Source: Blastococcus sp. TF02A-26 (GTDB lineage Bacteria; Actinomycetota; Actinomycetes; Mycobacteriales; Geodermatophilaceae). Taken from it: a DNA stretch of 64,000 bases. Positions 1 through 64,000 of the stretch are shown here, piece by piece (the first letter of the stretch is position 1; the number at the start of each line of letters is the position of its first letter). The notes under the pieces are model-generated. The model ran no database searches and was not told where the DNA came from. It was given only the letters and a program-made list of their open reading frames with translations. The stretch covers positions 62,001 to 126,000 of the forward strand of contig NZ_QOHG01000008.1 of NCBI RefSeq assembly GCF_003319125.1, in the 5' to 3' direction. The position numbers and the translations under genes are program-made.

Positions 1-1
1 C

Positions 2-253
2 TGCGGCGTCGGCGAGGCCAAGGACTTCCTCGAGGGCGGGAAGAACATCGCCCGCGACGGGATCCTGCCGCTGAACACCCACGGCGGTCAGCTGTCCCAC
101 GGCCGCACCCACGGCATGGGCCTCGTGCACGAGGCGGTGGTCCAGCTCCGCGGCGAGGGCGGCGAGCGGCAGGTGGACGGCGCCCGCGTCGCCGTCGTCA
201 GCAGCGGCGGGCTGACCCCCAGCGGCGTCCTGCTCCTGCGCGCCGACACCTGA
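2..253 (+). CDS. Thiolase family protein, C-terminal part (5' truncated by window edge)
   Basis: Only the last 83 residues are in the window; the frame is open from base 2 to a TGA at 251-253. The piece contains the run NTHGGQLSHGRTHGMG followed by a V-H-E-A-V-Q-L-R-G helix, typical of the C-terminal lobe of SCP2-type thiolases and lipid-transfer thiolases, where the conserved histidine near NTHGG/SHG lies in the active site. Such proteins carry out or support the retro-Claisen thiolysis that ends side-chain beta-oxidation of sterols and branched acids. It lies just upstream of an aldehyde dehydrogenase on the same strand, consistent with the catabolic block that follows. The catalytic N-terminal half is not visible, so whether it is an active thiolase or a non-catalytic partner cannot be judged. 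Confidence 0.8.
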   Translation, partial: CGVGEAKDFLEGGKNIARDGILPLNTHGGQLSHGRTHGMGLVHEAVVQLRGEGGERQVDGARVAVVSSGGLTPSGVLLLRADT

Positions 254-272
254 GGGAGGACCCCGCTGCCCG

Positions 273-292
273 CCGGTCGGGCTATCGACCGG
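273..292 (+). terminator. Hairpin after the truncated thiolase
   Basis: Seven-base inverted repeat ccggtcg / cgaccgg with a 6-base loop, starting 20 bases after the thiolase stop. The stop is followed by an aggacccc tract seen after several other stops here. No T-run follows, so termination is only inferred. Confidence 0.45.
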
Positions 293-353
293 GGGGCGGT
301 GGGGCCGTATGCTCCCCGATGATGTGATGCCTTTGAAAACATGGATGGGTGGC

Positions 354-1805
354 ATGGCGCACGACGGGGACACGCTCTTCATCGACGGGAAGTGGCTCCC
401 GGCGGACGACGGCCGCACGTTCGACGTCACCGACCCGAGCAACGGCCGGGTCATCGGCCGGGCCGCCGACGCGGGGGCGGCCGAGGCCGACCGTGCCATC
501 GCCGCTGCCGATGCCGCCTTCGCCTCGTGGAGCCGGACCACCGCCTACCAGCGTGCCGAGGTGCTCTGGACCGCCCACCGGCTGATGACCGAGCGGGCCG
601 AGGAGCTCGCCGCGCTCATGACCGCCGAGCAGGGCAAGCCGCTCAAGGCCGCCCGCAACGAGGTGCGCTACGCCGCGGACTTCCTCAGCTGGTTCGCCGA
701 GGAGGCCAAGCGCGTCTACGGCAGCACCATCCCCTCGTCGCGCCCCGAGCAGCGGCTGATGGTGATGCACCAGCCGGTCGGTGTGGTCGCCGGCATCACG
801 CCGTGGAACTACCCGATCTCGATGATCACCCGCAAGGTCGCCCCGGCCATCGCCGCCGGTTGCACCATCGTGCTGAAGCCGGCCGAGCAGACCCCCCTGT
901 GCGCCGTCGCCGTCTTCGACGTCCTGGCCGAGGCGGGCCTGCCCGGCGGCGTGGCGAACCTCGTCACCACCAGCCGCCCGGCCGCGGTGGGGGACCGGCT
1001 GCTGGACTCCCCGGTGGTGCGCAAGCTGACCTTCACCGGCTCCACCGAGGTGGGCAAGGCGCTGGCGGCGCGGGCGGCGGCGACCATGAAGCGCGTCTCC
1101 ATGGAGCTCGGCGGCCACGCCCCGATGATCGTGTTCGACGATGCCGACCCCGTGCACGCGGCCAAGGGCGCGGCCCTGGTCAAGTTCCTCAACACCGGCC
1201 AGGCGTGCATCAGCCCCAACCGGATCTACGTGCAACGCGGCATCTTCGACACCTTCGCCGAGGCGCTCGTCGCGCGGGTCGCCGCGCTCAAGGTCGGCGC
1301 CGGCACGGTCGAGGGGGTGGGCATCGGCCCGCTGGTCGACGAGGCCGCCGTCGACAAGGTGGCCCGGCAGGTCGACGACGCGGTCGCCAAGGGCGCCCGG
1401 CTGCTGTCCGGCGGCAACCGGCTCGCCGAGGGCGAGTTCGCCGACGGCCGGTTCTTCGCCCCCACCGTGGTCGCCGACGTCGACGAGTCCATGGTCATCT
1501 ACCGCGAGGAGACCTTCGGGCCCGTGGCGGCGCTCATCCCGTTCGACGACGAGGACGAGGCGGTCCAGCGGGCCAACGACACCGAGTACGGGCTGGCGTC
1601 CTACGTCTACACCCAGGACCTCGGCCGCGCGGTGCGGGTCTCGGAGGCGCTGCGGTTCGGCATCGTCGGGGTCAACGACATCAACCCGACGGCCGCGGCC
1701 GCGCCCTTCGGCGGGGTCGGGGTCAGCGGGTTGGGCCGCGAGGGCGGCGCGGAGGGCATCGACGAGTACCTCGACGTCAAGCTCGTGGGGCTCGTCGTCC
1801 CCTGA
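354..1805 (+). CDS. NAD(P)-dependent aldehyde dehydrogenase, succinate-semialdehyde dehydrogenase type
   Basis: A 483-residue aldehyde dehydrogenase that would oxidise an aldehyde to the acid with NAD(P)+. With the ATG at 354, the catalytic base is Glu251 in MELGGHAP and the nucleophile is Cys285 in NTGQACISPNR, the usual 34 residues apart. ITPWNYP and the KPAEQTP cofactor segment are also present. The E/C motif context resembles GabD-type succinate-semialdehyde dehydrogenases, but substrate cannot be read from sequence. In-frame upstream starts at 309 and 327 would add 9-15 residues. I prefer 354 because MAHDGDTLFIDGKW matches the usual family N-terminus, although its ribosome site is weak. 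It precedes a small unknown protein by 113 bases and probably shares its transcript. Confidence 0.9.
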   Translation: MAHDGDTLFIDGKWLPADDGRTFDVTDPSNGRVIGRAADAGAAEADRAIAAADAAFASWSRTTAYQRAEVLWTAHRLMTERAEELAALMTAEQGKPLKAARNEVRYAADFLSWFAEEAKRVYGSTIPSSRPEQRLMVMHQPVGVVAGITPWNYPISMITRKVAPAIAAGCTIVLKPAEQTPLCAVAVFDVLAEAGLPGGVANLVTTSRPAAVGDRLLDSPVVRKLTFTGSTEVGKALAARAAATMKRVSMELGGHAPMIVFDDADPVHAAKGAALVKFLNTGQACISPNRIYVQRGIFDTFAEALVARVAALKVGAGTVEGVGIGPLVDEAAVDKVARQVDDAVAKGARLLSGGNRLAEGEFADGRFFAPTVVADVDESMVIYREETFGPVAALIPFDDEDEAVQRANDTEYGLASYVYTQDLGRAVRVSEALRFGIVGVNDINPTAAAAPFGGVGVSGLGREGGAEGIDEYLDVKLVGLVVP

Positions 1806-1918
1806 GGAACGGTCCCGGGACGGGACACACAGACCGACGTCGTGGACGTCGCCCGGCGGTGCCGACCCGCGAGTCCGCCGCCGGGGCAGCAGTGGCACAC
1901 CGAACGAGGAGTGGGTTG

Positions 1919-2227
1919 ATGAAGCTGAAGGTCGGACAGACGCTGAGCAGCGCGGTCGACACGACGTCGCTGGTGGTGGTGCGGGCTCCGGAGGACGACG
2001 TGACCATCACCTGCGGTGGCGCGCCGATGACCGGCCCGGGCGAGGCGCCCGCCGCCGGCGCCACCGCCGAGGGCGAGGCCGGCAACGGCGTGCTCATGGG
2101 CAAGCGCTACGCGGACGAGGCCCTGGGCCTGGAGCTGCTGTGCGTGAAGCCGGGCGACTACGCCGTCGCCGTCAACGGCACCCCGCTGGCCCAGAAGACG
2201 GCCCAGCCGCTGCCCGCCTCCGACTGA
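1919..2227 (+). CDS. Small conserved protein of unknown function (102 aa)
   Basis: A 102-residue acidic protein beginning MKLKVGQTLSSAVDTT, with an ATG preceded by a good gaggag ribosome site at 1906-1911. The first 45 residues form a hydrophobic, beta-rich unit (VVVVRAPEDD) containing one Cys followed by GGAPM. An Ala/Gly/Glu-rich linker follows, then a short C-terminal unit with a second Cys (LLCVKPGDYAVAV). There is no signal peptide, membrane segment or recognisable enzyme motif. The paired CGGAPM and LLCV cysteines could hold metal or a disulfide, but that is speculation. It lies 113 bases after the aldehyde dehydrogenase and ahead of a strong terminator, so the two genes look like one transcription unit. 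Not recognised as a named family. Confidence 0.75.
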   Translation: MKLKVGQTLSSAVDTTSLVVVRAPEDDVTITCGGAPMTGPGEAPAAGATAEGEAGNGVLMGKRYADEALGLELLCVKPGDYAVAVNGTPLAQKTAQPLPASD

Positions 2228-2232
2228 GCCCT

Positions 2233-2271
2233 GCGGCGGGACCCCTCCCGGATCGCGAGGGGTCCCGCCGC
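2233..2271 (+). terminator. Strong intrinsic hairpin
   Basis: Perfect 15-base inverted repeat (2233-2247 and 2257-2271) with a 9-base loop, starting 5 bases after the stop of the small protein. It probably ends the aldehyde dehydrogenase transcript and insulates the DoxX gene. Confidence 0.75.
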
Positions 2272-2385
2272 GGCCGATCGGGCGCGGTCGCCGCGCACCG
2301 ACGGCGTCGCCGACGCCGCAGTACACCAACGATGTCGACGGCCGGGGCCCCCGCGGGGCGACCGGTCGCGGAGAGGGAGGGTCCG

Positions 2386-2901
2386 GTGGCCCGCAAGGAC
2401 AGGACAGGCAGCACCGGCGTCGGAGTGGCCCGGTTCCTGCTGCGCACCGCGGTGGGCGGCACGATGATCGCCCACGGCGTGAAGCACGGCCGCACGCTGA
2501 AGGGCACCGCGGGCTGGTTCGGCTCCATCGGCTTCAAGCAGCCGATGCTGCAGGCCCGCACCAGCGCGGTCGTCGAGATCGGCTCGGGTGCCGCGCTGGT
2601 CGCCGGTGCCGCCACGCCACTGGCGGCCTCGGCCGTCGTCGGCACCCTCGCGGTGGCCGCGCGCTCGGTGCACATCCCCAACGGCTTCTGGATCACCTCC
2701 GAGGGCTGGGAGTACGTCGCCAACCTCTCGGTGGCCTCGGTCGCCCTCGCGGCGCTGGGTCCCGGCGGCTGGAGCGTCGACCGCGCGCTGGGTACGGACC
2801 GGTTCTCCGGCCCCCGCGCGGCGCTGTTCGCCGCCGGGCTCGGCATCGGCGGCGCCGCGGCCCAGCTCGCCACCTTCTGGCGCAAGCCGGTCGCGGCCTG
2901 A
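2386..2901 (+). CDS. DoxX-like integral membrane protein
   Basis: A 171-residue protein with about four hydrophobic helices and the early motif FLLRTAVGGTMIAHGVKHG, characteristic of DoxX/SURF4-like small membrane proteins found in quinone, thiosulfate or oxidative-stress pathways. The GTG at 2386 was chosen over the in-frame ATG at 2332 because agggagg lies 5-8 bases before it and the extra N-terminus would be low-complexity. It is followed after 11 bases by the ferredoxin reductase gene, suggesting co-transcription with a redox chain. Residues GFKQPMLQARTSAVVEIGSG fit the second conserved helix region. The biochemical role of DoxX proteins is poorly defined. A role in redox handling alongside its neighbour is inference. 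Confidence 0.8.
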   Translation: MARKDRTGSTGVGVARFLLRTAVGGTMIAHGVKHGRTLKGTAGWFGSIGFKQPMLQARTSAVVEIGSGAALVAGAATPLAASAVVGTLAVAARSVHIPNGFWITSEGWEYVANLSVASVALAALGPGGWSVDRALGTDRFSGPRAALFAAGLGIGGAAAQLATFWRKPVAA

Positions 2902-2912
2902 GGCGCCCGGCG

Positions 2913-4127
2913 ATGTCGCAGATCCCCGAGCACGTCGTCGTCGTCGGTGCCGGCCTGGGCGGCCTGCGCACCGTCGAGGCGCTGCGCGCCCGCGGGCACG
3001 CCGGCCGCATCACCCTGGTCGGCGCGGAGGTGCACCTGCCCTACGACCGGCCCCCGCTGTCGAAGCAGATCCTCAACGGCACGTGGGAGCCGACGAAGGC
3101 CACGTTCAAGGACGCCGAGGCCCTCGCCGCGCTCGACGTGACGACGGTGTTCGGGACGCGCGCGGTGGGCCTGAACGGCACCACCGTCGAGCTCGAGGAC
3201 GGCACCTCGCTCGCCGGCGACGTCGTCGTCCTCGCCACCGGCGTCACCGCCCGCACGCTGCCGGACCAGCCGGCCGGTGTCGTCACCCTGCGCACCCTCG
3301 ACGACGCCATCGCGCTGCGCGGCGCCTTCGACCAGCTGCAGTCGCTGCTCGTCGTGGGTGCCGGGTTCATCGGCGCGGAGGTCGCCTGCGCCGCCCACGC
3401 CAAGGACGTGCAGGTGACGGTGCTCGAGGCCCTGCCCGTCCCCGTGGAGCGGGCGCTGGGCCGGGAGGTCGGTGCGCTGGCCGCCCGCCTGTTCACCGAG
3501 GCCGGCATCGACCTGCGCTGCGACACCCGCATCGCCCGGTTCGTCGACGAGCGCACGGTGGAGCTCTCCGACGGCACCACCCTGGGCGCCGACCTGGTGC
3601 TCGTGGGCATCGGCTCGCTGCCCGACGTCAGCTGGCTCGACGCGGCCGGCCTCGACACCCAGGACGGCGTCGCCTGCGACGCGAACGGCCGCGTCCTCGG
3701 TACCAGCGGCGTCTGGGCGCTCGGCGACATCGCCGCCTGGTGGGACGCCTCCCGCAACCGGTTCCACCGCAACGAGCACTGGACCACCACGGTGGACCAG
3801 TCGGCCGTCATCGCCTGCGACATCCTCGGTGAGCAGCCGCCGCCCCCGGCCGTGCCCTACGTCTGGTCCGACCAGTTCGGGATGAAGATCCAGACCTTCG
3901 GCCGCACGGACCTGGCCGAGGAGGTCGTGCAGCTGCACGGCACCGGTATGGACGGCGGCCCGGTCAAGGGCACCGTCGTCGGCTACTTCGCCGGCGGCGT
4001 GCTCGTGGGGGTCGTCGGCTTCGGAGCCCCGGCGAAGCTGGTCCGCTACCGCGCGATGATCGCCGAGGGCGCCTCGCGGGAGAGCGTGCTGGCCCAGTCC
4101 GATGCGGCGACCGCGGTCAACGGCTGA
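2913..4127 (+). CDS. FAD-dependent ferredoxin/rubredoxin-NAD(P)H reductase
   Basis: A 404-residue pyridine-nucleotide disulfide-oxidoreductase-fold flavoprotein. The N-terminal FAD motif is VVVGAGLGGLRTVEALR (about residues 8-25), with the PYDRPPLSK segment typical of ferredoxin reductases of P450 and dioxygenase systems. A second Rossmann motif, LLVVGAGFIGAEVA (about 145-158), binds NAD(P)H, and WALGDIA (near 270) completes the FAD site. These enzymes pass electrons from NAD(P)H to a small iron-sulfur protein. No ferredoxin or P450 gene is adjacent, so its partner lies elsewhere. The gene sits 11 bases after DoxX and is followed by a hairpin and the mycofactocin-coupled SDR. Confidence 0.9.
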   Translation: MSQIPEHVVVVGAGLGGLRTVEALRARGHAGRITLVGAEVHLPYDRPPLSKQILNGTWEPTKATFKDAEALAALDVTTVFGTRAVGLNGTTVELEDGTSLAGDVVVLATGVTARTLPDQPAGVVTLRTLDDAIALRGAFDQLQSLLVVGAGFIGAEVACAAHAKDVQVTVLEALPVPVERALGREVGALAARLFTEAGIDLRCDTRIARFVDERTVELSDGTTLGADLVLVGIGSLPDVSWLDAAGLDTQDGVACDANGRVLGTSGVWALGDIAAWWDASRNRFHRNEHWTTTVDQSAVIACDILGEQPPPPAVPYVWSDQFGMKIQTFGRTDLAEEVVQLHGTGMDGGPVKGTVVGYFAGGVLVGVVGFGAPAKLVRYRAMIAEGASRESVLAQSDAATAVNG

Positions 4128-4142
4128 AGAAGGACCCCCTCT

Positions 4143-4169
4143 GCCGCGGCCGGATCGTCCGGCCGCGGC
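4143..4169 (+). terminator. Hairpin between reductase and SDR genes
   Basis: Perfect 12-base inverted repeat gccgcggccgga / tccggccgcggc with a 3-base loop, 15 bases after the reductase stop, which is followed by aaggaccccct. It ends 25 bases before the SDR start, so it may attenuate rather than fully terminate. Confidence 0.6.
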
Positions 4170-4194
4170 CACCGGACCACGACAGGAGAACTGC

Positions 4195-5007
4195 ATGACC
4201 GCCAACAGGCTCGCCGGCAAGGTCGCGCTCATCACGGGCGCCGCCCGCGGCCAGGGCCGGGCGCACGCCGTCCGGCTGGCGTCCGAGGGTGCCGACATCA
4301 TCGCCCTCGACAACTGCGTCACCGCGCAGACCACCGACTACGCCGGTCCGACCGAGGAGGACCTCGCCGAGACCGTCCGCCTGGTCGAGGCGCAGGACCG
4401 CCGGATCGTCTCGCGCAAGGTGGACATCCGTGACCTGCCGGCACTGGAGCAGCTGGTCCAGGACGGCGTCGCGGAGCTCGGCCGGCTCGACATCGTGGTC
4501 GCCAACGCGGGCATCTGCCCGGCCAACTGGTCGTGGGAGATCCCCGTCGAGCAGTGGCAGGAGACGATCGACGTCAACCTGACCGGCACCTTCTACACGA
4601 TGAAGGCGACCATCCCGACGCTGATCCAGCAGGGGACCGGTGGATCGATCATCATCACCAGCTCCGTCGCCGGCCTCCGCGGGCTGCCGTTCCTCGCCCA
4701 CTACGCGGCGAGCAAGCACGGCGTCGTCGGCATGGCGAAGTCGATGGCCAACGAGCTCGGCCAGCACAACATCCGGGTCAACACCGTGCACCCGCACGGC
4801 GTGCAGACTGGCATGCAGCCGGCCCGGATGAGCGAGCTCATCACCGAGAACGCGCACACGCTCGGCCCGATCTTCATGGGCACGCTGCCGGACTTCATCT
4901 CGCAGCCGGAGGACATCGCGGCCGCGGTCGCGTTCCTGGCCTCGGACGACGCGCGGCACATCACCGGCGTCCAGCTGCCGGTCGACCTCGGCACCCTCAT
5001 CCGGTAA
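4195..5007 (+). CDS. Mycofactocin-coupled SDR family oxidoreductase
   Basis: A 270-residue short-chain dehydrogenase. The cofactor motif TGAARGQGRAHA lies near residues 14-25. An inserted segment after beta-2 (DNCVTAQTTDYAGPTEEDLAET) and the NAGICPANWSWEI region match the mycofactocin-coupled SDR subfamily, in which nicotinamide is held and recycled through mycofactocin rather than exchanged. The catalytic Ser is in ITSSVAG and the Tyr/Lys pair in HYAASKHG. The C-terminal VDLGTLIR tail is also typical. Start ATG 4195 has aggaga upstream. It would oxidise an alcohol feeding the aldehyde and acyl-CoA steps nearby. MftD is encoded 5 kb downstream, supporting a mycofactocin-using host. Confidence 0.88.
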   Translation: MTANRLAGKVALITGAARGQGRAHAVRLASEGADIIALDNCVTAQTTDYAGPTEEDLAETVRLVEAQDRRIVSRKVDIRDLPALEQLVQDGVAELGRLDIVVANAGICPANWSWEIPVEQWQETIDVNLTGTFYTMKATIPTLIQQGTGGSIIITSSVAGLRGLPFLAHYAASKHGVVGMAKSMANELGQHNIRVNTVHPHGVQTGMQPARMSELITENAHTLGPIFMGTLPDFISQPEDIAAAVAFLASDDARHITGVQLPVDLGTLIR

Positions 5008-5086
5008 GGACCTCGCTGCCCCCCACGCCTCGCACGCTCGGCGCGGGCCCCTGCACCGAGGCCGGGGCGTGGGGGGTCCTCGAGGT
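5008..5086. terminator. Compound bidirectional hairpin (repeat family copy A)
   Basis: Lies between the convergent SDR and MaoC genes. Outer arms ggacctcg and cgaggtcc enclose a second pair ccccccacgcc / ggcgtgggggg, and the centre carries cggcgcgggcccctgc. The stretch from the c-run to that core is nearly identical to a copy at 57,474 and shares the core with 52,334-52,380. It probably terminates both genes. Confidence 0.7.
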
Positions 5087-5091
5087 CCGGC

Positions 5092-5535
5092 TCAGTTCCC
5101 GGGGTGGAGGCGGACCCGCGCGGTACCGGGCGCGGTCCGGGTGCCGGTCTGGTTCTCGCTCCACAGCTCCAGCTCGAGCAGCGTGCTGCCGTCGTCGGCG
5201 GTGCTGCGCCCGGTGACCGTGCCGGTGATCGTGATGGTGTCGGTCTTGAGCGCAGGCTGCTTGAACCGGCACTCGAGGTGCTCGAGCAGGCCGCGGTCGC
5301 CGACCCACTGCTCGACGGCGCAGTGCATCCACGCCCAGATGAGGTTGCCCATGCCGATGGCGCCCGGCATGCCCGCGGCCCGGCCGGCCTCGTCGTCCAT
5401 GTGGATGTCGACGAACTCGTAGTTGACGGCGGCGTAGCGGTTCCAGGCGTGGAAGCCGGCCGGACGGGTGAACGGCGGGATCGCCGCCCCGACCTCGAAC
5501 TCCCCGGCGGGCGCCTCCGTGGTGGCGTCGGTCAT
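5092..5535 (-). CDS. MaoC-like (R)-hydratase / hot-dog dehydratase subunit
   Basis: A 147-residue hot-dog-fold protein beginning MTDATTEAPAGEFEVG. It contains the E-F-V-D-I-H-M-D segment followed by GAIGMGNLIWAWMH, which corresponds to the catalytic Asp/His hydratase-2 signature region in degenerate form. MaoC proteins hydrate or dehydrate enoyl-CoA thioesters, and actinobacterial versions often work as heterodimers encoded by adjacent genes. Its partner is likely the next gene upstream, whose stop lies 22 bases before this start. The ATG at 5535 has gaggag upstream. Which subunit carries the catalytic residues cannot be settled here. The pair probably acts in beta-oxidation of a bulky or ring-bearing acyl-CoA. 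Confidence 0.8.
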   Translation of the reverse strand: MTDATTEAPAGEFEVGAAIPPFTRPAGFHAWNRYAAVNYEFVDIHMDDEAGRAAGMPGAIGMGNLIWAWMHCAVEQWVGDRGLLEHLECRFKQPALKTDTITITGTVTGRSTADDGSTLLELELWSENQTGTRTAPGTARVRLHPGN

Positions 5536-5557
5536 CGGTGCTCCTCGGTCGGCGCGG

Positions 5558-6085
5558 TCAGTAGCGGATGAGGGCCATGCGGGCGGTCTTGATCTCCTCG
5601 CCCGCCTGGTTGGTCCACGTGGTGGCGTTGTGGGTGACGAGCATGGCGCCGAGGCGGCTCTCCTTCTCCTCGTAGCGCTCGATCACCGTCGAGGAACGGA
5701 TGACGTCGCCCGGCCGGATGCGGACGCCGGTGTAGTCCACCGACAGCCCGCCGTTGAGGGCCCGGAAGAGGTCCGGCGGCTGCACGCCCAGGTTGTGCTC
5801 CATCGCGCCGACCGCCGTGTACTTCGGGTCGACCTCGATCTGCCGGGCGTTGGGCTCGCGGTGCGCCACGGCCCACGCGAAGACGCTGATGTCCAAGGGG
5901 GCCACGAGTCGGCCCTCCGCCTCCGCGGCCGGGTCGAGGTAGTGCGCGGGCGGCTGCTCCGGGTGGTAGACCGCGATCGCCCAGCGCCGGATGTCCGACG
6001 CCGTGACGGGATAGGACTCCATGACGCCGAAGGGCTGCCCGACGATCGCTGCCATGTCCGGGCGGACCAGTCCGAGCTCGCTCAC
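5558..6085 (-). CDS. FAS1-like / MaoC N-terminal dehydratase domain protein
   Basis: A 175-residue protein resembling the N-terminal half of double-hot-dog MaoC hydratases: GQPFGVMESYPVTASDIRRWAIAV near residue 16, then a central helix and the RIRPGDVIRSSTVIERYEEKESRLG strand pair that closes the hot-dog fold. Members often pair with a C-terminal MaoC half to form an enoyl-CoA hydratase heterodimer for sterol-like or long acyl chains. The GTG start at 6085 was chosen because agaggagc lies just before it; longer frames upstream have no ribosome site. The downstream MaoC-like gene begins 22 bases after the stop, so the two form a short operon. A specific substrate is not inferable. Confidence 0.8.
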   Translation of the reverse strand: MSELGLVRPDMAAIVGQPFGVMESYPVTASDIRRWAIAVYHPEQPPAHYLDPAAEAEGRLVAPLDISVFAWAVAHREPNARQIEVDPKYTAVGAMEHNLGVQPPDLFRALNGGLSVDYTGVRIRPGDVIRSSTVIERYEEKESRLGAMLVTHNATTWTNQAGEEIKTARMALIRY

Positions 6086-6180
6086 GGGTGCTCCTCTCGC
6101 GGGCCGCTCCGACGGCGACGCCACCACGTCGGAACATACATGTGGAACTGTCGATGCAGACAGGCACTCCTGAGCGTCGT

Positions 6181-7578
6181 TCAGGAGGCGTGCGCGGTCC
6201 TCCCGGCCACCGCGACGAGGCGCACCCGCTCGGCGGCGGGGGCGTCCAGGACGTCGTCGGGCGTGCCGGTCAGCAGCACGAGGTCGGCTCCCGCACCCAC
6301 CGCCACGGACCGGGGCGCACCCCCCGGGTCGGCCGGCGGGGCCAGGTACCCGGCCAGCGCGGCGGCGGCGCCGAGCCGCTCGGCCGGTGCCACCACCGCG
6401 CCGGAGCGCGTGCGCCGGTCCACCGCGGCGGCGATGACCCGCCACGGGTCCAGCGGGCCGTACGGGGCGTCGCTGGAGAGGGCGAGCGGGACGCCGGCCG
6501 CGGCGAGCGAGGCGGCGCGGTAGAGGTCGTCGTGGTCGGCGGCCGGCACGTCGCGCAGGTAGTCGTCGCCCCGGTCGGCGAGGAAGCCCGGCTGGGTGAC
6601 CACCCGCAGGCCACGCCGGGCGAGGTCGGCCACGACGTCGGCCGGGACCAGCGCGCCGTGCTCGATGCGGTCACCGGCCCGGCCCCCGGCGACGTCGAGG
6701 GCGGCCAGGAGCAGCGCCAGCGCCTCGCGGCTCACGACGTGCACCGCGACCGGCCGGCCGGCGGCGTGGGCGGCCCGGATGCGCTCGACGAGGGGATCGA
6801 ACTCCGGCAGTCCCGAGTCGGCCAGCACGATCTTCAGCGGCCCCGCCGTGAGCCCGGCCGGGAGGTCCGCGTCCAGGGGCGCGCCGAGCAGGTGGACCGA
6901 CGGGAGGAGCGTCCCGTCCGCGCGGGCGGCGGCCAGCGCGGCCACCGACGCCGGGGAGAGGTCGGGCGTCGCGTCGGTGACGGCGGTGATGCCGAGGGCG
7001 GTCAGCCGGCGGCCGACCGCGTCCAGCGCCGGCGGGCCGTCGGCGCCGAGCCGGTCGCGCAGCCAGTCGTCGGCGCGCCACAGCCGACCGGTGGGGCGCC
7101 CGCCCGCGTCGCGCTCGACCCCGGGGTGGGTCGCCGCGGCGAGGTCGAGGAGGGCGGCCCCGGCGGAGTTGACCGTCCACAGCGCGCCGCTGCGGTGCTG
7201 GAGCCGCACGGGGCGACCGGCGTGCAGCCGGTCCAGGCCGGCGGCGTCCAGGTCCCATGCGACCGACTCCACGTACCCGGTGCCGCGCACCCAGCCGTCG
7301 GCGCCCGGCCGCGCCGCTGCCAGTGCGCGGCGGAGGGCGTCGGGCCCGTCCACCGCCGGCGGACCGCAGGCCACCGACCGCTCGGCGGCGGCCATCGCGT
7401 GCAGGTGCAGGTGGTGGTCGACCAGCCCCGGCACCAGCGTGCCGCCGGCACCGGGGACGACGTCCTCGCCGGCGCCGTCCAGGCCCGGACCCACCTCGAC
7501 GACCCGGTCGCCGCGCACCCGGACGTCGACCCGCCGCCCGTCCAGCAGGGTGACCTCGCGGAACAGCAGCCCGCTCAC
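6181..7578 (-). CDS. Amidohydrolase family protein (YtcJ-like, Amidohydro_3)
   Basis: A 465-residue metal-dependent hydrolase of the amidohydrolase superfamily. The N-terminal small beta domain is followed by PGLVDHHLHLHAM (about residues 50-62), the HxH metal site. Later come VAVHVVS and RIEHGALV histidine motifs, and SSDAPYGPLDP supplies the terminal Asp. The organisation matches YtcJ-type Amidohydro_3 enzymes that cleave C-N bonds of N-acyl or exocyclic amides. The GTG start overlaps the CoA transferase stop by 4 bases (GTGA), implying translational coupling. The CoA transferase neighbour suggests the released acid is next activated as a CoA ester. Substrate unknown; could also be an imidazolonepropionase-like or atrazine-type enzyme. 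Confidence 0.85.
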   Translation of the reverse strand: MSGLLFREVTLLDGRRVDVRVRGDRVVEVGPGLDGAGEDVVPGAGGTLVPGLVDHHLHLHAMAAAERSVACGPPAVDGPDALRRALAAARPGADGWVRGTGYVESVAWDLDAAGLDRLHAGRPVRLQHRSGALWTVNSAGAALLDLAAATHPGVERDAGGRPTGRLWRADDWLRDRLGADGPPALDAVGRRLTALGITAVTDATPDLSPASVAALAAARADGTLLPSVHLLGAPLDADLPAGLTAGPLKIVLADSGLPEFDPLVERIRAAHAAGRPVAVHVVSREALALLLAALDVAGGRAGDRIEHGALVPADVVADLARRGLRVVTQPGFLADRGDDYLRDVPAADHDDLYRAASLAAAGVPLALSSDAPYGPLDPWRVIAAAVDRRTRSGAVVAPAERLGAAAALAGYLAPPADPGGAPRSVAVGAGADLVLLTGTPDDVLDAPAAERVRLVAVAGRTAHAS

Positions 7579-8801
7579 GCGATCCCCAGCTCCGCCAGCA
7601 CCGCGGTGGTGTCCGCGCCGGCCTCCGGTGCCTGCCCGGCGACCGTGCGCGGCTGCGGGTCGGCGACCGGCACGGGACCGCTGGCGCTGTCGAGCACCCA
7701 CCCGTCGCCGGAGCGGCGGGCGGCCGGGGAGGGCCCGGTGAGCTCGCGGTCGAGCGTGGCGGCGACGACGTCGGCCATGGCGACGTCCCAGAGCACGCCG
7801 GAGCCGTCCGCGGGGGCGGTCATCGCCAGCGCGGCGGCGGTGAGGCCGGTCAGCGGGTCGGCGATCGCGTCGCCGACGAACACCGGGTCCCCGTCGGCGT
7901 CGCGGGCCACCAGCCCGGCGCCGGCCGCGACGTCGTCCCCGAAGCCGACCCGGCCCGAGGAGCGCCCGCCGGCGGTCAGCGACACCCAGGTGGTCCCCGC
8001 GGCGACGGCGGCCTCGGCGTCGAGCCCGAAGCCGGCGAGGGCGCGGGGCCGGGACCCCTCGATCACGATGTCGGCGGCGTCGACCAGGGCGGCCATCGCG
8101 GCGCGGCCGCGGGGGGTGGACGGGTCGAGCAGCACCGAACGGTGCCCGGCGTGCAGGAGCCGGTAGAACGCCGCGTTCCCGCGGCGGGCGCCGTCGAGCC
8201 GGTCCGGGACCTCGACCTTGACCACCCGGGCACCGGCGAGGCCGAGCAGCGAGGCGGCCAGCGGTCCGGCCCACAACGCGCTGAAGTCGACGACGAGCAG
8301 TCCCTCCACCGACCGCGGCGGGTGGCGGGGGAGGGGCGGTGGCGCGACGTCCGGCGGGCGCACCGGGGCGGCGGCCACGCCCAGCAGCTCGGCGCGGGCG
8401 GCCAGCTCGGCGCCCGTCCGGTGCCGCAGCCACCCCGCGACCGCCGGCCAGGGGTCCCCGCCGACCTCCTGCTCGACCAGGGCGCCGAGGAGCGGCGGGT
8501 CGGACGGGCGGGCGGAGGAGACCGCCGCCCAGCCGTCGAGGGTGGGCAGGAGCCGGCAGCTGCCCCCGGCGGAGACCCGGCCCGCGCGGGGTGAGCCGGT
8601 GAGCGCGGCGCGCTCGGACAGCAGCCGGGCGCCGTCGAGCACCACGGGGTGCGCGGTGCCGGACGTGGTCGCCGCGATGCCGTCGGCGAGCTCGCGGGCC
8701 ACGGTCGCCGCCCGGCCCGGGGGGAGCAGCGGCGGCCCGTCGGCGGCACCGGTCAGGGCGACGACCCCGCTCGCCGCCCAGTCGGTTCCGCGGTCGGACA
8801 C
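7575..8801 (-). CDS. CoA transferase, class III (CaiB/BaiF family)
   Basis: A 408-residue class III CoA transferase. The second half has the family core LLVVDFSALWAGPLAASLLGLAGARVVKVE, and an Asp-containing RRGNAAFYRLL segment follows. The conserved IEGSRPRAL and GDDVAAGAGL stretches are also present. The N-terminal ~170 residues are Ala/Gly-rich and only weakly recognisable, which may reflect an inserted or circularly arranged portion. GTG 8801 was chosen for its gggag ribosome site; the frame is open upstream but lacks sense. It overlaps the amidohydrolase start by 4 bases, so the pair is coupled. It would move CoA from one acyl-CoA to a free carboxylate, feeding the thiolase and hydratase genes around it. 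Confidence 0.82.
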   Translation of the reverse strand: MSDRGTDWAASGVVALTGAADGPPLLPPGRAATVARELADGIAATTSGTAHPVVLDGARLLSERAALTGSPRAGRVSAGGSCRLLPTLDGWAAVSSARPSDPPLLGALVEQEVGGDPWPAVAGWLRHRTGAELAARAELLGVAAAPVRPPDVAPPPLPRHPPRSVEGLLVVDFSALWAGPLAASLLGLAGARVVKVEVPDRLDGARRGNAAFYRLLHAGHRSVLLDPSTPRGRAAMAALVDAADIVIEGSRPRALAGFGLDAEAAVAAGTTWVSLTAGGRSSGRVGFGDDVAAGAGLVARDADGDPVFVGDAIADPLTGLTAAALAMTAPADGSGVLWDVAMADVVAATLDRELTGPSPAARRSGDGWVLDSASGPVPVADPQPRTVAGQAPEAGADTTAVLAELGIA

Positions 8802-8905
8802 GGCGTGGCTCCCGGTGCGGCTCGGTGGTGAGGTCGAGGCGGACGCTAGTGCGCGGCACGGCCGACGGCGCCAGGACCTGTCCTGGTGGTGACGAGGGAC
8901 CTGCG

Positions 8906-9253
8906 CTACGTCGTGCGCGGATCGCTCGCCCGGGGCTCCGCGGCGTCGATGTTGGCGAGCACGGAGGCGAGGAGGCCCGGGAAGCGGTCCTCGAGCTCTT
9001 CGGCGCGCAGTGCCGCGTACTGCTGACTGCCCCGCTGAGTGCGCCGGAGGATGCCGCTCTCCCGGAGTGCCCGGAAGTGGTGCGAGGCGTTGGACTTGCT
9101 CAGCCCGAGCCCGGCGTAGACCAGCGAGCACTGGCACTCTCCGAGCTCGTGCATCGTCCGGACCATGTGCAGGCGGACCGGGTCGGCGAACCCGTGCAGG
9201 ACCGCCGCGATGCCGACCTGGTCGAGGTCCGGGTGCAGGACGTCCCGGGTCAC
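8906..9253 (-). CDS. ArsR/SmtB-family winged-helix regulator
   Basis: A 115-residue winged-helix protein. FADPVRLHMVRTMHELGECQCSL leads into the recognition helix GLSKSNASHHFRALRESGIL and the wing RRTQRGSQQYAAL. The ECQC pair in the helix before the recognition helix occupies the position of the metal-binding CxC in arsenic-type ArsR sensors, but whether metal is bound is unknown. Its GTG start overlaps the stop of the upstream ABM gene by 4 bases, so it is the second gene of that operon and probably autoregulates it. A candidate operator, gttcga-N6-ttgaac, lies 22 bases upstream of the ABM start. The C-terminal tail is short and charged. Confidence 0.85.
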   Translation of the reverse strand: MTRDVLHPDLDQVGIAAVLHGFADPVRLHMVRTMHELGECQCSLVYAGLGLSKSNASHHFRALRESGILRRTQRGSQQYAALRAEELEDRFPGLLASVLANIDAAEPRASDPRTT

Positions 9254-9678
9254 GGCGTCTGCGCGGTGAAGACCTGCTTGCTCAGCAGGACGTCGACCTT
9301 CTGCACGTGCGCGGGTGCGGCGAGGATGTCGTTCATGCGGTCGAGGTCGCGGAAGATGTCGCCGCCTCCGCCCGCCACGTGCGCTCGTCGCCCGGCCAGG
9401 TCGGGGAACACCTCGAAGATCGCGAACGTGGTCGCCGAGTGCTGGACGGCGTACCAGGGACCGGTGGCCGGCTCCTCCTGCACGCACGCGAGGATGTCGG
9501 CCAGCATCGTGCGCACCTCGTCGGTCTTGCCGGGGCGCGCCTCGATGAGGATGTAGAACGCCTTCGTCCCGTCGTCTCCGTCGTGACCGGTCATCACGAC
9601 GCCGCGGTGGCGCCCGTCGGCGTTCGCGCCGCCGGGTGTCTCTCGGTCGTCACCGGACCGGTCGGACCGTGTGGCCAT
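9250..9678 (-). CDS. Antibiotic-biosynthesis-monooxygenase (ABM) domain protein
   Basis: A 142-residue protein whose core (about residues 38-142) is a dimeric alpha+beta barrel. FYILIEARPGKTDEVRTMLADIL is the first strand-helix, TGPWYAVQHSATTFAIFEVF the central strands, and HVQKVDVLLSKQVF the last strand. ABM proteins act as cofactor-free quinol monooxygenases or as stress proteins. The ATG at 9678 has ggag five bases upstream. A second ATG at 9594 lacks a good site but would remove a 28-residue charged tail, so the start is not certain. The ArsR regulator follows with a 4-base overlap. The pair may form a stress-responsive unit; the effector is unknown. Confidence 0.8.
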   Translation of the reverse strand: MATRSDRSGDDRETPGGANADGRHRGVVMTGHDGDDGTKAFYILIEARPGKTDEVRTMLADILACVQEEPATGPWYAVQHSATTFAIFEVFPDLAGRRAHVAGGGGDIFRDLDRMNDILAAPAHVQKVDVLLSKQVFTAQTP

Positions 9679-9699
9679 GGGAGCTCCGTTCCGCGATGA

Positions 9700-9717
9700 G
9701 TTCGACAGTCATTGAAC
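9700..9717. promoter_or_regulatory. Candidate ArsR operator upstream of the ABM-arsR operon
   Basis: Imperfect dyad gttcga-cagtca-ttgaac (5 of 6 positions symmetric) 22 bases upstream of the ABM start in the divergent region. A second palindrome gaggcg-cgat-cgcctc lies at 9746-9761 on the mftD side. Both are by-eye assignments with no footprint evidence. Confidence 0.4.
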
Positions 9718-9885
9718 CACTGATCCGGCTCGACGTCGGGCCCCGGAGGCGCGATCGCCTCTCGGACGACCCTCTCGGGAGGTGTGCGTCACTCGCGGCT
9801 CTGGACGCGGGGGGTCGGCATCTCTACCGTGGCACTCAGTGCCATCCGACCGGGAGAGGTCGGGACCGACCGACAGGGGTGTGCA

Positions 9886-11133
9886 GTGGGCAAGTGGTTC
9901 GAGACGGTGGCGGAGGCCCAGCGGCGGGCGAAGCGCCGGCTGCCCAAGGGTGTCTACGGCGCCCTGGTCGCGGGGTCGGAGAAGGGCCTGACGGCCGCCG
10001 ACAACCTGGCGGCGTTCGACGAGCTCGGGTTCGCCCCGCACTCGGCCGGCCTGGCCAACGCCAAGCAGATGGCCACCACCGTGATGGGCCAGGAGATCTC
10101 CCTGCCGGTGATGATCAGCCCGACCGGCGTCCAGGCGGTGCACCCCGACGGCGAGGTCGCCGTCGCCCGCGCGGCCGCCGCCCGCGGCACCGCGATGGGG
10201 CTGTCGTCGATGGCCAGCAAGCCGATGGAGGAGGTCATCGCGGCGAACCCGAAGACCTTCTTCCAGCTCTACTGGGTCGGTGACCGGGACACCATGGCCG
10301 CCAAGGTAGAGCGGGCCAAGCGGGCCGGCGCCGCGGGCCTGATCGCCACGCTGGACTGGTCGTTCTCCTACGGTCGGGACTGGGGCAGCCCCTTCATCCC
10401 CGAGAAGATCAACTTCGAGGCGATGCGCCGCTACGCCCCGCAGGTCGCCCTCAAGCCGGCCTGGCTGCTCGACTTCGTCAAGACGGGGAAGATCCCCGAC
10501 CTGACCGTGCCGAACATGGTCGCCACCCCCGGGGACCCGGCGCCGACGTTCTTCGGCGCGTACGGCCAGTGGATGCAGTCGCCCATGCCGACCTGGGAGG
10601 ACGTGGCCTGGCTGCGCAGCCTGTGGCCGGAGGCGCCGTTCATGCTCAAGGGCGTCATGCGGGTGGACGACGCCAAGCGCGCCATCGACGCCGGTGCCAC
10701 CGCCATCTCCGTGTCCAACCACGGGGGCAACAACCTCGACGGGACGCCGGCCTCGATCCGCGCGCTGCCGGTGATCGCGGAGGCCGTCGGGGACCAGGTC
10801 GAGGTGCTCCTCGACGGCGGCATCCGCCGCGGCTCCGACGTCGCCAAGGCCCTGGCCCTCGGCGCCCGGGCCGTGATGATCGGCCGCGCCTACCTGTGGG
10901 GCCTGGCGGCCAACGGGCAGGCCGGTGTCGAGAACGTCCTGGACCTGATGCGCGACGGGCTCGGCTCGGCGCTCCTGGGTCTCGGTCACCCCTCGATCGC
11001 CGACCTGTCGCGCGAGGACCTGGTCATCCCGGCCGGGTTCGAGCGGCGCCTCGGCGAGGACTCCTCGAGCGAGGGGACCGCGGGCACGCCGGCCGGCCGG
11101 GCGCGGCAGACGGAGAAGCCCTCCCCGCGCTGA
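9886..11133 (+). CDS. mftD: Pre-mycofactocin synthase MftD (FMN-dependent, lactate-dehydrogenase-like fold)
   Basis: A 415-residue FMN-dependent alpha-hydroxy-acid-oxidase-fold enzyme. It follows the mycobacterial MftD (Rv0694) sequence closely by recall: WFETVAEAQRRAKRRLPKGVY, TTVMGQEISLPV, AVHPDGEVAVARAAAARGT, GRDWGSP and VEVLLDGGIRRGSDVAKALALGARAVMIGRAYLWGLAANGQAGVENVLD all match in kind. The catalytic histidine is His279 in SVSNHGGNNLDGTPAS. MftD oxidatively deaminates the mycofactocin precursor to give the redox-active dihydroxy-ketone form. GTG 9886 was preferred over 9784 because it gives the family N-terminus and has aggggt upstream. The other mft genes are absent here. Without them, a plain lactate-type oxidase remains the alternative. 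Confidence 0.85.
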   Translation: MGKWFETVAEAQRRAKRRLPKGVYGALVAGSEKGLTAADNLAAFDELGFAPHSAGLANAKQMATTVMGQEISLPVMISPTGVQAVHPDGEVAVARAAAARGTAMGLSSMASKPMEEVIAANPKTFFQLYWVGDRDTMAAKVERAKRAGAAGLIATLDWSFSYGRDWGSPFIPEKINFEAMRRYAPQVALKPAWLLDFVKTGKIPDLTVPNMVATPGDPAPTFFGAYGQWMQSPMPTWEDVAWLRSLWPEAPFMLKGVMRVDDAKRAIDAGATAISVSNHGGNNLDGTPASIRALPVIAEAVGDQVEVLLDGGIRRGSDVAKALALGARAVMIGRAYLWGLAANGQAGVENVLDLMRDGLGSALLGLGHPSIADLSREDLVIPAGFERRLGEDSSSEGTAGTPAGRARQTEKPSPR

Positions 11134-11184
11134 GCGGTCGAGGACGGCGGCGGCACCGGATCCCGGTGCCGCCGCCGTCGTCGT

Positions 11185-12282
11185 TCAGAAGGGGACGGGG
11201 ACGGCGTCGAGCACCTCGTCGACCAGGCCCCAGGCCCGGGCGGTGGCAGCATCCACCCGCGAGCCGGTCAGGCCCAGCCACGCCGCCCGCCAGCGTCCGG
11301 CCCGGCGCACGATGCTCACCGTGCCCCCGGCGCCCGGGATGAGCCCCATGGCCAGCTCCGGCAGCCCCAGGAGGGTGTCCGGCGCGGCGAGCACCCGCCC
11401 GGCGAAGCAGGGCAGCTCGAACCCCGCGCCCAGGCAGGTGCCGTGCACCCGCACCGTCACCCGGTCACGGATCCGGTGGACCGCCTCGGCGACGCTGGCC
11501 CCCAGCCGCACGACGTGCGCCCGCGCCGGGTCCGGCGCCGAGCCGAACTCGTCGAGGTCGCCCCCGGCGGAGAACGCCGGGCCGGCCCCGGTGATCTCGA
11601 CCAGCAGGTGGGGGTCCCACTCGGCGGGGGCGAGCGCGGCGAGCAGCGCGTCGCGCATGGCGGCGTCGACGGCGTTGCGGCGGGCCGGCCGGTCGAGCCG
11701 CACGTGCAGCACGTCGCCCACCCGCTGCGAGACGACCCGGCGGCTGCGGTCGTCCGGCTCGCGGGCCGGCCCCCGGGCATCGAGCCAGCCGGCGAACTCG
11801 GGGCCGGCGAGCAGCGTGGAGTAGGCCGCCGACTCCGCGGTCAGCGCGGCCGGGACCGGCAGCCCGGCGCTCTGCCGGAGCAGCCAGACGTAGGTCAGGG
11901 CGGCCAGCGGGGTGGCCGCGAAACGGTCGCCCAGGCCGGCGAGGGCCGCGTGGAGGTCCGGGACGGCGACCGTGCGCGCGTCGGCCGAGTCCGGGTTCGC
12001 GGTGAGCCCGAGGTCGACGGCCTGGGCCAGCTCGCCGGGGACCCGCTCCCGGCCCGTGGCGACGGCGACCGTGCAGCGACGGCTCCCGCGCAGCGCCGTG
12101 ACCGCCCGGCGACGGGCCGGCGCGGACAGCTCGGCGAACTCCCGTGCGTCGACGACCAGCAGCGGCTCGACCGGGCGGCCGGTCCCGTCGAGCACCAGGG
12201 GAGGGGGCGGCATCTCGGCGAGGTCGGCGGCCGGAAGCGTCGGCACTCCGGTCGGGACCCCGACCGGGTCGCTGGCCTGCAT
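11185..12282 (-). CDS. Enoyl-CoA hydratase/isomerase-like protein with long N-terminal extension
   Basis: A 365-residue protein. Residues ~190-365 form a crotonase domain: VLHVRLDRPARRNAVDAAM, the first oxyanion segment ITGAGPAFSAGGDLDEF, the second GTCLGAGFEL, and LPELAMGLIPGAGGT with a glutamate at a catalytic position. The usual C-terminal trimerisation helices are cut short, since the protein ends soon after RAWGLVDEV. The N-terminal ~185 residues are unusual: a LLVVDAREFAEL strand, a VAVATGRERVP segment and an Ala-rich helix resemble a second, degenerate crotonase unit. ATG 12282 has gggag upstream. It is transcribed divergently from the thiolase at 12,441. A two-domain enoyl-CoA hydratase or a scaffold subunit are both possible. 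Confidence 0.78.
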   Translation of the reverse strand: MQASDPVGVPTGVPTLPAADLAEMPPPPLVLDGTGRPVEPLLVVDAREFAELSAPARRRAVTALRGSRRCTVAVATGRERVPGELAQAVDLGLTANPDSADARTVAVPDLHAALAGLGDRFAATPLAALTYVWLLRQSAGLPVPAALTAESAAYSTLLAGPEFAGWLDARGPAREPDDRSRRVVSQRVGDVLHVRLDRPARRNAVDAAMRDALLAALAPAEWDPHLLVEITGAGPAFSAGGDLDEFGSAPDPARAHVVRLGASVAEAVHRIRDRVTVRVHGTCLGAGFELPCFAGRVLAAPDTLLGLPELAMGLIPGAGGTVSIVRRAGRWRAAWLGLTGSRVDAATARAWGLVDEVLDAVPVPF

Positions 12283-12342
12283 CTCGGACTCCCTCGGATC
12301 GGCGGGGCGGCGGCCGTGCACGAGGCCGTCGGGGCGACCTCC

Positions 12343-12371
12343 TTGTTGCGTACCGTAAGCCGTTCTACATT
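12343..12371 (+). promoter_or_regulatory. Candidate promoter with TetR-type box for the thiolase gene
   Basis: ttgttg at 12343-12348 and tacatt at 12366-12371 are 17 bases apart, a plausible -35/-10 pair pointing to the thiolase at 12,441. The spacer holds a 22-base motif (12348-12369, containing taccgta) that recurs upstream of the tetR gene at 15403-15424 on the other strand, identical at 16 of 22 positions. This suggests control of both by the TetR protein. Confidence 0.5.
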
Positions 12372-12440
12372 GCGAGACGGGCTCCGGGACGTCCGCCGGT
12401 TCCCCATCGACCTGTTCCCCCGAGTACATCGAGGTGCCCC

Positions 12441-13610
12441 ATGCCCGAGGCCGTCATCGTCAGTGCCGCCCGAACCGCGATCGGGACGGCCCGCAAGGGC
12501 ACCCTCGCCGACACCACGGCGGAGGAGATGGCGCAGGTCGTCCTCACCGCGAACCTCGAGCGCGCCGGCATCGACCCGCAGCTGGTCGACGACGTCATCC
12601 TGGCCGAGTCGCTGTACGGCGGCGGCGCGGTCGCCCGCTACGTCGCCATCGAGGCCGGGCTGGACCACGTCCCCGGCCTGGCGATCAACCGGCACTGCGC
12701 CGGCAGCCTGACCTCGGTCGCCATCGCCGCCGGGTCCATCCGGTCCGGCATGGACCGCGCGATCGTGGCCGGCGGCGTCCAGGCGTCGTCGCTGTCGCCG
12801 CGCTTCTCCCGCCGCGCGCCCGGCACCGAGGACGTCGTGGACTGGTTCCCGCCGATCCACAAGGACGCCCCCGACGCGCCCAGCAAGGACATGTCGATCA
12901 CGGTCGGCTGGAACACCGCGGTCGAGGCCGGTCTCACCCGCGAGGACATGGACGCCTGGGCGCTGCGCTCCCACCAGCGTGCCGTCGAGGCCATCGACGC
13001 GGGCCTGCTCGTCGAGGAGATCGTGCCGATCAAGGCGCTGCAGAAGGACGGCAGCTACGTCGACTTCTCCGTCGACGAGCACCCCCGCCGCGGCACCACC
13101 ATGGAGAAGCTCGCCGCGCTGAAGGTGCTGCACCCGGAGATCGAGGGCTTCTCCATCACCGCCGGCAACGCCAGCGGCGTCAACGACGCGGCGGCCGCGC
13201 TGACCCTGGCCAGCGACGAGTTGGCCCGCAGCGAGGGCCTCCCGGTCCTCGCCACCGTCAAGGCGTGGGCGGCGACCGGCACCAACCCGCGCCGGACGGG
13301 CATGGCGCCCCTGGACGGCATCCCGAAGGTCCTCGAGCGCGCCGGGCTGTCGGTGTCCGACATCGCGCTCTGGGAGATCAACGAGGCCTTCGCCTCCGTG
13401 CCCGTCGCCGCCTGCAAGCTGCTCGGCATCGACGAGGAGAAGGTCAACATCCACGGCAGCGGCTGCAGCCTGGGCCACCCGATCTCGGCCTCCGGCGCCC
13501 GGATGCTGACCACGCTGGTCAACGACCTGCGCCGGATCGGCGGTGGCTACGGCATCGCGACGATGTGCGCCGGCGGCGGCATGTCCGGCGCCGTGCTGAT
13601 CCACGTCTGA
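12441..13610 (+). CDS. Acetyl-CoA acetyltransferase / 3-ketoacyl-CoA thiolase
   Basis: A 389-residue thiolase. The nucleophile is Cys86 in NRHCAGSL, the second-lobe histidine is His346 in GCSLGHPIS, and the proton-shuttle cysteine is Cys376 in TMCAGGGMSG. NEAFASVPVA supplies the conserved Asn/Glu. It would cleave a 3-ketoacyl-CoA with free CoA to give acetyl- or propionyl-CoA. The sequence is closer to degradative thiolases than to those of sterol or PHB synthesis, but chain length is not readable. ATG 12441 follows gaggtgcccc. It is divergent from the hydratase-like gene with a promoter and TetR-type box between. It ends in a long hairpin shared with the convergent thioesterase gene. Confidence 0.92.
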   Translation: MPEAVIVSAARTAIGTARKGTLADTTAEEMAQVVLTANLERAGIDPQLVDDVILAESLYGGGAVARYVAIEAGLDHVPGLAINRHCAGSLTSVAIAAGSIRSGMDRAIVAGGVQASSLSPRFSRRAPGTEDVVDWFPPIHKDAPDAPSKDMSITVGWNTAVEAGLTREDMDAWALRSHQRAVEAIDAGLLVEEIVPIKALQKDGSYVDFSVDEHPRRGTTMEKLAALKVLHPEIEGFSITAGNASGVNDAAAALTLASDELARSEGLPVLATVKAWAATGTNPRRTGMAPLDGIPKVLERAGLSVSDIALWEINEAFASVPVAACKLLGIDEEKVNIHGSGCSLGHPISASGARMLTTLVNDLRRIGGGYGIATMCAGGGMSGAVLIHV

Positions 13611-13621
13611 GGAACGACCCC

Positions 13622-13658
13622 CACAGCCCCCGTCGGCCCTAGGCCGACGGGGGCTGTG
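13622..13658. terminator. Bidirectional terminator hairpin overlapping the tesB stop codon
   Basis: Perfect 17-base inverted repeat (13622-13638, 13642-13658) with a 3-base loop cta. The loop is the minus-strand TAG stop of the thioesterase gene, so one arm of the hairpin is that gene's last codons. It serves both convergent genes. Confidence 0.8.
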
Positions 13659-14463
13659 TCGTCCGAGGGCGGCGCATGAGGCCCTCCTGGACGACGGTCG
13701 CGACCAGCCGGCCTCGCAGGTCGGTGATCCGCCCCTGGTTGTAGCTCCGGCCGTCGCCGGCCGAGGGCGAGACCTGGTCGTACAGCAGCCACTCGTCGGC
13801 ACGGAACGGCCGCAGGAACCACAGCGCGTGGTCCAGGGTCGCGAACTGCAGGCCCGGCTCGGTCGCGTGCACCTGCGTCGACGTCCCGATGAGGAACAGG
13901 TCGCTCAGGTAGGTCAGGGCCCCGACGTGGACGGCGGGGTCGTCGGGCAGCCGGTGGCGGTAGCGCACCCAGAACAGCTGGCGTGGGCGCCGGTCGACCC
14001 GCTCGCCGTCGGGCTCGGGAACCCGGACGGCGTCCCAGTTCGGCCACTCGTCGGCGAAGGCGCCGCCCAGCGGGTCCTCCCGGGGCAGCTCCTCGGGCCG
14101 GGGCACGACCGGCGCGGCCTCCTGGTGCTCGGGGCCCTCGTCGCCGGTGTGGAACGACGCCGACATCGAGAAGATGGTCTCGCCGTCCTGGACGGCGTTG
14201 ACCTGCCGCGTGCTGAAGCCGCGTCCGGTGCGCAGCCGGTCGACCAGCAGGAGGATCGGCTGCTGCGGCCGGCCCGGCCGGAGGAAGTAGCCGTGCAGGG
14301 AGTGCACCGGCTGGGTGGGCTCGACCGTCCCGACCGCGGCCATCATCGCCTGCCCGGCCACCTGTCCGCCGTACGTCCGCGCCATGTGCGTGGGCACCGG
14401 GTGGCCGCGGAAGACGTCGGTGTCGAGCCGTTCCACGGTGAGGACGTCGAGGATGTCGGTCAC
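13639..14463 (-). CDS. tesB: Acyl-CoA thioesterase II (TesB type)
   Basis: A 274-residue double-hot-dog thioesterase that hydrolyses acyl-CoA to free acid and CoA. TYGGQVAGQAMMAA (about residues 29-42), LHGYFLRPGRPQQPI and the C-terminal HALWFLRPFRADEWLLYDQVSPSA with NQGRITDLRGRLVATVVQEGLMR match TesB throughout. The conserved Asp (LDHALWF) and Gln near the end (VVQEGL) are catalytic-triad positions. GTG 14463 is preferred because aggtg sits 8 bases upstream; another GTG lies three codons earlier. It lies between the thiolase and the TetR gene and may relieve CoA sequestration during catabolism. The stop codon lies inside the terminator loop. Confidence 0.9.
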   Translation of the reverse strand: MTDILDVLTVERLDTDVFRGHPVPTHMARTYGGQVAGQAMMAAVGTVEPTQPVHSLHGYFLRPGRPQQPILLLVDRLRTGRGFSTRQVNAVQDGETIFSMSASFHTGDEGPEHQEAAPVVPRPEELPREDPLGGAFADEWPNWDAVRVPEPDGERVDRRPRQLFWVRYRHRLPDDPAVHVGALTYLSDLFLIGTSTQVHATEPGLQFATLDHALWFLRPFRADEWLLYDQVSPSAGDGRSYNQGRITDLRGRLVATVVQEGLMRRPRTTQPPSA

Positions 14464-14516
14464 CCGACACACCTACCAGGCGCCGGTCGCGGTCGCCCCT
14501 CCCGGGTCGGGACCGT

Positions 14517-15242
14517 TCAGCGGGCGGCGGCCCGCGTGCAGGGCTCGTCGGCCAGCAGGTCCTGCAGCAGCGCACGCAGCCCGCGCAGGGTGTTCTCGAG
14601 GCCGAACTCGAACTCCTCGTCCCCGGTCATGGCCAGCAGCTGCGGCCGCTCCAGCTGACCGAGCACGCGCAGCCGGGGGGCCTCCTCGAACGGCCCCGCG
14701 GTCGGCTCGGCCACCGCCGCGCCGTCGTCGGAGATCCGGGCCAGCGCCGCCGACCCGCGGGTGAACACCGACAGGGCGGCGTAGGCGTTCATCGCCGCGT
14801 CCGGCGGGAAGCCGGCGGCGACGAGGAGCTGCAGCACCCGGTCGATCCGCTCGGCTGAGAGCCGGTGCGCCTCGGGCGTTCCGGAGCTGCGCAGCACGAT
14901 GAGGTCGCAGAGCAGCTCGTGCTCGCGGAACATCCGCCGCTGCTTGCGGAAGTAGCGGCGCAGGTACTCGTCCCACGGCAGGTCGTCGGGGATGTCGATG
15001 CGCCGGTCGAACTCGGCCATCGCGCGCTCGGCGAGGGTGTCGAGGAGCTCGTCCTTGCTGCGGAAGTACCAGTAGATGCTGGTGACGCCGACGTCGAGCC
15101 GCTGCGCGAGGCGGGGCATGCTCAGCGCCTCGAGCGACTCCTCGGACGCGAGCTCGTAGGCACCCTCGAGGATCTCCGCAGCACTGATCGACCCGCGCGC
15201 ACGGCGCTTGCGGGGGGTCTGCGGGGCGGGGGTGGACGACAC
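14517..15242 (-). CDS. TetR-family transcriptional regulator
   Basis: A 241-residue regulator. The N-terminal HTH is ILEGAYELASEESLEALSMPRLAQRLDVGVTSIYWYFRSKDELLDTLAERAM (about residues 24-75). The remainder is the helical ligand domain, including a TetR_C-like stretch ending near residue 230. GTG 15242 is preceded by aaggagg. It is downstream of, and codirectional with, nothing regulatory, but sits next to tesB and the thiolases. A 22-base motif in its own upstream region recurs in the thiolase promoter at 12,348, so it probably represses itself and that gene in response to an acyl-CoA or related ligand. The ligand is unknown. Confidence 0.88.
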   Translation of the reverse strand: MSSTPAPQTPRKRRARGSISAAEILEGAYELASEESLEALSMPRLAQRLDVGVTSIYWYFRSKDELLDTLAERAMAEFDRRIDIPDDLPWDEYLRRYFRKQRRMFREHELLCDLIVLRSSGTPEAHRLSAERIDRVLQLLVAAGFPPDAAMNAYAALSVFTRGSAALARISDDGAAVAEPTAGPFEEAPRLRVLGQLERPQLLAMTGDEEFEFGLENTLRGLRALLQDLLADEPCTRAAAR

Positions 15243-15394
15243 GCCGGGCCTCCTTCCGAGGAGCGTCGACCAGCCTAGTCCGGCTCGGATCGCCCCCGGC
15301 CCACGGCGGGCCCGGCCGGCACCTGGTCGAGCGACGTCCCCACCTGTGCGGAGCAGTCCGTCGACGGGCGGACCTTCCCTCCGGGCCCACCCGT

Positions 15395-15424
15395 ATGATA
15401 GTTGTCGAAACGTCTACGGTAAGC
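15395..15424 (-). promoter_or_regulatory. Candidate tetR promoter with 22-base box
   Basis: On the minus strand tatcat (15395-15400) is preceded after 16 bases by ttaccg (15417-15422). The 22-base box shared with 12348-12369 spans 15403-15424 and overlaps the -35. The leader to the GTG would be about 145 bases. The rest of 15243-15489 shows no gene. Confidence 0.42.
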
Positions 15425-15489
15425 ATGTGCGGCGGGCGCCGCCCGTCCCCCCGGGGGATCCGGTCCCCCTCCCGGAAGCGAGGTCTGCG

Positions 15490-15546
15490 ATGAGCGCCGT
15501 TCCGCCGATCGTCCCGAGCCCCGCACGCGGGGGTCGATCCTCGTGA
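15490..15546 (+). CDS. Possible 18-residue leader peptide coupled to the multi-HTH gene
   Basis: ATG at 15490 with gcgagg upstream opens an 18-codon frame (MSAVPPIVPSPARGGRSS) whose TGA overlaps the GTG start of the next gene as GTGA. The length and overlap suggest translational coupling. Coding status is unproven and the sequence is Pro/Ser-rich with no homology recognised. Confidence 0.35.
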   Translation: MSAVPPIVPSPARGGRSS

Positions 15547-16718
15547 CCGCTTCCCCCTGGGCGCCGCCCGTCGCCGTCGCCCCCGTGCCGGAGGGCCCGA
15601 CGCTCGCGGCGCACGTCCGCGACTGGCGGGCCGTGCACGGGCTGACCCACGGCGACCTCGCGCGCCGGCTCGGCGTCGCGCGCACCACCGTCCGCAACTG
15701 GGAGCTCGGCCGCCGGCCGCAGCCCCTCCAGCTGGCCGCCCTCGCCCGCCTGTTCGGCTGGGACGACCTGACGGCCCGCGCGGTGGCGGGGGAGGACCGG
15801 GTGCGCACCGAGCGCACCTCGGGCGGCCGGCACGCCTCGCCGCTGTGCCGGGCCCGCCTCGCGGCCGGGCTGACCATGACCCAGGTGGCCAACCGGGTCG
15901 GGGTGACGCCGGCGAGCGTCTCCCGCTGGGAGAACGGCTGCCGCCGGCCCAGCCCGGAGCATCGGCCGGCGCTGGCGCGGGTCCTCCGGGTCGCGCCCGA
16001 GCAGCTGGACGGGCTGCTCGAGGACACCCCGGCGGGGCGCTGGGACGGCGCGGCGCTGCCGGGCCTCGGTGCGCTGCGCCGGGCCGCCGGCTGGACGCAG
16101 CGGGAGTTCGCCCTCGCCGTCGGCATCGGCTCCACGACCGCGCACCGCTGGGAGAACGGCCGCACCCGCGTGCCGGAGGACCGGCTGGAGCGGGTGGCCG
16201 AGGCCCTGGGCCTGACCCCGGCGGAGCTCCTGGAGCGGGGCGCGACCCCGGTGGCCCGCGCCGACAGCATCCCCGCGCTGGCCCGCCTGAGGACCGCGGC
16301 CGGCATGAGCCAGCAGGAAGCCGCGCACCACGTCGGCATCAGCGTCCGGACCCTGCGCCGCTACGAGCACGGCCGTCGTCGGCCGGGTCTGGCCGCGGCA
16401 CGGTCGCTGGCCCGGTGCTACCGGCGACCGCTGGCCGAGGTGCTGCGGGCCGGTGCGGTCCCCGTCCCGCCGATCCTGATGCGCCGGGCGTGGGTGCCCG
16501 CAGACCTGCCCGCGGTCCTCGAGGCGCTCCGGGCGACGGCCGGCCTCTCCGCGGCGGAGCTCGGCCGGCGCCTGGGCACGACCGGCCGCCGGGTGCGGTC
16601 CTGGGAGCGGGGCATCGCGGTGCCCGGCCGCGCGGCGTGCCAGCGGCTGGAGCTGCTGCACCAGCTGCCGGCCGACCGGCTGGCCCGGCTGGCGCGGGGA
16701 GCCGTTCCCGTCGGCTGA
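15543..16718 (+). CDS. Protein with five tandem Cro/CI-type (XRE) HTH domains
   Basis: A 391-residue protein made almost entirely of helix-turn-helix units. Repeats lie at about 21-73, 99-155, 173-229, 243-301 and 322-381. Each has a basic first helix, an L/M-T/S-x-x-E/D-x-A turn and a W/Y-E-x-G signature: NWELGRRP, RWENGCRRP, RWENGRTRVP, RYEHGRRRP and SWERGIAVP. Unit 5 diverges most. There is no ligand, cupin, peptidase or membrane domain, so this would be a stand-alone DNA-binding array or a scaffold. The GTG start overlaps an 18-codon upstream frame by 4 bases. The thiolase gene follows after 65 bases. Single or double XRE domains are common; five in one chain without another domain is unusual. 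Confidence 0.85.
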   Translation: MTASPWAPPVAVAPVPEGPTLAAHVRDWRAVHGLTHGDLARRLGVARTTVRNWELGRRPQPLQLAALARLFGWDDLTARAVAGEDRVRTERTSGGRHASPLCRARLAAGLTMTQVANRVGVTPASVSRWENGCRRPSPEHRPALARVLRVAPEQLDGLLEDTPAGRWDGAALPGLGALRRAAGWTQREFALAVGIGSTTAHRWENGRTRVPEDRLERVAEALGLTPAELLERGATPVARADSIPALARLRTAAGMSQQEAAHHVGISVRTLRRYEHGRRRPGLAAARSLARCYRRPLAEVLRAGAVPVPPILMRRAWVPADLPAVLEALRATAGLSAAELGRRLGTTGRRVRSWERGIAVPGRAACQRLELLHQLPADRLARLARGAVPVG

Positions 16719-16783
16719 ACCCCCGTGGCGTGACCGCGGTCTCCGTAGAGTGGTCGGCACGACTTCTCGAAGGGGAGAACAGC

Positions 16784-17929
16784 ATGCGTGACGCAGTCAT
16801 CGTCGAGGCCGTCCGGACGCCGGTCGGCAGGCGCAAGGGCGGCCTGTCGGGGGTGCACCCGGCCGACCTCTCCGCGCACGTGCTGCGATCCCTGGTCGAG
16901 CGCGCGGGTGTCGACCCCGCCGTCGTCGAGGACGTCATCTGGGGCTGCGTCGGGCAGGTCGGCGAGCAGACCTTCGACATCGCCCGGACCGCCGCGCTGG
17001 CCGCGGGCTGGCCCGAGACCGTGACCGGCGTGACGATCGACCGCCAGTGCGGCTCCTCGCAGCAGTCGATCCACTTCGCCGCCGCCGGCCTGGTCGCCGG
17101 CCAGTACGACGTCGTCGTGGCCGGTGGCGTGGAGTCGATGAGCCGGGTGCCGATGGGCACCGCGCTGATGGACCAGAACCCCTTCGGCGAGGCGTTCATG
17201 GAGCGCTACGGCGCCTTCCCGAACCAGGGCGTCGGCGCGGAATTGATCGCCGAGAAGTGGGGCTTCACCCGCGAGCAGTGCGACGAGTTCTCCGTGGCCT
17301 CGCACGAGAAGGCGGCCGCTGCGAGGTCCGAGGGCCGCTTCGAGTCGCAGATCGCCCCGGTGACCCTGCCCGACGGCACCGTGGTCGGTGAGGACGAGGG
17401 CATCCGTCCGGGCACGACCGCCGACGTGCTGGCCGGCCTGAAGACGGTGTTCAAGCCCGAGGGCGGCGTCATCACCGCCGGCAACTCCTCGCAGATCTCC
17501 GACGGGTCCGCGGCGCTGCTCATGACGACCGGCGAGAAGGCGCGCGAGCTCGGGCTGACCCCGATCGCGCGGGTGCACACCGCCGTCCTGGCCGGGTCCG
17601 ACCCGATCATGATGCTGACCGCGCCGATCCCGGCCACGGAGAAGGCGTTGCAGCGCTCGGGCCTCTCGCTGGACGAGATCGGCGCCTTCGAGGTGAACGA
17701 GGCCTTCGCGCCGGTGCCGCTGGCCTGGCTGGCCGACATCGGCGCCGACGCCAAGGCGCTCAACCCCAACGGCGGCGCCATCGCCCTCGGTCACCCGCTG
17801 GGGGGCTCCGGCGCGCGTATCGCGACGACGCTGCTGCACCACATGCGCGACAACGGCATCCGCTACGGCCTGCAGACGATGTGCGAGGGCGGCGGCCAGG
17901 CCAACGCCACCATCTTCGAGCTCCTGTAG
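16784..17929 (+). CDS. Thiolase (acetyl-CoA C-acetyltransferase; steroid-type 3-ketoacyl-CoA thiolase-like)
   Basis: A 381-residue thiolase. Cys89 in IDRQCGSSQQS is the nucleophile, His337 lies in NPNGGAIALGHPLGGSGAR, and Cys367 in TMCEGGGQANA is the second cysteine. The QCGSSQQ loop and the AGLVAGQYDVVVAGGVESMSR segment resemble the FadA5-like branch of actinobacterial thiolases used in sterol side-chain and ring degradation. That assignment is by recall of motif style and is not proven. ATG 16784 has aaggggag upstream. It lies 65 bases after the multi-HTH gene, with a candidate tagagt -10 in between, and ends before a large inverted repeat. Confidence 0.9.
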   Translation: MRDAVIVEAVRTPVGRRKGGLSGVHPADLSAHVLRSLVERAGVDPAVVEDVIWGCVGQVGEQTFDIARTAALAAGWPETVTGVTIDRQCGSSQQSIHFAAAGLVAGQYDVVVAGGVESMSRVPMGTALMDQNPFGEAFMERYGAFPNQGVGAELIAEKWGFTREQCDEFSVASHEKAAAARSEGRFESQIAPVTLPDGTVVGEDEGIRPGTTADVLAGLKTVFKPEGGVITAGNSSQISDGSAALLMTTGEKARELGLTPIARVHTAVLAGSDPIMMLTAPIPATEKALQRSGLSLDEIGAFEVNEAFAPVPLAWLADIGADAKALNPNGGAIALGHPLGGSGARIATTLLHHMRDNGIRYGLQTMCEGGGQANATIFELL

Positions 17930-17945
17930 CCGACCCCGCCTCTTC

Positions 17946-18009
17946 GGGGCATGGGTACCGATACCCCCGTCTCGGGTCTCCAGGACGCAGGTATCGGTAC
18001 CCATGCCCC
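17946..18009. terminator. Large perfect inverted repeat between thiolase and Nudix genes
   Basis: A 20-base arm (17946-17965) and its exact reverse complement (17990-18009) flank a 24-base centre that holds a small cccg-tct-cggg hairpin. Each arm contains ggtacc next to the cgatacc/ggtatcg segment. It lies between convergent genes and probably terminates both, but it is longer and looser than the other terminators here. Confidence 0.6.
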
Positions 18010-18032
18010 ACGGGGAGGGGAGGGGCGCGGCC

Positions 18033-18638
18033 TCAGCGCCAGGCGAAGACGGGTGCCTCGAGGTGGGCGACCCGGGTCCCCAGCCCCCGGCAGGCCACCT
18101 GGCAGAACTGGTACACGACCGCGGCGGTCGGCGCGTGCACGTACCCGCCGAGCAGCGGGAGCTGGATGACCGGCTGCTCGGACTCGGGGATGCGGATCAG
18201 CCGCGGCTCGACGTCGAGGTCGGCGACCGGGATCCGGTGGATGCGGGCCACCTCGGTCTCCTGCGGGACGAGCTCGCCGACCGCGCCGGCCCAGCAGACG
18301 ACGGGGGTCATCACGTAGCCCGATCGCGTCACGTAGTCGTCGAGCAGGCCGAGCACCGTGGACGCCGGCAGCGACAGCCCGACCTCCTCGTCGAGCTCCC
18401 GCAGGGCTCCCTCGACAGCGGTCTCCCCGGTGTCGAGCCGGCCCCCGGGCAGCGCCCACTGGCCCGCGTGGTTGCGCATGCGCGCCGCGCGGCGGGTGAT
18501 CAGGAGCGCGGGGACGCCGTCGTCCTCGACGACGCAGACGGCGACGGCGGCGTGCTTGAGGTCCGGCCGGTCCACCGCGATGCGCGGGAACGCCGAGACG
18601 CGGGCCGCCGCGGTGTCCCGGTCGAGGGTCGTGCTCAT
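18033..18638 (-). CDS. Nudix hydrolase (CoA/nucleotide pyrophosphatase type)
   Basis: A 201-residue Nudix protein. The Nudix box spans residues 65-88 (GGRLDTGETAVEGALRELDEEVGL), with every consensus Glu and Arg of Gx5Ex7REUxEExGU present, so it should be active with Mg2+ on a nucleoside diphosphate-X substrate. The flanking text (RAARMRNHAGQWALPGG and the later GYVMTPVVCWAG) resembles CoA-pyrophosphatase-like Nudix enzymes, although the NUDIX-CoA signature is not clearly readable. ATG 18638 follows an aggga-like site. It lies 53 bases from the DUF5872-like gene and may be the last gene of that minus-strand group. Confidence 0.9.
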   Translation of the reverse strand: MSTTLDRDTAAARVSAFPRIAVDRPDLKHAAVAVCVVEDDGVPALLITRRAARMRNHAGQWALPGGRLDTGETAVEGALRELDEEVGLSLPASTVLGLLDDYVTRSGYVMTPVVCWAGAVGELVPQETEVARIHRIPVADLDVEPRLIRIPESEQPVIQLPLLGGYVHAPTAAVVYQFCQVACRGLGTRVAHLEAPVFAWR

Positions 18639-18691
18639 GCGTGCACCTCCCTCCGGAACCTACGTCAGCAGGGTCGACGCGGACCGACGGC

Positions 18692-19261
18692 TCAGGCGAG
18701 GTCGCGTCGGCGGTGGTCGATCGCCTCGAGGACCGTCTTCCGGTCGCGGCCCACCTCGCGCTCGGCCCGCTCGGCGCGGTCGAGGGTCCCGGCGTCCATC
18801 CCGGCCACCCGCTCGCGTGCCTCGGGGGCGGCGAGGTCCAGCAGCTCCGCGGCCGCGCGCGCCTCGCGGGCGGCGTCGGGGTTCGGGACGTGCTGCCCCT
18901 CGCCGTCCTGCTTCGCGCGCTCGGTCGCGGCGCGTTCGTCCTCGGTCAGCAGCTGCCAGGCGGCGTCGGGCAGGTACCGGTGCGTGGTCGAGCCGTCCCG
19001 GGCGTCCGTGCCGCCGTCTGCGGTGTGCCAGTCCTGCCCGGTCCACTGCTGCAGGTGCCGTTGCGCGTCCGTGCGCTCGCCCTCGTGCCGGTAGCCCCCG
19101 CCGGCCGCCTCGTACTCGGACGTGAGGAGCTGGCTCGTGCGCGCGCTCCACTGCCCGGGACGGCCACCGCGGTCCCCGGCCTTGATCTCCTCCTTGAGCC
19201 GCTCGCGCAGCTGCGGGTCGGTGTAGTCGTCGGCGTAGTCCTCCGCCGTCTTGCCGCTCAT
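18692..19261 (-). CDS. DUF5872-like protein (189 aa)
   Basis: A 189-residue, highly charged cytoplasmic protein. The central segment GGRPGQWSARTSQLLTSEYEAAGGGYRHEGERTDAQRHLQQWTGQDWHTADGG and RYLPDAAWQLLTEDE match my recollection of the DUF5872 family (W-S-A-R...Q-L-L, G-G-G-Y, W-x2-x-x-W, RYLP motifs). The N-terminus is acidic with TAEDYADDYTDPQLRERLKEE and the C-terminus is a helical charged region (EARERVAGMDAGTLDRAERAEREV). No catalytic residues are known. The ATG overlaps the stop of the XRE-cupin gene by 4 bases (ATGA), so it is coupled to that regulator. Function unknown; homologues are usually described only as a domain of unknown function. Confidence 0.78.
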   Translation of the reverse strand: MSGKTAEDYADDYTDPQLRERLKEEIKAGDRGGRPGQWSARTSQLLTSEYEAAGGGYRHEGERTDAQRHLQQWTGQDWHTADGGTDARDGSTTHRYLPDAAWQLLTEDERAATERAKQDGEGQHVPNPDAAREARAAAELLDLAAPEARERVAGMDAGTLDRAERAEREVGRDRKTVLEAIDHRRRDLA

Positions 19262-19848
19262 CCCCGGCCGGTACCCCGCGCCGGCTGGGCGCGCACGTGG
19301 ATCCGCTCGCCCTGCGGTCCGTAGAGGTTGAGGATCTCGGCCGGCACGTCGCCGGGGTTGCCGACCCAGTGCGGCGTCCGGGTGTCGAACTCCGCCACCT
19401 CGCCGGCGCGCAGCTCGAGGTCGTGCTCGCCGAGCAGCAGACGCACCCGGCCGGAGAGCACGTACAGCCACTCGTGGCCCTCGTGGGTCTTCTGCTCCGG
19501 ATCCCCGGGCGGGTGGTGCGGGGGGATGACCTGCTTGTAGGCCTGCACCCCACCCGGGCGCCGGGTCAGCGGCCAGAAGACGTGGCCGCCCTTCTCGAAG
19601 GGCCGGGCGACGACCCGCGGGTCGGGCGTGGAGGGCGCGCCGACCAGCTCGTCGATCGGTACCGAGTGCGCCCGGGCGAGGGGGAGGAGCAGCTCCAGGG
19701 TGGGCCGGCGCTGGCCGGACTCCAGCCGCGAGAGGGTGCTCACCGAGATACCCGTCGTCTCCGACAGCTGGGTCAGCGTCACGTCGCGCTTGGTCCGCAG
19801 TTCGCGCAGCCGGGGGCCCACCGCCGCCAGGACGTCGTCGTCGCTCAT
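19258..19848 (-). CDS. XRE-family regulator with C-terminal cupin domain
   Basis: A 196-residue two-domain regulator. Residues ~8-65 form an XRE HTH (RTKRDVTLTQLSETTGISVSTLSRLESGQRRPTLELLLPLARA). Residues ~95-185 form a double-stranded beta-helix cupin (GHEWLYVLSGRVRLLLGEHDLELRAGEVAEFDTRTPHWVGNPG), with the histidines and Glu of a metal- or ligand-binding pocket. This architecture is common in small-molecule-responsive repressors. The ATG at 19848 is preferred over a TTG eight codons upstream. It is divergent from a thioredoxin-reductase-like gene 67 bases away. A candidate operator cttggc-like dyad lies between, implying control of both. It overlaps the DUF5872-like gene downstream by 4 bases. 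Confidence 0.88.
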   Translation of the reverse strand: MSDDDVLAAVGPRLRELRTKRDVTLTQLSETTGISVSTLSRLESGQRRPTLELLLPLARAHSVPIDELVGAPSTPDPRVVARPFEKGGHVFWPLTRRPGGVQAYKQVIPPHHPPGDPEQKTHEGHEWLYVLSGRVRLLLGEHDLELRAGEVAEFDTRTPHWVGNPGDVPAEILNLYGPQGERIHVRAQPARGTGRG

Positions 19849-19855
19849 GCGTCCA

Positions 19856-19874
19856 CTTTGCCATTTCAGCAAGG
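19856..19874. promoter_or_regulatory. Candidate operator between XRE-cupin regulator and flavoprotein gene
   Basis: Imperfect dyad ctttgc-N7-gcaagg (5 of 6 symmetric) in the 67-base divergent region, with ttgaca on the minus strand at 19879-19884. Position and symmetry suit a shared operator for the XRE-cupin protein. The assignment is by eye. Confidence 0.4.
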
Positions 19875-19915
19875 AAGTTTGTCAAGACGGCGACGTCGCG
19901 CGCACCCTCGCCGGC

Positions 19916-20878
19916 ATGAGCGAACGAGTCGATGTCCTGGTGATCGGTGGCGGAGCGGCGGGTCTGTCCGGAGCGCTGGCGCTGGCCCGCGCGCGGCGCA
20001 GCGTGCTGGTGGTGGACGGGGGGACGCCGCGCAACGCGCCCGCGGCCGGTGTGCACAACTTCCTCACCCGCGACGGCACGCCGCCGGCCGAGGTCGTCGC
20101 GGCGGGGCGGGCGGAGGTCGCCGCGTACGGCGGCGAGGTGCGCGACGGCTGGGTGACCGGCGCGCGGCGCGTGGACGGCGGGTTCGAGGTGGCCCTGGCC
20201 GACGGCGGCACGGTCGTCGCGCGGCGGCTGCTGGTGGCCACGGGCGTCCGCGACGAGCTGCCCGACGTCCCCGGGCTGGTCGAGCTGTGGGGGACCGACG
20301 TCCTGCACTGCCCGTACTGCCACGGCTGGGAGGTGCGCGACCAGCCGGTCGGGATCCTGTCGGGCAGCGCGATGAGCACCCACGCGGCACTGCTGTGGAG
20401 CCAGTGGACCCCGGACGTGACCCTCTTCCTGCACACCGGCCCCGAGCCGACCGAGGAGCAGTGGGAGCAGCTCGCCGCCCGCGGCGTCGAGGTGGTGACC
20501 GGCGAGGTCGTCGGGCTGGAGACCGCGGACGGCCGGCTCTCCGGCGTCCGGCTGGCCGACGGCACCGTCGTCCCGCGCCGGGCGCTGGTCGCCCAGACCA
20601 GGGTCGGGGCACCGGAGGAGCTGCTGGCCGAGCTGGGGCTCGTCCCGGAGGAGGTCGGGATGAACGGCGTCGTCTTCGGCCGCGTGCTGCCCACCGGCGC
20701 GGACGGCGCGACGTCGGTGCCCGGTGTGTGGATCGCCGGCAACGCGGGCGACGTCCGCGCACAGGTGGTCGTCGCGGCGGCACAGGGGCTCGCGGCCGCG
20801 GGGCAGATCAACATGGACCTCGTGATGGAGGAGACCCGCGCGGCCGTCGCCGCCCGCACCGAGGTGGGTGCCGCGTGA
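19916..20878 (+). CDS. FAD/NAD(P)-binding oxidoreductase, thioredoxin-reductase-like
   Basis: A 320-residue flavoprotein. VDVLVIGGGAAGLSGALALARA (residues ~5-26) binds FAD. The redox-active CPYC motif is at Cys132-Cys135 in HCPYCHGWEVRD, and the last GVWIAGNAGDVRAQVVVAA motif completes the FAD site. The NAD(P) motif between them (VGILSGSAMSTHAALLW) is degenerate compared with true TrxR GxGxxA, so it may use an unusual electron donor or act as a disulfide reductase with a specific partner. ATG 19916 starts 67 bases from the divergent XRE-cupin gene. Its stop overlaps the methyltransferase start by 4 bases (GTGA), a pairing that recurs in actinobacterial genomes. Confidence 0.88.
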   Translation: MSERVDVLVIGGGAAGLSGALALARARRSVLVVDGGTPRNAPAAGVHNFLTRDGTPPAEVVAAGRAEVAAYGGEVRDGWVTGARRVDGGFEVALADGGTVVARRLLVATGVRDELPDVPGLVELWGTDVLHCPYCHGWEVRDQPVGILSGSAMSTHAALLWSQWTPDVTLFLHTGPEPTEEQWEQLAARGVEVVTGEVVGLETADGRLSGVRLADGTVVPRRALVAQTRVGAPEELLAELGLVPEEVGMNGVVFGRVLPTGADGATSVPGVWIAGNAGDVRAQVVVAAAQGLAAAGQINMDLVMEETRAAVAARTEVGAA

Positions 20879-21492
20879 CCGTCTACGACGAGCAGTGGTG
20901 GGAGGAACGCTACGCCTCCGGGGAGGCGCACTGGAGCGGCCGGCCCAACGACGTGCTCGTGGCCGAGACCGCCGACCTCCCGCCCGGGACGGCGCTGGAC
21001 GTCGGCTGCGGCACCGGCGGCGACGCGCTCTGGCTGGCCGAGCAGGGGTGGCGGGTGACCGCGGTCGACCTGTCGCGCACCGCGCTCGCCCGCGCGGCCG
21101 CCGCGGCCGAGGAGCGTGGGGTCGCCGAGCGCACGAGGTGGCAGTACGCCGACGTCACCACCTGGGCGCCGCCCCGGCATGCCTTCGACCTGGTGACGAC
21201 GGCGTTCCTGCACGTGCCCGGCGGGGTGCGGGACGCGGTCATCGCCCGGCTGGCCGCGGGAGTGGCGCCGGGCGGCACGCTCCTGGTGGCGCAGCACGAC
21301 CCGAGCGACCTGCACACGGTGCGGCACGGCCAGGACCCCGACCTGTTCGCCACCGGCGAGCAGCTGGCCGCCGCGCTGCCGGCGGGCGAGTTCGAGGTGC
21401 TGGTCGCCGAGGCGCGACCGCGGATGGGCCGCGCGCACGAGGGCGAGCACCTGCACATGGCCGACGCCGTCCTGCGGGCCCGCCGCCGTTAG
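20875..21492 (+). CDS. Class I SAM-dependent methyltransferase
   Basis: A 205-residue class I methyltransferase. Motif I is ALDVGCGTGGDALWLAEQGWRVTAVDLS (about residues 40-67), and PPRHAFDLVTTAFLHV is the motif II strand. A DHLH-like C-terminal segment (EGEHLHMADAVLRARRR) precedes the end. The small size and EEWWEERYASGEAHWSGRPND N-terminus are typical of TehB/tellurite- or thiopurine-type methyltransferases of actinobacteria. The GTG start overlaps the flavoprotein stop by 4 bases, so the two are translated together. The substrate is unknown; a role with the adjacent disulfide/redox enzyme is plausible. Its TAG overlaps the convergent esterase stop. Confidence 0.85.
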   Translation: MTVYDEQWWEERYASGEAHWSGRPNDVLVAETADLPPGTALDVGCGTGGDALWLAEQGWRVTAVDLSRTALARAAAAAEERGVAERTRWQYADVTTWAPPRHAFDLVTTAFLHVPGGVRDAVIARLAAGVAPGGTLLVAQHDPSDLHTVRHGQDPDLFATGEQLAAALPAGEFEVLVAEARPRMGRAHEGEHLHMADAVLRARRR

Positions 21493-22265
21493 CGGTCCCC
21501 GGGCTCGCCGGGGAAGAGCCGGGCGAGCCCGGGCGGCGGGTGGAAGGGGCGCCAGGCGTCGGCGGGCTGGGCCAGCCGGTCGGCCACGACCCACAGGACG
21601 GCGGGGTCGTGGCCCATCCCCAGGTGACTGGCGTGCACGCCGACGTTCTCGCTCCGGGGCCCGGGCCGCTGCAGGCAGGCGCGCCAGTCGACGACGCCGT
21701 CCCAACGGGAGTAGACCGATGTGCTCGGCACGGGCAGCGGCCGGGCCGGATCGGCTGTCGACAGCCGCCGGCTGGAGTGCAGCGGGGCGAACCGGCGGTA
21801 GACGCGGGAGCCCGGGGTGTCGTCGGCGGCGGTGACCACCGAGGAGAACGGCGAGCCGAGGGAGATCACCTGGCGCACCTGGGCGGGGGTCCGCGCCGCG
21901 AGCCGCCGGGCGAAGATCCCGCCGAGGCTCTGCCCGACGATGCTCACCGCGGTGCCGTGCCGGTCGGCCAGCCGCTGGACGAGCCCGGGCAGCGCGTCGA
22001 CCACCTCGGGGGTGGGGCCGCGGTTGCGGCCGAGTTCCCAGCCGACCACCGGGTGGCCGAGGGCGCGCAGCCAGCCGCGCAGCGCGGTGGTCGACATGTC
22101 GGTGGCCATGAGGCCGGGCAGCACCAGGACCGGGTGCCGGTCCCCGCGCGGCGCCAGCGCGAGCAGCGGGAGGGTCGCGGCGAGGCCGCCGGCGCTGGCC
22201 AGGGCACGGAGCGGCTCGGTCGCGGCGAGCAGCACCCGCCGCCGGCCCGCGGGGGAGTCGGTCAC
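21489..22265 (-). CDS. Alpha/beta hydrolase, esterase/lipase-like (paralogue of 59,102)
   Basis: A 258-residue alpha/beta hydrolase. HPVLVLPGLMATDMST forms the oxyanion strand-loop, VSIVGQSLGGIFARRLA holds the nucleophile Ser in GQSLGG, and GVHASHLGMGHDPAVLWVVADRL carries the catalytic His. The GRNRGPTPEVVDALPGLVQRLADRHG segment with its GRN-GPT signature is shared almost line by line with the protein at 59,102. The GTG start overlaps the downstream-reading stop of the small Cys-rich protein by 4 bases. The N-terminus lacks a signal peptide, suggesting cytoplasmic lipase/esterase or acyltransferase activity. Substrate unknown. Its stop overlaps the convergent methyltransferase stop. Confidence 0.85.
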   Translation of the reverse strand: MTDSPAGRRRVLLAATEPLRALASAGGLAATLPLLALAPRGDRHPVLVLPGLMATDMSTTALRGWLRALGHPVVGWELGRNRGPTPEVVDALPGLVQRLADRHGTAVSIVGQSLGGIFARRLAARTPAQVRQVISLGSPFSSVVTAADDTPGSRVYRRFAPLHSSRRLSTADPARPLPVPSTSVYSRWDGVVDWRACLQRPGPRSENVGVHASHLGMGHDPAVLWVVADRLAQPADAWRPFHPPPGLARLFPGEPGDR

Positions 22266-22570
22266 TCCGCGGCGGGGGGCAGCAGGCGGGGGAGGAACAC
22301 CTCGTCGATCGGCCGGGGGCCGACGTACTGACGGCAGGTGCACGGCACCCAGGCGTGCCCGGACCAGCGCCCACGCTTGTCGTAGGTGTCGCGGCGCAGC
22401 TCGGCGTAGCAGGTGTTCGTCTCGGTGTCGTGCTGACTGAGCGGGTGGCCGCAGCCGCACGTGGGCGGCGGCGCCGGGGGCGGCGGGGTCGGCCGGCGAC
22501 GGGTCAGCAGCCCCGCGCCGTACCCCACCGCCAGCAGCGCGGCTCCGATCAGCAGGCTCACCGGCTCCAC
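22262..22570 (-). CDS. Small membrane-anchored Cys/His-rich protein (102 aa)
   Basis: A 102-residue protein with one predicted transmembrane helix at residues ~4-24 (VSLLIGAALLAVGYGAGLL). Next come a proline-rich linker, then CGCGHPLSQHD (a CxCxH cluster), a lone Cys in NTCYAELRRD, and CTCRQYVGP. The spacing of the Cys/His residues suggests one zinc-binding module facing the cytoplasm. GTG 22570 has aggga upstream. It overlaps the esterase start by 4 bases, so both are probably co-translated. I do not recognise a named family; similar tiny TM-plus-Zn proteins occur in actinobacteria without assigned roles. Confidence 0.6.
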   Translation of the reverse strand: MEPVSLLIGAALLAVGYGAGLLTRRRPTPPPPAPPPTCGCGHPLSQHDTETNTCYAELRRDTYDKRGRWSGHAWVPCTCRQYVGPRPIDEVFLPRLLPPAAE

Positions 22571-22626
22571 CGGGCCGCTCCCTCCCTCGTCGTCGTCGTC
22601 CCCTCCGACGGTAACGCCGGCGGTCC

Positions 22627-23208
22627 TCAGCCGGAGTGCCTGCCGCGTCCGCTCACGGCGTCGCGCAGGTGGTCCAGCAGGCTGGCGACCGGACCGAGCA
22701 CCGTGCGGACGCCGGCCTCGTTGGGTGTCAGCGGGTGGGCGCGAGTCGGGGCGATCGCCTTGACCCGCTCGACGTCGCGGGCCATCGCGGTGAGCTGCTC
22801 GGACGAGAAGGCCCGCCGCAGCTCGGCGAACATGCGGCCCTCTTCGTGCACCACGTGCTCGCGGATCTCCCGGATGAGCGTGCGGACCTCGTCGTCGAAG
22901 CCGGCGTCCTCGGGGTCCATCCGCTCGAGGCGCTTCATCGTCTCCTCGGCCTCGCCGTGCTCGTGCTTGGAGCGCTCGGCCTCCTCCCGGTCGACGTCGG
23001 CCTCCACGCGCGGGTAGACCTGCGTCTCCTCGGCGACGGCGTGCTTGACGATGCCGATGGTGACCTCGTCGACGAGGTCGCGCTTGCGCCGGAGGTCGTC
23101 GGCGCCGGTCCGCCCGAGGAGGCCCTCCAGCTCCCGGAAGAGCCGGTCGAACTCGCGGTGGTCGGCGCTGAGCAGGTCGACGACGTCGTGCTCGGGGGCG
23201 GCGGTCAT
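22627..23208 (-). CDS. Hemerythrin HHE-domain protein
   Basis: A 193-residue four-helix protein. Residues ~5-150 carry the HHE motifs: DHREFDRLFREL, VKHAVAEETQVYPRV, KHEHGEAEETMKRLE and EHVVHEEGRMFAELRR. Together these give the His/Glu ligands for a non-heme diiron site. HHE proteins bind oxygen or sense redox or nitric oxide stress. The C-terminal ~40 residues are a flexible tail. ATG 23208 has ggagaag upstream. It is flanked by unrelated genes in opposite orientation, so it is probably a single-gene unit. The ligand set looks complete, but O2 versus NO function cannot be distinguished. Confidence 0.88.
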   Translation of the reverse strand: MTAAPEHDVVDLLSADHREFDRLFRELEGLLGRTGADDLRRKRDLVDEVTIGIVKHAVAEETQVYPRVEADVDREEAERSKHEHGEAEETMKRLERMDPEDAGFDDEVRTLIREIREHVVHEEGRMFAELRRAFSSEQLTAMARDVERVKAIAPTRAHPLTPNEAGVRTVLGPVASLLDHLRDAVSGRGRHSG

Positions 23209-23341
23209 GGCTTCTCCGGAGGGGAGCGGGGGTCCCTGGGCTCGGGGCCCCGGGGGTTCCCCGGGGTCGGGTCGGCCACACCCGGACACCCGTTACCGCC
23301 GTGGGGGTTTGGACCGGTGGGTCCGTGGGCACGACGTCTGC

Positions 23342-23635
23342 GTGGAGACCTACGCCGTCGGTTTCGCCAGGCCGGACCGGTGGTCGTGGCACGGGACGTC
23401 GGACCAGACGCCGTGGCACGCGGTCGTCGCCGACCGGCCGGCCCGTGAGCTCGACGGCGTCGTCGACCTGGCGCTGTGCGGTGCCGTCGTGCAGATCTGG
23501 GGCTCGCAGCGCTGGGAGCGCATGGGCACCGGGCGCACGGCCTGCCCGGAGTGCGTACGGCTGAGCGCGGTGTCGCCTGCCGCCGTCCCCGCCGCGCCGG
23601 CCACCCGGTCCGGCCCGCTGCTCCGCGCCGTCTAG
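23342..23635 (+). CDS. Small hypothetical protein with terminal CPEC motif
   Basis: A 97-residue protein with a GTG at 23342. The N-terminus is Trp/Asp-rich (RPDRWSWHGTSDQTPWHAVVADRP). A DLALCGAVVQIWG segment supplies one Cys, and TACPECVRLSA a CxxC. Together they suggest a zinc-ribbon-like fold with a Cys from the first strand. The C-terminal tail is Ala/Pro-rich. There is no clear Shine-Dalgarno, so the start is uncertain and the frame could begin slightly earlier. The convergent acyl-CoA dehydrogenase stop overlaps its TAG. Not recognised. Codon use is in line with neighbours, and the reading frame has GC-rich third positions. Confidence 0.5.
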   Translation: METYAVGFARPDRWSWHGTSDQTPWHAVVADRPARELDGVVDLALCGAVVQIWGSQRWERMGTGRTACPECVRLSAVSPAAVPAAPATRSGPLLRAV

Positions 23636-24807
23636 CTCTTCCGTCGGCCGCTGATGGCCGACAGGCCGGTGATCTCCCGGCCGACGATGAGGGCCTGCAC
23701 CGAGTCGGTGCCCTCGAACGTGAAGACCGCCTCCATGTCGGCGTGGTGCCGCGCGACGTGGTGGTCCAGCAGGATGCCGTCGCCGCCGAGGATGTCGCGG
23801 GCGTCGGCGACGATCGCGCGGGCCTTCGCGGCGTGGTTCATCTTCGCGAGCGAGGCCATCGCCGGCGTCATCCGGTCGGCGTCGGCGAGCTTCGACAGCC
23901 GCCAGCACATGAGCTGCATCGAGGTGATCTCGGCCAGCATCCGGGCCAGCTTGTCCTGCACGAGCTGGTAGCCGGCGATGGGCTGGCCGAACTGCTCCCG
24001 CTGCAGCGCGTGGGCCAGTGCCAGCTCGTAGGAGGCGGTCGCGAGGCCCAGCGCCCGCCAGGCGACGGTGTACCGGGTGCGGTCGAGGACCGTCGAGACG
24101 TCCTTGAACGACCGGCACTCCGCGAGCCTGTTCTCCGCCGGCACCCGGACGCCGGTCAGGGTGATCTCGGCCTGCCACACCGCACGCAGCGCCGTCTTGC
24201 CGGTCATGACGGTGGCCTCGAAGCCCGGCGTCCCCTTCTCGACGACGTACCCGCCGACGTCGCCGTCCTCGTCGCGGGCCCAGATCAGCACGAGGTCGGC
24301 GATGGACCCGTTGCCGATCCACTTCTTCTGGCCGTCGAGCACCCAGGAGTCGCCGTCGCGGCGGGCGGAGGTCTCCAGGCCGACGGCGTCGGAGCCGTGC
24401 CGGGGTTCGGTCAGGCCGAACGCGCCGATCGTCTCCATCCGCGCCATCGCGGGCAGCCAGCGCTGCCGCTGCTCCTCCGAGCCGAGCATCGCGATCGACT
24501 GCATGGCCAGGAAGCTGTGCACGCCGTTGAAGGTGCCGATGCTGCCGTCGGCGCGGGCCAGCTCGGCGGCCACCAGCCCGGCCGACACCGCGCTCATGCC
24601 GGGGCAGCCGTAGCCCTCGATGGTCCCGCCGGCGATGCCGAGCTCGGCCAGCCTCGGCACCAGCTGGCCGGGGAACTCGGCGCGCTCCCAGTACTCGTTG
24701 ACGATCGGCGTGACCTCGCGCTCGCCGAAGGCGCGCACCCGGTCGCGGATCTCGATCTCCTCCGGCGCCAGGAGGTCCTCGAGCGCGTAGAAGTCAGGGC
24801 TGGTCAC
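23632..24807 (-). CDS. Acyl-CoA dehydrogenase, glutaryl-CoA dehydrogenase-like
   Basis: A 391-residue acyl-CoA dehydrogenase with FAD-binding segments GAFGLTEPRHGSD (about residues 130-142) and WIGNGSIADL, and the C-terminal ADMEAVFTFEGTDSVQALIVGREITG. The Glu in TFEGTDS sits where glutaryl-CoA dehydrogenases place their catalytic base. It would oxidise an acyl-CoA to the enoyl-CoA with electron transfer flavoprotein as acceptor; glutaryl-CoA is the best-fitting substrate but is not certain. GTG 24807 is the only start matching the family N-terminus (TSPDFYALEDLLAPEE). Its stop overlaps the small gene on the other strand. It lies alone, with the DinB gene 36 bases upstream on the same strand. 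Confidence 0.9.
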   Translation of the reverse strand: MTSPDFYALEDLLAPEEIEIRDRVRAFGEREVTPIVNEYWERAEFPGQLVPRLAELGIAGGTIEGYGCPGMSAVSAGLVAAELARADGSIGTFNGVHSFLAMQSIAMLGSEEQRQRWLPAMARMETIGAFGLTEPRHGSDAVGLETSARRDGDSWVLDGQKKWIGNGSIADLVLIWARDEDGDVGGYVVEKGTPGFEATVMTGKTALRAVWQAEITLTGVRVPAENRLAECRSFKDVSTVLDRTRYTVAWRALGLATASYELALAHALQREQFGQPIAGYQLVQDKLARMLAEITSMQLMCWRLSKLADADRMTPAMASLAKMNHAAKARAIVADARDILGGDGILLDHHVARHHADMEAVFTFEGTDSVQALIVGREITGLSAISGRRKS

Positions 24808-24843
24808 GAGAGGACGGTAGGGCCGGGAGCGGTGCGCCGCAGG

Positions 24844-25347
24844 TCAGCCGATCAGGCCGCGCACGTAGCCGATCTGGCCGAGGTGCTGCAGGTCGTCGCC
24901 GAGCACGCTGACCAGCCGGACGCCGAGGGTGACCGGCGGGTCGTAGGACTCGTCGACGACGCGGTCGAGGTCGTCGTCGGAGAGGCCGGCGAGGAACTCC
25001 GCCGTCCGGGCGTGCACCGCGGCCGAGTACTCCACCAGCAGGGCCGGGTCCTCGACCCGGACGGCGGCGACCTCGTCGGCGGACATGCCGTAGCCGATCG
25101 CCGCGTCGTGGACCGGGAGGTCGAAGCGGCGGGCGAAGCCCTGGGCGGTCCAGACCTGCTCGCTGCCGGCGACCTCGGCGACGTGGTCGTCCTGGACGCG
25201 CAGCAGGTGCCAGGCCAGCCAGGCCACCGGGTTGGCGTCGGGGCCGGGGCGCGCGGTCAGCTGGGCCGCGGTCAGCCCGTCCAGGCCGGCGCGGAGGCTC
25301 TCCTCCACCTGGGAGAAGGCATACGTGAGGACGGCGCTGCTGTGCAC
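24844..25347 (-). CDS. DinB/DUF664-type mycothiol-dependent-like protein
   Basis: A 167-residue helical protein: MHSSAVLTYAFSQVEESLRAGLDGLTAAQLTARPG, VAWLAWHLLRVQDDHVAEVAG, and HLGQIGYVRGLIG at the C-terminus. The three conserved histidine positions (WHLL, DDHV, QHLGQ) match the metal-binding triad of the DinB superfamily. That superfamily includes mycothiol transferases in actinobacteria, and mycothiol is the likely cofactor here. The GTG start has no strong ribosome site but gives the family N-terminus. It is upstream of the acyl-CoA dehydrogenase on the same strand, 36 bases apart, and may be its operon partner. Specific reaction unknown. Confidence 0.82.
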   Translation of the reverse strand: MHSSAVLTYAFSQVEESLRAGLDGLTAAQLTARPGPDANPVAWLAWHLLRVQDDHVAEVAGSEQVWTAQGFARRFDLPVHDAAIGYGMSADEVAAVRVEDPALLVEYSAAVHARTAEFLAGLSDDDLDRVVDESYDPPVTLGVRLVSVLGDDLQHLGQIGYVRGLIG

Positions 25348-25432
25348 CGGCCCGCAGTACCCCTGTCGCCCGGGGTCACGCCTGCCGCCGGTTACGTTGC
25401 TGTCCGTCCCCGCCGTCGACCAGGGAGGCCCG

Positions 25433-26470
25433 GTGCCGTTCCTGCTGTTCGCCCGTCTGGCGCGGCTGCTGCGCCTGCGGTTGCGCAGCTGGCGTCTGCC
25501 GCTCGCGGTGACCGTGTTCGTCTTCCTGACCAGCTGGGCGGCGATGGCGCTGGTGGAGCCCGCCGGCAGCGGTATCGCCGACCCGGGCGCCTACTGGTGG
25601 TACTTCGTCGTCACCTCGGCGACCGTCGGGTACGGCGACTACTTCCCGCTGTCGGCCGGCGGTCGCGTGGTCGGCACGTACGTGATCGTCGGCGGGATCG
25701 TCACGTTGACGTTGCTGTTCACCCAGCTCACCACGGCCCTGCAGACGGTGCGGGGCCGGCGCACGAGAGGAGTGGTCGCACTGGACGTGGAAGGGCACGT
25801 GGTGCTGCTCGGCTACACGCCGGGGCGGACCGAGCGCATCGTGGCCGAGCTGACGGCGGAACGGCGCACCCGGGTGGTGCTCTGCGCGTGGGACGAGGTG
25901 GCCGAGGACCCGCTGCCGCACCTGCCCGACGTCGACTTCGTCCGCGGCGACCTGACCCACGTCGACGTGATGGAGCGCGCCTGCGTCGACCGCGCCCGCA
26001 CCGCGGTGGTCGACGGCCGGGACGACAACGAGACCCTCGCCATCGCCGTCGCCGTCGACCACGCGCACCCGGGCATCCACCTGGTGGCCGCGGTCCGTGA
26101 CCTGGGCCGCCGGGAGACGCTGCGCTACGTCAACCCCGACGTGCAGGTGGTGCAGTGGCACATGCCGTTCCTGCTGTCGGAGGAGGCGGCCGACCCCGGG
26201 CTGACCCAGGTCTACAACGACCTGATGACCGCCGGCGGGCACGGCAACACCTACTCGACGCGGGTCCCCGCCGGGGCCGGGGAGATGTCCGTGGGCGACG
26301 TCGCGACCCGGCTGGGCCGCGGCTTCGGCGCCACGCTGCTGGCCGTGCGCGACCCGGAGGGCGCGCTCGAGGTCAGCCCCCCGTGGGAGCGGGCGGTGCC
26401 GCCCGGGACGACCCTGTACTACGTCGCGCGGGAACGGCTGGCCGGCGAGCGGCTGTTCGCCGGCGGTTGA
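25433..26470 (+). CDS. Potassium channel with RCK/TrkA-N domain
   Basis: A 345-residue channel subunit. Two transmembrane segments (about residues 22-42 and 77-102) flank the pore loop YFVVTSATVGYGDYFPLS, which holds the K+ selectivity filter TVGYGD at residues 64-69. Residues ~115-250 form an RCK-type Rossmann domain (VALDVEGHVVLLGYTPGRTERIVAEL, VDGRDDNETLAIAVAVDHAHP), and a C-terminal RCK_C-like region follows. The dinucleotide/ligand motif is degenerate (GYTPGR rather than GxGxxG). GTG 25433 has gggagg upstream. It would form a tetrameric K+ channel gated by a cytoplasmic ligand. It stands alone between divergent neighbours. Confidence 0.88.
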   Translation: MPFLLFARLARLLRLRLRSWRLPLAVTVFVFLTSWAAMALVEPAGSGIADPGAYWWYFVVTSATVGYGDYFPLSAGGRVVGTYVIVGGIVTLTLLFTQLTTALQTVRGRRTRGVVALDVEGHVVLLGYTPGRTERIVAELTAERRTRVVLCAWDEVAEDPLPHLPDVDFVRGDLTHVDVMERACVDRARTAVVDGRDDNETLAIAVAVDHAHPGIHLVAAVRDLGRRETLRYVNPDVQVVQWHMPFLLSEEAADPGLTQVYNDLMTAGGHGNTYSTRVPAGAGEMSVGDVATRLGRGFGATLLAVRDPEGALEVSPPWERAVPPGTTLYYVARERLAGERLFAGG

Positions 26471-26471
26471 T

Positions 26472-26597
26472 TCAGGCGCCGTCGGCCTCCTCCGGCTCGC
26501 TGGCGGACTCGAGCTGGTCCAGCTGCTCCGGGGTGGGCTGCTCCAGGGCGATGTCGCGGGGCTGGGGCTGGGGCTGCTCGGGCTCGGGCGTCGTCAT
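26472..26597 (-). CDS. Micro-ORF downstream of the Ser/Thr kinase (41 aa)
   Basis: An uninterrupted 41-codon frame from ATG 26597 to TGA, starting 39 bases after the kinase stop on the same strand. The product begins MTTPEPEQPQPQPRD and ends in an acidic tail (ESASEPEEADGA). It is too low in complexity to assign and has only a weak aggctc upstream. Spacing and strand suit a small acidic protein co-transcribed with the kinase, but this could be a chance frame. Confidence 0.45.
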   Translation of the reverse strand: MTTPEPEQPQPQPRDIALEQPTPEQLDQLESASEPEEADGA

Positions 26598-26636
26598 GCC
26601 CCGAGCCTGCCGCAGCAGCCGGGGGAGCGCGCGGGC

Positions 26637-27884
26637 TCAGAACAGCTCGAGCGCCGTCCCGACGAGCGCGATCGCGCCGACGACGACCGCCAGCAGCGCC
26701 AGCACCAGGACGACGACCGGGACCACCACCCAGCGCCGTCGGAAGCGGAACCGTCGTCGGCGCGGCCGGGCCGGGGCGGCGACGGGCGGGGCGGCCTGCC
26801 GTGACGGCTTCGGGTGATCGGCGCGATCGGCGCGTTCGGCCTTCCGGGCGCGGCGCCGGTCGGCCAGGTGCCGGGCCTGGTCGGCGGCGTCTCGGGCGAC
26901 CGAACCGATGAGCGCGGCCGAGCCCGCGGCGAGCGCCCTGAGGTCCTCGGCACTGATCCGCTCCACCCGGTCGCCACCGACCGCCGCGGCGCCCGCCGGC
27001 CGGGCAGGGGCAGGGGACGGCGGGCGCGGTGGGGGCCAGGCCGCCGGTGACGGCGCCCCCGAGAGGGCCGCCTCGAGCTGCGCCTGCGCCTGCTCGGGCG
27101 TCGTCCGCAGGGCGGGGTCCTTGACGAGCAGGCCACGGACGACCGGCTCGAGCGGGCCGGCGTGCAGCATCGGTGGCGGGTGCTCCGAGACCACGGCCAT
27201 GAGGGTCGCCATGGGCTCGTCCCTGGCGAACGCGGGCCTGCCCTCCAGCGCGGTGTAGAGCGTCGCGCCGAGTGACCACAGGTCCGACGCGGTTCCCGGT
27301 TGGGTGCCGTGGGCGCGCTCGGGGGACATGTAGGACGGCGACCCGATCATCGTGCCGGTGGTGGTGAGCGAGGAGTCGCCGGTCGCGGTCGCGATGCCGA
27401 AGTCGGTGAGGTGCCCGCGGCCGGCGGTGTCGACGAGGACGTTGCCCGGCTTCACGTCGCGGTGCACGATGCCGGCCCGGTGGGCGGCGACCAGGCCGGC
27501 GAGGACGTCGAGCCCGACCCGCGCCACGGTCTGCCACGGCAGCGGCCCGTTCTCCTCGACCAGCTGCTGGAGGCTGCGCGAGGGGACGTGCTCCATGACC
27601 AGCCAGGGCCGGCCGTCCTCCTCGACGACGTCGAACACCGTGGTCACGTGCGGGTGGTCGAGGCTGGCCGCGTTCCGCGCCTCGCGGAGGGTCCGCTCGC
27701 GGAGCACCTCGCGCTCGTGCTCGGTCACGTGCACCGGGTAGGTGACCTCCTTGACCGCGACGGGCCGGTCCAGCAGCCGGTCGGTGGCGCGCCAGACCAC
27801 GCCCATCCCCCCGCGGGCGATCACCTCGGTCAGCACGTAGCGGCCGCCCAGCAGGCGGTTCCCGGCATCCGCGTCGGCCGACAT
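26637..27884 (-). CDS. Membrane-anchored serine/threonine protein kinase (Hanks type)
   Basis: A 415-residue bacterial Hanks-type kinase. The P-loop IARGGMGVVWRATD spans about residues 22-35, and VAVKEV carries the lysine at 45. The catalytic loop HRDVKPGN has Asp at 143, DFG is at 161-163, and the activation segment ends SPSYMSPERAHG, where Ser-Pro-Glu replaces the usual APE. A proline-rich linker (~290-345) leads to a basic RRRRFRFRRR stretch and one C-terminal transmembrane helix (VVVPVVVLVLALLAVVVGAIALVG) with almost no extracellular tail, so PASTA repeats are absent. ATG 27884 lacks a strong ribosome site. It is divergent from a secreted-domain protein, possibly a substrate. Confidence 0.9.
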   Translation of the reverse strand: MSADADAGNRLLGGRYVLTEVIARGGMGVVWRATDRLLDRPVAVKEVTYPVHVTEHEREVLRERTLREARNAASLDHPHVTTVFDVVEEDGRPWLVMEHVPSRSLQQLVEENGPLPWQTVARVGLDVLAGLVAAHRAGIVHRDVKPGNVLVDTAGRGHLTDFGIATATGDSSLTTTGTMIGSPSYMSPERAHGTQPGTASDLWSLGATLYTALEGRPAFARDEPMATLMAVVSEHPPPMLHAGPLEPVVRGLLVKDPALRTTPEQAQAQLEAALSGAPSPAAWPPPRPPSPAPARPAGAAAVGGDRVERISAEDLRALAAGSAALIGSVARDAADQARHLADRRRARKAERADRADHPKPSRQAAPPVAAPARPRRRRFRFRRRWVVVPVVVLVLALLAVVVGAIALVGTALELF

Positions 27885-28077
27885 GGGAGCGGACGCTACG
27901 CCCGACGGCGGGTTGCGGCGCGGGTTCGCGACGCGCGTGGGGCGGAGGCATGGCGGACGTCGTCCGGGGTTGCTGCGATGCTGCTCCCCGGAAAGCGCCC
28001 GGCCGTCCGACGGCCGGGCCACGGACGCGCCGCCGGACACGGTGGCGCGCACCGCACCGTCGATCAGGAGGTACCGC

Positions 28078-28659
28078 ATGACCACGCCGCCGGGCCCGAA
28101 CGGCCCCGACCAGCAGCCGGGAGCCGGAGGAGCCGGCTGGGGCCAGCCGCCGGCCGGGTCCTCGGGTGGCTACAACCCGCCGCCGCCCCCGCCGCCGGGT
28201 GGTGCGACCCCGCCCGGCGCCACCCCGGCCGGGCAGTACCAGCCGCAGCCGGGCGGCGCCCCGTACCCGCCGCAGGGCGGCGCCCCGTACCCGCCGCAGC
28301 AGGGTGCCGGGCAGCCCTTCCAGCAGCCGAAGTCCGGCCCGCCGAAGTGGCTCATCCCGGTCATCGGCGCCGTGGTCCTGGTGGCCGCGGCGCTGGCGCT
28401 GTTCGTCTTCTTCGGCAGCAACGAGGCCGAGGTCGGCGACTGCGTGAAGGCCGAGGGCATCGACGAGATCGAGATCGTCGACTGCGACGACAACGCCGAC
28501 GGCAAGGTCATCGGCCTGGGCGACGACGAGGTCTCCTTCAGCGACTACCAGTCCGACCCGTTCAGCCAGTGCGCCGAGTTCGAGGAGACCATCGGCGCCT
28601 TCTGGCAGGGCGAGGAGGGCGAGGACGGCACCGTCGTCTGCGTCGGCCCGCCGAACTGA
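28078..28659 (+). CDS. Proline-rich single-pass membrane protein with LppU/SCO3897-like extracellular domain
   Basis: A 193-residue protein. Residues 1-85 are a Pro/Gly/Gln-rich cytoplasmic segment with a PPPPPPP run and two GGAPYPPQ repeats. Residues ~92-113 form the transmembrane helix (WLIPVIGAVVLVAAALALFVFF). Residues 118-193 are an acidic extracellular domain with four cysteines in the order VGDCV, VDCDDN, SQCAEF and VVCVG. The VGDC...C...C layout resembles the LppU/SCO3897 family, an assignment made from recall. ATG 28078 has aggaggt upstream. It is divergent from the Ser/Thr kinase by 193 bases, which include an 8-base hairpin at 27997-28019. It ends in a strong terminator. Confidence 0.82.
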   Translation: MTTPPGPNGPDQQPGAGGAGWGQPPAGSSGGYNPPPPPPPGGATPPGATPAGQYQPQPGGAPYPPQGGAPYPPQQGAGQPFQQPKSGPPKWLIPVIGAVVLVAAALALFVFFGSNEAEVGDCVKAEGIDEIEIVDCDDNADGKVIGLGDDEVSFSDYQSDPFSQCAEFEETIGAFWQGEEGEDGTVVCVGPPN

Positions 28660-28676
28660 CCCACCTCTCGACCACC

Positions 28677-28710
28677 GGGCCCGGCCGGCGCAGCAGCGCC
28701 GGCCGGGCCC
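28677..28710 (+). terminator. Strong hairpin after the proline-rich membrane protein
   Basis: Perfect 15-base inverted repeat gggcccggccggcgc / gcgccggccgggccc with a 4-base loop, 17 bases after the stop and between convergent genes. It is followed by tcgtcgtcc, with no T-run. Confidence 0.8.
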
Positions 28711-28728
28711 TCGTCGTCCCCGGAGGAG

Positions 28729-29214
28729 TCAGCCGGCGGACAGGCGGGCGTCGAGGACCTCGGCCTCCCGGCGCAGCACGACCCGGATGAGCTCGCGCAC
28801 CGCGCCCTCCGCCTGCCGGCCGACCAGCGGCGCGTCGACGCGGGCCTCGGCGGTGACCAGGGAGCGGGTGCCGCCGTCGCCGACGGGCTCGAGCCGCCGC
28901 TCGCCCAGGACCTCCACGCTGCGTCCGAAGACCTCGGCGCGGACCTCGAGGTCGCAGCGCCAGCCGTCGCCGTCGGGACGCCACCGGCGGACGTCGGTCA
29001 CCGCCACCTCCCGGGCGACGAACCGGGCGAAGACCGCCGGGATGCCGGCGGTCGGGGCGAGCATCGCGACCCGCGTCGTCGTGCCGTCGGTGGAGACCTC
29101 GCGCAGCTGGGCGCCGAGCGTGGTGGTCGTCTCCCGCAGGAACGACTCGTCGGTGAGGACGCCGTGCACGCGGGCGGGGGCGGCGGGGTGGACGGACGTG
29201 ACGTCGATGGGCAC
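28729..29214 (-). CDS. DUF2505 / SRPBCC-fold protein
   Basis: A 161-residue protein matching DUF2505 by recall: MPIDVTSVHPAAPARVHGVLTDESFLRETTTTLGAQLREV at the start, a central TRVAMLAPTAGIPAVFARFV, and a GGTRSLVTAEARVDAPLVGRQAEGAVRELIRVVLRREAEVL helical end. The fold is of the SRPBCC (START-like) class that binds hydrophobic ligands; no catalytic residue is known. The GTG start at 29214 is the only one yielding the family N-terminus. It lies on the minus strand close to an unknown 125-aa gene, with 44 bases between them. The two may be co-transcribed. Function unknown. Confidence 0.82.
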   Translation of the reverse strand: MPIDVTSVHPAAPARVHGVLTDESFLRETTTTLGAQLREVSTDGTTTRVAMLAPTAGIPAVFARFVAREVAVTDVRRWRPDGDGWRCDLEVRAEVFGRSVEVLGERRLEPVGDGGTRSLVTAEARVDAPLVGRQAEGAVRELIRVVLRREAEVLDARLSAG

Positions 29215-29258
29215 GCCTCATCGTCGGTGTGGTCCGCGCCGGCCGCCGGTCGGACCGG

Positions 29259-29636
29259 TCAGCCGGTGAAGAGGACGACCTGGTCGGGGACGGCGGTGAA
29301 CGGGTTGGCCCACTCCGAGGACGCGCCGGTGATCGGCTGGGCGTCGGTGACCACGACGAGCGGCGTGCCGGGGTAGATCGCCAGCACGCGGGTGGGTGAG
29401 GTCAACGTCTCGGTGCGCTCGATCAGCTCGCCCCGGCGCAGCTGCTGCGTCGTCCGCACCCCACGCAGCTCCTCGCCGACCTCCGCCGTCCAGCGGGCGC
29501 CGTCCTGGTCGAACTGCACGCACCGCACGCGCCGACCGGGCGGGGCCGGCTCGCAGCCGGCGAACTCGGCCAGCGCCTCGTACAGCCGCTCCGCCTGCTC
29601 GTCGTCGGTGGCGCGCGGGAGGAAGAAGGCGGTCAT
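29259..29636 (-). CDS. Conserved hypothetical protein (125 aa)
   Basis: A 125-residue cytoplasmic protein. It contains EQAERLYEALAEFAGCEPAPPGRRVRCVQFDQDGARWTAEVGEELRG and a hydrophobic central strand RVLAIYPGTPLVVVTDAQPITG. Two cysteines (Cys28 and Cys38 region) are 10 residues apart. The C-terminus is short and hydrophobic (DQVVLFTG). There is no signal peptide or membrane segment. ATG 29636 has ggggac upstream. I do not recognise a family; homologues are likely present in other actinobacteria as hypothetical proteins. It is followed on the same strand by the DUF2505 gene and is divergent from the AlkD gene, 68 bases away. Confidence 0.65.
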   Translation of the reverse strand: MTAFFLPRATDDEQAERLYEALAEFAGCEPAPPGRRVRCVQFDQDGARWTAEVGEELRGVRTTQQLRRGELIERTETLTSPTRVLAIYPGTPLVVVTDAQPITGASSEWANPFTAVPDQVVLFTG

Positions 29637-29704
29637 GTCCCCATCGTCTCCGCTGGTACCGACAGTGCTGGGCCCTAGGCTGCGGCCGACGACGGGAGGG
29701 CGCG

Positions 29705-30376
29705 ATGTCCGGGACGACGGTGGCCGAGGTGACGGCGGAGCTGGCCGGGCTGGAGGACCCGCGCACCCGCGAGGTCAACGAGCGCCACGGCGACGACCAC
29801 GGCGTGAAGCTCGGCGACCTGCGCGCGATCGCCAAGCGGCTCAAGACCCAGCAGGACCTCGCCGTCGACCTGTGGGCGACCGGCGACACCGCGGCGCGGC
29901 TGCTGGCGCTGCTGATCTGCCGGCCGAGGGCGTTCGGTCGTGAGGAGCTGGACGCGATGCTGCGCGAGGCCCGCGTGCCCAAGGTGCACGACTGGCTCGT
30001 GAACTACGTGGTGAAGAAGAGCCCGCACGCCGAGGAGCTCCGCGTGGCCTGGCTGGCCGACGCGGACCCGGTGGTGGCGAGCGCCGGCTGGGCGCTGACG
30101 ACCGAGCGGGTGGGGAAGAGCCCCGAGGGCCTGGATCTGGCTGGGCTGCTCGACGTCATCGAGGCGGAGATGAAGGACGCCCCGGACCGGCTGCAGTGGG
30201 CGATGAACGAGTGCCTGGCGAACATCGGCATCCAGCACGCGGAGCACCGCACGCGCGTGCTCGACATCGGGGAGCGGCTGCGGGTCCTAGAGGACTACCC
30301 GACGTCCCCGGGCTGCACCTCGCCGTACGTGCCGATCTGGGTCGGCGAGATGGTCCGCCGCCAGGAGCTCGCGTAG
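29705..30376 (+). CDS. DNA alkylation repair protein (AlkD-like HEAT repeats)
   Basis: A 223-residue alpha-helical HEAT-repeat protein of the AlkD/AlkC class. These act as DNA glycosylases removing positively charged 3-methyladenine and 7-methylguanine adducts without base flipping. The core is VKLGDLRAIAKRLKTQQDLAVDLWATGDTAARLLALLI, VPKVHDWLVNYVVKKSPHAEELRVAWLADADPVVASAGWALTTER and a helical C-terminus ending RRQELA. ATG 29705 has gggagg upstream. The stop TAG (30374-30376) is the first element of the 51-base tRNA-derived duplication, showing that the gene lay directly beside the tRNA-Met before an island inserted. Confidence 0.88.
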   Translation: MSGTTVAEVTAELAGLEDPRTREVNERHGDDHGVKLGDLRAIAKRLKTQQDLAVDLWATGDTAARLLALLICRPRAFGREELDAMLREARVPKVHDWLVNYVVKKSPHAEELRVAWLADADPVVASAGWALTTERVGKSPEGLDLAGLLDVIEAEMKDAPDRLQWAMNECLANIGIQHAEHRTRVLDIGERLRVLEDYPTSPGCTSPYVPIWVGEMVRRQELA

Positions 30377-30423
30377 CGGTGTGGAGCGGGTGGGGCTCGA
30401 ACCCACGACCCAGGGATCATGAG
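30373..30423. repeat. attL-like duplication of the tRNA-Met 3' end
   Basis: 51 bases matching 32760-32810 at 49 positions (differences at 30385 and 30418). It contains the 3' half of tRNA-Met from the anticodon stem to the discriminator, then diverges. It overlaps the alkD stop. The remaining bases 30424-30695 show no gene. Confidence 0.85.
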
Positions 30424-30695
30424 ACCGGCTCGCCGAGCGTCGGCCGCAGGGCGACCATCACCGGCTGAACTGGTCAGTGCAGGCACTGACGCCTGGCCGA
30501 CTGTTCGGTTCTGAGCGGTCGTCACCGGCCCAGGGCATGAGCCCCGGTCGCCACCCACCTGACGCCTCGACCCTCAATCCAGCTCGGCTGAGCTGGCCGC
30601 TGTGCCGATCCCGACATGCTCCGAGGCGGAGTCGCACGGGCTGTCTCCGGCAGAGGACCGGTACCGTCCCGCTCATCAACACGGGGGAGGGTCCG

Positions 30696-31286
30696 ATGCG
30701 CCGACTGGTTGTGGCGAGTGCACTGGCGGCGGTGGTCGTCCTGAGCGGCTGCGGTGGCGGCGACGACGCCGATAGGCCGTCGGCGGCGAGCCCGACCGAG
30801 GAGTGCATCGGCTTTGGCTGCAGCGACGAGCAGGACGCCGAGCTCCTAGAGGGCGAGGCGGAAGCCAACGAGCCGGCCGAGGTCTCTGTCACCGACGGCC
30901 CGTATGAGTGGCCCGACGGCGTCACGGCGCGGATCGTCTCTGCGACCGCCGGCCCCCTTGAGTTCGGCGGCCCGGAGCCCCCCGACGACACGCAGGTCAC
31001 GATCGTCGTCGAGTTCAGGAACGGCGGAGAAGCGCCGTTCCTGTTCCCCGACGGCACGCTGTATGTGGCCGACGAGGTCTTCTATGGCGAGAACCGATAC
31101 GAGGCTGGGGCCTGGGCCGTCGCGGACAACAACGTGCCGCAGCAGCTGGTGCCGGGCACCTCGACGACGTACACCACGGTCGTCGCGATGCCGGGCTCTG
31201 AGCTCGGGAAGCTCGCTTTCCAGACCAGCCCGAACAGCGACACACACCCGCCGGTCACATTCACCGACGTCGAGACGCTGCTCTAG
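30696..31286 (+). CDS. Secreted lipoprotein of unknown function
   Basis: A 196-residue protein with a type II signal peptide: MRRLVVASALAAVVVLSGCG, lipidated at Cys19 in the LSGC lipobox. Next comes an acidic Ser/Glu-rich linker (DDADRPSAASPTEECIG, with two further cysteines) and a beta-rich domain (EVSVTDGPYEWPDGVTARIVSATAGPLEF; TQVTIVVEFRNGGEAPFLFPDG). The latter resembles the DUF4352-like immunoglobulin-type domains of actinobacterial lipoproteins. ATG 30696 has gggggagg upstream. It is the only intact gene on the tRNA-Met island. Function unknown. No signal for export beyond Sec/lipid attachment is visible. Confidence 0.8.
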   Translation: MRRLVVASALAAVVVLSGCGGGDDADRPSAASPTEECIGFGCSDEQDAELLEGEAEANEPAEVSVTDGPYEWPDGVTARIVSATAGPLEFGGPEPPDDTQVTIVVEFRNGGEAPFLFPDGTLYVADEVFYGENRYEAGAWAVADNNVPQQLVPGTSTTYTTVVAMPGSELGKLAFQTSPNSDTHPPVTFTDVETLL

Positions 31287-31438
31287 CGCGGGCGCTCCTG
31301 CGCCCGGCGACTGCCCGGACCGCTCGTGGGCGGGTGACGTGCAGCCGGGGCGGTGATCTCGCCACCTGAGTTCCGGGTGGGAGGTCTCGCGCCGAGTGCT
31401 CCACAGGCGGGGTTAGGACCGGTGGGGCTGTCCAGCTT

Positions 31439-32748
31439 CGGTTGATGCTTGACGGAGCTACGTCGGTTGATCCTTGACGCTCAGGACGTCGTTCGTTGGA
31501 TCGATGCCCGCTTCTTGCGGACCTCCCCTCGGCTGGTGCGGGCGACGGTCTTGGCCAGGTCGTTACCGATCCAGAACTGCAGGAGCTGGTCGGTGACGTG
31601 CACGTCGCAGCGGGCGCCGGCGTGGTGCTTGCCGACGCTGACCTGCTGCCAGGCCACGCAGACGACCCCGGTTGCTGGCCACCCGGCGAGACACCCAGTC
31701 CTCACCGGTGCGCTCGGGCTGGTCGGGCAGCACGGTGGCTGCCGGTCCGTTCGCGAAGCGTTTCGCCGGGGTCTGCATGTCCAGGGACTGGTGTGGCCGG
31801 GACGAGTTGTAGAACTCCACCCACTCATCGACCGCGGCCTGAGCGGTGCGCAGCGAGCTGAACACCTGCCCGGTCAGGCACTCGGCGCGCAGGCTGCGGT
31901 GGAATCGCTCGATCTTGCCGGTGGTGGTCGGGGACCGCGGCGCGGTGAGCAGGTGCTCGATGCCGTTCTCCCGACAGATCCGGTCGAACAGCACCTCGGT
32001 CGGCGGATGGCCGAAGCGGCCGGTGAACACCTTTCCGTTGTCGGTGAGGATCTGCTGCGGCACCCCGTGCCGGCGTAACGCCGAAGCCAGTCCGTCGCAG
32101 ACCGCCCGGGTGCGTTCCCGCGGCATCAGCACCGCGCTCACGCAGAACCGCGAGTGGTCATCCACCCCGGTCAGCGCCTTGACCGAGGTCCCATCGGCCA
32201 GCCCGATGCCGCCCACGACATCCATCTGCCACAACTCCATCGGCGCCCCGCGCTCCCAGCGCTTCCACGCCTCCTTGCGCCGCCGCCGGGCGCCGGGCTC
32301 GATCAGCCCGGCCCGCTTCAACGCCCGATACACCCCCGCCTCACTCGGCACCGGCGTCACCTGCCGCCGGGCCAGCTCCACCACCAGCCGCCGCGGCCCC
32401 CACGCCCGATGCTGACGCCGCAACTCCAGCACCGCCGCCTCCACCACCGCCGCCATCTGATGCGGACACGACGCCGGCCGATGCGACCGATCAGCCAACG
32501 CCTCCAGCCCGCCGTCCTCATACCGGGCCAACCAGGCATGCAGCGTCTGCCGCGAGACACCCCACTGCTGGGCCACCGAACTCACCGGATGGCCCTCGGC
32601 GATCACCGCCAACACCGCCAGATAGCGCTGTTCCGCCACGCTCAACTCCCTCATCGAGGGAGCGTCAAGGATCAGCCGAAACAGCTGTCAACCATCAACC
32701 GCAACACTGTCGCGCCTCACCCGAAGCCCCGTGGTCAAGCATCAGGCG
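31439..32748 (-). mobile_element. IS481-type insertion sequence with iterated end motifs
   Basis: Bounded by copies of a 15-base motif of the form cggytgatscttgac. There are two on the left (31439-31453, 31464-31478) and, inverted, three on the right (32664-32678, 32687-32701, 32734-32748). Exact ends and a target duplication are not clear. The internal transposase is frameshifted. Confidence 0.65.
31481..32654 (-). pseudogene. IS481-family transposase, frameshifted
   Basis: The first ~325 codons form a normal IS481 transposase: an N-terminal HTH (PVSSVAQQWGVSRQTLHAWLARYEDGGLEALADRS), then the DDE domain with Asp in LWQMDVVGG, Asp in LTDNGKVF and Glu in GKIERFHRS, and the RPHQSLDMQTPAKRF tail. 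Near 31,665-31,673 the frame shifts, evidently by one inserted C before a gggg run. The main frame then reads the basic, meaningless NRGRLRGLAAGQRRQ and stops at 31563, whereas the next frame continues GVVCVAWQQVSVGKHHAGARCDVHV to 31481, the expected family C-terminus. Unless programmed shifting occurs, the element should not move by itself. Confidence 0.8.
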
Positions 32749-32759
32749 AAACAACACAA

Positions 32760-32810
32760 GTAGCGGTGTGGGGCGGGTGGGGCTCGAACCCACGACCCAG
32801 GGATTATGAG
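32760..32810. repeat. attR-like copy of the tRNA-Met 3' end
   Basis: Partner of 30373-30423 (49 of 51 identical); here it is part of the intact tRNA-Met gene. It marks the right boundary of the island. Confidence 0.85.
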
Positions 32811-32842
32811 TCCCATGCTCTGACCGGCTGAGCTACCGCCCC
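32769..32842 (-). tRNA. tRNA-Met (anticodon CAT)
   Basis: A 74-base cloverleaf on the minus strand. The acceptor stem is ggggcgg / ccgcccc, the D-stem gctc/gagc, and the anticodon loop ctcataa with CAT. The T-arm is gtggg-ttcgagc-cccac and A is the discriminator. CCA is not encoded. The CAT anticodon means elongator Met or, after lysidine modification, Ile2; I favour Met. Its 3' half is the integration site of the adjacent island. Confidence 0.9.
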
Positions 32843-32952
32843 GTGCGACCCGGGCCGGCCGCGCCGACAGCCTGCCACGCACGCCGCCGGTCGGAGCGGC
32901 GAGGTCTTCGGCGGACCCAGAGGTGCGGAATCGTGTTCGTCGTTACCTCGCC

Positions 32953-32981
32953 GTGACCTCGGGCCGGATCTCGCGTACCGT
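32953..32981 (+). promoter_or_regulatory. Candidate promoter of the M23 peptidase; 331-base leader region
   Basis: gtgacc at 32953-32958 and taccgt at 32976-32981 are 17 bases apart. The region 32843-33173 holds no gene and about 190 bases follow this promoter before the TTG start. It contains an 8-base hairpin gggacggc / gccgtccc around 33060-33090. No ydaO-type or other known riboswitch consensus was found by eye. Confidence 0.4.
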
Positions 32982-33173
32982 CGCTCGCGGCTCCGCCGGG
33001 CCACGCGCCTCGCACCTCGAGGACCTCGGCGAGCCCCGCCGATCCGTCCCCGCCACCTGCCGGGACGGCCGGGACTCGCCGTCCCGGGGTCGCGCGTGCA
33101 CACGGGGGCAGCGGCACGTGGAGGGGACGACGTCCTCCCGACCGGTGGTCCGCAGAATTGGAGAGCCGCCGCG

Positions 33174-34385
33174 TTGGCGACCCTGCACCGCCCGTTCCAC
33201 CCCGTCCTGTCCCGCCGCCTCCGTGCCGCCCTGCTCACCGGAGCCGCGGCCGCTGTCCTGGTCGCCACCCCGAGCGGACGGGCCGCCGCGGCCCCCGCCG
33301 ACGACCTCGCCGAGGCCCGTGCGGCACAGGAGGCCGTGGCCGCCGAGGTGGCGGCCGTCTCCGCCGAGGTGCGTGCCGCCGAGGAGCAGCTGCAACGGAT
33401 GACCGTTGAGGCCGAGGCCGCCGCCGACGCCGCGCTGGTCGCCCAGGTCCGGCTCCTCGAGGCCCAGGTCGCCGCCGACCGGACCGCCGCCGAGCTGGCC
33501 GCCGCGCAGTCGGCCGTCGTCGAGGCCGAGGACGAGGTGGCCGACGTCGGCCGCGAGGTGTTCATGGGCGGTGGTGACGCGTACGGCTCGGCCGCCGTCC
33601 TGCTCGACGCGGAGAGCCCCGAGGAGCTGCTGCAGCGCGCCGCGACCCTGGAGTACCTGGGCGACCAGCGTGCCGGCGTCCTCCGGGAGCACGAGGCGAC
33701 GGAGGCCGAGGTCGCCCAGGCCGACGCCGCCGCCCGTGCCGCCGTCACCGAGCTCGACCAGGCCCGGCAGTCCGCGGACGCCGCCGCGGCCGCCGCGGCC
33801 GAGCACCTCGCCACCGCGCAGGCCGACGTCGACGCGGTGAGCGCGCGCAAGGCCGAGCTGGACGCCCGGCTGCGCGACGCCCAGGTCGAGCTGCTGCGCC
33901 TGCAGGGCGCGGCCGACGCCGAGGCCGCCTACGCCGCGCAGGTCGCCGCCGCGTCCGGGGCCAGCAACCTCTCCGCCGCCGCGGGTGCGGTCGCGCCGAC
34001 GAACGGCCGGGTCACCTCCTGCTACGGCAGCCGCTGGGGCGCCATGCACAACGGTGTCGACATCGCCGCGCCGATCGGCACCCCGGTCTTCACCCCTGCC
34101 GGAGGCGTCGTCCTGCAGGCCGGTCCCGCCAACGGGTTCGGGCTGGCGGTCTACGTGCAGCACTCCGACGGCTCGATCACCGTCTACGGCCACGTGAACC
34201 AGTTCTTCGTCTCCGCCGGCGACGTCGTCTCGGCCGGGCAGCAGATCGCCGAGGTCGGCAACCGGGGCCAGTCCACCGGTCCGCACCTGCACTTCGAGGT
34301 GCACATCGGCGGGCTCTACGCCTCCCGGGTCAACCCGGTGCCGTGGCTGTCCTCGGTCGGGATCTCGCTGGGCGGCGCCTGCTGA
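33174..34385 (+). CDS. Secreted M23-family peptidase with coiled-coil N-terminus
   Basis: A 403-residue exported peptidoglycan hydrolase or regulator. The signal peptide is ATLHRPFHPVLSRRLRAALLTGAAAAVLVATPSGRAAA. An Ala/Glu-rich coiled coil runs from about residue 40 to 270, resembling EnvC/NlpD-type hydrolase partners. The C-terminal LytM domain starts near VAPTNGRVTSCYGSRWGAMHNGVDIAA, which holds the first zinc-binding His and Asp, and ends GPHLHFEVHIGGLYASRVNPVPWL with the HxH motif. All metal ligands are present, so it is probably active. TTG 33174 was chosen because ggagag sits 10 bases before it and the signal peptide follows directly. The 331-base leader suggests regulation. Confidence 0.88.
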   Translation: MATLHRPFHPVLSRRLRAALLTGAAAAVLVATPSGRAAAAPADDLAEARAAQEAVAAEVAAVSAEVRAAEEQLQRMTVEAEAAADAALVAQVRLLEAQVAADRTAAELAAAQSAVVEAEDEVADVGREVFMGGGDAYGSAAVLLDAESPEELLQRAATLEYLGDQRAGVLREHEATEAEVAQADAAARAAVTELDQARQSADAAAAAAAEHLATAQADVDAVSARKAELDARLRDAQVELLRLQGAADAEAAYAAQVAAASGASNLSAAAGAVAPTNGRVTSCYGSRWGAMHNGVDIAAPIGTPVFTPAGGVVLQAGPANGFGLAVYVQHSDGSITVYGHVNQFFVSAGDVVSAGQQIAEVGNRGQSTGPHLHFEVHIGGLYASRVNPVPWLSSVGISLGGAC

Positions 34386-34391
34386 CGGTCG

Positions 34392-35264
34392 TCAGCGGCC
34401 GCGCAGCCGGCCCAGCAGACCGCCCGCGCCGCCCAGCGTGCGGGCGGCCAGCGAGAGGATCGGACCGCCGGGGATCCCCGGAGCGGCCGACACGATCGGC
34501 GCCAGCGTGAGCAGCCCGCCGATGTCGTGCACCTTCAGCCGCCGCCGGGCCAGCGCCGCCACCGGGTTCACCCGGCCCGACGCCGCCTCCAGCAGCAGGG
34601 CGGCCGGCGCCTCGACGGCGGTGCCGGGCGGGTCCCCGGCGGCCACCCGGCGCACGGTCCAGCCACGCTCGTCGGCGTCGAACGCCCAGCCGCCCTCGGG
34701 CGTCGTCAGCGTCACGCCGCCGGTGATCCCGCAGGACGACGCCAGGGCGCCCGTCACGTCGGCCAGCGCGGCCAGACCCGACTGCAGGACCTCGGCGGGC
34801 ACCGGTGGAGCCCCGAGCGGCACCAGGTCCAGTCCGTGGACGGCGAGCTCGTAGGCCTGCCCCAGCACGACCGACAGCAGCGGCAGGGTGCCGACCGTGG
34901 CCACCGTCGGGGCGGTGTCGAGCTCGGCCGGCTCCTCGGCGAGGTAGCGCGCCGTCGCCTCGCGGTTGAGGTGCAGGGCCTCGAGCACCTCGTCGCGGGA
35001 GGCGTCCCGGTGGGCCGCCGTCACCCGGGCGTTGGTGCCGTCCACGTCCGGCGGCGTGCCCGCGCCCCCGGCCCGCGCCGAGGCGATGAGGTCGGCCAGG
35101 GCGGTGTGGTCGTCCCAGCAGCCGAGGTGGACCGCCACCTCGTGCGCCCGCCACCCCGGCAGCCGGGTGGGCCGCTCCAGGTCGACCGCCTCCACCTGGG
35201 CGATGAAGGCGTCCCAGGCGCCCAGCACCCGCCGGCCGACCTCCTCGCGGCCCGCGTCGGCCAT
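34392..35264 (-). CDS. Maleylpyruvate isomerase-type mycothiol-dependent protein (DinB superfamily)
   Basis: A 290-residue protein. The N-terminal helical bundle (VLGAWDAFIAQVEAVDLERPTRLPGWRAHEVAVHLGCWDDHTALADLIASAR and VLGQAYELAVHGLDLV) has the three histidine positions of the MDMPI_N/DinB metal site. The C-terminal domain (GITGGVTLTTPEGGWAFDADERGWTVRRVAAG and RVNPVAALARRRLKVHDIGGLL) resembles the SCP2-like MDMPI_C region. Actinobacterial members are mycothiol-dependent isomerases or S-transferases. ATG 35264 is favoured for its ggtgga site; an ATG 36 bases upstream would add 12 residues. It is convergent with the M23 gene, 6 bases apart. Substrate unknown. Confidence 0.8.
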   Translation of the reverse strand: MADAGREEVGRRVLGAWDAFIAQVEAVDLERPTRLPGWRAHEVAVHLGCWDDHTALADLIASARAGGAGTPPDVDGTNARVTAAHRDASRDEVLEALHLNREATARYLAEEPAELDTAPTVATVGTLPLLSVVLGQAYELAVHGLDLVPLGAPPVPAEVLQSGLAALADVTGALASSCGITGGVTLTTPEGGWAFDADERGWTVRRVAAGDPPGTAVEAPAALLLEAASGRVNPVAALARRRLKVHDIGGLLTLAPIVSAAPGIPGGPILSLAARTLGGAGGLLGRLRGR

Positions 35265-35407
35265 GCCGTGTCCACCCGGAGCGTCCTCGAGTCGCGCCAT
35301 GGCCCGCCGGTTACCCGGGCCGCGCCCTCGTCAGGCGTGGCGTGGCTCTCCCTCCTGCGGGGGAGAGCGGCGTCAAGCTGCCGGCCGGTTCCGTCGACCT
35401 CGGTGGG

Positions 35408-36574
35408 GTGACCACACCCAGCGGGGGACGGCGTGCCGCCGACGCGCCCCCGCGCGCCGGGGAGCGGGTGAGGGCCGTCCTGCGGCGCTCCCTCTACCGC
35501 CCCCTCGCCGAGGACGACGACCGCGTCGCCTACTGGGTCCACCACGTGCGCCTCGGGATCCTGCTCACCGAGCTCGGCGGCTTCGCCTCGCTGGGCTACG
35601 CCGTCCTCACCCCGACGACCGGGCACCTGCACCCGGCGCTGCTGACCGCGGCCGCGCTCGCCATCGGCGGAGCCCCGTTCCTCCTGCTCCTGCCCCTGCA
35701 CGCGATGATGCGGGACACCCGGGGGCCGTTGCTCTTCTACGGCTGGAGCGCGGGCACCACCGTGCTCGTCGTCATCGGCACGCGCGTCGACGGCGGGGCC
35801 GACAGCGCCCTGATCTGCCTGCTGTTCCTCACGCTGGGCTTCATGTCGGCCGCCTTCCAGCCCGCCGGCGTGGTCGGCATGGGCGGGTTCATGGTGGTCT
35901 CCTACCTCGCCGTCGACGTCCTGCCCGAGCCGCGGGTCTCCGGCCTCTTCGTCGCCGTCGTCATGGCGACCTTCACGATGCTGTGCGCCCTGGCGTCGGC
36001 CAACGCGTGGGAGTCCTACGACCGCCAGACCGCCCTGCTGCGCACGCACGAGACGCTGGCCGCCACCGACCCGCTCACGGGGTGCCTCAACCGGCGGGCG
36101 TTCCTCGACCGGCTGCACGCCGTCATCGGAGGTGCGGGGGAGCGGGCCGTCGTGTGCCTCGTCGACCTCGACGGCTTCAAGGGCGTCAACGACCGCGACG
36201 GTCACGCCGCCGGCGACGCCGTCCTCCGTGCGGTCACCGGCGCCCTCGGCGCGGCCGTCCGCGAGACCGACGCGGTCGCGCGGCTCGGCGGCGACGAGTT
36301 CGCCGTCCTGGCCGCCGTCCCCGAGGAGGACGACGCGGCGCTGCTGGCCGACCGCATCCGGGAGAACGTCGCCCGGGCCGGCCGCTCCGTCGGGGTGACC
36401 GCCAGCGTCGGCGTGACCGTGGTGCGGCCGGGCGACGACGACCACGAGGTCCTCCTGCGGGCCGACCAGGCCATGTACCGGGCCAAGGCGGCCGGCGGGA
36501 ACGGCGTGGGTCGCGACCTGGCCGGCGCCGGCGCCTGGTCGCCGCGGGACACCACGGCCGATCACCGAGCGTGA
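35408..36574 (+). CDS. Membrane-bound diguanylate cyclase (GGDEF)
   Basis: A 388-residue protein. Residues ~45-215 contain five or six transmembrane segments of a small sensor module. The GGDEF domain occupies ~230-380 (ATDPLTGCLNRRAFLDRL; VVCLVDLDGFKGVNDRDGHAAGDAVLRAV). The active-site motif is an intact GGDEF at residues 294-298, and an autoinhibitory RxxD I-site, RETD at 285-288, lies exactly five residues upstream, so feedback inhibition by c-di-GMP is expected. No EAL or HD-GYP domain follows. GTG 35408 was chosen by length; its ribosome site is weak, and GTG 35468 with ggggag is a close alternative. A hairpin follows the gene. Confidence 0.85.
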   Translation: MTTPSGGRRAADAPPRAGERVRAVLRRSLYRPLAEDDDRVAYWVHHVRLGILLTELGGFASLGYAVLTPTTGHLHPALLTAAALAIGGAPFLLLLPLHAMMRDTRGPLLFYGWSAGTTVLVVIGTRVDGGADSALICLLFLTLGFMSAAFQPAGVVGMGGFMVVSYLAVDVLPEPRVSGLFVAVVMATFTMLCALASANAWESYDRQTALLRTHETLAATDPLTGCLNRRAFLDRLHAVIGGAGERAVVCLVDLDGFKGVNDRDGHAAGDAVLRAVTGALGAAVRETDAVARLGGDEFAVLAAVPEEDDAALLADRIRENVARAGRSVGVTASVGVTVVRPGDDDHEVLLRADQAMYRAKAAGGNGVGRDLAGAGAWSPRDTTADHRA

Positions 36575-36597
36575 CCGGCAGCGGGGCGCAGGCCACG

Positions 36598-36623
36598 CGG
36601 CGTGTCGTTCTTGGAACACGCCG
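36598..36623 (+). terminator. Hairpin after the GGDEF gene
   Basis: cggcgtgt / acacgccg with a 10-base loop, 23 bases past the stop. The 322-base gap to 36896 has no gene. It also holds a 12-base palindrome at 36735-36746. Confidence 0.5.
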
Positions 36624-36734
36624 TGCCGATGCGACGGTGGGGGTCGCGCACGCAGGGCAGACCCGCTGGACGACGCTCCGCGGGCCGTGGTATGGCCCCT
36701 GACCTGCGACGAGTGCGCGGATCGGTCACGAACA

Positions 36735-36746
36735 GTCACATGTGAC
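36735..36746. promoter_or_regulatory. 12-base palindrome gtcacatgtgac
   Basis: A perfect palindrome inside the larger ggtcac...gtgacc symmetry (ggtcac at 36724), 150 bases upstream of the DUF3145 start. The site could bind a CRP- or TetR-type protein, but no regulator can be named. Confidence 0.35.
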
Positions 36747-36896
36747 CCATCCGCCCCGTCCGCACTGGCGCGACCGGGGGACCATCGGGCACACTGGTGC
36801 CCGGAGCCCTGAGTCTCCGATCGCGAACACAGCGCGTCACCGAATCGATATGTCCGTTGGGGAAGACGAGACAGATCGAGTCGATGGAGGTGCCTC

Positions 36897-37397
36897 GTGC
36901 AGCGACGGTCTACCCAGGGTGTCGTCTTCGTGCACGCGTGCCCGAAGGCGCTCTGCCAGCACGTCGAGTGGGCGCTCGAGCGCGTCGTCGGCGCGCCGGT
37001 CTCCCTGTCGTGGGCCGACCAGCCCGCGGCACACGGTTCGTACCGTGCTGAGGTCGCCTGGACCGGTTCTCCCGGGACGGGCGCCAAGCTGGTCGCCGCG
37101 CTGCGCGCATGGCCGATGCTGCGCTTCGAGGTCACCGAAGAGGCCAGCCACGGCAACGACGGCGAGCGCATGTCGTACGTGCCCGGGCACGGGGTCTTCC
37201 GTGCCCCGACGAGCGCCAACGGCGACCTCATCGTCACCGAGCAGCAGTTGCGGCACCTCGCGGCGACGGCCACGTCGGCCGAGGCCTTCCGCCACGGCGT
37301 CGACCAGCTCCTCGGTGCGGCCTGGGACGCCGACCTCGAGGTCTACCGCCACGCCGGCGACGGCAGCCCGATCACCTGGCTGCACCAGGTCGTCTGA
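36897..37397 (+). CDS. DUF3145 domain protein
   Basis: A 166-residue protein matching the actinobacterial DUF3145 family by recall: MQRRSTQGVVFVHACPKALCQHVEWALERVVGAPVSLSW at the start, GSYRAEVAWTGSPGTGAKLVAALRAWPMLRFEVTEEAS in the middle, and a C-terminal QLLGAAWDADLEVYRHAGDGSPITWLHQVV. The GTG start has ggaggtgcctc upstream. The paired CPKALC cysteines near the N-terminus are retained. Members are small cytoplasmic proteins conserved across actinobacteria and of unknown role, often near fatty-acid or lipid genes. Here the FAS-II operon lies convergently just downstream. Confidence 0.85.
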   Translation: MQRRSTQGVVFVHACPKALCQHVEWALERVVGAPVSLSWADQPAAHGSYRAEVAWTGSPGTGAKLVAALRAWPMLRFEVTEEASHGNDGERMSYVPGHGVFRAPTSANGDLIVTEQQLRHLAATATSAEAFRHGVDQLLGAAWDADLEVYRHAGDGSPITWLHQVV

Positions 37398-37461
37398 GCG
37401 GGGGTCACGATCCGGTCGCGAGGGCGTGAGGGCTCCGGCCCGCCGTCGTAGGCTCAGCACA

Positions 37462-37502
37462 GATCGTCCGGGCGTCGTCGGGGAAGCGGCGCCCGGGCGA
37501 TC
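37462..37502 (+). terminator. Hairpin after DUF3145 gene
   Basis: A 13-base stem (37462-37474 with 37490-37502) that pairs throughout, with one G-U at 37467. The loop is 15 bases. It is followed by ttcgtg. Confidence 0.65.
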
Positions 37503-37556
37503 TTCGTGCGTCCGGGCCTCTGGACACGGACGGGCTCGACGTCCTCCCTCACCGCA

Positions 37557-37616
37557 GCGCGTCCTCCCTCACCGTCTGCCGTGAGGTAGGACGCGCCACG
37601 ATCAGGTCACCTGATC
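37557..37616. terminator. Two further dyads in the DUF3145-accD6 convergent gap
   Basis: A 16-base stem (37557-37572 with 37581-37596, one mismatch, 8-base loop) is followed by a perfect palindrome gatcaggt-c-acctgatc at 37600-37616. The sequence cgtcctccctcaccg also occurs as a direct repeat at 37540-37554 and 37560-37574. They probably end the accD6 transcript. Confidence 0.6.
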
Positions 37617-37637
37617 CCAGCAGGTGCGGCGCCCGCC

Positions 37638-39050
37638 CTACAGCGGGATGTTGCCGTGGGCGCCGCGCCCCGGACGGGCGTCGGCCAGGGCGCCGATGAG
37701 CCGCCGCCGGGTCTGCGCCGGCTCCACGACCTCGTCCACGACGCCGATCTCGATGGCCCGGTCGACACCGCCGGCGATCCGCTCGTGCTCGGCGGCGAGC
37801 TCCGCGTGCAGGGCGTCGCGCTCGGCCTGGGGGACCGCGGCCAGCTTCTTGCGGTGCAGGATGCCGACCGCGGCCTTGGCGCCCATGACCGCGACCTCGG
37901 CACCGGGCCAGGCGAAGACGGCCGTCGCGCCCAGCGACCGGGAGTTCATCGCGATGTAGGCGCCCCCGTAGGACTTCCGGGTCACCAGCGTCACCCGCGG
38001 CACCACGGCCTCGGCGAACGCGTGCAGCAGCTTCGCGCCACGGCGGACCACGCCGTCCCACTCCTGGCCGACGCCGGGCAGGTAGCCGGGCACGTCGACC
38101 AGGACCACCAGCGGCACCCCGAACGCGTCGCACATCCGCACGAAGCGGGCGGCCTTCTCCGCCGAGGCCGAGTCCAGGCAGCCGCCCAGGCGCAGCGGGT
38201 TGTTGGCGATGACGCCGACCGTCCGCCCGGCCAGCCGGCCGAGCACGGTGACCACGTTCGGCGCCCACCGCGGGTGCAGCTCCAGGCCCGGCTCGTCGAG
38301 CACCGCGCCGATCAGCGGCTTGACGTCGTAGGCCCGCTGCCGCTGCTCGGGCAGCAGCGCCCCGAGGTCCTCGTCCGGCTCGTCGGCCACCCCGGCGAAG
38401 GTGCCCTGGGCGGCGAGCAGGTCGACCGCGCGGCGGGCGGTGGCCAGGGCGGCCGGCTCGGTGTCGGTGACCACGTGCACGACGCCGCTGCGCCGGCCGT
38501 GGGTGTCCGGGCCGCCCAGCGTCTCCTGGTTGACGTCCTCGCCGGTCACCGAGCGGACGACGTCCGGCCCAGTCACGAACACCCGGCCGGCCGGCCCCAT
38601 GATCACCAGGTCGGTCAGCGCGGGGCCGTACGCGGCGCCACCGGCCGCCGGGCCGAGCACCACCGAGATCTGCGGGATCCGCCCGGAGGCGCGCACCATC
38701 GCGGCGAACACCTCGCCGACGGCGTGCAGCGCGGTGACGCCCTCGGCCAGCCGCGCGCCGCCGGAGTGCCAGATGCCGACGACCGGCACCCGCTCGCGCA
38801 GCGCGGTGTCGATCGCGTCGACGATGTGCCGGCAGCCGTCCAGGCCCATCGCGCCGCCCATGACGGTGGCGTCGGTGCAGAACGCGATGGCCGGCGAGCC
38901 CTCCACGGTCCCGCGGGCGGCGAGGACGCCCGAGGTGTCGCGGGCGGCCAGGGGTCGCAGCGAGCCGGGGTCGAAGAACCGGGCCAGCCGGTCCTCGGGG
39001 TCACGCGGGTCGGGGGCGGGCAGTGTCGGGGCGGGGGAGAGCGTCGTCAC
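37638..39050 (-). CDS. accD6: Acyl-CoA carboxylase carboxyltransferase subunit AccD6-type
   Basis: A 470-residue carboxyltransferase beta subunit. RDPEDRLARFFDPGSL, DTSGVLAARGTV, FCTDATVMGGAMGLDGCRHIV, IWHSGGARLAEGV, VLGPAAGGAAYGPALTD and KAAVGILHRKKL match mycobacterial AccD6 closely by recall. The twin glycine oxyanion-hole segments (GGARLAEG and SYGGAYIAMNSRSL) are intact. It transfers carboxyl from biotin carrier AccA to acetyl-CoA to form malonyl-CoA for the FAS-II enzymes encoded upstream. GTG 39050 is 15 bases after fabF. The last gene of the FAS-II operon is accD6 in mycobacteria too. Biotin carboxylase/carrier is not encoded here. Confidence 0.95.
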   Translation of the reverse strand: MTTLSPAPTLPAPDPRDPEDRLARFFDPGSLRPLAARDTSGVLAARGTVEGSPAIAFCTDATVMGGAMGLDGCRHIVDAIDTALRERVPVVGIWHSGGARLAEGVTALHAVGEVFAAMVRASGRIPQISVVLGPAAGGAAYGPALTDLVIMGPAGRVFVTGPDVVRSVTGEDVNQETLGGPDTHGRRSGVVHVVTDTEPAALATARRAVDLLAAQGTFAGVADEPDEDLGALLPEQRQRAYDVKPLIGAVLDEPGLELHPRWAPNVVTVLGRLAGRTVGVIANNPLRLGGCLDSASAEKAARFVRMCDAFGVPLVVLVDVPGYLPGVGQEWDGVVRRGAKLLHAFAEAVVPRVTLVTRKSYGGAYIAMNSRSLGATAVFAWPGAEVAVMGAKAAVGILHRKKLAAVPQAERDALHAELAAEHERIAGGVDRAIEIGVVDEVVEPAQTRRRLIGALADARPGRGAHGNIPL

Positions 39051-39065
39051 GGGGACCCCAGGGGT

Positions 39066-40304
39066 TCAGGCGGTGGTGAACACCAGCGCGATGTTGTGGC
39101 CGCCGAAGCCGAAGGAGTCGTTGACCGCGGCGGTGAGCTGGGCCTTCCGCGGTTCGCGGCGGACGATGTCGAGGGCCTGGACGGCCGCGTCGTCGTCCGG
39201 GTCGTCGAGGTTGGCGGTGGCCGGCACGATCTGGTCGCGCAGCGCGAGGATCGTGAACACCGACTCGAGCGCACCGGCGGCGCCGAGCAGGTGGCCGGTC
39301 AGGCTCTTGGTGGCGGTGACCAGCACGTGCTCGCCGAGGGCGCTGCGGATGGCCGCGGCCTCGGCCGTGTCGCCGACCGGCGTGGACGTCGCGTGCGCGT
39401 TCACGTGGCCGACGTCGGTGGCGGAGAGGTCCGCGTCGCGCAGGGCGGCGGCGATGGCCCGGCCGGCGCCCTCGCCCTCGGGGTGCGGGGCGACGAGGTC
39501 GTAGCCGTCGGCCGTGGCGCCGGCGCCGGCCAGCCGGGCGTGGATCGTGGCGCCCCGGGCGCGGGCGGCGTCGCCCCGCTCCAGCACCAGCGCCGCTGCG
39601 CCCTCACCGAGGACGAAGCCGTCCCGGCCCTTGTCGAACGGGCGGGACGCGCGCTCGGGCTCGTCGTTGCGGGTCGACATCGCCCGCATCGCGGCGAAGC
39701 CGGCCATGGGGAGCGGGTGCACGCAGGCCTCGGCGCCACCGACGAGGACGACGTCGGCGCGGTCGAACCGGATGAGGTCCAGGCCCCAGCGGATGGCCTC
39801 GGCGCCCGACGCGCAGGCGCTGACCGGCGCGTGCACGCCGCCCTTCGCGCCGACGGCGAGCCCGACCGCGGCCGCGGGGCCGTTGGGCATGAGCATCGGG
39901 ATGGTGAAGGGCGAGACCCGCTTGGGGCCCTTCTCCTCCAGGACGTCGTCCTGGCCGAGCAGGGTCAGCGCGCCGCCGATGCCGGTGCCGAACACGACGG
40001 CGATCCGCTCGGGGGCGACGCCCGCGTCGGCCGCGCCGGAGGAGCGCCACGCCTCCTCGGCGGCCACGACCGCGACCTGCTGGCTGCGGTCGAGCCGGCG
40101 GGCGCGGACCCGGTCGATCGTCGAGGCGGGGTCCTCGGCCAGCCGCGCGACGAGCTGGGCCGGGAACTCGGTGATCCAGTCGTCGGTGATGCGGCTGACC
40201 CCCGACCGCCCGGCCAGCAGCGCGTCCCAGGTGCTGGCGACGTCGCCACCGAGCGGCGTGGTCGCGCCGAGGCCGGTGACGACGACGTCGTCATTGGTGC
40301 TCAT
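39066..40304 (-). CDS. fabF: Beta-ketoacyl-ACP synthase II (FabF/KasA type)
   Basis: A 412-residue condensing enzyme. The nucleophile is Cys164 in APVSACASGAEA. The two histidines of the Cys-His-His triad are in NAHATSTPVGD and SLTGHLLGAAG, and Lys is in KSLTGH. VVTGLGATTPLGGD at the N-terminus and FGFGGHN near the C-terminus complete the family signature. It elongates acyl-ACP with malonyl-ACP in FAS-II. Mycobacteria carry kasA and kasB here; this operon has a single KAS, consistent with ordinary fatty acids rather than mycolic acids. ATG 40304 lies about 50 bases after the acpP stop. Confidence 0.95.
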   Translation of the reverse strand: MSTNDDVVVTGLGATTPLGGDVASTWDALLAGRSGVSRITDDWITEFPAQLVARLAEDPASTIDRVRARRLDRSQQVAVVAAEEAWRSSGAADAGVAPERIAVVFGTGIGGALTLLGQDDVLEEKGPKRVSPFTIPMLMPNGPAAAVGLAVGAKGGVHAPVSACASGAEAIRWGLDLIRFDRADVVLVGGAEACVHPLPMAGFAAMRAMSTRNDEPERASRPFDKGRDGFVLGEGAAALVLERGDAARARGATIHARLAGAGATADGYDLVAPHPEGEGAGRAIAAALRDADLSATDVGHVNAHATSTPVGDTAEAAAIRSALGEHVLVTATKSLTGHLLGAAGALESVFTILALRDQIVPATANLDDPDDDAAVQALDIVRREPRKAQLTAAVNDSFGFGGHNIALVFTTA

Positions 40305-40352
40305 GACGGGTCCTTCCTGGGAGTGTGCGGTACCGGGCGGCCGAGGAACGGG

Positions 40353-40592
40353 TCAGCCGCGGTTGGCGGTGATGTAGCTGATGGCGTCGCCGACGGTCTT
40401 GATGTTGGCGAGCTCGTCGTCGGGGATCGCGACGCCGAACTTGTTCTCGACCTCCGTGGCGATCTCGACCATCGACAGCGAGTCGACGTCGAGGTCCTCG
40501 GTGAACGACTTCTCGGGGGTGGCGTCGGCGGGGGCGACCCCGGCGACCTCCTCCAGGATCTCGGCAAGACCAGCCTGGATGTCCTCGCTCAC
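40353..40592 (-). CDS. acpP: Acyl carrier protein
   Basis: A 79-residue acidic four-helix protein that carries acyl intermediates of FAS-II. The phosphopantetheine serine is Ser38 in DLDVDSLSMVEI. EIATEVENKFGVAIPDDELANIKTVGDAI matches mycobacterial AcpM and other ACPs through the recognition helix. GTG 40592 has gagaggacc upstream; the longer upstream frame is not needed. It lies between fabH and fabF with 86 and 48 bases on the two sides, as in streptomycete and mycobacterial FAS operons. Holo-ACP synthase is not encoded nearby. Confidence 0.96.
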   Translation of the reverse strand: MSEDIQAGLAEILEEVAGVAPADATPEKSFTEDLDVDSLSMVEIATEVENKFGVAIPDDELANIKTVGDAISYITANRG

Positions 40593-40678
40593 GCTGAGGT
40601 CCTCTCTCTCGTTCGTGCGTCGGCCCGGGGCGGTCCCGGTGCCGGCCCGGGGTGAACCGGGGGATCTGTGGGTCGTGC

Positions 40679-41644
40679 TCAGGGGATCCGCAGCACCTGG
40701 CCGGCGAAGGTGAGGCCGGCGCCGTAGCCGAGCACCAGGGCCAGGTCGCCGCTCTTCGCCTCGCCCGACTCGAGCAGGGCCTCCAACGCGAGCGGGATCG
40801 ACGCGGCCGAGGTGTTGCCGGTCCGGACGATGTCGCGCGCGACGACGGTGCGCTCCGGGAAGCCCAGCCGCTTGTGCATCGACTCGATGATCCGCAGGTT
40901 CGCCTGGTGCGGGGCGAAGACGTCGATGTCGTCGACCGTGACGCCGGCCTCGGCCATCGCCTGCTCCAGCGTGGCGGTGAGCCGCGTCGTCGCCCAGCGG
41001 TAGACGGCCTGGCCGGCCATCGCGATCCGCCCGGTGCCGGCCATCTCGATGGCGGAGGACTGGTCGCCGTCGCTGCCCCAGGCCACGGGACCGATGCCGG
41101 GCTCGTCCGCGGGGCCCACCACGGCGGCACCGGCGCCGTCGGCGAAGATCACCGCGGTGGCCCGGTCGGTCTGGTCGATGACGTCGGTGAGCCGCTCGGC
41201 GCCGACGATCAGCACGTGCCGCGCCGACCCGGAGCGGATGGCGTTGCTGGCCACCTCGAGGGAGTAGCAGAAGCCCGCGCACCCGGCGTTGAGGTCGAAG
41301 GCGCCGGGGCGGGTGATGCCGAGCCGGTGGGCGACCTGCGGTCCGATCCCCGGGATGGGGTGCTCCAGGGTGGCGCTGGCCAGGATGACCATGTCGACGT
41401 CGTCGGGCGCCACGCCGCTGGCGGCGAGGGCCTTGCCGCCGGCCGCGACGGCCATCTCGACGAGCGTCTCGTCGTCGGAGGCCCAGCGGCGCTCGGCGAT
41501 GCCGACGCGGCTCTGGATCCACTCGTCGTTGGTCTCCATGGTCTGCGACAGCTCGTCGTTGGTGACCCGGCGACGCGGCCGGTAGCCGCCGAACCCGAGG
41601 ATCCGCGCGCCGGGGGCGCCCGTCTTGAGCTGGATCGCAGTCAC
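40679..41644 (-). CDS. fabH: Beta-ketoacyl-ACP synthase III (FabH)
   Basis: A 321-residue KAS III that starts fatty acid synthesis by condensing an acyl-CoA primer with malonyl-ACP. The nucleophile is Cys122 in FDLNAGCAGFCYSLE. The histidine lies in FAPHQANLRI and the asparagine in RTGNTSAASIP, completing the Cys-His-Asn triad. FGGYRPRRRVTNDEL and WIQSRVGIAERRWA are typical of the N-terminal half. In actinobacteria FabH selects branched primers (isobutyryl-, anteiso-type), giving iso/anteiso lipids; specificity cannot be read. The GTG start overlaps the fabD stop by 4 bases, so they are translationally coupled. Confidence 0.96.
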   Translation of the reverse strand: MTAIQLKTGAPGARILGFGGYRPRRRVTNDELSQTMETNDEWIQSRVGIAERRWASDDETLVEMAVAAGGKALAASGVAPDDVDMVILASATLEHPIPGIGPQVAHRLGITRPGAFDLNAGCAGFCYSLEVASNAIRSGSARHVLIVGAERLTDVIDQTDRATAVIFADGAGAAVVGPADEPGIGPVAWGSDGDQSSAIEMAGTGRIAMAGQAVYRWATTRLTATLEQAMAEAGVTVDDIDVFAPHQANLRIIESMHKRLGFPERTVVARDIVRTGNTSAASIPLALEALLESGEAKSGDLALVLGYGAGLTFAGQVLRIP

Positions 41645-42852
41645 GACGTGACCTCCGGGTAGAGACGGGCGATGGGGTCACCGGCGTCGACGAGGTCGCC
41701 GTCCTGGACCAGCCACTCGGCCAGGACGCCCGCGTAGCCCGCGGACATCCCGACCTCCTCCCGGCGGCTGCGGATGCAGCCCAGCGGCGCGCCGGCGGGG
41801 ACGTGCGTGCCCTCGGCGATCTCGGCCGGGGCGACGGTGCCGCGGGCGGGAGCGACCACGACCCGCCAGTCGGGGGCGTACTGGGCCTCGGCGCGGCCGC
41901 GCTCGGCCTCGATGAGCTCGCGGGCGCGGTCCAGGTCGGCGGGACCGCTGACGGCCAGCACCTCGACGCCCGAGCCCTTCCACTCCCGCTTCGCGAGGCC
42001 AGCCAGGGCACCGGCCGGGGGCAGCTCGATGGCGGCGGTCACGCCGAGGTCGCGCATGGTCGCCAGGCACGCGTCGAAGCGCACCGGGCTGGTGACCTGG
42101 CTGACCAGCCGGGAGAGCGCCTCGGCGCCGGTGGTCACGGCCGCGCCGTCGGCGTTGCTCAGCAGCAGCCGGCTCGGCTCGGCCGGGCGCAGCCCGCCGA
42201 CCAGCCCCTCGAGCTGCTCGCGGGCCGGGGCCATGAAGTCGGTGTGGAACGCGCCGGCGACCGACAGCGGCATCACCCGCGCCTTGGCCGGTGGGTCGTC
42301 CTTGAGGGCGGCCAGCGCGTCGAGTGGCCCGGCGACGACGGTCTGCCCCGCGCCGTTGAGGTTCGCGGCGACCAGGCCGTGCCGGTCCAGCGCGGCGGTC
42401 AGCTCGTCGGGGTCGCCACCGAGGACGGCGGCCATGCCGGTCGGGGTCAGCGCGCACGCGGCGGCCATCGCCCGGCCGCGGACGGCGGTCAGCGCGATCG
42501 CGGCCTCGACGCTCAGCACCCCCGCCAGCGCGGCGGCGGTCAGCTCGCCGACGCTGTGGCCGGCGATGACGACGTCCCGCCCGGCCTGCGGCGTGTGCTG
42601 CACCGGACCGGGCAGCCCGCCCAGCTCGCGGGCGACGAACAGGCTCATCGCGACGACCAGCGGCTGGGTGACCGCGGTGTCCTTGATCGCCTCGGCGTCC
42701 CCCGTCGTGCCGAGGGTGAGGAGGTCGGCATCGGCGATGGCGCCGGCCCACCGGAAGAAGGACTCGGCACCGGGGAGCTCGAGCCACTCGGTGAGCATCC
42801 CGGGCTTCTGGGCACCCTGTCCGGGGGCGAGGACGGCCAGCACGTCCTCCAC
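41641..42852 (-). CDS. fabD: Malonyl-CoA:ACP transacylase FabD with C-terminal biotinyl/lipoyl-like domain
   Basis: A 403-residue protein; residues ~1-320 are a canonical FabD. LAPGQGAQKPGM is the N-terminal motif, the nucleophile Ser100 is in IAGHSVGELTAAALAG, and the catalytic His203 is in SVAGAFHTDFMAPA. Typical FabD ends near 310 residues. Here a linker (~320-330) is followed by a ~70-residue beta-barrel-like unit (VVVAPARGTVAPAEIAEGTHVPAGAPLGCI ... AGYAGVLAEWLVQDGDLVDAGDPIARLYPE) that resembles a biotinyl/lipoyl domain in its repeating beta pattern. The EAMKM/DK lysine hairpin is replaced by RSRREEVGM, so it should not be biotinylated or lipoylated. GTG 42852 was chosen for length; its ribosome site is weak. 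Confidence 0.9.
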   Translation of the reverse strand: MEDVLAVLAPGQGAQKPGMLTEWLELPGAESFFRWAGAIADADLLTLGTTGDAEAIKDTAVTQPLVVAMSLFVARELGGLPGPVQHTPQAGRDVVIAGHSVGELTAAALAGVLSVEAAIALTAVRGRAMAAACALTPTGMAAVLGGDPDELTAALDRHGLVAANLNGAGQTVVAGPLDALAALKDDPPAKARVMPLSVAGAFHTDFMAPAREQLEGLVGGLRPAEPSRLLLSNADGAAVTTGAEALSRLVSQVTSPVRFDACLATMRDLGVTAAIELPPAGALAGLAKREWKGSGVEVLAVSGPADLDRARELIEAERGRAEAQYAPDWRVVVAPARGTVAPAEIAEGTHVPAGAPLGCIRSRREEVGMSAGYAGVLAEWLVQDGDLVDAGDPIARLYPEVTS

Positions 42853-42909
42853 CGTGCCAGTCCGGGCGCTCCGGCACGGATGGGGAGCGGCACGAAAGCA
42901 CACCGGTGA

Positions 42910-42932
42910 TCTTTGGAGGAACCCTCCAAAGA
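42910..42932. promoter_or_regulatory. Probable FasR operator in the fabD promoter region
   Basis: Perfect 10-base inverted repeat tctttggagg / cctccaaaga with a 3-base centre, 58 bases before the fabD start and 58 bases after the fasR stop. Its position and symmetry suit binding by the adjacent FasR protein. Confidence 0.6.
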
Positions 42933-42989
42933 CGGCGTGCCGACAGGCCCCAGCAGGCGGCTCGCCGTGGTGGAGAGCACACTGCGGCT

Positions 42990-44168
42990 CTACGCCCAGA
43001 GGGAGCGCTCACCGCCGAGCCGGGACAGGGCCAGGGCCACCTGCAGCGTCCAGCCCCCGCGCGGGTCGGTCGCCCAGAACCCGGTCAGGTCCGCGGCGCG
43101 CTTGAGCCGGTAGCGGACCGTGTTGGGGTGCACGAACAGGACCCGCGCGCTGGCCTCCAGGTTGCCGCCGCTGGCCAGCACGGCGCCGACGGTCTCCAGG
43201 ACCTCGCCGCCGGCCGCCTGCAGCGGGAGGGCGATCCGCTCCTCCAGGGCGACCCGGGCGAGGGGGTCACCGTCGAGGGCGCGCTCGGGCAGCAGGGCGT
43301 CGGCGGGGCACGGGCGGGGAGCCCCGGGCCAGGCGGGTACCGCGCGCAGTCCGGCCAGCGCCGCGGCGGCGGACTCCGGTGCGCGGGCCAGACCCTCGAC
43401 GACCGGGCCGACGACCACCGGCCCCGGCCCGAACTCCTCGGCCACGCGGTCGGCGACCGGCGACAGGTCGTCGACGCCACCCAGGACCACGACCAGCTGC
43501 TCGGCGTGCACCCCGACCAGCACCTCGGCACGCATCGAGCGGGCGGCCCGCCGCGCCGCCGCGTGCGCGTCCCGGTCCGACGGCGCGCCGCCGACCAGCA
43601 CGGTCACCGGGGTCATCGTCGTCCAGCCCAGCGCCGCCGCCCGGCCCGGCAGCTCCTCCGACCGCTCCCCCCGGACGAGCGCGTCGACCACGAGCGCCTC
43701 GAGCCGGGCGTCCCAGGCGCCGCGGTCCTCGGCGAAGGTGGCGTAGACGTGGGCGGTGGCGAACGCGACCTCGCGGCTGAAGAGCAGGACCGCGGTGCGC
43801 AGCGCGTCGGCGTCGCCCGGCTCGGCGACCTCCCGGACGTGGTCGTCGAGCACCTCGACGGTGACCTTGACCAGGTCCACGGTCTGCTTCAGCGGCACCG
43901 CCCGCACCAGCTCGCGGGGAGCGGCGCCGAAGACCTCGCCGGTCAGCCGCGGCGGGCGGTCCGGCGTCCGGCACCACTCGACGAGCGAGGCGATGCCGGC
44001 CTGCGCCACGAGCATCACCCAGGACCGCTGGTCGGCCGGCATCGTGCGGAACCAGGGAAGCTGGTCGTCCATCCGCGCCACGGCCTTCGTCGCGATGGCC
44101 CCCGACGCGCGCTCCAGCCGGCGCAGCGTGCCGGCCGAGGGCCGGGGCGCGGCGGCGCGGTCGTCCAC
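42990..44168 (-). CDS. fasR: FasR, PucR/CdaR-type regulator of fatty acid synthesis
   Basis: A 392-residue regulator. The C-terminal HTH of the PucR/CdaR class is LASGGNLEASARVLFVHPNTVRYRLKRAADLTG (about residues 350-385). Upstream lie a GGDEF-like/CdaR central region and an N-terminal helical domain beginning LRRLERASGAIATKAVARMDDQLPWFRTMPADQRSWVMLVAQAGI, which matches streptomycete FasR and mycobacterial Rv2242 by recall. FasR-type proteins activate fabD-fabH-acpP-fabF transcription. This gene precedes fabD on the same strand with the dyad at 42910 between. GTG 44168 was chosen by family N-terminus; there is no strong ribosome site. It is separated from aceE, its neighbour in mycobacteria. 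Confidence 0.88.
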   Translation of the reverse strand: MDDRAAAPRPSAGTLRRLERASGAIATKAVARMDDQLPWFRTMPADQRSWVMLVAQAGIASLVEWCRTPDRPPRLTGEVFGAAPRELVRAVPLKQTVDLVKVTVEVLDDHVREVAEPGDADALRTAVLLFSREVAFATAHVYATFAEDRGAWDARLEALVVDALVRGERSEELPGRAAALGWTTMTPVTVLVGGAPSDRDAHAAARRAARSMRAEVLVGVHAEQLVVVLGGVDDLSPVADRVAEEFGPGPVVVGPVVEGLARAPESAAAALAGLRAVPAWPGAPRPCPADALLPERALDGDPLARVALEERIALPLQAAGGEVLETVGAVLASGGNLEASARVLFVHPNTVRYRLKRAADLTGFWATDPRGGWTLQVALALSRLGGERSLWA

Positions 44169-44213
44169 GCCGGTCAGCGTGTCACGCGCCGGGGAGTCGG
44201 GGAGAGTGGGGCG

Positions 44214-44897
44214 GTGCAGTCGCTCCTCGCCGGCGCCCCGCCGGACGTCCGCCGCCGGGTGCTCGGCGTCGTCGGGGCGTGCGCCGCGGTGGTGCTCGCG
44301 CTCGGGATCGGCGTGCTGGCGGACCTCGACCCGCAGGTCCGGCTCGACGCCGCGGTCAGCCACGCGCTCTACAGCGGCGACGACCGGTCCGGCGCCCTCG
44401 ACGGCCTGCTGGAGGTGCTGACCACGCCGGGCGTGATGTGGTTCCGCCTCGCGGTGTTCGCCCCGGTCCTCGTCTGGCTGGCGGTGCAGCGGCGGTGGCG
44501 CCCGCTCGCGTGGGTGCTGACCGCGATCGTGCTGATCGGACCGCTGAACGGCGGGCTCAAGGAGCTCATCGGCCGGGCCCGGCCGGCGTTCGAGGCGGGC
44601 GGGCTGGAGTACGGGGGCCTCAGCTACCCGAGCGGGCACTCGTCGGGGATCGCCACGCTGGTGACCGTGGGCCTCGTGCTGGCGTGGCCGCGGCTGGCCC
44701 CGGCCGCCCGCCGGGCAGCGCTGGCCGCCGGGATCGCGCTGGTCCTGCTCGTCGGACTGACCCGGATGTGGCTGGGCGTGCACTTCCTCTCCGACGTCGT
44801 CGGCGGCTGGGCGCTGGGCATCGGCTGGTCGCTGGGCGTCGCGCTGCTCCTCGGCGGCCTGCCCGGCGGCCCGGCAGCCCTGGAGCGGCGGTCGTGA
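44214..44897 (+). CDS. PAP2-family phosphatase
   Basis: A 227-residue polytopic membrane protein with about five or six helices and the three PAP2 motifs: KELIGRARPAFE (Kx6RP), SYPSGHSSG (PSGH) and TRMWLGVHFLSDVVGG (SRx5Hx3D). The catalytic His is in the last motif. It should be an integral phosphatase acting on lipid phosphates or undecaprenyl-PP. GTG 44214 has ggggaga upstream. Its TGA overlaps the cupin gene GTG by 4 bases. It is divergent from fasR, 46 bases away, and could serve membrane-lipid or cell-wall carrier recycling. It is the first gene of the segment that splits fasR from aceE. Confidence 0.9.
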   Translation: MQSLLAGAPPDVRRRVLGVVGACAAVVLALGIGVLADLDPQVRLDAAVSHALYSGDDRSGALDGLLEVLTTPGVMWFRLAVFAPVLVWLAVQRRWRPLAWVLTAIVLIGPLNGGLKELIGRARPAFEAGGLEYGGLSYPSGHSSGIATLVTVGLVLAWPRLAPAARRAALAAGIALVLLVGLTRMWLGVHFLSDVVGGWALGIGWSLGVALLLGGLPGGPAALERRS

Positions 44898-45382
44898 CCG
44901 CGCTGGAGTCGCGGGTCCTGGTGGAGAACACCGACGGATCGCTGGGGCCGCTGCTGCGGATCGCCGACGACCGGCTGGGCCCCGGCGCCGGGTACGGCCT
45001 GCACGAGCACACGGCCGTGGACGTCGTCGCCGTCGTCCTCGCCGGGTCGCTGCGGCACCGCTGGGGCGACGGTGCGGACCTGGTCGCGGGGGACGTCGCG
45101 GTGCTGCGCGCCGGTTCCGGTCTGGCGCACGACGAGGTCGCCGGGGACGACGGCGCGCGGGTGCTGCAGTGCTACCTGCGCACCGCCGCGCCGGGGGAGC
45201 CGGCGGCCCACGAGGTCGTCGCCGCGGCCGCGGGCTGGGTGGACCTCGGCCGGCCGGACGCGCGGTTGTGGGTCGGCACCGGCCCCGCCCCCGAGGGCCT
45301 GCGGATCGCGGTCGGGGACGGCGACGCCGGCCCCGTCGTCGTCTGGCAGGTGGATGCCGGCCGCCCCTCCTGGGCAGAGTGA
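44894..45382 (+). CDS. Cupin-domain protein (pirin-like N-terminal half)
   Basis: A 162-residue beta-rich protein. GPLLRIADDRLGPGAGYGLHEHTAVDVVAVVLAGSLRHRWGDGADLVAGDVAVLRAGSG resembles the first cupin barrel of pirin proteins, with LHEHTAVD supplying two possible metal ligands. The C-terminal half is shorter than in pirins (~290 residues), so only one barrel is present. The GTG start overlaps the PAP2 stop by 4 bases (GTGA), implying translational coupling. Pirin-type cupins have quercetinase or regulatory functions; none can be assigned. The M20 gene follows in 5 bases, suggesting a three-gene unit. Confidence 0.75.
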   Translation: MTALESRVLVENTDGSLGPLLRIADDRLGPGAGYGLHEHTAVDVVAVVLAGSLRHRWGDGADLVAGDVAVLRAGSGLAHDEVAGDDGARVLQCYLRTAAPGEPAAHEVVAAAAGWVDLGRPDARLWVGTGPAPEGLRIAVGDGDAGPVVVWQVDAGRPSWAE

Positions 45383-45387
45383 CCCGC

Positions 45388-46590
45388 ATGTCGACTCCAG
45401 CCGAGCTCCTGGCCGCCGCCGAGGCCGACGCCGACCGCACGATCGACCTGCGCCGCCGGCTGCACCGCCAGCCCGAGATGGGCCTGCACCTGCCGCGCAC
45501 GCAGGCCACGGTGCTGGAGGCGCTGGGCGAGCTGCCGGTCGAGCTGACCGTCGGCCGCAGCACCACCTCCGTCGTCGGCGTCCTGCGCGGCGCCCGGCCC
45601 GGGCCCACGTACCTGCTGCGCGGCGACATGGACGCCCTCCCCGTCCAGGAGGACACCGGGCTGCCCTTCGCCTCCGAGGTCCCCGGGGTGATGCACGCCT
45701 GCGGGCACGACACCCACGTGGCGATGCTCGTCGGCGCGGCCCGGCTGCTGGCCGAGCGCCGGGACCTCATCGCCGGGCAGGTCGTGTTCATGGTGCAGCC
45801 GGGGGAGGAGGGCTTCCACGGCGCGCGGTACATGCTCGAGGAGGGGCTGCTCGACGTCGTCCCCGAAGCGCCGGTGTCCGGGGCATTCGCGCTGCACTCG
45901 TCGTCGACGCTGGCCGGCGGGACGGTGCACGTCCGGCCCGGCCCGATCATGGCCGCCGCCGACCAGTGGACGCTGACCCTGCACGGCCGGGGCGGGCACG
46001 CGTCGGAGCCGGCGCGCACGCGGGACCCGATCCCGGTCGCCGCGGAGATCGTGCTGGCGCTGCAGTCGATGGTCACCCGCCGCGTGCCGGTCACCGACCC
46101 CGCCGTCGTGACCGTCGCGCACATCGCGGCCGGGTCGACCAACAACGTCATCCCCGACAGCGCCTTCCTGGAGGGGACGATCCGCACGCTGTCGGCCGGC
46201 CGCCGCGCCGACGTCGTCGACGCCGTGCGGCGGGTCGCCGAGCTCGTGGCCGCCGCGCACGACATGCCGGCGGAGTTCGTGCACGACCCCGGCTACCCGG
46301 TGACCGCCAACGCGGCCGAGGTCGCCGCGCAGGTGACCGCGACCGCCGTCGAGATGCTGGGCGCCGACGCGGTCCCGCCGATGGCCGAGCCGCTCATGGG
46401 GGCCGAGGACTTCTCCTACGTGCTGGAGCGGGTGCCCGGCGCGATGGCGTGGATCGGCGCCCGGCCGGCCGGCGTCGACCCCGACGAGGCGCCGCCGAAC
46501 CACTCCAACCTCGCGGTGTTCGACGAGGGCCCGCTGCCGACCGGTGCCGCGCTCCACGCCGCGATGGCCCTGCGGGCGCTGACCCCCTGA
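45388..46590 (+). CDS. M20-family amidohydrolase/peptidase
   Basis: A 400-residue M20 amidohydrolase. DLRRRLHRQPEMGLHLPRT is the family start. The first zinc segment is MHACGHDTHVAMLVGAARLL, and VMQPGEEGFHGARYML contains the catalytic Glu of the PGEEG motif. The dimerisation domain and DGGHAS-like HGRGGHASEPARTRDP follow, and the last ligand His is in PPNHSNLAVFDEGP. Such enzymes hydrolyse N-acyl amino acids or related amides (hippurate/IAA-amide type). ATG 45388 lies 5 bases after the cupin stop. Substrate unknown. It ends 16 bases before the LacI gene stop on the other strand. Confidence 0.9.
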   Translation: MSTPAELLAAAEADADRTIDLRRRLHRQPEMGLHLPRTQATVLEALGELPVELTVGRSTTSVVGVLRGARPGPTYLLRGDMDALPVQEDTGLPFASEVPGVMHACGHDTHVAMLVGAARLLAERRDLIAGQVVFMVQPGEEGFHGARYMLEEGLLDVVPEAPVSGAFALHSSSTLAGGTVHVRPGPIMAAADQWTLTLHGRGGHASEPARTRDPIPVAAEIVLALQSMVTRRVPVTDPAVVTVAHIAAGSTNNVIPDSAFLEGTIRTLSAGRRADVVDAVRRVAELVAAAHDMPAEFVHDPGYPVTANAAEVAAQVTATAVEMLGADAVPPMAEPLMGAEDFSYVLERVPGAMAWIGARPAGVDPDEAPPNHSNLAVFDEGPLPTGAALHAAMALRALTP

Positions 46591-46606
46591 CCGGCGGGAC
46601 GGGCGC

Positions 46607-47629
46607 TCAGGCCGAGGCGCGGACCACCAGGCGCGTGTCGCAGATGCGGACCTCGGGCTCGTCGGCGTCGCCCTCGACCTGACGCAGCAGGAGCTCCACC
46701 ATCAGCCGGGTCATCTCGTCCAGCGGCTGCGCGACGGTGGTCAGCGGCGGGTCGGACGTGGCGGCGACGACCGCGTCGTCGAACCCGACCACGGCGACGT
46801 CCCCGGGGACCGTGCGCCCGGCGTCGTGCAGGGCGCGCAGCGCGCCGACGGCCATGGGGTCCGAGGCGACGAAGACCGCGTCCAGGTCGGGTGCGCGCTC
46901 GAGCAGGGCCCGCATCGCCCGCGCGCCGCCGGCCTCGGTGAAGTCGCCGTCCTCCACCAGCTCCTCGCGCAGGGGCAGGCCGGCGTCGGCCAACCCGCGG
47001 CGGTAGCCGGCGTACCGGTCGACCCCCGCGATCATGTCCAGGGGGCCGGTGACGGTGGCGATCCGGCGCCGCCCCGCGGCGACCAGGTACGCCGTGGCGG
47101 TCGCCGCCCCCGCCGCGTTGTCGGTGTCGACGTGGCTGACGGCGGCGCCGTCCAGCGGCCGGCCCAGCAGCACCAGGGGCACGTTGGACTCGCGCAGCAG
47201 ACCGGGCAGGAGGTCGTCGCGGTGCAGTGACACCAGCACGACGCCGTCCACGTGCCCCTGGCGCACCCAGCGGCCGACCTTCTCCTGCTCGCCCCGGTCG
47301 CGGGCGGCGAGCAGCACGAGCGCGCGGTCGGTGTCCGACAGCCGGGCCGACAGCTCCCGGACCATGCTGGCGAAGAACGGGTCGGTGAAGACCTGGCTGT
47401 TGGACTCCGACAGCACCAGCGCGATCGTGTCGGTCCGCCGGGTCACCAGGCTGCGGGCCATCCGGTTGGGGACGTAGCGCAGCTGCGCGACGGCGCTGTG
47501 CACCGCCTCGCGGGCCTCGGGGCTGACCCGGGGCGAGTCGTTGATGACGCGGGAGACGGTGGCGCGCGAGACGCCGGCCAGTTCGGCGACCTCGTCCAGC
47601 GTCGGCGACGTGCGTCCACCGATCGTCAT
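46607..47629 (-). CDS. cebR: LacI-family regulator (CebR/CelR type)
   Basis: A 340-residue LacI protein. The HTH is PTLDEVAELAGVSRATVSRVINDSPRVSPEAREAVHSAVAQLRYVPNRMARSL (about residues 8-60). The sugar-binding core follows (TDTIALVLSESNSQVFTDPFFASMVREL, VDRYAGYRRGLADAGLPL, DLDAVFVASDPMAVGALRALHDAGRTVPGDVAVVGFDDAVVA). Its resemblance to CebR/CelR regulators of cellobiose operons is by recall. It is divergent from the binding-protein operon. A perfect palindrome tgagagcgctctca lies in the divergent region, close to the CebR consensus tgggagcgctccca. Cellobiose or another beta-glucoside is the probable inducer. Confidence 0.85.
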   Translation of the reverse strand: MTIGGRTSPTLDEVAELAGVSRATVSRVINDSPRVSPEAREAVHSAVAQLRYVPNRMARSLVTRRTDTIALVLSESNSQVFTDPFFASMVRELSARLSDTDRALVLLAARDRGEQEKVGRWVRQGHVDGVVLVSLHRDDLLPGLLRESNVPLVLLGRPLDGAAVSHVDTDNAAGAATATAYLVAAGRRRIATVTGPLDMIAGVDRYAGYRRGLADAGLPLREELVEDGDFTEAGGARAMRALLERAPDLDAVFVASDPMAVGALRALHDAGRTVPGDVAVVGFDDAVVAATSDPPLTTVAQPLDEMTRLMVELLLRQVEGDADEPEVRICDTRLVVRASA

Positions 47630-47728
47630 GGGCGGTTCCTCCTCCCCGGCCGGGGTGCCCCGGACAGGACACGGCGGGGACAGGTTGGCACGTCGACGCA
47701 ACCTCCTCCACCTCTCTGCCCGGTCCTC

Positions 47729-47787
47729 TTGACACGGCTGAGTGACTCGCATCACTCTGTGCTCCGACCTCGTGAGAGCGCTCTCAC
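47729..47787 (+). promoter_or_regulatory. Promoter and operators of the beta-glucoside uptake operon
   Basis: ttgaca at 47729-47734 is a good -35, but the -10 is weak. A gagtga-N6-tcactc dyad lies at 47740-47757 and a perfect 16-base palindrome gtgagagcgctctcac at 47772-47787. The latter resembles the CebR-type operator. It sits 52 bases before the binding-protein start. Confidence 0.65.
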
Positions 47788-47839
47788 ACTTCAGCCCACA
47801 GCGGACGCAGAGGTCCGCGGGGAACGACCAGGAGGTCTG

Positions 47840-49135
47840 ATGACCGTTCTCAGGAAGTCCCGGGCGGCGCTCGGCGTGGGACTCGCCGTCGCCCTGCTCG
47901 CCACCGGGTGCGGCGGCTCCGACGCCGAGGACGACGGCCGGATCACGTTGAACGTCGGCCTGTTCGGCACGTTCGGCTTCGAGGAGGCCGGGCTCTACGA
48001 CGAGTACATGGAGCTGAACCCGGACATCCGCATCGAGGAGACCTCCGTCGAGCGCTCCGCCGACTACTACCGGACGCTGCAGACCCGCCTGGCCGCCAAC
48101 TCCGGCCTGGCCGACGTCCAGGGCATCGAGATCGGGTTCGTCGCCGACCTGACCGAGAACCACGCCGACGCCTTCGTGGACTTCGCCGCCCTGGACGGCG
48201 CCGACGAGACCCTGGGCCACTTCTACGACTGGAAGGTCGAGCCGGCCACCAGCGAGGACGGCCGGGTGATCGGGCTCGGCACCGACGCCGGTCCGGAGGG
48301 GATGTGCTACCGCCGCGACCTGTTCGAGCAGGCCGGCCTGCCCACCGACCGGGACGAGCTCAGCGCCCTGTGGGCCGACTGGGACGGATATCTGGAGCTC
48401 GGCCGCCGGTACGCGGCCGCGCCGGGCCGGGCGGAGGGGACGTCGTTCGTCGACAGCCCGGCCAGCATCTTCTCGGCGGCGGTCTACCAGGGCGAGTTCG
48501 CCTACGCCGACGAGGACGGGCAGCCGATCCCGGACACCAGTGACGGCGTGCAGGCCGCCTGGGAGGACGCGAGCGCCGCGGCCGAGGAGGGGCTCACCGC
48601 CGGGCTGACCCAGTTCGGCGACGAGTGGAACAGCGCCTTCGCCAACGGTGGGTTCGCGACCGTGGCCTGCCCGGCCTGGATGCTCGGCTACATCACCTCC
48701 CAGGCCGGTGACGACGCCTCGGGCCAGTGGGACGTCGCGACGCTGCCCGGCGGCAGCACCAACTGGGGCGGGTCCTGGCTGGGCGTCCCCGAGTCCGCCG
48801 AGCACCGCGAGGAGGCCATCGCGCGCGTCCAGTGGCTGACCGCGCCGGAGCAGCAGATCAAGATGTTCACCCGCGAGGCGCACTTCCCGTCCAGCCGGGT
48901 GGCCGCCGAGGACCCCGAGGTCTCCGGCGCGACGAACGAGTACTTCAACGGCGCGCCGGTCGGCCAGATCTTCGGGCAGGCCGCGGCCGAGCTGCGGTTC
49001 ACCCCGATCAGTCGGTACGACACGCAGATCCAGGAGGCGTTCAGCTCCGCGCTCACCAACGTGGCCACGCAGGACACCAGTCCGGACGACGCGTTCGACG
49101 AGGCGATGACCGAGATCGAGGACATCGTCGGGTGA
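47840..49135 (+). CDS. Extracellular sugar-binding lipoprotein (CebE-like)
   Basis: A 431-residue solute-binding protein of an ABC importer. A type II signal peptide ends at the lipobox Cys24 (LLATGCGG). The mature domain begins RITLNVGLFGTFGFEEAGLYDEYMELNPDI and has the two-lobed extracellular fold of family 1 (ADVQGIEIGFVADLTENHADAF; GPEGMCYRRDLFEQAGL; NWGGSWLGVPESAEHREEA). Relatives bind cello-oligosaccharides or other beta-glucosides. ATG 47840 has ggaggtc upstream. It is divergent from the LacI regulator and followed by a stable hairpin before the permease genes. Precise ligand unknown. Confidence 0.88.
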   Translation: MTVLRKSRAALGVGLAVALLATGCGGSDAEDDGRITLNVGLFGTFGFEEAGLYDEYMELNPDIRIEETSVERSADYYRTLQTRLAANSGLADVQGIEIGFVADLTENHADAFVDFAALDGADETLGHFYDWKVEPATSEDGRVIGLGTDAGPEGMCYRRDLFEQAGLPTDRDELSALWADWDGYLELGRRYAAAPGRAEGTSFVDSPASIFSAAVYQGEFAYADEDGQPIPDTSDGVQAAWEDASAAAEEGLTAGLTQFGDEWNSAFANGGFATVACPAWMLGYITSQAGDDASGQWDVATLPGGSTNWGGSWLGVPESAEHREEAIARVQWLTAPEQQIKMFTREAHFPSSRVAAEDPEVSGATNEYFNGAPVGQIFGQAAAELRFTPISRYDTQIQEAFSSALTNVATQDTSPDDAFDEAMTEIEDIVG

Positions 49136-49186
49136 CCCGGACCCCCACCCGGCGCACCCGTCGACCGGACGCCGCGGCCTGAGACA

Positions 49187-49230
49187 CGGCGGTGCCCGGG
49201 GGTGGACGACCAACCCCCCGGGCACCGCCG
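49187..49230 (+). terminator. Intercistronic hairpin between binding protein and permeases
   Basis: Perfect 16-base stem cggcggtgcccggggg / cccccgggcaccgccg with a 12-base loop, 51 bases after the binding-protein stop and 55 bases before the permease start. Attenuator- or stabiliser-type, it could raise binding-protein output relative to the permeases. Confidence 0.7.
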
Positions 49231-49285
49231 GCCGCACCCTCCTCTGCCCGCTCCCCGGCTCCGCCCCACCAGCGAGGACCAGCGC

Positions 49286-50257
49286 ATGACCATCGCCAGC
49301 GACGAGCCGCAGGTGGCGTCGATCGCCGCCCCGTCCGTCCTCCCCGGCAAGCGACGACGCACGTCGCGGCTGACCCGCAACCGCTGGGGCTACGCCTACG
49401 TCGCCCCGTTCTTCGTCCTCTTCGCCTGCTTCAGCCTCTACCCCTTCCTCTACACGGCCTGGATCTCCCTGCACGACGTCGACCTGGGCGACGTGGACGG
49501 CGCCCAGTGGGTGGGCTTGGCCAACTACAGCGACCTGCTCAGCAACGAGTTCTTCTGGAACGCCGCGCGCAACACCCTGACGATCGGCGTCCTCTCCACC
49601 GTCCCGCAGCTGGCGATGGCCCTCGGCCTGGCGCACCTGCTGAACTACTCGCTGCGCGGCCGGACCTTCTTCCGGGTCGCGATGCTCCTGCCCTACGCGA
49701 CGAGCATCGCCGCCGCGACGCTGGTGTTCGGCCAGCTGTTCGGCCGCGACTACGGCCTGATCAACGCCGGCCTGGAGGCCGTCGGGTTCGACCGGGTCGA
49801 CTGGGAGGGCGGCAGCTGGAGCAGCCAGCTGGCCATCTCCGTGATCGTCATCTGGCGCTGGACGGGGTACAACGCGCTGATCTACCTCGCGGCCATGCAG
49901 GCCATCCCCGAGGACCTCTACGAGGCGGCGGCTCTGGACGGGGCCAGCAAGTGGAAGCAGTTCCTCCACGTGACCGTGCCGGGGCTGCGCCCGACCATCC
50001 TGTTCACCATCGTGGTCTCCACGATCGGCGCGGTGCAGCTGTTCGGCGAACCGCTGCTGTTCAGCGGCAACGGGACCACCAACGGTGGCTCGTCGAACCA
50101 GTACCAGACCCTCGGGCTGCTCATGTACGACCAGGGGTGGACGAACTTCCACCTCGGCCAGGCGGCCGCCACGGCGTGGGCCATGTTCCTGATCATCCTC
50201 GTGGTCGTCGGCGGCTGGGCCCTGCTCGCCCGCTGTCGCGCCCGGGCCGAGCGGTAG
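49286..50257 (+). CDS. ABC sugar transporter permease 1 (CebF-like)
   Basis: A 323-residue permease with about six transmembrane helices. After a short cytoplasmic tail (MTIASDEPQVASIAAPSVLPGKRRRTSRLTR) come WGYAYVAPFFVLFACFSLYPFLYTAW, PQLAMALGLAHLLNY and other helices. The EAA motif for ATPase contact is EAAALDGASKWKQFLHVTVPGLRP near residue 215. ATG 49286 lies after a hairpin that follows the binding-protein gene. It would partner the next permease and the ATPase two genes on. By recall it fits the MalF/CebF type of carbohydrate-uptake subfamily 1. Confidence 0.9.
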   Translation: MTIASDEPQVASIAAPSVLPGKRRRTSRLTRNRWGYAYVAPFFVLFACFSLYPFLYTAWISLHDVDLGDVDGAQWVGLANYSDLLSNEFFWNAARNTLTIGVLSTVPQLAMALGLAHLLNYSLRGRTFFRVAMLLPYATSIAAATLVFGQLFGRDYGLINAGLEAVGFDRVDWEGGSWSSQLAISVIVIWRWTGYNALIYLAAMQAIPEDLYEAAALDGASKWKQFLHVTVPGLRPTILFTIVVSTIGAVQLFGEPLLFSGNGTTNGGSSNQYQTLGLLMYDQGWTNFHLGQAAATAWAMFLIILVVVGGWALLARCRARAER

Positions 50258-50266
50258 GAGCGCTCC

Positions 50267-51181
50267 GTGACCGTGACCGCCCCACCCCCCGTCGACGACG
50301 CCGGCCCGGACAGCCGGCCGGCACCGGTCCCGCCCCGTCCCCGGCGCCGCCACCGCGTCGGGCGGGTGACGAAGGCCGGCCCGCTGACCTACGTGCTGCT
50401 CGTCCTCGCGGCCCTCGTGTCGGTCTTCCCGCTGTACTGGACCGCCGTCGCCGGCTCGCACACCAACGCCGAGATCGCGGCGACCCCGCCGCCGTTCCTG
50501 CCCGACGCCGACCTGTTCACCAACATCGGCCGGGCCATGGACGAGGCGCCCATAGCCCTGGCGCTGGTGAACACGGTCGTCGTCGCCGGCTGCATCACCG
50601 TGGGCACCGTCCTCTGCTGCACCCTGGCCGGCTTCGCCTTCGCCAAGCTGCGCTTCCGCGGCAACAAGGTGCTGCTGGGCCTGGTGATCGGCACGATGAT
50701 GGTGCCGACCCAGCTGGCGATCATCCCGCTGTTCCTGCTGATCGCCGAGCTGGAGTGGGTGAACCAGCTGCAGGCGGTCGTGCTGCCGACCCTGGTCACC
50801 GCCTTCGGCGTGTTCTTCATGCGCCAGTACCTGAGCTCCGCGCTGCCCGACGAGCTGCTCGAGGCCGGCCGGATGGACGGCGCCTCGACCACCCGGATCT
50901 TCTGGTCGATCGTCGTCCCCGTCGCGCGCCCGGCGATGGCCGTCCTCGCGATGCTGACCTTCCTCACCGCGTGGAACGACTTCTTCTGGCCGCTCATCGC
51001 ACTGACCAGCGACAACCCCACCGTCCAGGTCGCCCTCGCCGGTCTCGGCGGCGGCTACGTCCCCGACCGGGCCGTGATCATGGCCGGGACGCTGATCGGG
51101 ACCCTGCCGATCCTCGTCGTCTTCACCGTCCTCGGCCGCCACATCGTCGGCGGGATCATGCAGGGCGCGGTCAAGGGATGA
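50267..51181 (+). CDS. ABC sugar transporter permease 2 (CebG-like)
   Basis: A 304-residue permease with six transmembrane helices; the N-terminus is a proline-rich cytoplasmic tail. The EAA motif is LLEAGRMDGASTTRIFWSIVVPVARPAMAVLAML near residue 200, and TAWNDFFWPLIAL follows. It is the MalG/CebG-type partner of the preceding permease, 9 bases apart. GTG 50267 has taggagc upstream. The final GGIMQGAVKG is the usual C-terminal motif of this subfamily. Ligand as for the binding protein. Confidence 0.9.
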   Translation: MTVTAPPPVDDAGPDSRPAPVPPRPRRRHRVGRVTKAGPLTYVLLVLAALVSVFPLYWTAVAGSHTNAEIAATPPPFLPDADLFTNIGRAMDEAPIALALVNTVVVAGCITVGTVLCCTLAGFAFAKLRFRGNKVLLGLVIGTMMVPTQLAIIPLFLLIAELEWVNQLQAVVLPTLVTAFGVFFMRQYLSSALPDELLEAGRMDGASTTRIFWSIVVPVARPAMAVLAMLTFLTAWNDFFWPLIALTSDNPTVQVALAGLGGGYVPDRAVIMAGTLIGTLPILVVFTVLGRHIVGGIMQGAVKG

Positions 51182-51230
51182 CGCCACCCACCCCCGTCCC
51201 GTCCCCCCACACCGGAGAGGTGTCCTCCCC

Positions 51231-52331
51231 ATGTCGACCGTGACCTTCGCGCAGGCGACGCGCGTCTACCCCAAGAGCGACCGACCGGCCGTCGACGCCC
51301 TGGACCTGCACATCGGCGACGGCGAGTTCCTCGTCCTCGTCGGCCCGTCCGGCTGCGGCAAGTCCACCTCGCTGCGGATGCTCGCCGGCCTGGAGGAGGT
51401 CGACTCGGGCGCGGTCCTGATCGGCGACCGCGACGTCACCGACCTCCCGCCCAAGAGCCGCGACATCGCCATGGTCTTCCAGAACTACGCCCTCTACCCG
51501 CACATGACGGTCGAGGCGAACATGGGCTTCGCGCTCAAGCTCGCCGGAGTGGGTCGGGCCGAGACCGCCCGGCGGGTCGCCGAGGCGGCGAAGATCCTCG
51601 ACCTCGAGGACTACCTGCACCGCCGTCCCAAGGCGCTCTCCGGCGGACAGCGCCAGCGGGTCGCCATGGGGCGGGCGATCGTCCGCGACCCCCAGGTCTT
51701 CCTGATGGACGAGCCGCTGTCCAACCTCGACGCCAAGCTGCGCGTGCAGACCCGCACGCAGATCGCCCGGCTGGTCCAGCGCCTGGGGACGACGACGGTC
51801 TACGTCACCCACGACCAGGTCGAGGCGATGACCCTGGGCGACCGGGTCGCGGTCCTCCGCGACGGCGTCCTCCAGCAGTGCGACGCCCCCGGCGTCCTCT
51901 ACGACCGCCCGGCCAACGTCTTCGTCGCCGGGTTCATCGGCTCACCGGCGATGAACGTCGTCACCGGCCCGGCCGTCGAGGGCGGGGTCCGGCTGGGCGG
52001 CGCGGTCCTGCCGGTGCCCCGCGACCAGCTGGCGCGCGCCGCCGCCGGCACCGGCCGGGTCACCGTCGGGTTCCGCCCGGAGGACGTGCAGCTGGTCGGC
52101 CCGGGCGCCGGTGTCCCCGTGGTGGTCAACGTCGTCGAGCAGCTCGGGTCGGACGCCTTCCTCTACACCAAGCTCGCCGCCGAGCACACCGACGACGTCC
52201 TGCACCCCTCCGACGTCGTCGTGCGCACCGAGCCCCGCACGGCGCCCGCACAGGGCGACCAGTTGCACATCACCGTCCGCGAGGGCCGCCTGCACGTCTT
52301 CGACCCCACGACGCAGCGCCGCGTGGACTGA
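51231..52331 (+). CDS. ABC sugar transporter ATPase (MsiK/UgpC type)
   Basis: A 366-residue ATPase. Walker A GPSGCGKSTSL, Q-loop MVFQNYALYPHMTV, signature LSGGQRQRVAMGRAIVRDP, Walker B VFLMDEPLSNLDAKL and H-loop VYVTHDQVEAMTLGDRV are intact. A C-terminal TOBE/regulatory domain follows. In Streptomyces the cellobiose importer has no gene-linked ATPase and borrows MsiK; here the ATPase is encoded inside the operon, 49 bases after the second permease. It energises the importer and may also serve others. ATG 51231 has gagaggt upstream. The downstream gap carries a copy of the hairpin repeat family before the glucosidase. Confidence 0.92.
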   Translation: MSTVTFAQATRVYPKSDRPAVDALDLHIGDGEFLVLVGPSGCGKSTSLRMLAGLEEVDSGAVLIGDRDVTDLPPKSRDIAMVFQNYALYPHMTVEANMGFALKLAGVGRAETARRVAEAAKILDLEDYLHRRPKALSGGQRQRVAMGRAIVRDPQVFLMDEPLSNLDAKLRVQTRTQIARLVQRLGTTTVYVTHDQVEAMTLGDRVAVLRDGVLQQCDAPGVLYDRPANVFVAGFIGSPAMNVVTGPAVEGGVRLGGAVLPVPRDQLARAAAGTGRVTVGFRPEDVQLVGPGAGVPVVVNVVEQLGSDAFLYTKLAAEHTDDVLHPSDVVVRTEPRTAPAQGDQLHITVREGRLHVFDPTTQRRVD

Positions 52332-52333
52332 CC

Positions 52334-52380
52334 CCCGCCGCTCACCACTCGCTCGCTCGCGGCGGGCCCCTGCAGGGGCC
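52334..52380 (+). terminator. Hairpin between ATPase and glucosidase (repeat family copy C)
   Basis: cccgccgc at 52334-52341 pairs with gcggcggg at 52359-52366, and ggcccc-tgca-ggggcc follows at 52365-52380. It shares the ggcgggcccctgc core with copies at 5008 and 57474. It could separate glucosidase expression from the transporter. Confidence 0.6.
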
Positions 52381-52428
52381 GTCGCGTCTGTTCCGCTCGC
52401 CCGCTCTCCCGCAGAGGAGTCCTGCCGC

Positions 52429-53823
<1,395 letters not shown>

Positions 53824-53824
53824 G

Positions 53825-53865
53825 CGGAGTCGCTCGGTGACGGATCCCGTCACCGAGCGACTCCG
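53825..53865. terminator. Bidirectional terminator between glucosidase and aceE
   Basis: Perfect 19-base inverted repeat with a 3-base loop atc (arms 53825-53843 and 53847-53865), one base after the glucosidase stop and 5 bases before the aceE stop. It is the longest perfect stem-loop of its type in the window, matched only by 58060-58100. Confidence 0.85.
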
Positions 53866-53870
53866 ATGCC

Positions 53871-56672
53871 TCAGGTGGCCGGCGAGGGGTCGCTGCGCTC
53901 CTCGGCCGGGGCGGCCTGCACGTCGCGGACCTGGTACTTCTCCACCGCCTGGCGGACGACGTCGCCGTCCACCTCGCCGCGCTTGGCCAGCGTGGCCAGC
54001 GTGCGGACGACGATCGACTCGGCGTCCACGTGGAAGTGCCGGCGCAGCGCCGGCCGGGTGTCGGAGAGGCCGAACCCGTCGGTGCCCAGCGTCGACATGC
54101 CGCCGGGCACGTACGGCGCGATGAGGTCCGGGACCGCCCGCATCCAGTCCGACACCGCCACGACCGGGCCGGGCGCGTCCTGCAGGCGGTGGGTGACGTA
54201 CGGGACCCGCACCTCCTCGCCCGGGTGCAGGAGGTTCCACTCCTCGCACTCGTCCGCCTGCCGGCGCAGCTCGTTCCACGAGGTCACCGACCACACGTCG
54301 GCCGACACCCCCCAGTCCTCGCGGAGCAGCTCCTGGGCACGCAGCGCCCACGGCACCGCGACGCCGGAGGCCAGCACCTGCGCCTTCGGCCCGTCCCCGG
54401 TGCCGGGGGCGTAGCGGTACATGCCGGCCAGCAGGCCCTGCACGTCGAGGTCCTCGGGCTCGGCCGGCTGGACGAACGGCTCGTTGTAGACCGTCAGGTA
54501 GTACATGACGTCCGGCGAGCGGTGCCCGCCCAGCGGCGCGCCCGGGTCGGTGCCGTACATCCGCTGCAGCGCGTCCCGGGTGATGTGCGCGACCTCGTAG
54601 GAGAACGCCGGGTCGTAGGAGACCACCGCCGGGTTCGTCTGCGCCAGCAGCAGCGAGTGGCCGTCCTCGTGCTGCAGTCCCTCGCCGTTGAGCGTCGTCC
54701 GCCCGGCGGTGGCGCCCAGCACGAAGCCGCGGGCCATCTGGTCGGCCGCGGCCCAGAACCCGTCGCCGGTCCGCTGGAACCCGAACATCGAGTAGAAGAT
54801 GTAGATCGGGATCATCGGCTCGCCGTGCGTGGAGTACGAGGTGCCGACGGCGGTGAACGAGGCGGTCGACCCGGCCTCGTTGATCCCCTCGTGGAGGATC
54901 ACGCCCTGCTCGGACTCCTTGTAGGCCAGCATCAGCTCGCGGTCCACCGAGGTGTACCGCTGCCCCGCGGGGTTGTAGATCTTGTGCGACGAGAAGAGGG
55001 AGTCCAGGCCGAAGGTGCGGGCCTCGTCCGGGATGATCGGCACGAAGCGCGGGCCCAGCTCGGAGTCCTTGAGCAGCTCCTTGAGCAGCCGGACGAACGC
55101 CATCGTCGTCGCGACCTCCTGCTTGCCGGAGCCGCGGCGCAGGACGTCGAGGGCCTTGTCCTCGGGGGCCTTGAGCGTCTTGAACTCCGACCGGCGCCGC
55201 GGCACCGCCCCGCCCAGGGCCCGCCGCCGCTCGAGCATGTACTGCATCTCGTCGGAGTCCGGGTCGGGCTTGTAGTAGGGCGGCAGGGTCTTGTCCAGCG
55301 CCTCGTCGGGGATCGGCAGGTAGAGCCGGTCGCGGAAGGCCGCGAGGTCCTCGGCGGTCAGCTTCTTCATCTGGTGCGTGGAGTTGCGGCCCTCGAAGTG
55401 GCTGCCCAGCGTCCAGCCCTTGATGGTCTTCGCGAGGATGACCGTGGGCTGGCCCTTGTGCTCCACCGCCGCCTTGAACGCCGCGTAGACCTTGCGGTAG
55501 TCGTGGCCGCCGCGGGAGAGGTCCCAGACCTCCTTGTCGCTCATGTTCTCCACGAGCTTGCGGGTGCGCGGGTCGCGGCCGAAGAAGTGCTCGCGGACGA
55601 AGGCGCCGTCCTCGGCCTTGTAGGTCTGGTAGTCGCCGTCGGGCGTGGTGTTCATCAGGTTGACCAGCGCGCCGTCGCGGTCGGCGGCCAGCAGGGCGTC
55701 CCACTCGCGGCCCCAGACCACCTTGATGACGTTCCAGCCGGCGCCGCGGAAGAACGACTCCAGCTCCTGGATGACCTTGCCGTTGCCGCGCACCGGACCG
55801 TCGAGCCGCTGCAGGTTGCAGTTGACGACGAAGGTGAGGTTGTCCAGCTCCTCGCGGGCGGCCAGACCGATGGCGCCGAGCGACTCGGGCTCGTCCATCT
55901 CGCCGTCACCGAGGAACGCCCAGACGTGCTGGTCGGAGGTGTCCTTGATGCCGCGGCCGTGCAGGTAGCGGTTGAACCGCGCCTGGTAGATCGCGTTGAG
56001 GGGCCCCAGACCCATCGAGACGGTGGGGAACTCCCAGAAGTCCGGCATCAGCCGGGGGTGCGGGTAGGACGACAGGCCGCCGCCGGGGTGGCTGACCTCC
56101 TGCCGGAACCCGTCCAGCTGCTGCTCGGACAGCCGGCCCTCGAGGAAGGCGCGGGCGTAGATGCCGGGGGAGGCGTGGCCCTGGAACCAGATCTGGTCGC
56201 CGCCGCCGGGGTGGTCCTTGCCGCGGAAGAAGTGGTTGAAGCCGACCTCGTACAGCGAGGCGGAGGAGGCGTAGGAGGAGATGTGCCCGCCGACGCCGAC
56301 CCCGGGGCGCTGCGCCCGGTGCACCATGATGGCGGCGTTCCAGCGGATGTAGGCGCGGATGCGCCGCTCCACGTGCTCGTCGCCGGGGAACCACGGCTCG
56401 CGCTCCGGCGGGATCGTGTTGATGTAGTCCGTGCTCCGCAGGGAGGGGACACCCACCTGCTGCTCGCGACTGCGCTCGAGCATCCGGAGCATCAGGTACC
56501 GGGCCCGGGTGCGGCCGGCGTTGTCGACGACGGCATCGAGGGAGTCGACCCACTCCTGGGTCTCCTCCGGATCGGTGTCGATCAGCTGGCTGGGCAGGCC
56601 GCTCATGATGATGGAGCGGGGCTGGCCCCCGTCACGGGCGGGGTCGCCGCCCGACTGTTGCGGTGCGCTCAT
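53871..56672 (-). CDS. aceE: Pyruvate dehydrogenase E1 component, homodimeric (AceE)
   Basis: A 933-residue homodimeric E1. The TPP motif is [32 protein letters not shown] (Asp/Asn for Mg2+), with [20 protein letters not shown], the [14 protein letters not shown] loop and the transketolase-like central HEGINEAGS and [19 protein letters not shown] segments. It decarboxylates pyruvate and reductively acetylates lipoyl E2 for acetyl-CoA. E2 and E3 are not nearby. ATG 56672 has gggagg upstream. Neighbours DUF3052 and ahpE match the mycobacterial order, but fasR-fabD lies 9.7 kb away instead of directly next to it. Its acetyl-CoA would feed the FAS-II operon. Confidence 0.97.
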
Positions 56673-56793
56673 GGACCCATCCTCCCGCCGCGCGGCCGTC
56701 GCCGTCACGCACGCGCCCATCTGTCGGGACTCCCCGTGTCGTGGCGGGGCCCCGCCCTCCCCGCCCGGCCCCGCGCTGCCCCTGCACTTGGCC

Positions 56794-56821
56794 TTGCGCT
56801 TGGCATCGCATGCCCTACGCT
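56794..56821 (+). promoter_or_regulatory. Candidate promoter of the DUF3052 gene
   Basis: ttgcgc at 56794-56799 and tacgct at 56816-56821 are separated by 16 bases. The 374-base region 56673-57046 also contains a 56-codon frame (56880-57050), ending as ATGA over the DUF3052 start, that I do not accept as a gene. Confidence 0.45.
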
Positions 56822-57046
56822 TCCGCCCACGTGGCCCCATCGACGGGACCACCAGCACCGGAGGACGACGGGGGGTGACATGACCAGGCAGCGGGTGACC
56901 CTCCCGCCGGTCGTGTCCGTCCCGTCACGCCCGCCCGCAGCGCGGCGGGCCCCCGGCACCCACCACTCCCCGACCCGGCCGACGGCCGGGCGGTACCTCG
57001 CCGGCGGCCGGAGGGCCGTCACCACACCCATGGAGGAACAGCAGGG

Positions 57047-57472
57047 ATGAGCGTCGACTCGGGCAGCGCCAGCATGGCGGCCCGGCTGGGCATCAAGCCG
57101 GGCATGGTCGTGCAGGAGCTCGGCTGGGACGAGGACGCCGACGAGGACCTGCGCGACTCCATCGTCGAGGTCTCCGGCAGCGACATGGTCGACGAGGACA
57201 CCGACGAGGTGGCCGACGTCGTCCTGCTGTGGTGGCGCGAGGACGACGGCGACCTGTTCGACGCCCTCACCGACGCCCTCACCTCGCTGGCCGACGAGGG
57301 CGTGGTGTGGCTGCTGGTCCCCAAGTCGGGCCGGCCGGGCCACGTCGAGCCCGGCGACGTCACCGAGGTGGCGCCCACTGCGGGACTGCAGCAGACCAGC
57401 AGCATCTCGGCGGCCAAGGAGTGGTCCGGCATCCGACTGGTCACGCCGAAGGCTGCCCGCAGCCGCCGCTGA
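57047..57472 (+). CDS. DUF3052 domain protein
   Basis: A 141-residue protein of the DUF3052 family: SASMAARLGIKPGMVVQELGWDEDADEDLRDSIVEVSG, VVLLWWREDDGDLFDALTDALTSLADEGVVWLLVPKSG, and TAGLQQTSSISAAKEWSGIRLV. In mycobacteria this gene (Rv2239c) sits between ahpE and aceE, exactly the arrangement here. Its role is unknown; an acidic cytoplasmic helper for the neighbouring enzymes is often suspected. ATG 57047 has ggaggaac upstream. A 56-codon frame ends over its start (ATGA), but is not convincing. It is followed by a hairpin repeat copy and then ahpE. Confidence 0.9.
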   Translation: MSVDSGSASMAARLGIKPGMVVQELGWDEDADEDLRDSIVEVSGSDMVDEDTDEVADVVLLWWREDDGDLFDALTDALTSLADEGVVWLLVPKSGRPGHVEPGDVTEVAPTAGLQQTSSISAAKEWSGIRLVTPKAARSRR

Positions 57473-57473
57473 G

Positions 57474-57535
57474 CAAGGACCCCCTCGCCCCCCACGCCTC
57501 GCTCCGCTCGGCGCGGGCCCCTGCGAGGGGGCCGG
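57474..57535 (+). terminator. Hairpin after DUF3052 gene (repeat family copy B)
   Basis: Starts aaggaccccctcgccccccacgcc right after the stop. ccccctcgc pairs with gcgaggggg at the other end, giving a 9-base stem plus a bulged GG/CC. The inside contains cggcgcgggcccctgc. Nearly identical to copy A at 5008-5086. Confidence 0.7.
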
Positions 57536-57575
57536 TTCCAGTACCTCACCGGGGGGCCGTTCCAGCACGTCACGG
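57535..57575. repeat. Two tandem copies of a 17-base motif upstream of ahpE
   Basis: gttccagtacctcaccg (57535-57551) and gttccagcacgtcacgg (57559-57575), 14 of 17 identical, period 24. They lie just upstream of the ahpE start at 57596, so they could be a regulator site or part of the repeat boundary. Confidence 0.4.
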
Positions 57576-57595
57576 GCGTGCGGCACGATCGGGGC

Positions 57596-58057
57596 ATGAG
57601 TCTCTCCGTCGGTGACCGCGCCCCCGAGTTCAGCCTCCCCGACCAGGACAAGCAGGTCGTCTCCCTCGCCGAGCTGCGGGGGAAGCCGGTGCTGGTCGTC
57701 TTCTACCCGTTCGCCTTCTCCGGCATCTGCACCGGTGAGCTCTGCCAGCTGCGCGACGAGCTCGCCACCTACACCGACGCCGGTGTCCAGGTCGTGGCCA
57801 TCAGCACCGACCCGGTGTTCAGCCTCAAGGCCTTCAAGGCGCAGGAGGGTCTGCCCTTCCCGCTGCTGTCGGACTTCTGGCCGCACGGCGCGACCGCGCA
57901 GGCCTACGGCGTCTTCAACGACAAGGCCGGCATGGCGGTCCGCGGCACCTTCCTCGTCGACGCCGAGGGCGTCGTCCGCTTCGCCGAGGTGAACCAGCCG
58001 GGCGACGCCCGCGCGCAGACCGGCTGGAAGGACGCCGTCGCGCAGCTCGCCGCCTGA
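57596..58057 (+). CDS. ahpE: Peroxiredoxin of the AhpE/BCP type
   Basis: A 153-residue peroxiredoxin. The peroxidatic Cys45 lies in FAFSGICTGELC within the conserved Pxxx(T/S)xxC frame, and Arg follows in the usual helix. LSVGDRAPEFSLPDQDKQVVSLAELRGKPVLVVFYPFA is the typical start. Unlike mycobacterial AhpE (1-Cys, GICQGELDQ), a second cysteine, Cys50, lies five residues on (C-x4-C, as in BCP/PrxQ). It may therefore use an intramolecular disulfide. ATG 57596 was chosen for length. Position beside DUF3052 and aceE matches mycobacterial ahpE, supporting orthology despite the extra Cys. Confidence 0.85.
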   Translation: MSLSVGDRAPEFSLPDQDKQVVSLAELRGKPVLVVFYPFAFSGICTGELCQLRDELATYTDAGVQVVAISTDPVFSLKAFKAQEGLPFPLLSDFWPHGATAQAYGVFNDKAGMAVRGTFLVDAEGVVRFAEVNQPGDARAQTGWKDAVAQLAA

Positions 58058-58059
58058 GC

Positions 58060-58100
58060 CGGAGTGGATTCGTCGGCGGGACGCCGACGAATCCACTCCG
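58060..58100 (+). terminator. Strong terminator after ahpE
   Basis: Perfect 19-base inverted repeat (58060-58078 and 58082-58100) with a 3-base loop gga, two bases after the ahpE stop and upstream of tRNA-Val. Confidence 0.85.
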
Positions 58101-58121
58101 CCCACCTACTGTGGGCGTGCG

Positions 58122-58193
58122 GGGCGCGTAGCTCAGCGGGAGAGCTCTCGCCTTACAAGCGAGCGGTCGCCGGTTCGATCCCGGCCGCGCCCA
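58122..58193 (+). tRNA. tRNA-Val (anticodon TAC)
   Basis: A 72-base cloverleaf. Acceptor gggcgcg / cgcgccc, D-stem gctc/gagc, anticodon loop cttacaa with TAC (reads GTA), T-arm gccgg-ttcgatc-ccggc, discriminator A. CCA is not encoded. It stands between ahpE and a thioesterase gene. Confidence 0.93.
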
Positions 58194-58263
58194 CCCCCGG
58201 ACCCGCCCTCACCACCCGGTGTCGGCGCCGGAGCAGTTCCGACGTCGACGTGCGAGGTGTGCG

Positions 58264-59094
58264 GTGGAGCAGGCGGTGTCCGCGGTCGTCGGTGCGCTGG
58301 GCGTGGAGCCGCTCGGCGGGGACCGGTTCGCCGTCTCCGGCGACTCGCCGCTCGCGCGGGAGACCCTCTTCGGCGGAGCGCTCCTGGTGCAGGCGCTGCT
58401 GGCCGCCGACGCCACGGTCCCCGACGACTACGCGGTGCACCACCTGCACGGGGAGTTCCCGCAGCGCGGCCGGGCCGGCTCGCCGATCGAGTTCGCCGTC
58501 GACCGGGTCAAGGACGGCCGTGCGCTGACCAGCCGTCGCGTCGTCGGCCGGCAGGGCGAGCGCACGGTGGTGACGCTGGAGGCGTCGTTCCAGCGGACCC
58601 GCGAGGCCGGGGCCGACTTCCACGTGCCCTCGGACATGCGGTTCCCGGCCGGCCGGGTCGGGTCCGGCGAGCTGGAGGTGCACCGCGACGGCGGCTTCGG
58701 CATCGAGTTCGTCGACGCGACCGGCAGCGCCAACGGCACGCTCTCGCTCGACGTCCAGGCCTGGTATCGGGCGGCGGACCCCCTGCCGGCCGATCCGGTC
58801 TGGCACGCGGCGGTGCTCACCCTCGTCTCGGACATGGCGGTGCCGACCATCGCGATCACCGCCACCGGGCTGCACGCCGGCGGGCCGGACGGCGAGGGCG
58901 GCCCGGGCACCGTGGCGACGACGAGCGTCAACCACACGATGTGGTTCCACCGGCCGCTGCGCGCCGACGAGTGGTTCGTGCTGACGTCGCAGCCGCTGTC
59001 GACGGCACACGGCCGGGGCGTCGCGCTCGGCTCCGCCTTCGACGCGGCGGGCCGGCACGTCGCCTCGATCGTCCAGGAGATCTACCTGAAGTGA
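58264..59094 (+). CDS. Acyl-CoA thioesterase family protein
   Basis: A 276-residue double-hot-dog protein of the TesB class. LFGGALLVQALLAADATVPDDYAVHHLHGEFPQRGRAGSPIEFAVDRVKDGRALTSRRV is the first half, and MWFHRPLRADEWFVLTSQPLSTAHGRGVALGSAFDAAGRHVASIVQEIYL the second, with the Asp/Gln/Thr triad positions (RADEW, IVQEI) present. It hydrolyses acyl-CoA. GTG 58264 was chosen because gagg lies 7 bases upstream; a GTG 45 bases earlier is less likely. It lies after tRNA-Val and is convergent with the alpha/beta hydrolase, 7 bases away. It is a paralogue in fold of tesB at 13,639 but not close in sequence. Confidence 0.88.
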   Translation: MEQAVSAVVGALGVEPLGGDRFAVSGDSPLARETLFGGALLVQALLAADATVPDDYAVHHLHGEFPQRGRAGSPIEFAVDRVKDGRALTSRRVVGRQGERTVVTLEASFQRTREAGADFHVPSDMRFPAGRVGSGELEVHRDGGFGIEFVDATGSANGTLSLDVQAWYRAADPLPADPVWHAAVLTLVSDMAVPTIAITATGLHAGGPDGEGGPGTVATTSVNHTMWFHRPLRADEWFVLTSQPLSTAHGRGVALGSAFDAAGRHVASIVQEIYLK

Positions 59095-59101
59095 GCGGCC
59101 C

Positions 59102-59905
59102 TCAGGCAGCGTGCGCCGCCAGGGGGGACGACGGCTCGGGGACGTCCGGCCGGGGGAACACCGGGCGCAGCACCGTCGGCGCGCGGAACGGTGCCCAGGT
59201 GCCCTGTGCCTGGGCCAGGCGGTCGGCCACCGCGTAGATGGCGGCCGGGTGGTGCCCCAGGCCCAGGTGGCTGGCGTGCACGGCGATGTTCTCCGCCCGC
59301 GGACCCGGGGTCTCCAGGCAGGTCTGCCAGTGCACGATCCCGTCGGCGTGCGAGTAGATCGACGTGGCGGGCACCGGCAGCGGGGTGCACTCGCTCTCCA
59401 GCGGGAACGACACCGAGTCCACGTGCAGGTGGGAGAACCGGGCGAACACCTTCGCGGCGCGGGTCTGCGACTCGCAGGTGAGCCGGAACGGGCTGCCGAG
59501 GGTGATCACCTGGCGGACCGAGTCGGGGGTCGCCCGGCTCAGCTCGCGGGCGAAGATCCCGCCGAGTGACCAGCCGATCAGGCTCACCGGGCTGCCGTAG
59601 CGTTCGGCGAGGTCGTCCAGCCGCCGGCGCAGGCCGTCGACGCAGGTCGGGGTCGGGCCGATGTTGCGACCCAGCCGCCAGCCGTGGACCCGGTAGTCCA
59701 GCCGCCGCAGCGTCGCCCGCAACGTGCGCGTCGAGTTGTCGTCGGCCAGCAGACCGGGCAGCACGAGGACCGGGTGGCCGTCCCCGTGGGGGAGGGCCTG
59801 GAGGAGGGGGCGGGCCGCCAGGTACAGGCCGAAGTCGGCCACCGCGCGGCCGGGCTCGCTCAGGTAGAGCGGGAGCGCAGGGCCGCCGCTGGGCTGTCGT
59901 GCCAC
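59102..59905 (-). CDS. Alpha/beta hydrolase (paralogue of 21,489)
   Basis: A 267-residue alpha/beta hydrolase. HPVLVLPGLLADDNSTRTLRATLRRL is the oxyanion loop, VSLIGWSLGGIFARELS holds the nucleophile Ser (GWSLGG), and IAVHASHLGLGHHPAAIYAVADRL carries the His. It also has GRNIGPTPTCVDGLRRRLDDLAERYG, and aligns with the protein at 21,489 over most of its length. GTG 59905 has aggaggaac upstream, a strong site; no secretion signal. Such a pair suggests an expanded esterase family. It is divergent from the next alpha/beta hydrolase gene, 191 bases away. Confidence 0.88.
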   Translation of the reverse strand: MARQPSGGPALPLYLSEPGRAVADFGLYLAARPLLQALPHGDGHPVLVLPGLLADDNSTRTLRATLRRLDYRVHGWRLGRNIGPTPTCVDGLRRRLDDLAERYGSPVSLIGWSLGGIFARELSRATPDSVRQVITLGSPFRLTCESQTRAAKVFARFSHLHVDSVSFPLESECTPLPVPATSIYSHADGIVHWQTCLETPGPRAENIAVHASHLGLGHHPAAIYAVADRLAQAQGTWAPFRAPTVLRPVFPRPDVPEPSSPLAAHAA

Positions 59906-60096
59906 GGAGTTCCTCCTCGTCGACCGGCGTTGGTCGTCCACCCGACTACCCACCGCGGGCCGCCGGGCACACCCCCCGCGACCCAACCGTGTTCTCGGCA
60001 GCTCCTGTGGCCTCCGACACAGGGTCGTCCCAGGCGCCCCATCCGTCCCGCCGACCTGGGCGGGCACCGCGGACGACGGCATGCCACGGTGGGGCC

Positions 60097-61026
60097 GTGG
60101 ACGAGACGCAGGTCCCCGGACGCTCCCTGACCGTCGACCTCGACGGGCCGGTGCACTACATCGACTTCGGTGGTGCGCGCAGCGGACCGACGGTCGTGCT
60201 GGTGCACGGCCTGGGCGGCTCGCACCTCAACTGGGACCTCCTGGCGCCCCTGCTCACCCCGCACGCCCGGGTGCTCGCGCTCGACCTGCCCGGCTTCGGC
60301 CGCAGCGAGCCGGGTACGCGCCGGGCCGGCGTGCCGGCGAACGTCCTCGTGCTGGACCGCTTCCTGCGCGAGGTCGTCGAGGGCCCGGCGGTGCTGGTGG
60401 GCAACTCGATGGGCGGGATGATCTCGCTGTTCGCGTCGGCGCGGTCGCCGCAGCGGGTGTGCGGCACCGTGCTGCTGGACCCGGCGGTCCCCGGCCCGCG
60501 CCGGGCGCTGGACCCGACCGTCGCGCTGCAGTTCGCCGTCTACGCGGTGCCGTTCCTGGCCGAGCGGTTCCTGTGGCTGAACCGGGTGCGGAAGACGCCG
60601 CTGGCGCGCGTCCGCGAGATGCTGGAGCTCTGCGGCGTGGACCCCGACCAGGTGCCGGCGGAGGTGATCGACCGGTCGGTGACGCTGTTGGAGGAGCGTC
60701 GCGACGTCGCCGGCATGGACAAGGCATTCCTGGCCGCGGCGCGGTCGCTCATCTGGGTCCTGGCCGATCCGCGCCGCTACCGGGAGGCCATGGCCTCGAT
60801 CACCGGGCCGGTGCTGCTGGTGCACGGGGACCGCGACCGCCTGGTGCCAGTGGCGGCGGCACGGGACATCGCCGCGCGTCACCCCGACTGGCGCTACATC
60901 GAGCTCGCCGACGTCGGGCACGTCCCGCAGCTGCAGGTGCCCGAGGTGACCGCCGGTCACCTGCTGGACTGGCTGCGCGACACCCGCCTGCTGACGGCGG
61001 ACGGCGGATCGGCCGACCGCCGCTGA
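60097..61026 (+). CDS. Alpha/beta hydrolase (epoxide-hydrolase-like/HLD fold)
   Basis: A 309-residue hydrolase. VHYIDFGGARSGPTVVLVHGLGGSHLNWDLLAPLL contains the HGxGG oxyanion, LVGNSMGGMISLFASARSP the nucleophile Ser (GNSMGG), and ELADVGHVPQLQVPE the His. A cap region covers residues ~140-210. LLVHGDRDRLVPVAAARDIAA supplies the Asp. The Ser nucleophile means an esterase or lipase rather than an epoxide hydrolase, despite the similar fold. GTG 60097 lacks a strong ribosome site. Divergent from the esterase at 59,905. Substrate unknown. Confidence 0.85.
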   Translation: MDETQVPGRSLTVDLDGPVHYIDFGGARSGPTVVLVHGLGGSHLNWDLLAPLLTPHARVLALDLPGFGRSEPGTRRAGVPANVLVLDRFLREVVEGPAVLVGNSMGGMISLFASARSPQRVCGTVLLDPAVPGPRRALDPTVALQFAVYAVPFLAERFLWLNRVRKTPLARVREMLELCGVDPDQVPAEVIDRSVTLLEERRDVAGMDKAFLAAARSLIWVLADPRRYREAMASITGPVLLVHGDRDRLVPVAAARDIAARHPDWRYIELADVGHVPQLQVPEVTAGHLLDWLRDTRLLTADGGSADRR

Positions 61027-61138
61027 CCTCCCCGGATCGGGTGCGCCCGTCCTCCCGGGACGGGTGAGCGGGGTCACCGACCGTTACGATTCTGGGCCGA
61101 GCCGCAGCGGCGCGGCGGTAGGACGCCACGGGGGGCGA

Positions 61139-63334
61139 GTGTTCGCGAACACGCACAGTGACGGACATGTCACTGGGCTGTCCCGCGCCGACGTCCTGCC
61201 GGCCGACGGGAGCGACCACTTCCGGGCCGACATCGAGGGGCTGCGCGCCGTCGCCGTCGTGCTGGTGGTCGCCGACCACCTGACCGGGTGGCCGGCCGGG
61301 GGCTTCATCGGGGTCGACGTCTTCTTCGTCCTCTCCGGGTTCCTGATCACCGGTCTGCTCCTGCGCGAGCACGAGCGGACCGGCCGGATCTCCTTCGCCG
61401 ACTTCTACCGGCGCCGCGTGCGGCGGATCGTCCCCGCGTCGCTACTCGTCCTCGGCGTCACCGCGGGGGCGTCCTGGCTCCTCTACTTCGCCGCCCGCGC
61501 ACAGCAGGTCCTCGGCGACGTGGGCTGGGCGGTCCTCTTCGGAGCGAACTGGCGGTTCGCCGTCCAGGGCACCGACTACCTCGCCGCGGACGGGCCGACG
61601 TCGCCGGTGCAGCACTACTGGTCGCTGGCCGTCGAGGAGCAGTTCTACGTCGTCTGGCCGGTCCTGCTCGCGCTCCTCTTGTGGGTGGGCCGGGCGCGGA
61701 ACTGGTCGTCCCGGTCGCGGACGGCCACCGTGGCCGTCGTCCTGGTCGCGCTGACCGCGGGCGGTCTGGGATACGCGCTCTGGGACACCGCGACCCGTCC
61801 CAGCTGGGCCTACTTCTCCACCGCCACGCGCGCGTGGGAGCTGGGGGTGGGCGCCCTGGTGGCGGTCGCGGCGGGCCGGCTGGCGCGCCTGTCCGGCCGC
61901 ACGCGCACCCCGCTGGCGTGGCTCGGGCTGATCGCCGTGCTGGCCGGCGCGTTCGTCGTACCCGAGGACGACGGGTTCCCCGCGCCGTGGGCGCTGCTCC
62001 CGGTGCTGGGTGCGGCGCTGGTCGTCGCCGCGGGCACCGGGAGCAGCGCCCACGGGCCGGCGGTCCTCACCAACCCGGTCGCCCGATACCTCGGGGCGAC
62101 GTCGTACTCGCTGTACCTGTGGCACTTCCCGGTGATCGTCCTCGGGCGGGCCCTGTTCCCGGAGACCGGCGCGACCTACTACGCCGCGACGCTGGGGATC
62201 ACCGTCCTGGCAGCGGTCGCGTCGTTCCACCTCGTCGAGCAGCCGATCCGGCGGTCGAACTGGCTGCGACCGGGCGGTCCGGCGGCCCGGCGCGGGCGGC
62301 ACCGGCCGCCGGCGCGGGCGGGCGTCGTGCGGCACGGTGTCGCCGTCCTCGCGGTCGCGGCCCTCGTCGCCGCCGCCCTGGTGACCGCGGCGACCGGCGG
62401 GACCTGGCGGTGGCCCGGGACGATGGACCCGTCGCCGATGCCGGCTGCGACCTCCCTCGCGGCGGCGCCGGGAGAGACCCCGGAGGACACCCTCGCCGCG
62501 GGCATCGACGCCGCGCTCGACGCCGCCGAGTGGCCCGCGCTCCGGCCCGGCCTCGAGGGGCTCGGGCCCCTGGCCGCGCCCGACGAGTGGATGGTCGACG
62601 GGTGCCTGGACGTCACGGAGGCCAACCTCGCCGCCTGCACGTACGGCGACGCCGGCCCCGACCGGACCGCCGTGCTGCTCGGGGACTCCATCGCGCTCAG
62701 CTGGATCACCGGGATCCGCGCGGCACTGCCGGGCTGGGAGGTCGTCGTCATGACCTACCACGCCTGTCCCGCCGCGGTGGTGCCCGTCGTCCACGTGACC
62801 AGCGCCGCGACGTTCCCGGAGGAGTGCGACGCCCACCACCGCTGGACGATGTCGGAGGTCGAGCGGCTGCGCCCCGCCCTGGTGATCATGTCCAGCGTCG
62901 GGAACACCGTCGACCGCCTCCGGTCGGGCGCGACCGGCTCGGCGGCACTGCAGGAGTGGACCCAGGCGCAGGCCCGGACGGTGGACCAGCTGGCGGACCT
63001 GGCCGGGCGGGTGGTGGTGCTCGCGGACCCGCCGGGCGGCGTGCGGCTGCTCGACTGCCTGACCCGGTTCAGCAGCCCGTCGGACTGCGACTCGACCGCC
63101 TCCGGGGACCACGTGCGACGGGTCGAGCTGGAGAGCGCGGCGGTCGCGGCGCTCGGGAGGCCGGTGTCCGCGGTCGAGTACGTCCAGACGAGGCGGTGGT
63201 TCTGCTCCGCGGACGAGCGGTGCCCGTCCTTCGTGGGGACGACGCCGGTGTACGCGGACGGCTTCCACATGACCAGCGCGTACTCGCGGGGGCTGGCGCC
63301 GGTGCTGCGCGAGGTGCTCGTACCGACCTCCTGA
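61139..63334 (+). CDS. OafA/YrhL-type acyltransferase with SGNH domain
   Basis: A 731-residue membrane protein. The N-terminal acyltransferase 3 domain (FRADIEGLRAVAVVLVVADHLTGWPAGGFIGVDVFFVLSGFLITGLLLREHERTGRISFADFYRRRVRRIVPA) has ten or so helices, with the catalytic His in ADHLTG and RRRVRRI. The C-terminal extracellular region (~480-731) is an SGNH-like hydrolase domain, with Ser in VLLGDSIALSW and His in YADGFHMTSAYS. Such proteins transfer acyl groups to surface glycans or lipids. GTG 61139 is preferred over 61064 because tacgat at 61085 looks like a -10 and ggggggcga lies next to it. Acceptor unknown. Confidence 0.9.
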   Translation: MFANTHSDGHVTGLSRADVLPADGSDHFRADIEGLRAVAVVLVVADHLTGWPAGGFIGVDVFFVLSGFLITGLLLREHERTGRISFADFYRRRVRRIVPASLLVLGVTAGASWLLYFAARAQQVLGDVGWAVLFGANWRFAVQGTDYLAADGPTSPVQHYWSLAVEEQFYVVWPVLLALLLWVGRARNWSSRSRTATVAVVLVALTAGGLGYALWDTATRPSWAYFSTATRAWELGVGALVAVAAGRLARLSGRTRTPLAWLGLIAVLAGAFVVPEDDGFPAPWALLPVLGAALVVAAGTGSSAHGPAVLTNPVARYLGATSYSLYLWHFPVIVLGRALFPETGATYYAATLGITVLAAVASFHLVEQPIRRSNWLRPGGPAARRGRHRPPARAGVVRHGVAVLAVAALVAAALVTAATGGTWRWPGTMDPSPMPAATSLAAAPGETPEDTLAAGIDAALDAAEWPALRPGLEGLGPLAAPDEWMVDGCLDVTEANLAACTYGDAGPDRTAVLLGDSIALSWITGIRAALPGWEVVVMTYHACPAAVVPVVHVTSAATFPEECDAHHRWTMSEVERLRPALVIMSSVGNTVDRLRSGATGSAALQEWTQAQARTVDQLADLAGRVVVLADPPGGVRLLDCLTRFSSPSDCDSTASGDHVRRVELESAAVAALGRPVSAVEYVQTRRWFCSADERCPSFVGTTPVYADGFHMTSAYSRGLAPVLREVLVPTS

Positions 63335-63346
63335 GCCCCCGGGCGG

Positions 63347-64000
63347 TCAGCGCGGGCGGAGGGTGTCCCGGAGCGCCTCGATGCCGCTGAACCGGGGTCG
63401 CCACCCCAGCTGCTCGCGGGCGCGGGCGGTGCTCATGATGACCGGCCGGCTGGCCGCCTCGACCCACTCGGCCGCGGGCGGGAGGAACGGCAGGCCGGCG
63501 ACCGCCCGGGCGGCCACCTGCGCGGGTCCGGCCGGCAGCGGCAGCGGGATCGCGCCGAACTCCCGGGCGACGTCGGCGGCGGTGAGGACCCCGTCGCCGG
63601 CGATGTTGTAGGCCCCGGGCGGACCGGCGGCGACCACGCAGAGCTGCAGCGCCTGGCCGACGTCCTCCTCGTGGATGAGCTGCAGCGGCAGCGCCGGGAC
63701 GGCGACCGGGACCGGCACCGGCAGCCGCCGGGGCCGGCCGAACAGTGCCCGGCCCAGGGGCGCCAGCGGGCCGGGCAGGACGTCCTTGGCGCCGACGACG
63801 TTCGGGCCGACGACGACCGGCGGCCGCAGCAGGTACAGCGCCATGTCGGGGGCCTTCTCGGCCTCCTCCGCCAGCAGATGCTCGAGCTCCGCCTTCTCCT
63901 GGGCGTAGAACAGCCGCGCGGCCGGGCGGACCGGCCAGTCCTCGTCCACCAGCTCGGGGGTGTCGGGGTGGAAGCCGTACGCGGCGACCGACGACGCGTA
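63347..64000 (-). CDS. NAD-dependent epimerase/dehydratase family protein, C-terminal part (N-terminus beyond window)
   Basis: The visible 217 residues enter with YASSVAAYGFHPDTPELVDEDWPV, the end of the Ser-Tyr-Lys active-site region, which fixes it as an extended SDR. The catalytic YxxxK appears as FYAQEKAELE. The domain continues RPPVVVGPNVVG, IHEEDVGQALQLCVVAAGPPGAYNIAGDG and ends EQLGWRPRFSGIEALRDTLRPR. The protein is likely an NAD-dependent sugar-nucleotide epimerase or atypical SDR; the Rossmann N-terminus lies past base 64000. It is convergent with the acyltransferase, 12 bases apart, and could belong to a surface-glycan pathway with it. Confidence 0.85.
   Translation of the reverse strand, partial: YASSVAAYGFHPDTPELVDEDWPVRPAARLFYAQEKAELEHLLAEEAEKAPDMALYLLRPPVVVGPNVVGAKDVLPGPLAPLGRALFGRPRRLPVPVPVAVPALPLQLIHEEDVGQALQLCVVAAGPPGAYNIAGDGVLTAADVAREFGAIPLPLPAGPAQVAARAVAGLPFLPPAAEWVEAASRPVIMSTARAREQLGWRPRFSGIEALRDTLRPR

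Follow-up and report, generated by a model that had tools for sequence, protein, structure and literature searches.

What can a bacterium address on its chromosome with five DNA-binding domains strung together in one chain? The question is raised by a plus-strand gene at 15543–16718 of the window, by which we mean the whole 64,000-nucleotide stretch of Blastococcus sp. TF02A-26 DNA that was analysed. The gene has a GTG start and encodes a product of 391 aa, here called the array protein. A preliminary description had proposed that this protein consists of five tandem Cro/CI-type helix-turn-helix (HTH) units, a claim to be given up if a Pfam scan returned two hits or fewer. We found that Pfam HTH_3 (PF01381) matches the product over five stretches (E=1.3e-57; 192.1 bits vs a gathering score of 23), which places it among the Cro/CI helix-turn-helix proteins, and that HTH_31 likewise matches over five stretches (E=6.3e-49). 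A unit HMM built in this analysis also finds five units in the array protein (E=2e-17 to 2e-24); because that model was trained on these same units, we treat Pfam as the independent test of the unit count. The best 25 of the 59 matching Pfam families are all HTH or HTH-containing models, with no sensor, peptidase or membrane domain among them, just as had been expected, and no model spans the full 391 aa among the best 25 of 59 Pfam or the best 25 of 46 NCBIfam families. A sequence search of the PDB gave 35 matches at E≤1, the strongest at 0.0003; almost every one extends over roughly a single domain.

The five units lie on the plus strand, each with a W/Y-E box. Specifically, unit 1 (15600–15785, residues 20–81) carries NWELGRRP; unit 2 (15828–16013, residues 96–157), which is preceded by a conserved DRVRTxRTSGG linker, carries RWENGCRRP; unit 3 (16050–16235, residues 170–231) carries RWENGRTRVP; unit 4 (16263–16448, residues 241–302) carries RYEHGRRRP; and unit 5 (16503–16688, residues 321–382) carries SWERGIAVP. 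The boxes stand at residues 53, 129, 203, 274 and 354, giving box-to-box spacings of 76, 74, 71 and 80 residues where 70–80 had been estimated. The array protein has a net charge of about +27 and a pI of 11.7, the net charge of unit 3 being about 0. Among the five copies from the genus, dN/dS is 0.112 over the whole gene and 0.021, 0.093, 0.135, 0.070 and 0.067 for units 1 to 5, with values of 0.405 in the N-terminal tail and 0.187 in the linker between units 4 and 5 (residues 303–320). Each of the five units is thus under purifying selection in the genus, and reading frame, Pfam matches, alignment and dN/dS together identify the five-HTH ORF as a real gene; we regard the reverse-strand ORFs that overlie 15543–16718 as shadow frames of the kind that GC-rich DNA produces. 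We note that about 50 extra bases separate an RBS-like GCGAGG from the GTG start in the window (15490–15546) and at one other locus, L022, and are absent from loci L013, L015 and L021. In the window these bases hold an 18-codon ATG frame whose end overlaps the start of the array gene, as if for translational coupling; the corresponding small frame of L022 was read by eye only.

Three NCBIfam models score above their cut-offs among the best 25 of 46 families, each over five stretches and none over the whole length, so we take their scores to be sums over five domains. They name a phage repressor and two antitoxins, none of which we accept as a description of the array protein. RstR (NF041951), a single-HTH repressor of about 108 aa, reaches 111.3 bits against 80, its best stretch covering model positions 6–53 of 108, and a phage collection gave no match. 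The MqsA-type model (TIGR03830) reaches 107.2 bits, its best stretch covering only positions 68–113 of 127; in MqsA-type antitoxins the HTH follows an N-terminal zinc part with CxxCG. Y4mF (TIGR03070), a short, toxin-paired, single-HTH antitoxin with a 58-position model, reaches 95.4 bits, and the neighbours of the array gene are a TetR gene and a thiolase gene. Wmk of Wolbachia (NF047948), which has more than one XRE-type HTH per chain, matches at E=4.7e-19, with 68.9 bits vs a cut-off of 300, and belongs to a different biology.

Structure prediction agrees with the unit count. The helices of the full-length AlphaFold model (13 alignment rows; mean pLDDT 84.1, pTM 0.36) form five bundles, with residues 1–17 and 238–241 below 50, and a model of the core from unit 3 to unit 5 (17 rows) has pLDDT 90.0 and pTM 0.56. 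In the core model the block mean is 64 for the linker between units 3 and 4 and 90, 83 and 93 for the linker between units 4 and 5, which is thus predicted with good confidence. Because pTM is 0.36 for the full-length and 0.56 for the core model, the placing of the units relative to each other is ill-defined. In Foldseek comparison with solved structures neither model, even by a single domain, reached E≤0.001 (best values 0.047 and 0.016), so that the tandem arrangement has no match among them. Most of the top rows are XRE proteins, which fit one unit at low rmsd or longer stretches at an rmsd over 12.

The array gene is present in all three genomes of its genus, our own included, with the other two copies 92% and 94% identical. 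Across the family it occurs in 10 of 112 genomes and 4 of 12 genera, so its distribution is patchy; two other genera contribute six genomes whose copies keep all five units at 48–57% identity. Outside the family, relatives at E≤1e-20 occur in 3 of the 100 genomes of one family (f41) and 1 of the 17 of another (f52). The counts for the family and beyond it are lower bounds, as the successive searches scored no more than 17, 6, 4, 18 and 7 candidates in each genome. Records with relatives include Blastococcus sp. URHD0036, Blastococcus sp. CPCC 205250, Blastococcus endophyticus and Trujillonella endophytica, itself a member of the Geodermatophilaceae. Left out of the family were weak matches (L016, L017), a match with one internal stop in genome G512 that falls short of the threshold (L066, E=7.2e-17), matches outside the family with two or three units or in a very long protein (L018–L020), proteins with three units of other make-up (L080–L082), and viral matches (L083–L096), of which the four scanned with the unit HMM (L083, L085, L086 and L088 of 14) have one or two units each. 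The excluded L080 (1417–2706), L081 (1417–2706) and L082 (1360–2352) carry three XRE units in other families of Actinomycetota, and in L080 and L081 a long stretch of biased composition separates the second unit from the third. A census of multi-HTH proteins across the phylum with PF01381 found none in 396 genomes and, having also missed the one in the genome of the window, was discarded.

Relatives of the array protein differ in unit number. The unit HMM counts five in the window protein, L021–L028 and L069, four in L029, L067 and L068, and three in L030 and L070, most of the units counted having also trained the model; L013 and L015, outside that scan, both align over the full length. In alignment A1 all 11 rows with five units keep the W/Y-E box in each of them, whereas L069 has lost it in units 3 and 4 yet still gives five unit-HMM matches. 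In a tree of individual units (64 rows, near-copies L013, L015 and L022 omitted) the position labels need 7 changes, where 5 is the least possible and shuffled labels need 39.3 on average. Units therefore cluster by position across genera, and the order of the array is old. The finer forks of this tree are unsure, as its 62 columns are few: unit 3 alone forms a single clade (94/85), the other four positions need 2–3 changes each, and the misplaced rows include three from L069 and two of unit 2 (from L067 and L068). Units 3, 4 and 5, in that order, are common to all counted relatives, as seen both in the tree and in a 17-row alignment (A2) of which the window protein is the first row; units 1 and 2 are present or absent, the short relatives keeping 3–5 and not 1–2. 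In the linker before unit 5 a W and a P are nearly invariant (W153 and P159 of A2). Recognition helices are 76% conserved in unit 1, 71% in unit 2 and 44–51% in units 3–5 among seven five-unit representatives; as conservation is lower in the last three, drift of the target may have proceeded through them.

The genes around the array gene point to catabolism. As the preliminary description had it, the gene stands between a TetR-family regulator, transcribed divergently (14517–15242, minus strand; Pfam TetR_N and TetR_C_1), and a thiolase that begins 65 bp beyond its 3′ end (16784–17929, plus strand; Pfam Thiolase_N/C, and TIGR01930 above cut-off) and is possibly co-transcribed with it. Further out lie an acyl-CoA thioesterase (13639–14472, minus strand; Pfam Acyl_CoA_thio) and a second thiolase (12441–13610, plus strand; Pfam Thiolase_N/C), whose start is placed from the Pfam match within an ORF that opens at 12144. 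The downstream thiolase is 81% identical to one that lies beside npdG at L030, where the end of an ETF-alpha-like gene at the contig edge is followed by a gap and the 3-unit relative, and where a thioesterase and a second thiolase are also found. At four loci of genus g4 (L023, L024, L026 and L027) npdG (TIGR01915, above cut-off) lies directly upstream of the array gene. As npdG itself is common, being found in 99 of the 112 family genomes, only its adjacency counts. The array gene is followed by pntA-pntB at L023 (above cut-offs) and at L027 (by homology, 69–80% identity to the L023 frames), and by ribBA (above cut-off) and a frame like the ETF-beta-like one of L023 at L026. Elsewhere, a partial acyl-CoA dehydrogenase and an APH-type phosphotransferase that overlaps the array start precede the gene (L028), or an ETF-alpha-like gene lies upstream of the 4-unit relative (L029). 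In f41 the relatives L067, L068 and L070 diverge from the gene for a sugar-binding protein in a sugar-ABC/araA-like/LacI cluster, whose families were checked on L067, where galM passes its cut-off and the others fall below theirs. The names ETF-like, sugar-ABC, LacI and araA-like denote best matches below a curated cut-off, and the araA-like frame runs off the end of the stretch. The loci L024 and L025 are at contig ends, and L069 too is near one; no shared neighbour was recognised near L025, in whose genome (G061) no npdG was found, and no informative neighbour on the 7.8-kb contig of the five-unit L069. The 5- and 4-unit relatives that had been proposed for comparison exist, and most loci associate the family with catabolic operons, though not with any one pathway.

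Three further features of these neighbourhoods deserve record. In genomes G042, G046, G056 and G062 the npdG next to the array gene is an extra copy, with at least one further npdG match elsewhere in each. Small proteins with the pattern CGxxLxYEAR...VPCRxHGYC lie near three array genes (L023:3605–3940, L027:5463–5834 and L028:3889–4296) and are 50–57% identical between loci, the L027 copy having no Pfam match at E≤1e-5. In the window, an XRE regulator with one HTH and a cupin domain at its C-terminus is encoded within a few kb of the array gene (19258–19872, minus strand).

A candidate target lies between the TetR gene and the array gene. In the alignment of this intergenic region from the five genus loci, 114 of 381 columns are invariant; within one non-coding block, TATGATAGTTGTCGAAACRTCTACGGTAAGCATGTGC (15394–15430, taken without regard to strand), 34 of 36 columns are invariant vs 23% outside. 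We regard the block as a putative operator or promoter of the array gene. With up to 3 mismatches allowed, its 27-bp core is found once in the genome; within the window, the runner-up match to the block agrees at 20 of 35 letters. The block is non-palindromic, 730 of 1000 shuffles scoring as high. That the array protein binds an array of operator half-sites, as had been suggested, is made plausible by a non-palindromic block of 35–36 bp in this promoter region. The block is known from close species only, and it may instead be a core promoter and/or an operator of the TetR protein. A promoter consensus scan found nothing, and says little because shuffled sequence also gave 0. We rejected two other readings of the block: in L021 it can be read as part of the array frame, but in the window that frame is open from 15423 onwards, a point within the block, and no Rfam RNA matched at E≤0.1. 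Allowing up to 14 substitutions, we did not find the block in 3.7-kb stretches around TetR orthologues in G033 (64% identity) and G100 (43%; genome 72% complete), in neither of which an array gene was found; that it is missing beside these two TetR genes speaks for the array protein as the one that reads it. Upstream of npdG, the 10 pairs formed by L023, L024, L026, L027 and L030 gave no clear shared block, the best pair (L027/L030) having a score of 13 that 7 of 200 shuffles reached. Ahead of the sugar-ABC operon, the intergenic regions of L067, L068 and L070 share TGTGACCGGTGTCAC-, GAGTGTGAGCGCTAACATTC- and ATGTGAACGYTCACC-like blocks of striking conservation. Because these resemble CRP-type and LacI-type operators we do not claim them for the array protein, and none is therefore left for it there.

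How such a protein might read a long site is suggested by Cbp1 of the Sulfolobales, which has three HTH domains that, on the data reported, appear to align along the CRISPR repeat from 5′ to 3′, and for which a 21-bp binding motif is named there (PMC10883916). Dividing 21 bp by three, we obtain about 7 bp per HTH; five units would therefore need 35–40 bp, which is the length of the block. The likeness lies in likely duplicated HTH units joined by short linkers in one chain; Cbp1, however, is archaeal, has three units and acts on CRISPR repeats with Cren7 (PMC10883916), whereas the array protein has five Cro/CI units and catabolic neighbours. Compared by architecture alone, the array protein has what defines a Cbp1-like protein, several HTHs per chain and no other domain, and its locus has a conserved block that would fit a long site, as judged from sequence. 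In Pseudomonas putida Xre-RES, several XRE domains also come together on one promoter, but they are reported to be joined through a 4:2 complex with the toxin (PMC12204516) and not within one chain. Single-domain Cro/CI (XRE) regulators such as ClgR share the fold of the unit (Foldseek 3f52_A: prob 1.00, TMt 0.75, rmsd 2.3, E=0.056), with one HTH per chain vs five. XRE regulators are usually dimers on palindromes.

We put at about even the chances that the array protein is a local transcription regulator whose five non-identical units act in one chain on one long asymmetric operator. Most units would sit side by side, at 7–8 bp each, along a site of about 35–40 bp between the TetR and array genes, and one chain would bind as tightly and as specifically as ordinary XRE repressors do by dimerising on a palindrome. 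Once bound, the protein would repress or set its own promoter, that of the TetR gene and expression of the downstream thiolase; the signal would probably be competition with the neighbouring TetR protein or the amount of array protein, no ligand pocket being seen. Such a scaffold could be moved to new operons, as units 1–2 come and go and the recognition helices of units 3–5 differ more between genera. Unit 3 is uncharged and units 3 and 4 of L069 lack the box, so DNA binding need not extend to every unit, and unit 3 may be a non-binding one. More tentatively, we propose a type of 'polydactyl' HTH factor, which would bind as a monomer to a unique, non-palindromic site of about 35–40 bp through five Cro/CI units of 7–8 bp each, would have no ligand domain, and would acquire new targets by gain or loss of units and by single changes in recognition helices.

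The most serious competing account, which we judge rather doubtful, assigns the block to the TetR protein and the core promoters, with the array protein acting elsewhere or hardly at all. Such an assignment fits the position of the block in a divergent promoter region and the lack of a comparable block at the loci of other genera; it sits less well with the missing match around the TetR orthologues of the two array-less genomes, and with a block that is non-palindromic where TetR sites are usually palindromic. It is also unlikely, in our view, that the protein is a conventional XRE repressor that binds a short site through only one or two of its units (for example 1–2, or the semi-rigid pair 4–5), the rest serving dimerisation, stability or protein contacts. 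The higher conservation of the recognition helices of units 1 and 2, the uncharged unit 3, the boxes lost from L069 and the existence of the 3-unit L030 and L070 would all follow from this arrangement, but purifying selection acts on every unit in the genus, all 11 five-unit rows of A1 keep every box, and the short relatives retain units 3–5 rather than 1–2.

A role in shaping DNA, which the preliminary description had also entertained, becomes less likely in view of the presence of the gene in 10 of 112 family genomes and of most copies beside catabolic genes. We accordingly regard as improbable a bridging or architectural protein whose units tie together several separate operators or sites on the chromosome: the undefined placing of the units (pTM 0.36) and the high positive charge would suit it, whereas the block core is single in the genome and its next match in the window, at 20 of 35 letters, is poor. 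Least credible, to the point of being very improbable, is that the gene belongs to a mobile element or encodes the antitoxin of a toxin-antitoxin pair. Several copies do lie near contig ends, L023 has an IS110-type transposase, and the summed HTH score exceeds the cut-offs of antitoxin and phage-repressor models; against this, the phage collection gave no match at E≤1e-5, viral contigs gave 14 partial matches, 21 plasmid records gave partial matches at 35–38% identity, none over more than 80% of the query, at all five genus loci the alignment covers the start of the array gene and carries on into that of the TetR gene, and the scanned neighbours include no toxin family.

The five-HTH protein, then, is real, conserved and without a name in the sources searched. 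The suggestion that it is undescribed holds in so far as no Pfam or NCBIfam model among the matches listed covers its whole length and the papers listed by the literature searches, which leave out most subscription papers, include no bacterial protein of five tandem XRE units; it fails in so far as Cbp1 is already known as a tandem-HTH precedent and relatives with three to five units exist. In bacteria, the specificity of a regulator usually comes from dimerisation on a short palindrome; if our preferred reading of one chain on one long operator is true, a single chain reading a long asymmetric address would give bacteria their own analogue of the zinc-finger array. With relatives of three, four and five units and a candidate operator of about 35 bp, the dependence of footprint length on unit number is directly testable. 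For the organisms themselves, the recurrent link with npdG, pntAB, ETF-like genes and thiolase points to a regulator of beta-oxidation and of NADP/F420 redox balance in soil actinobacteria.
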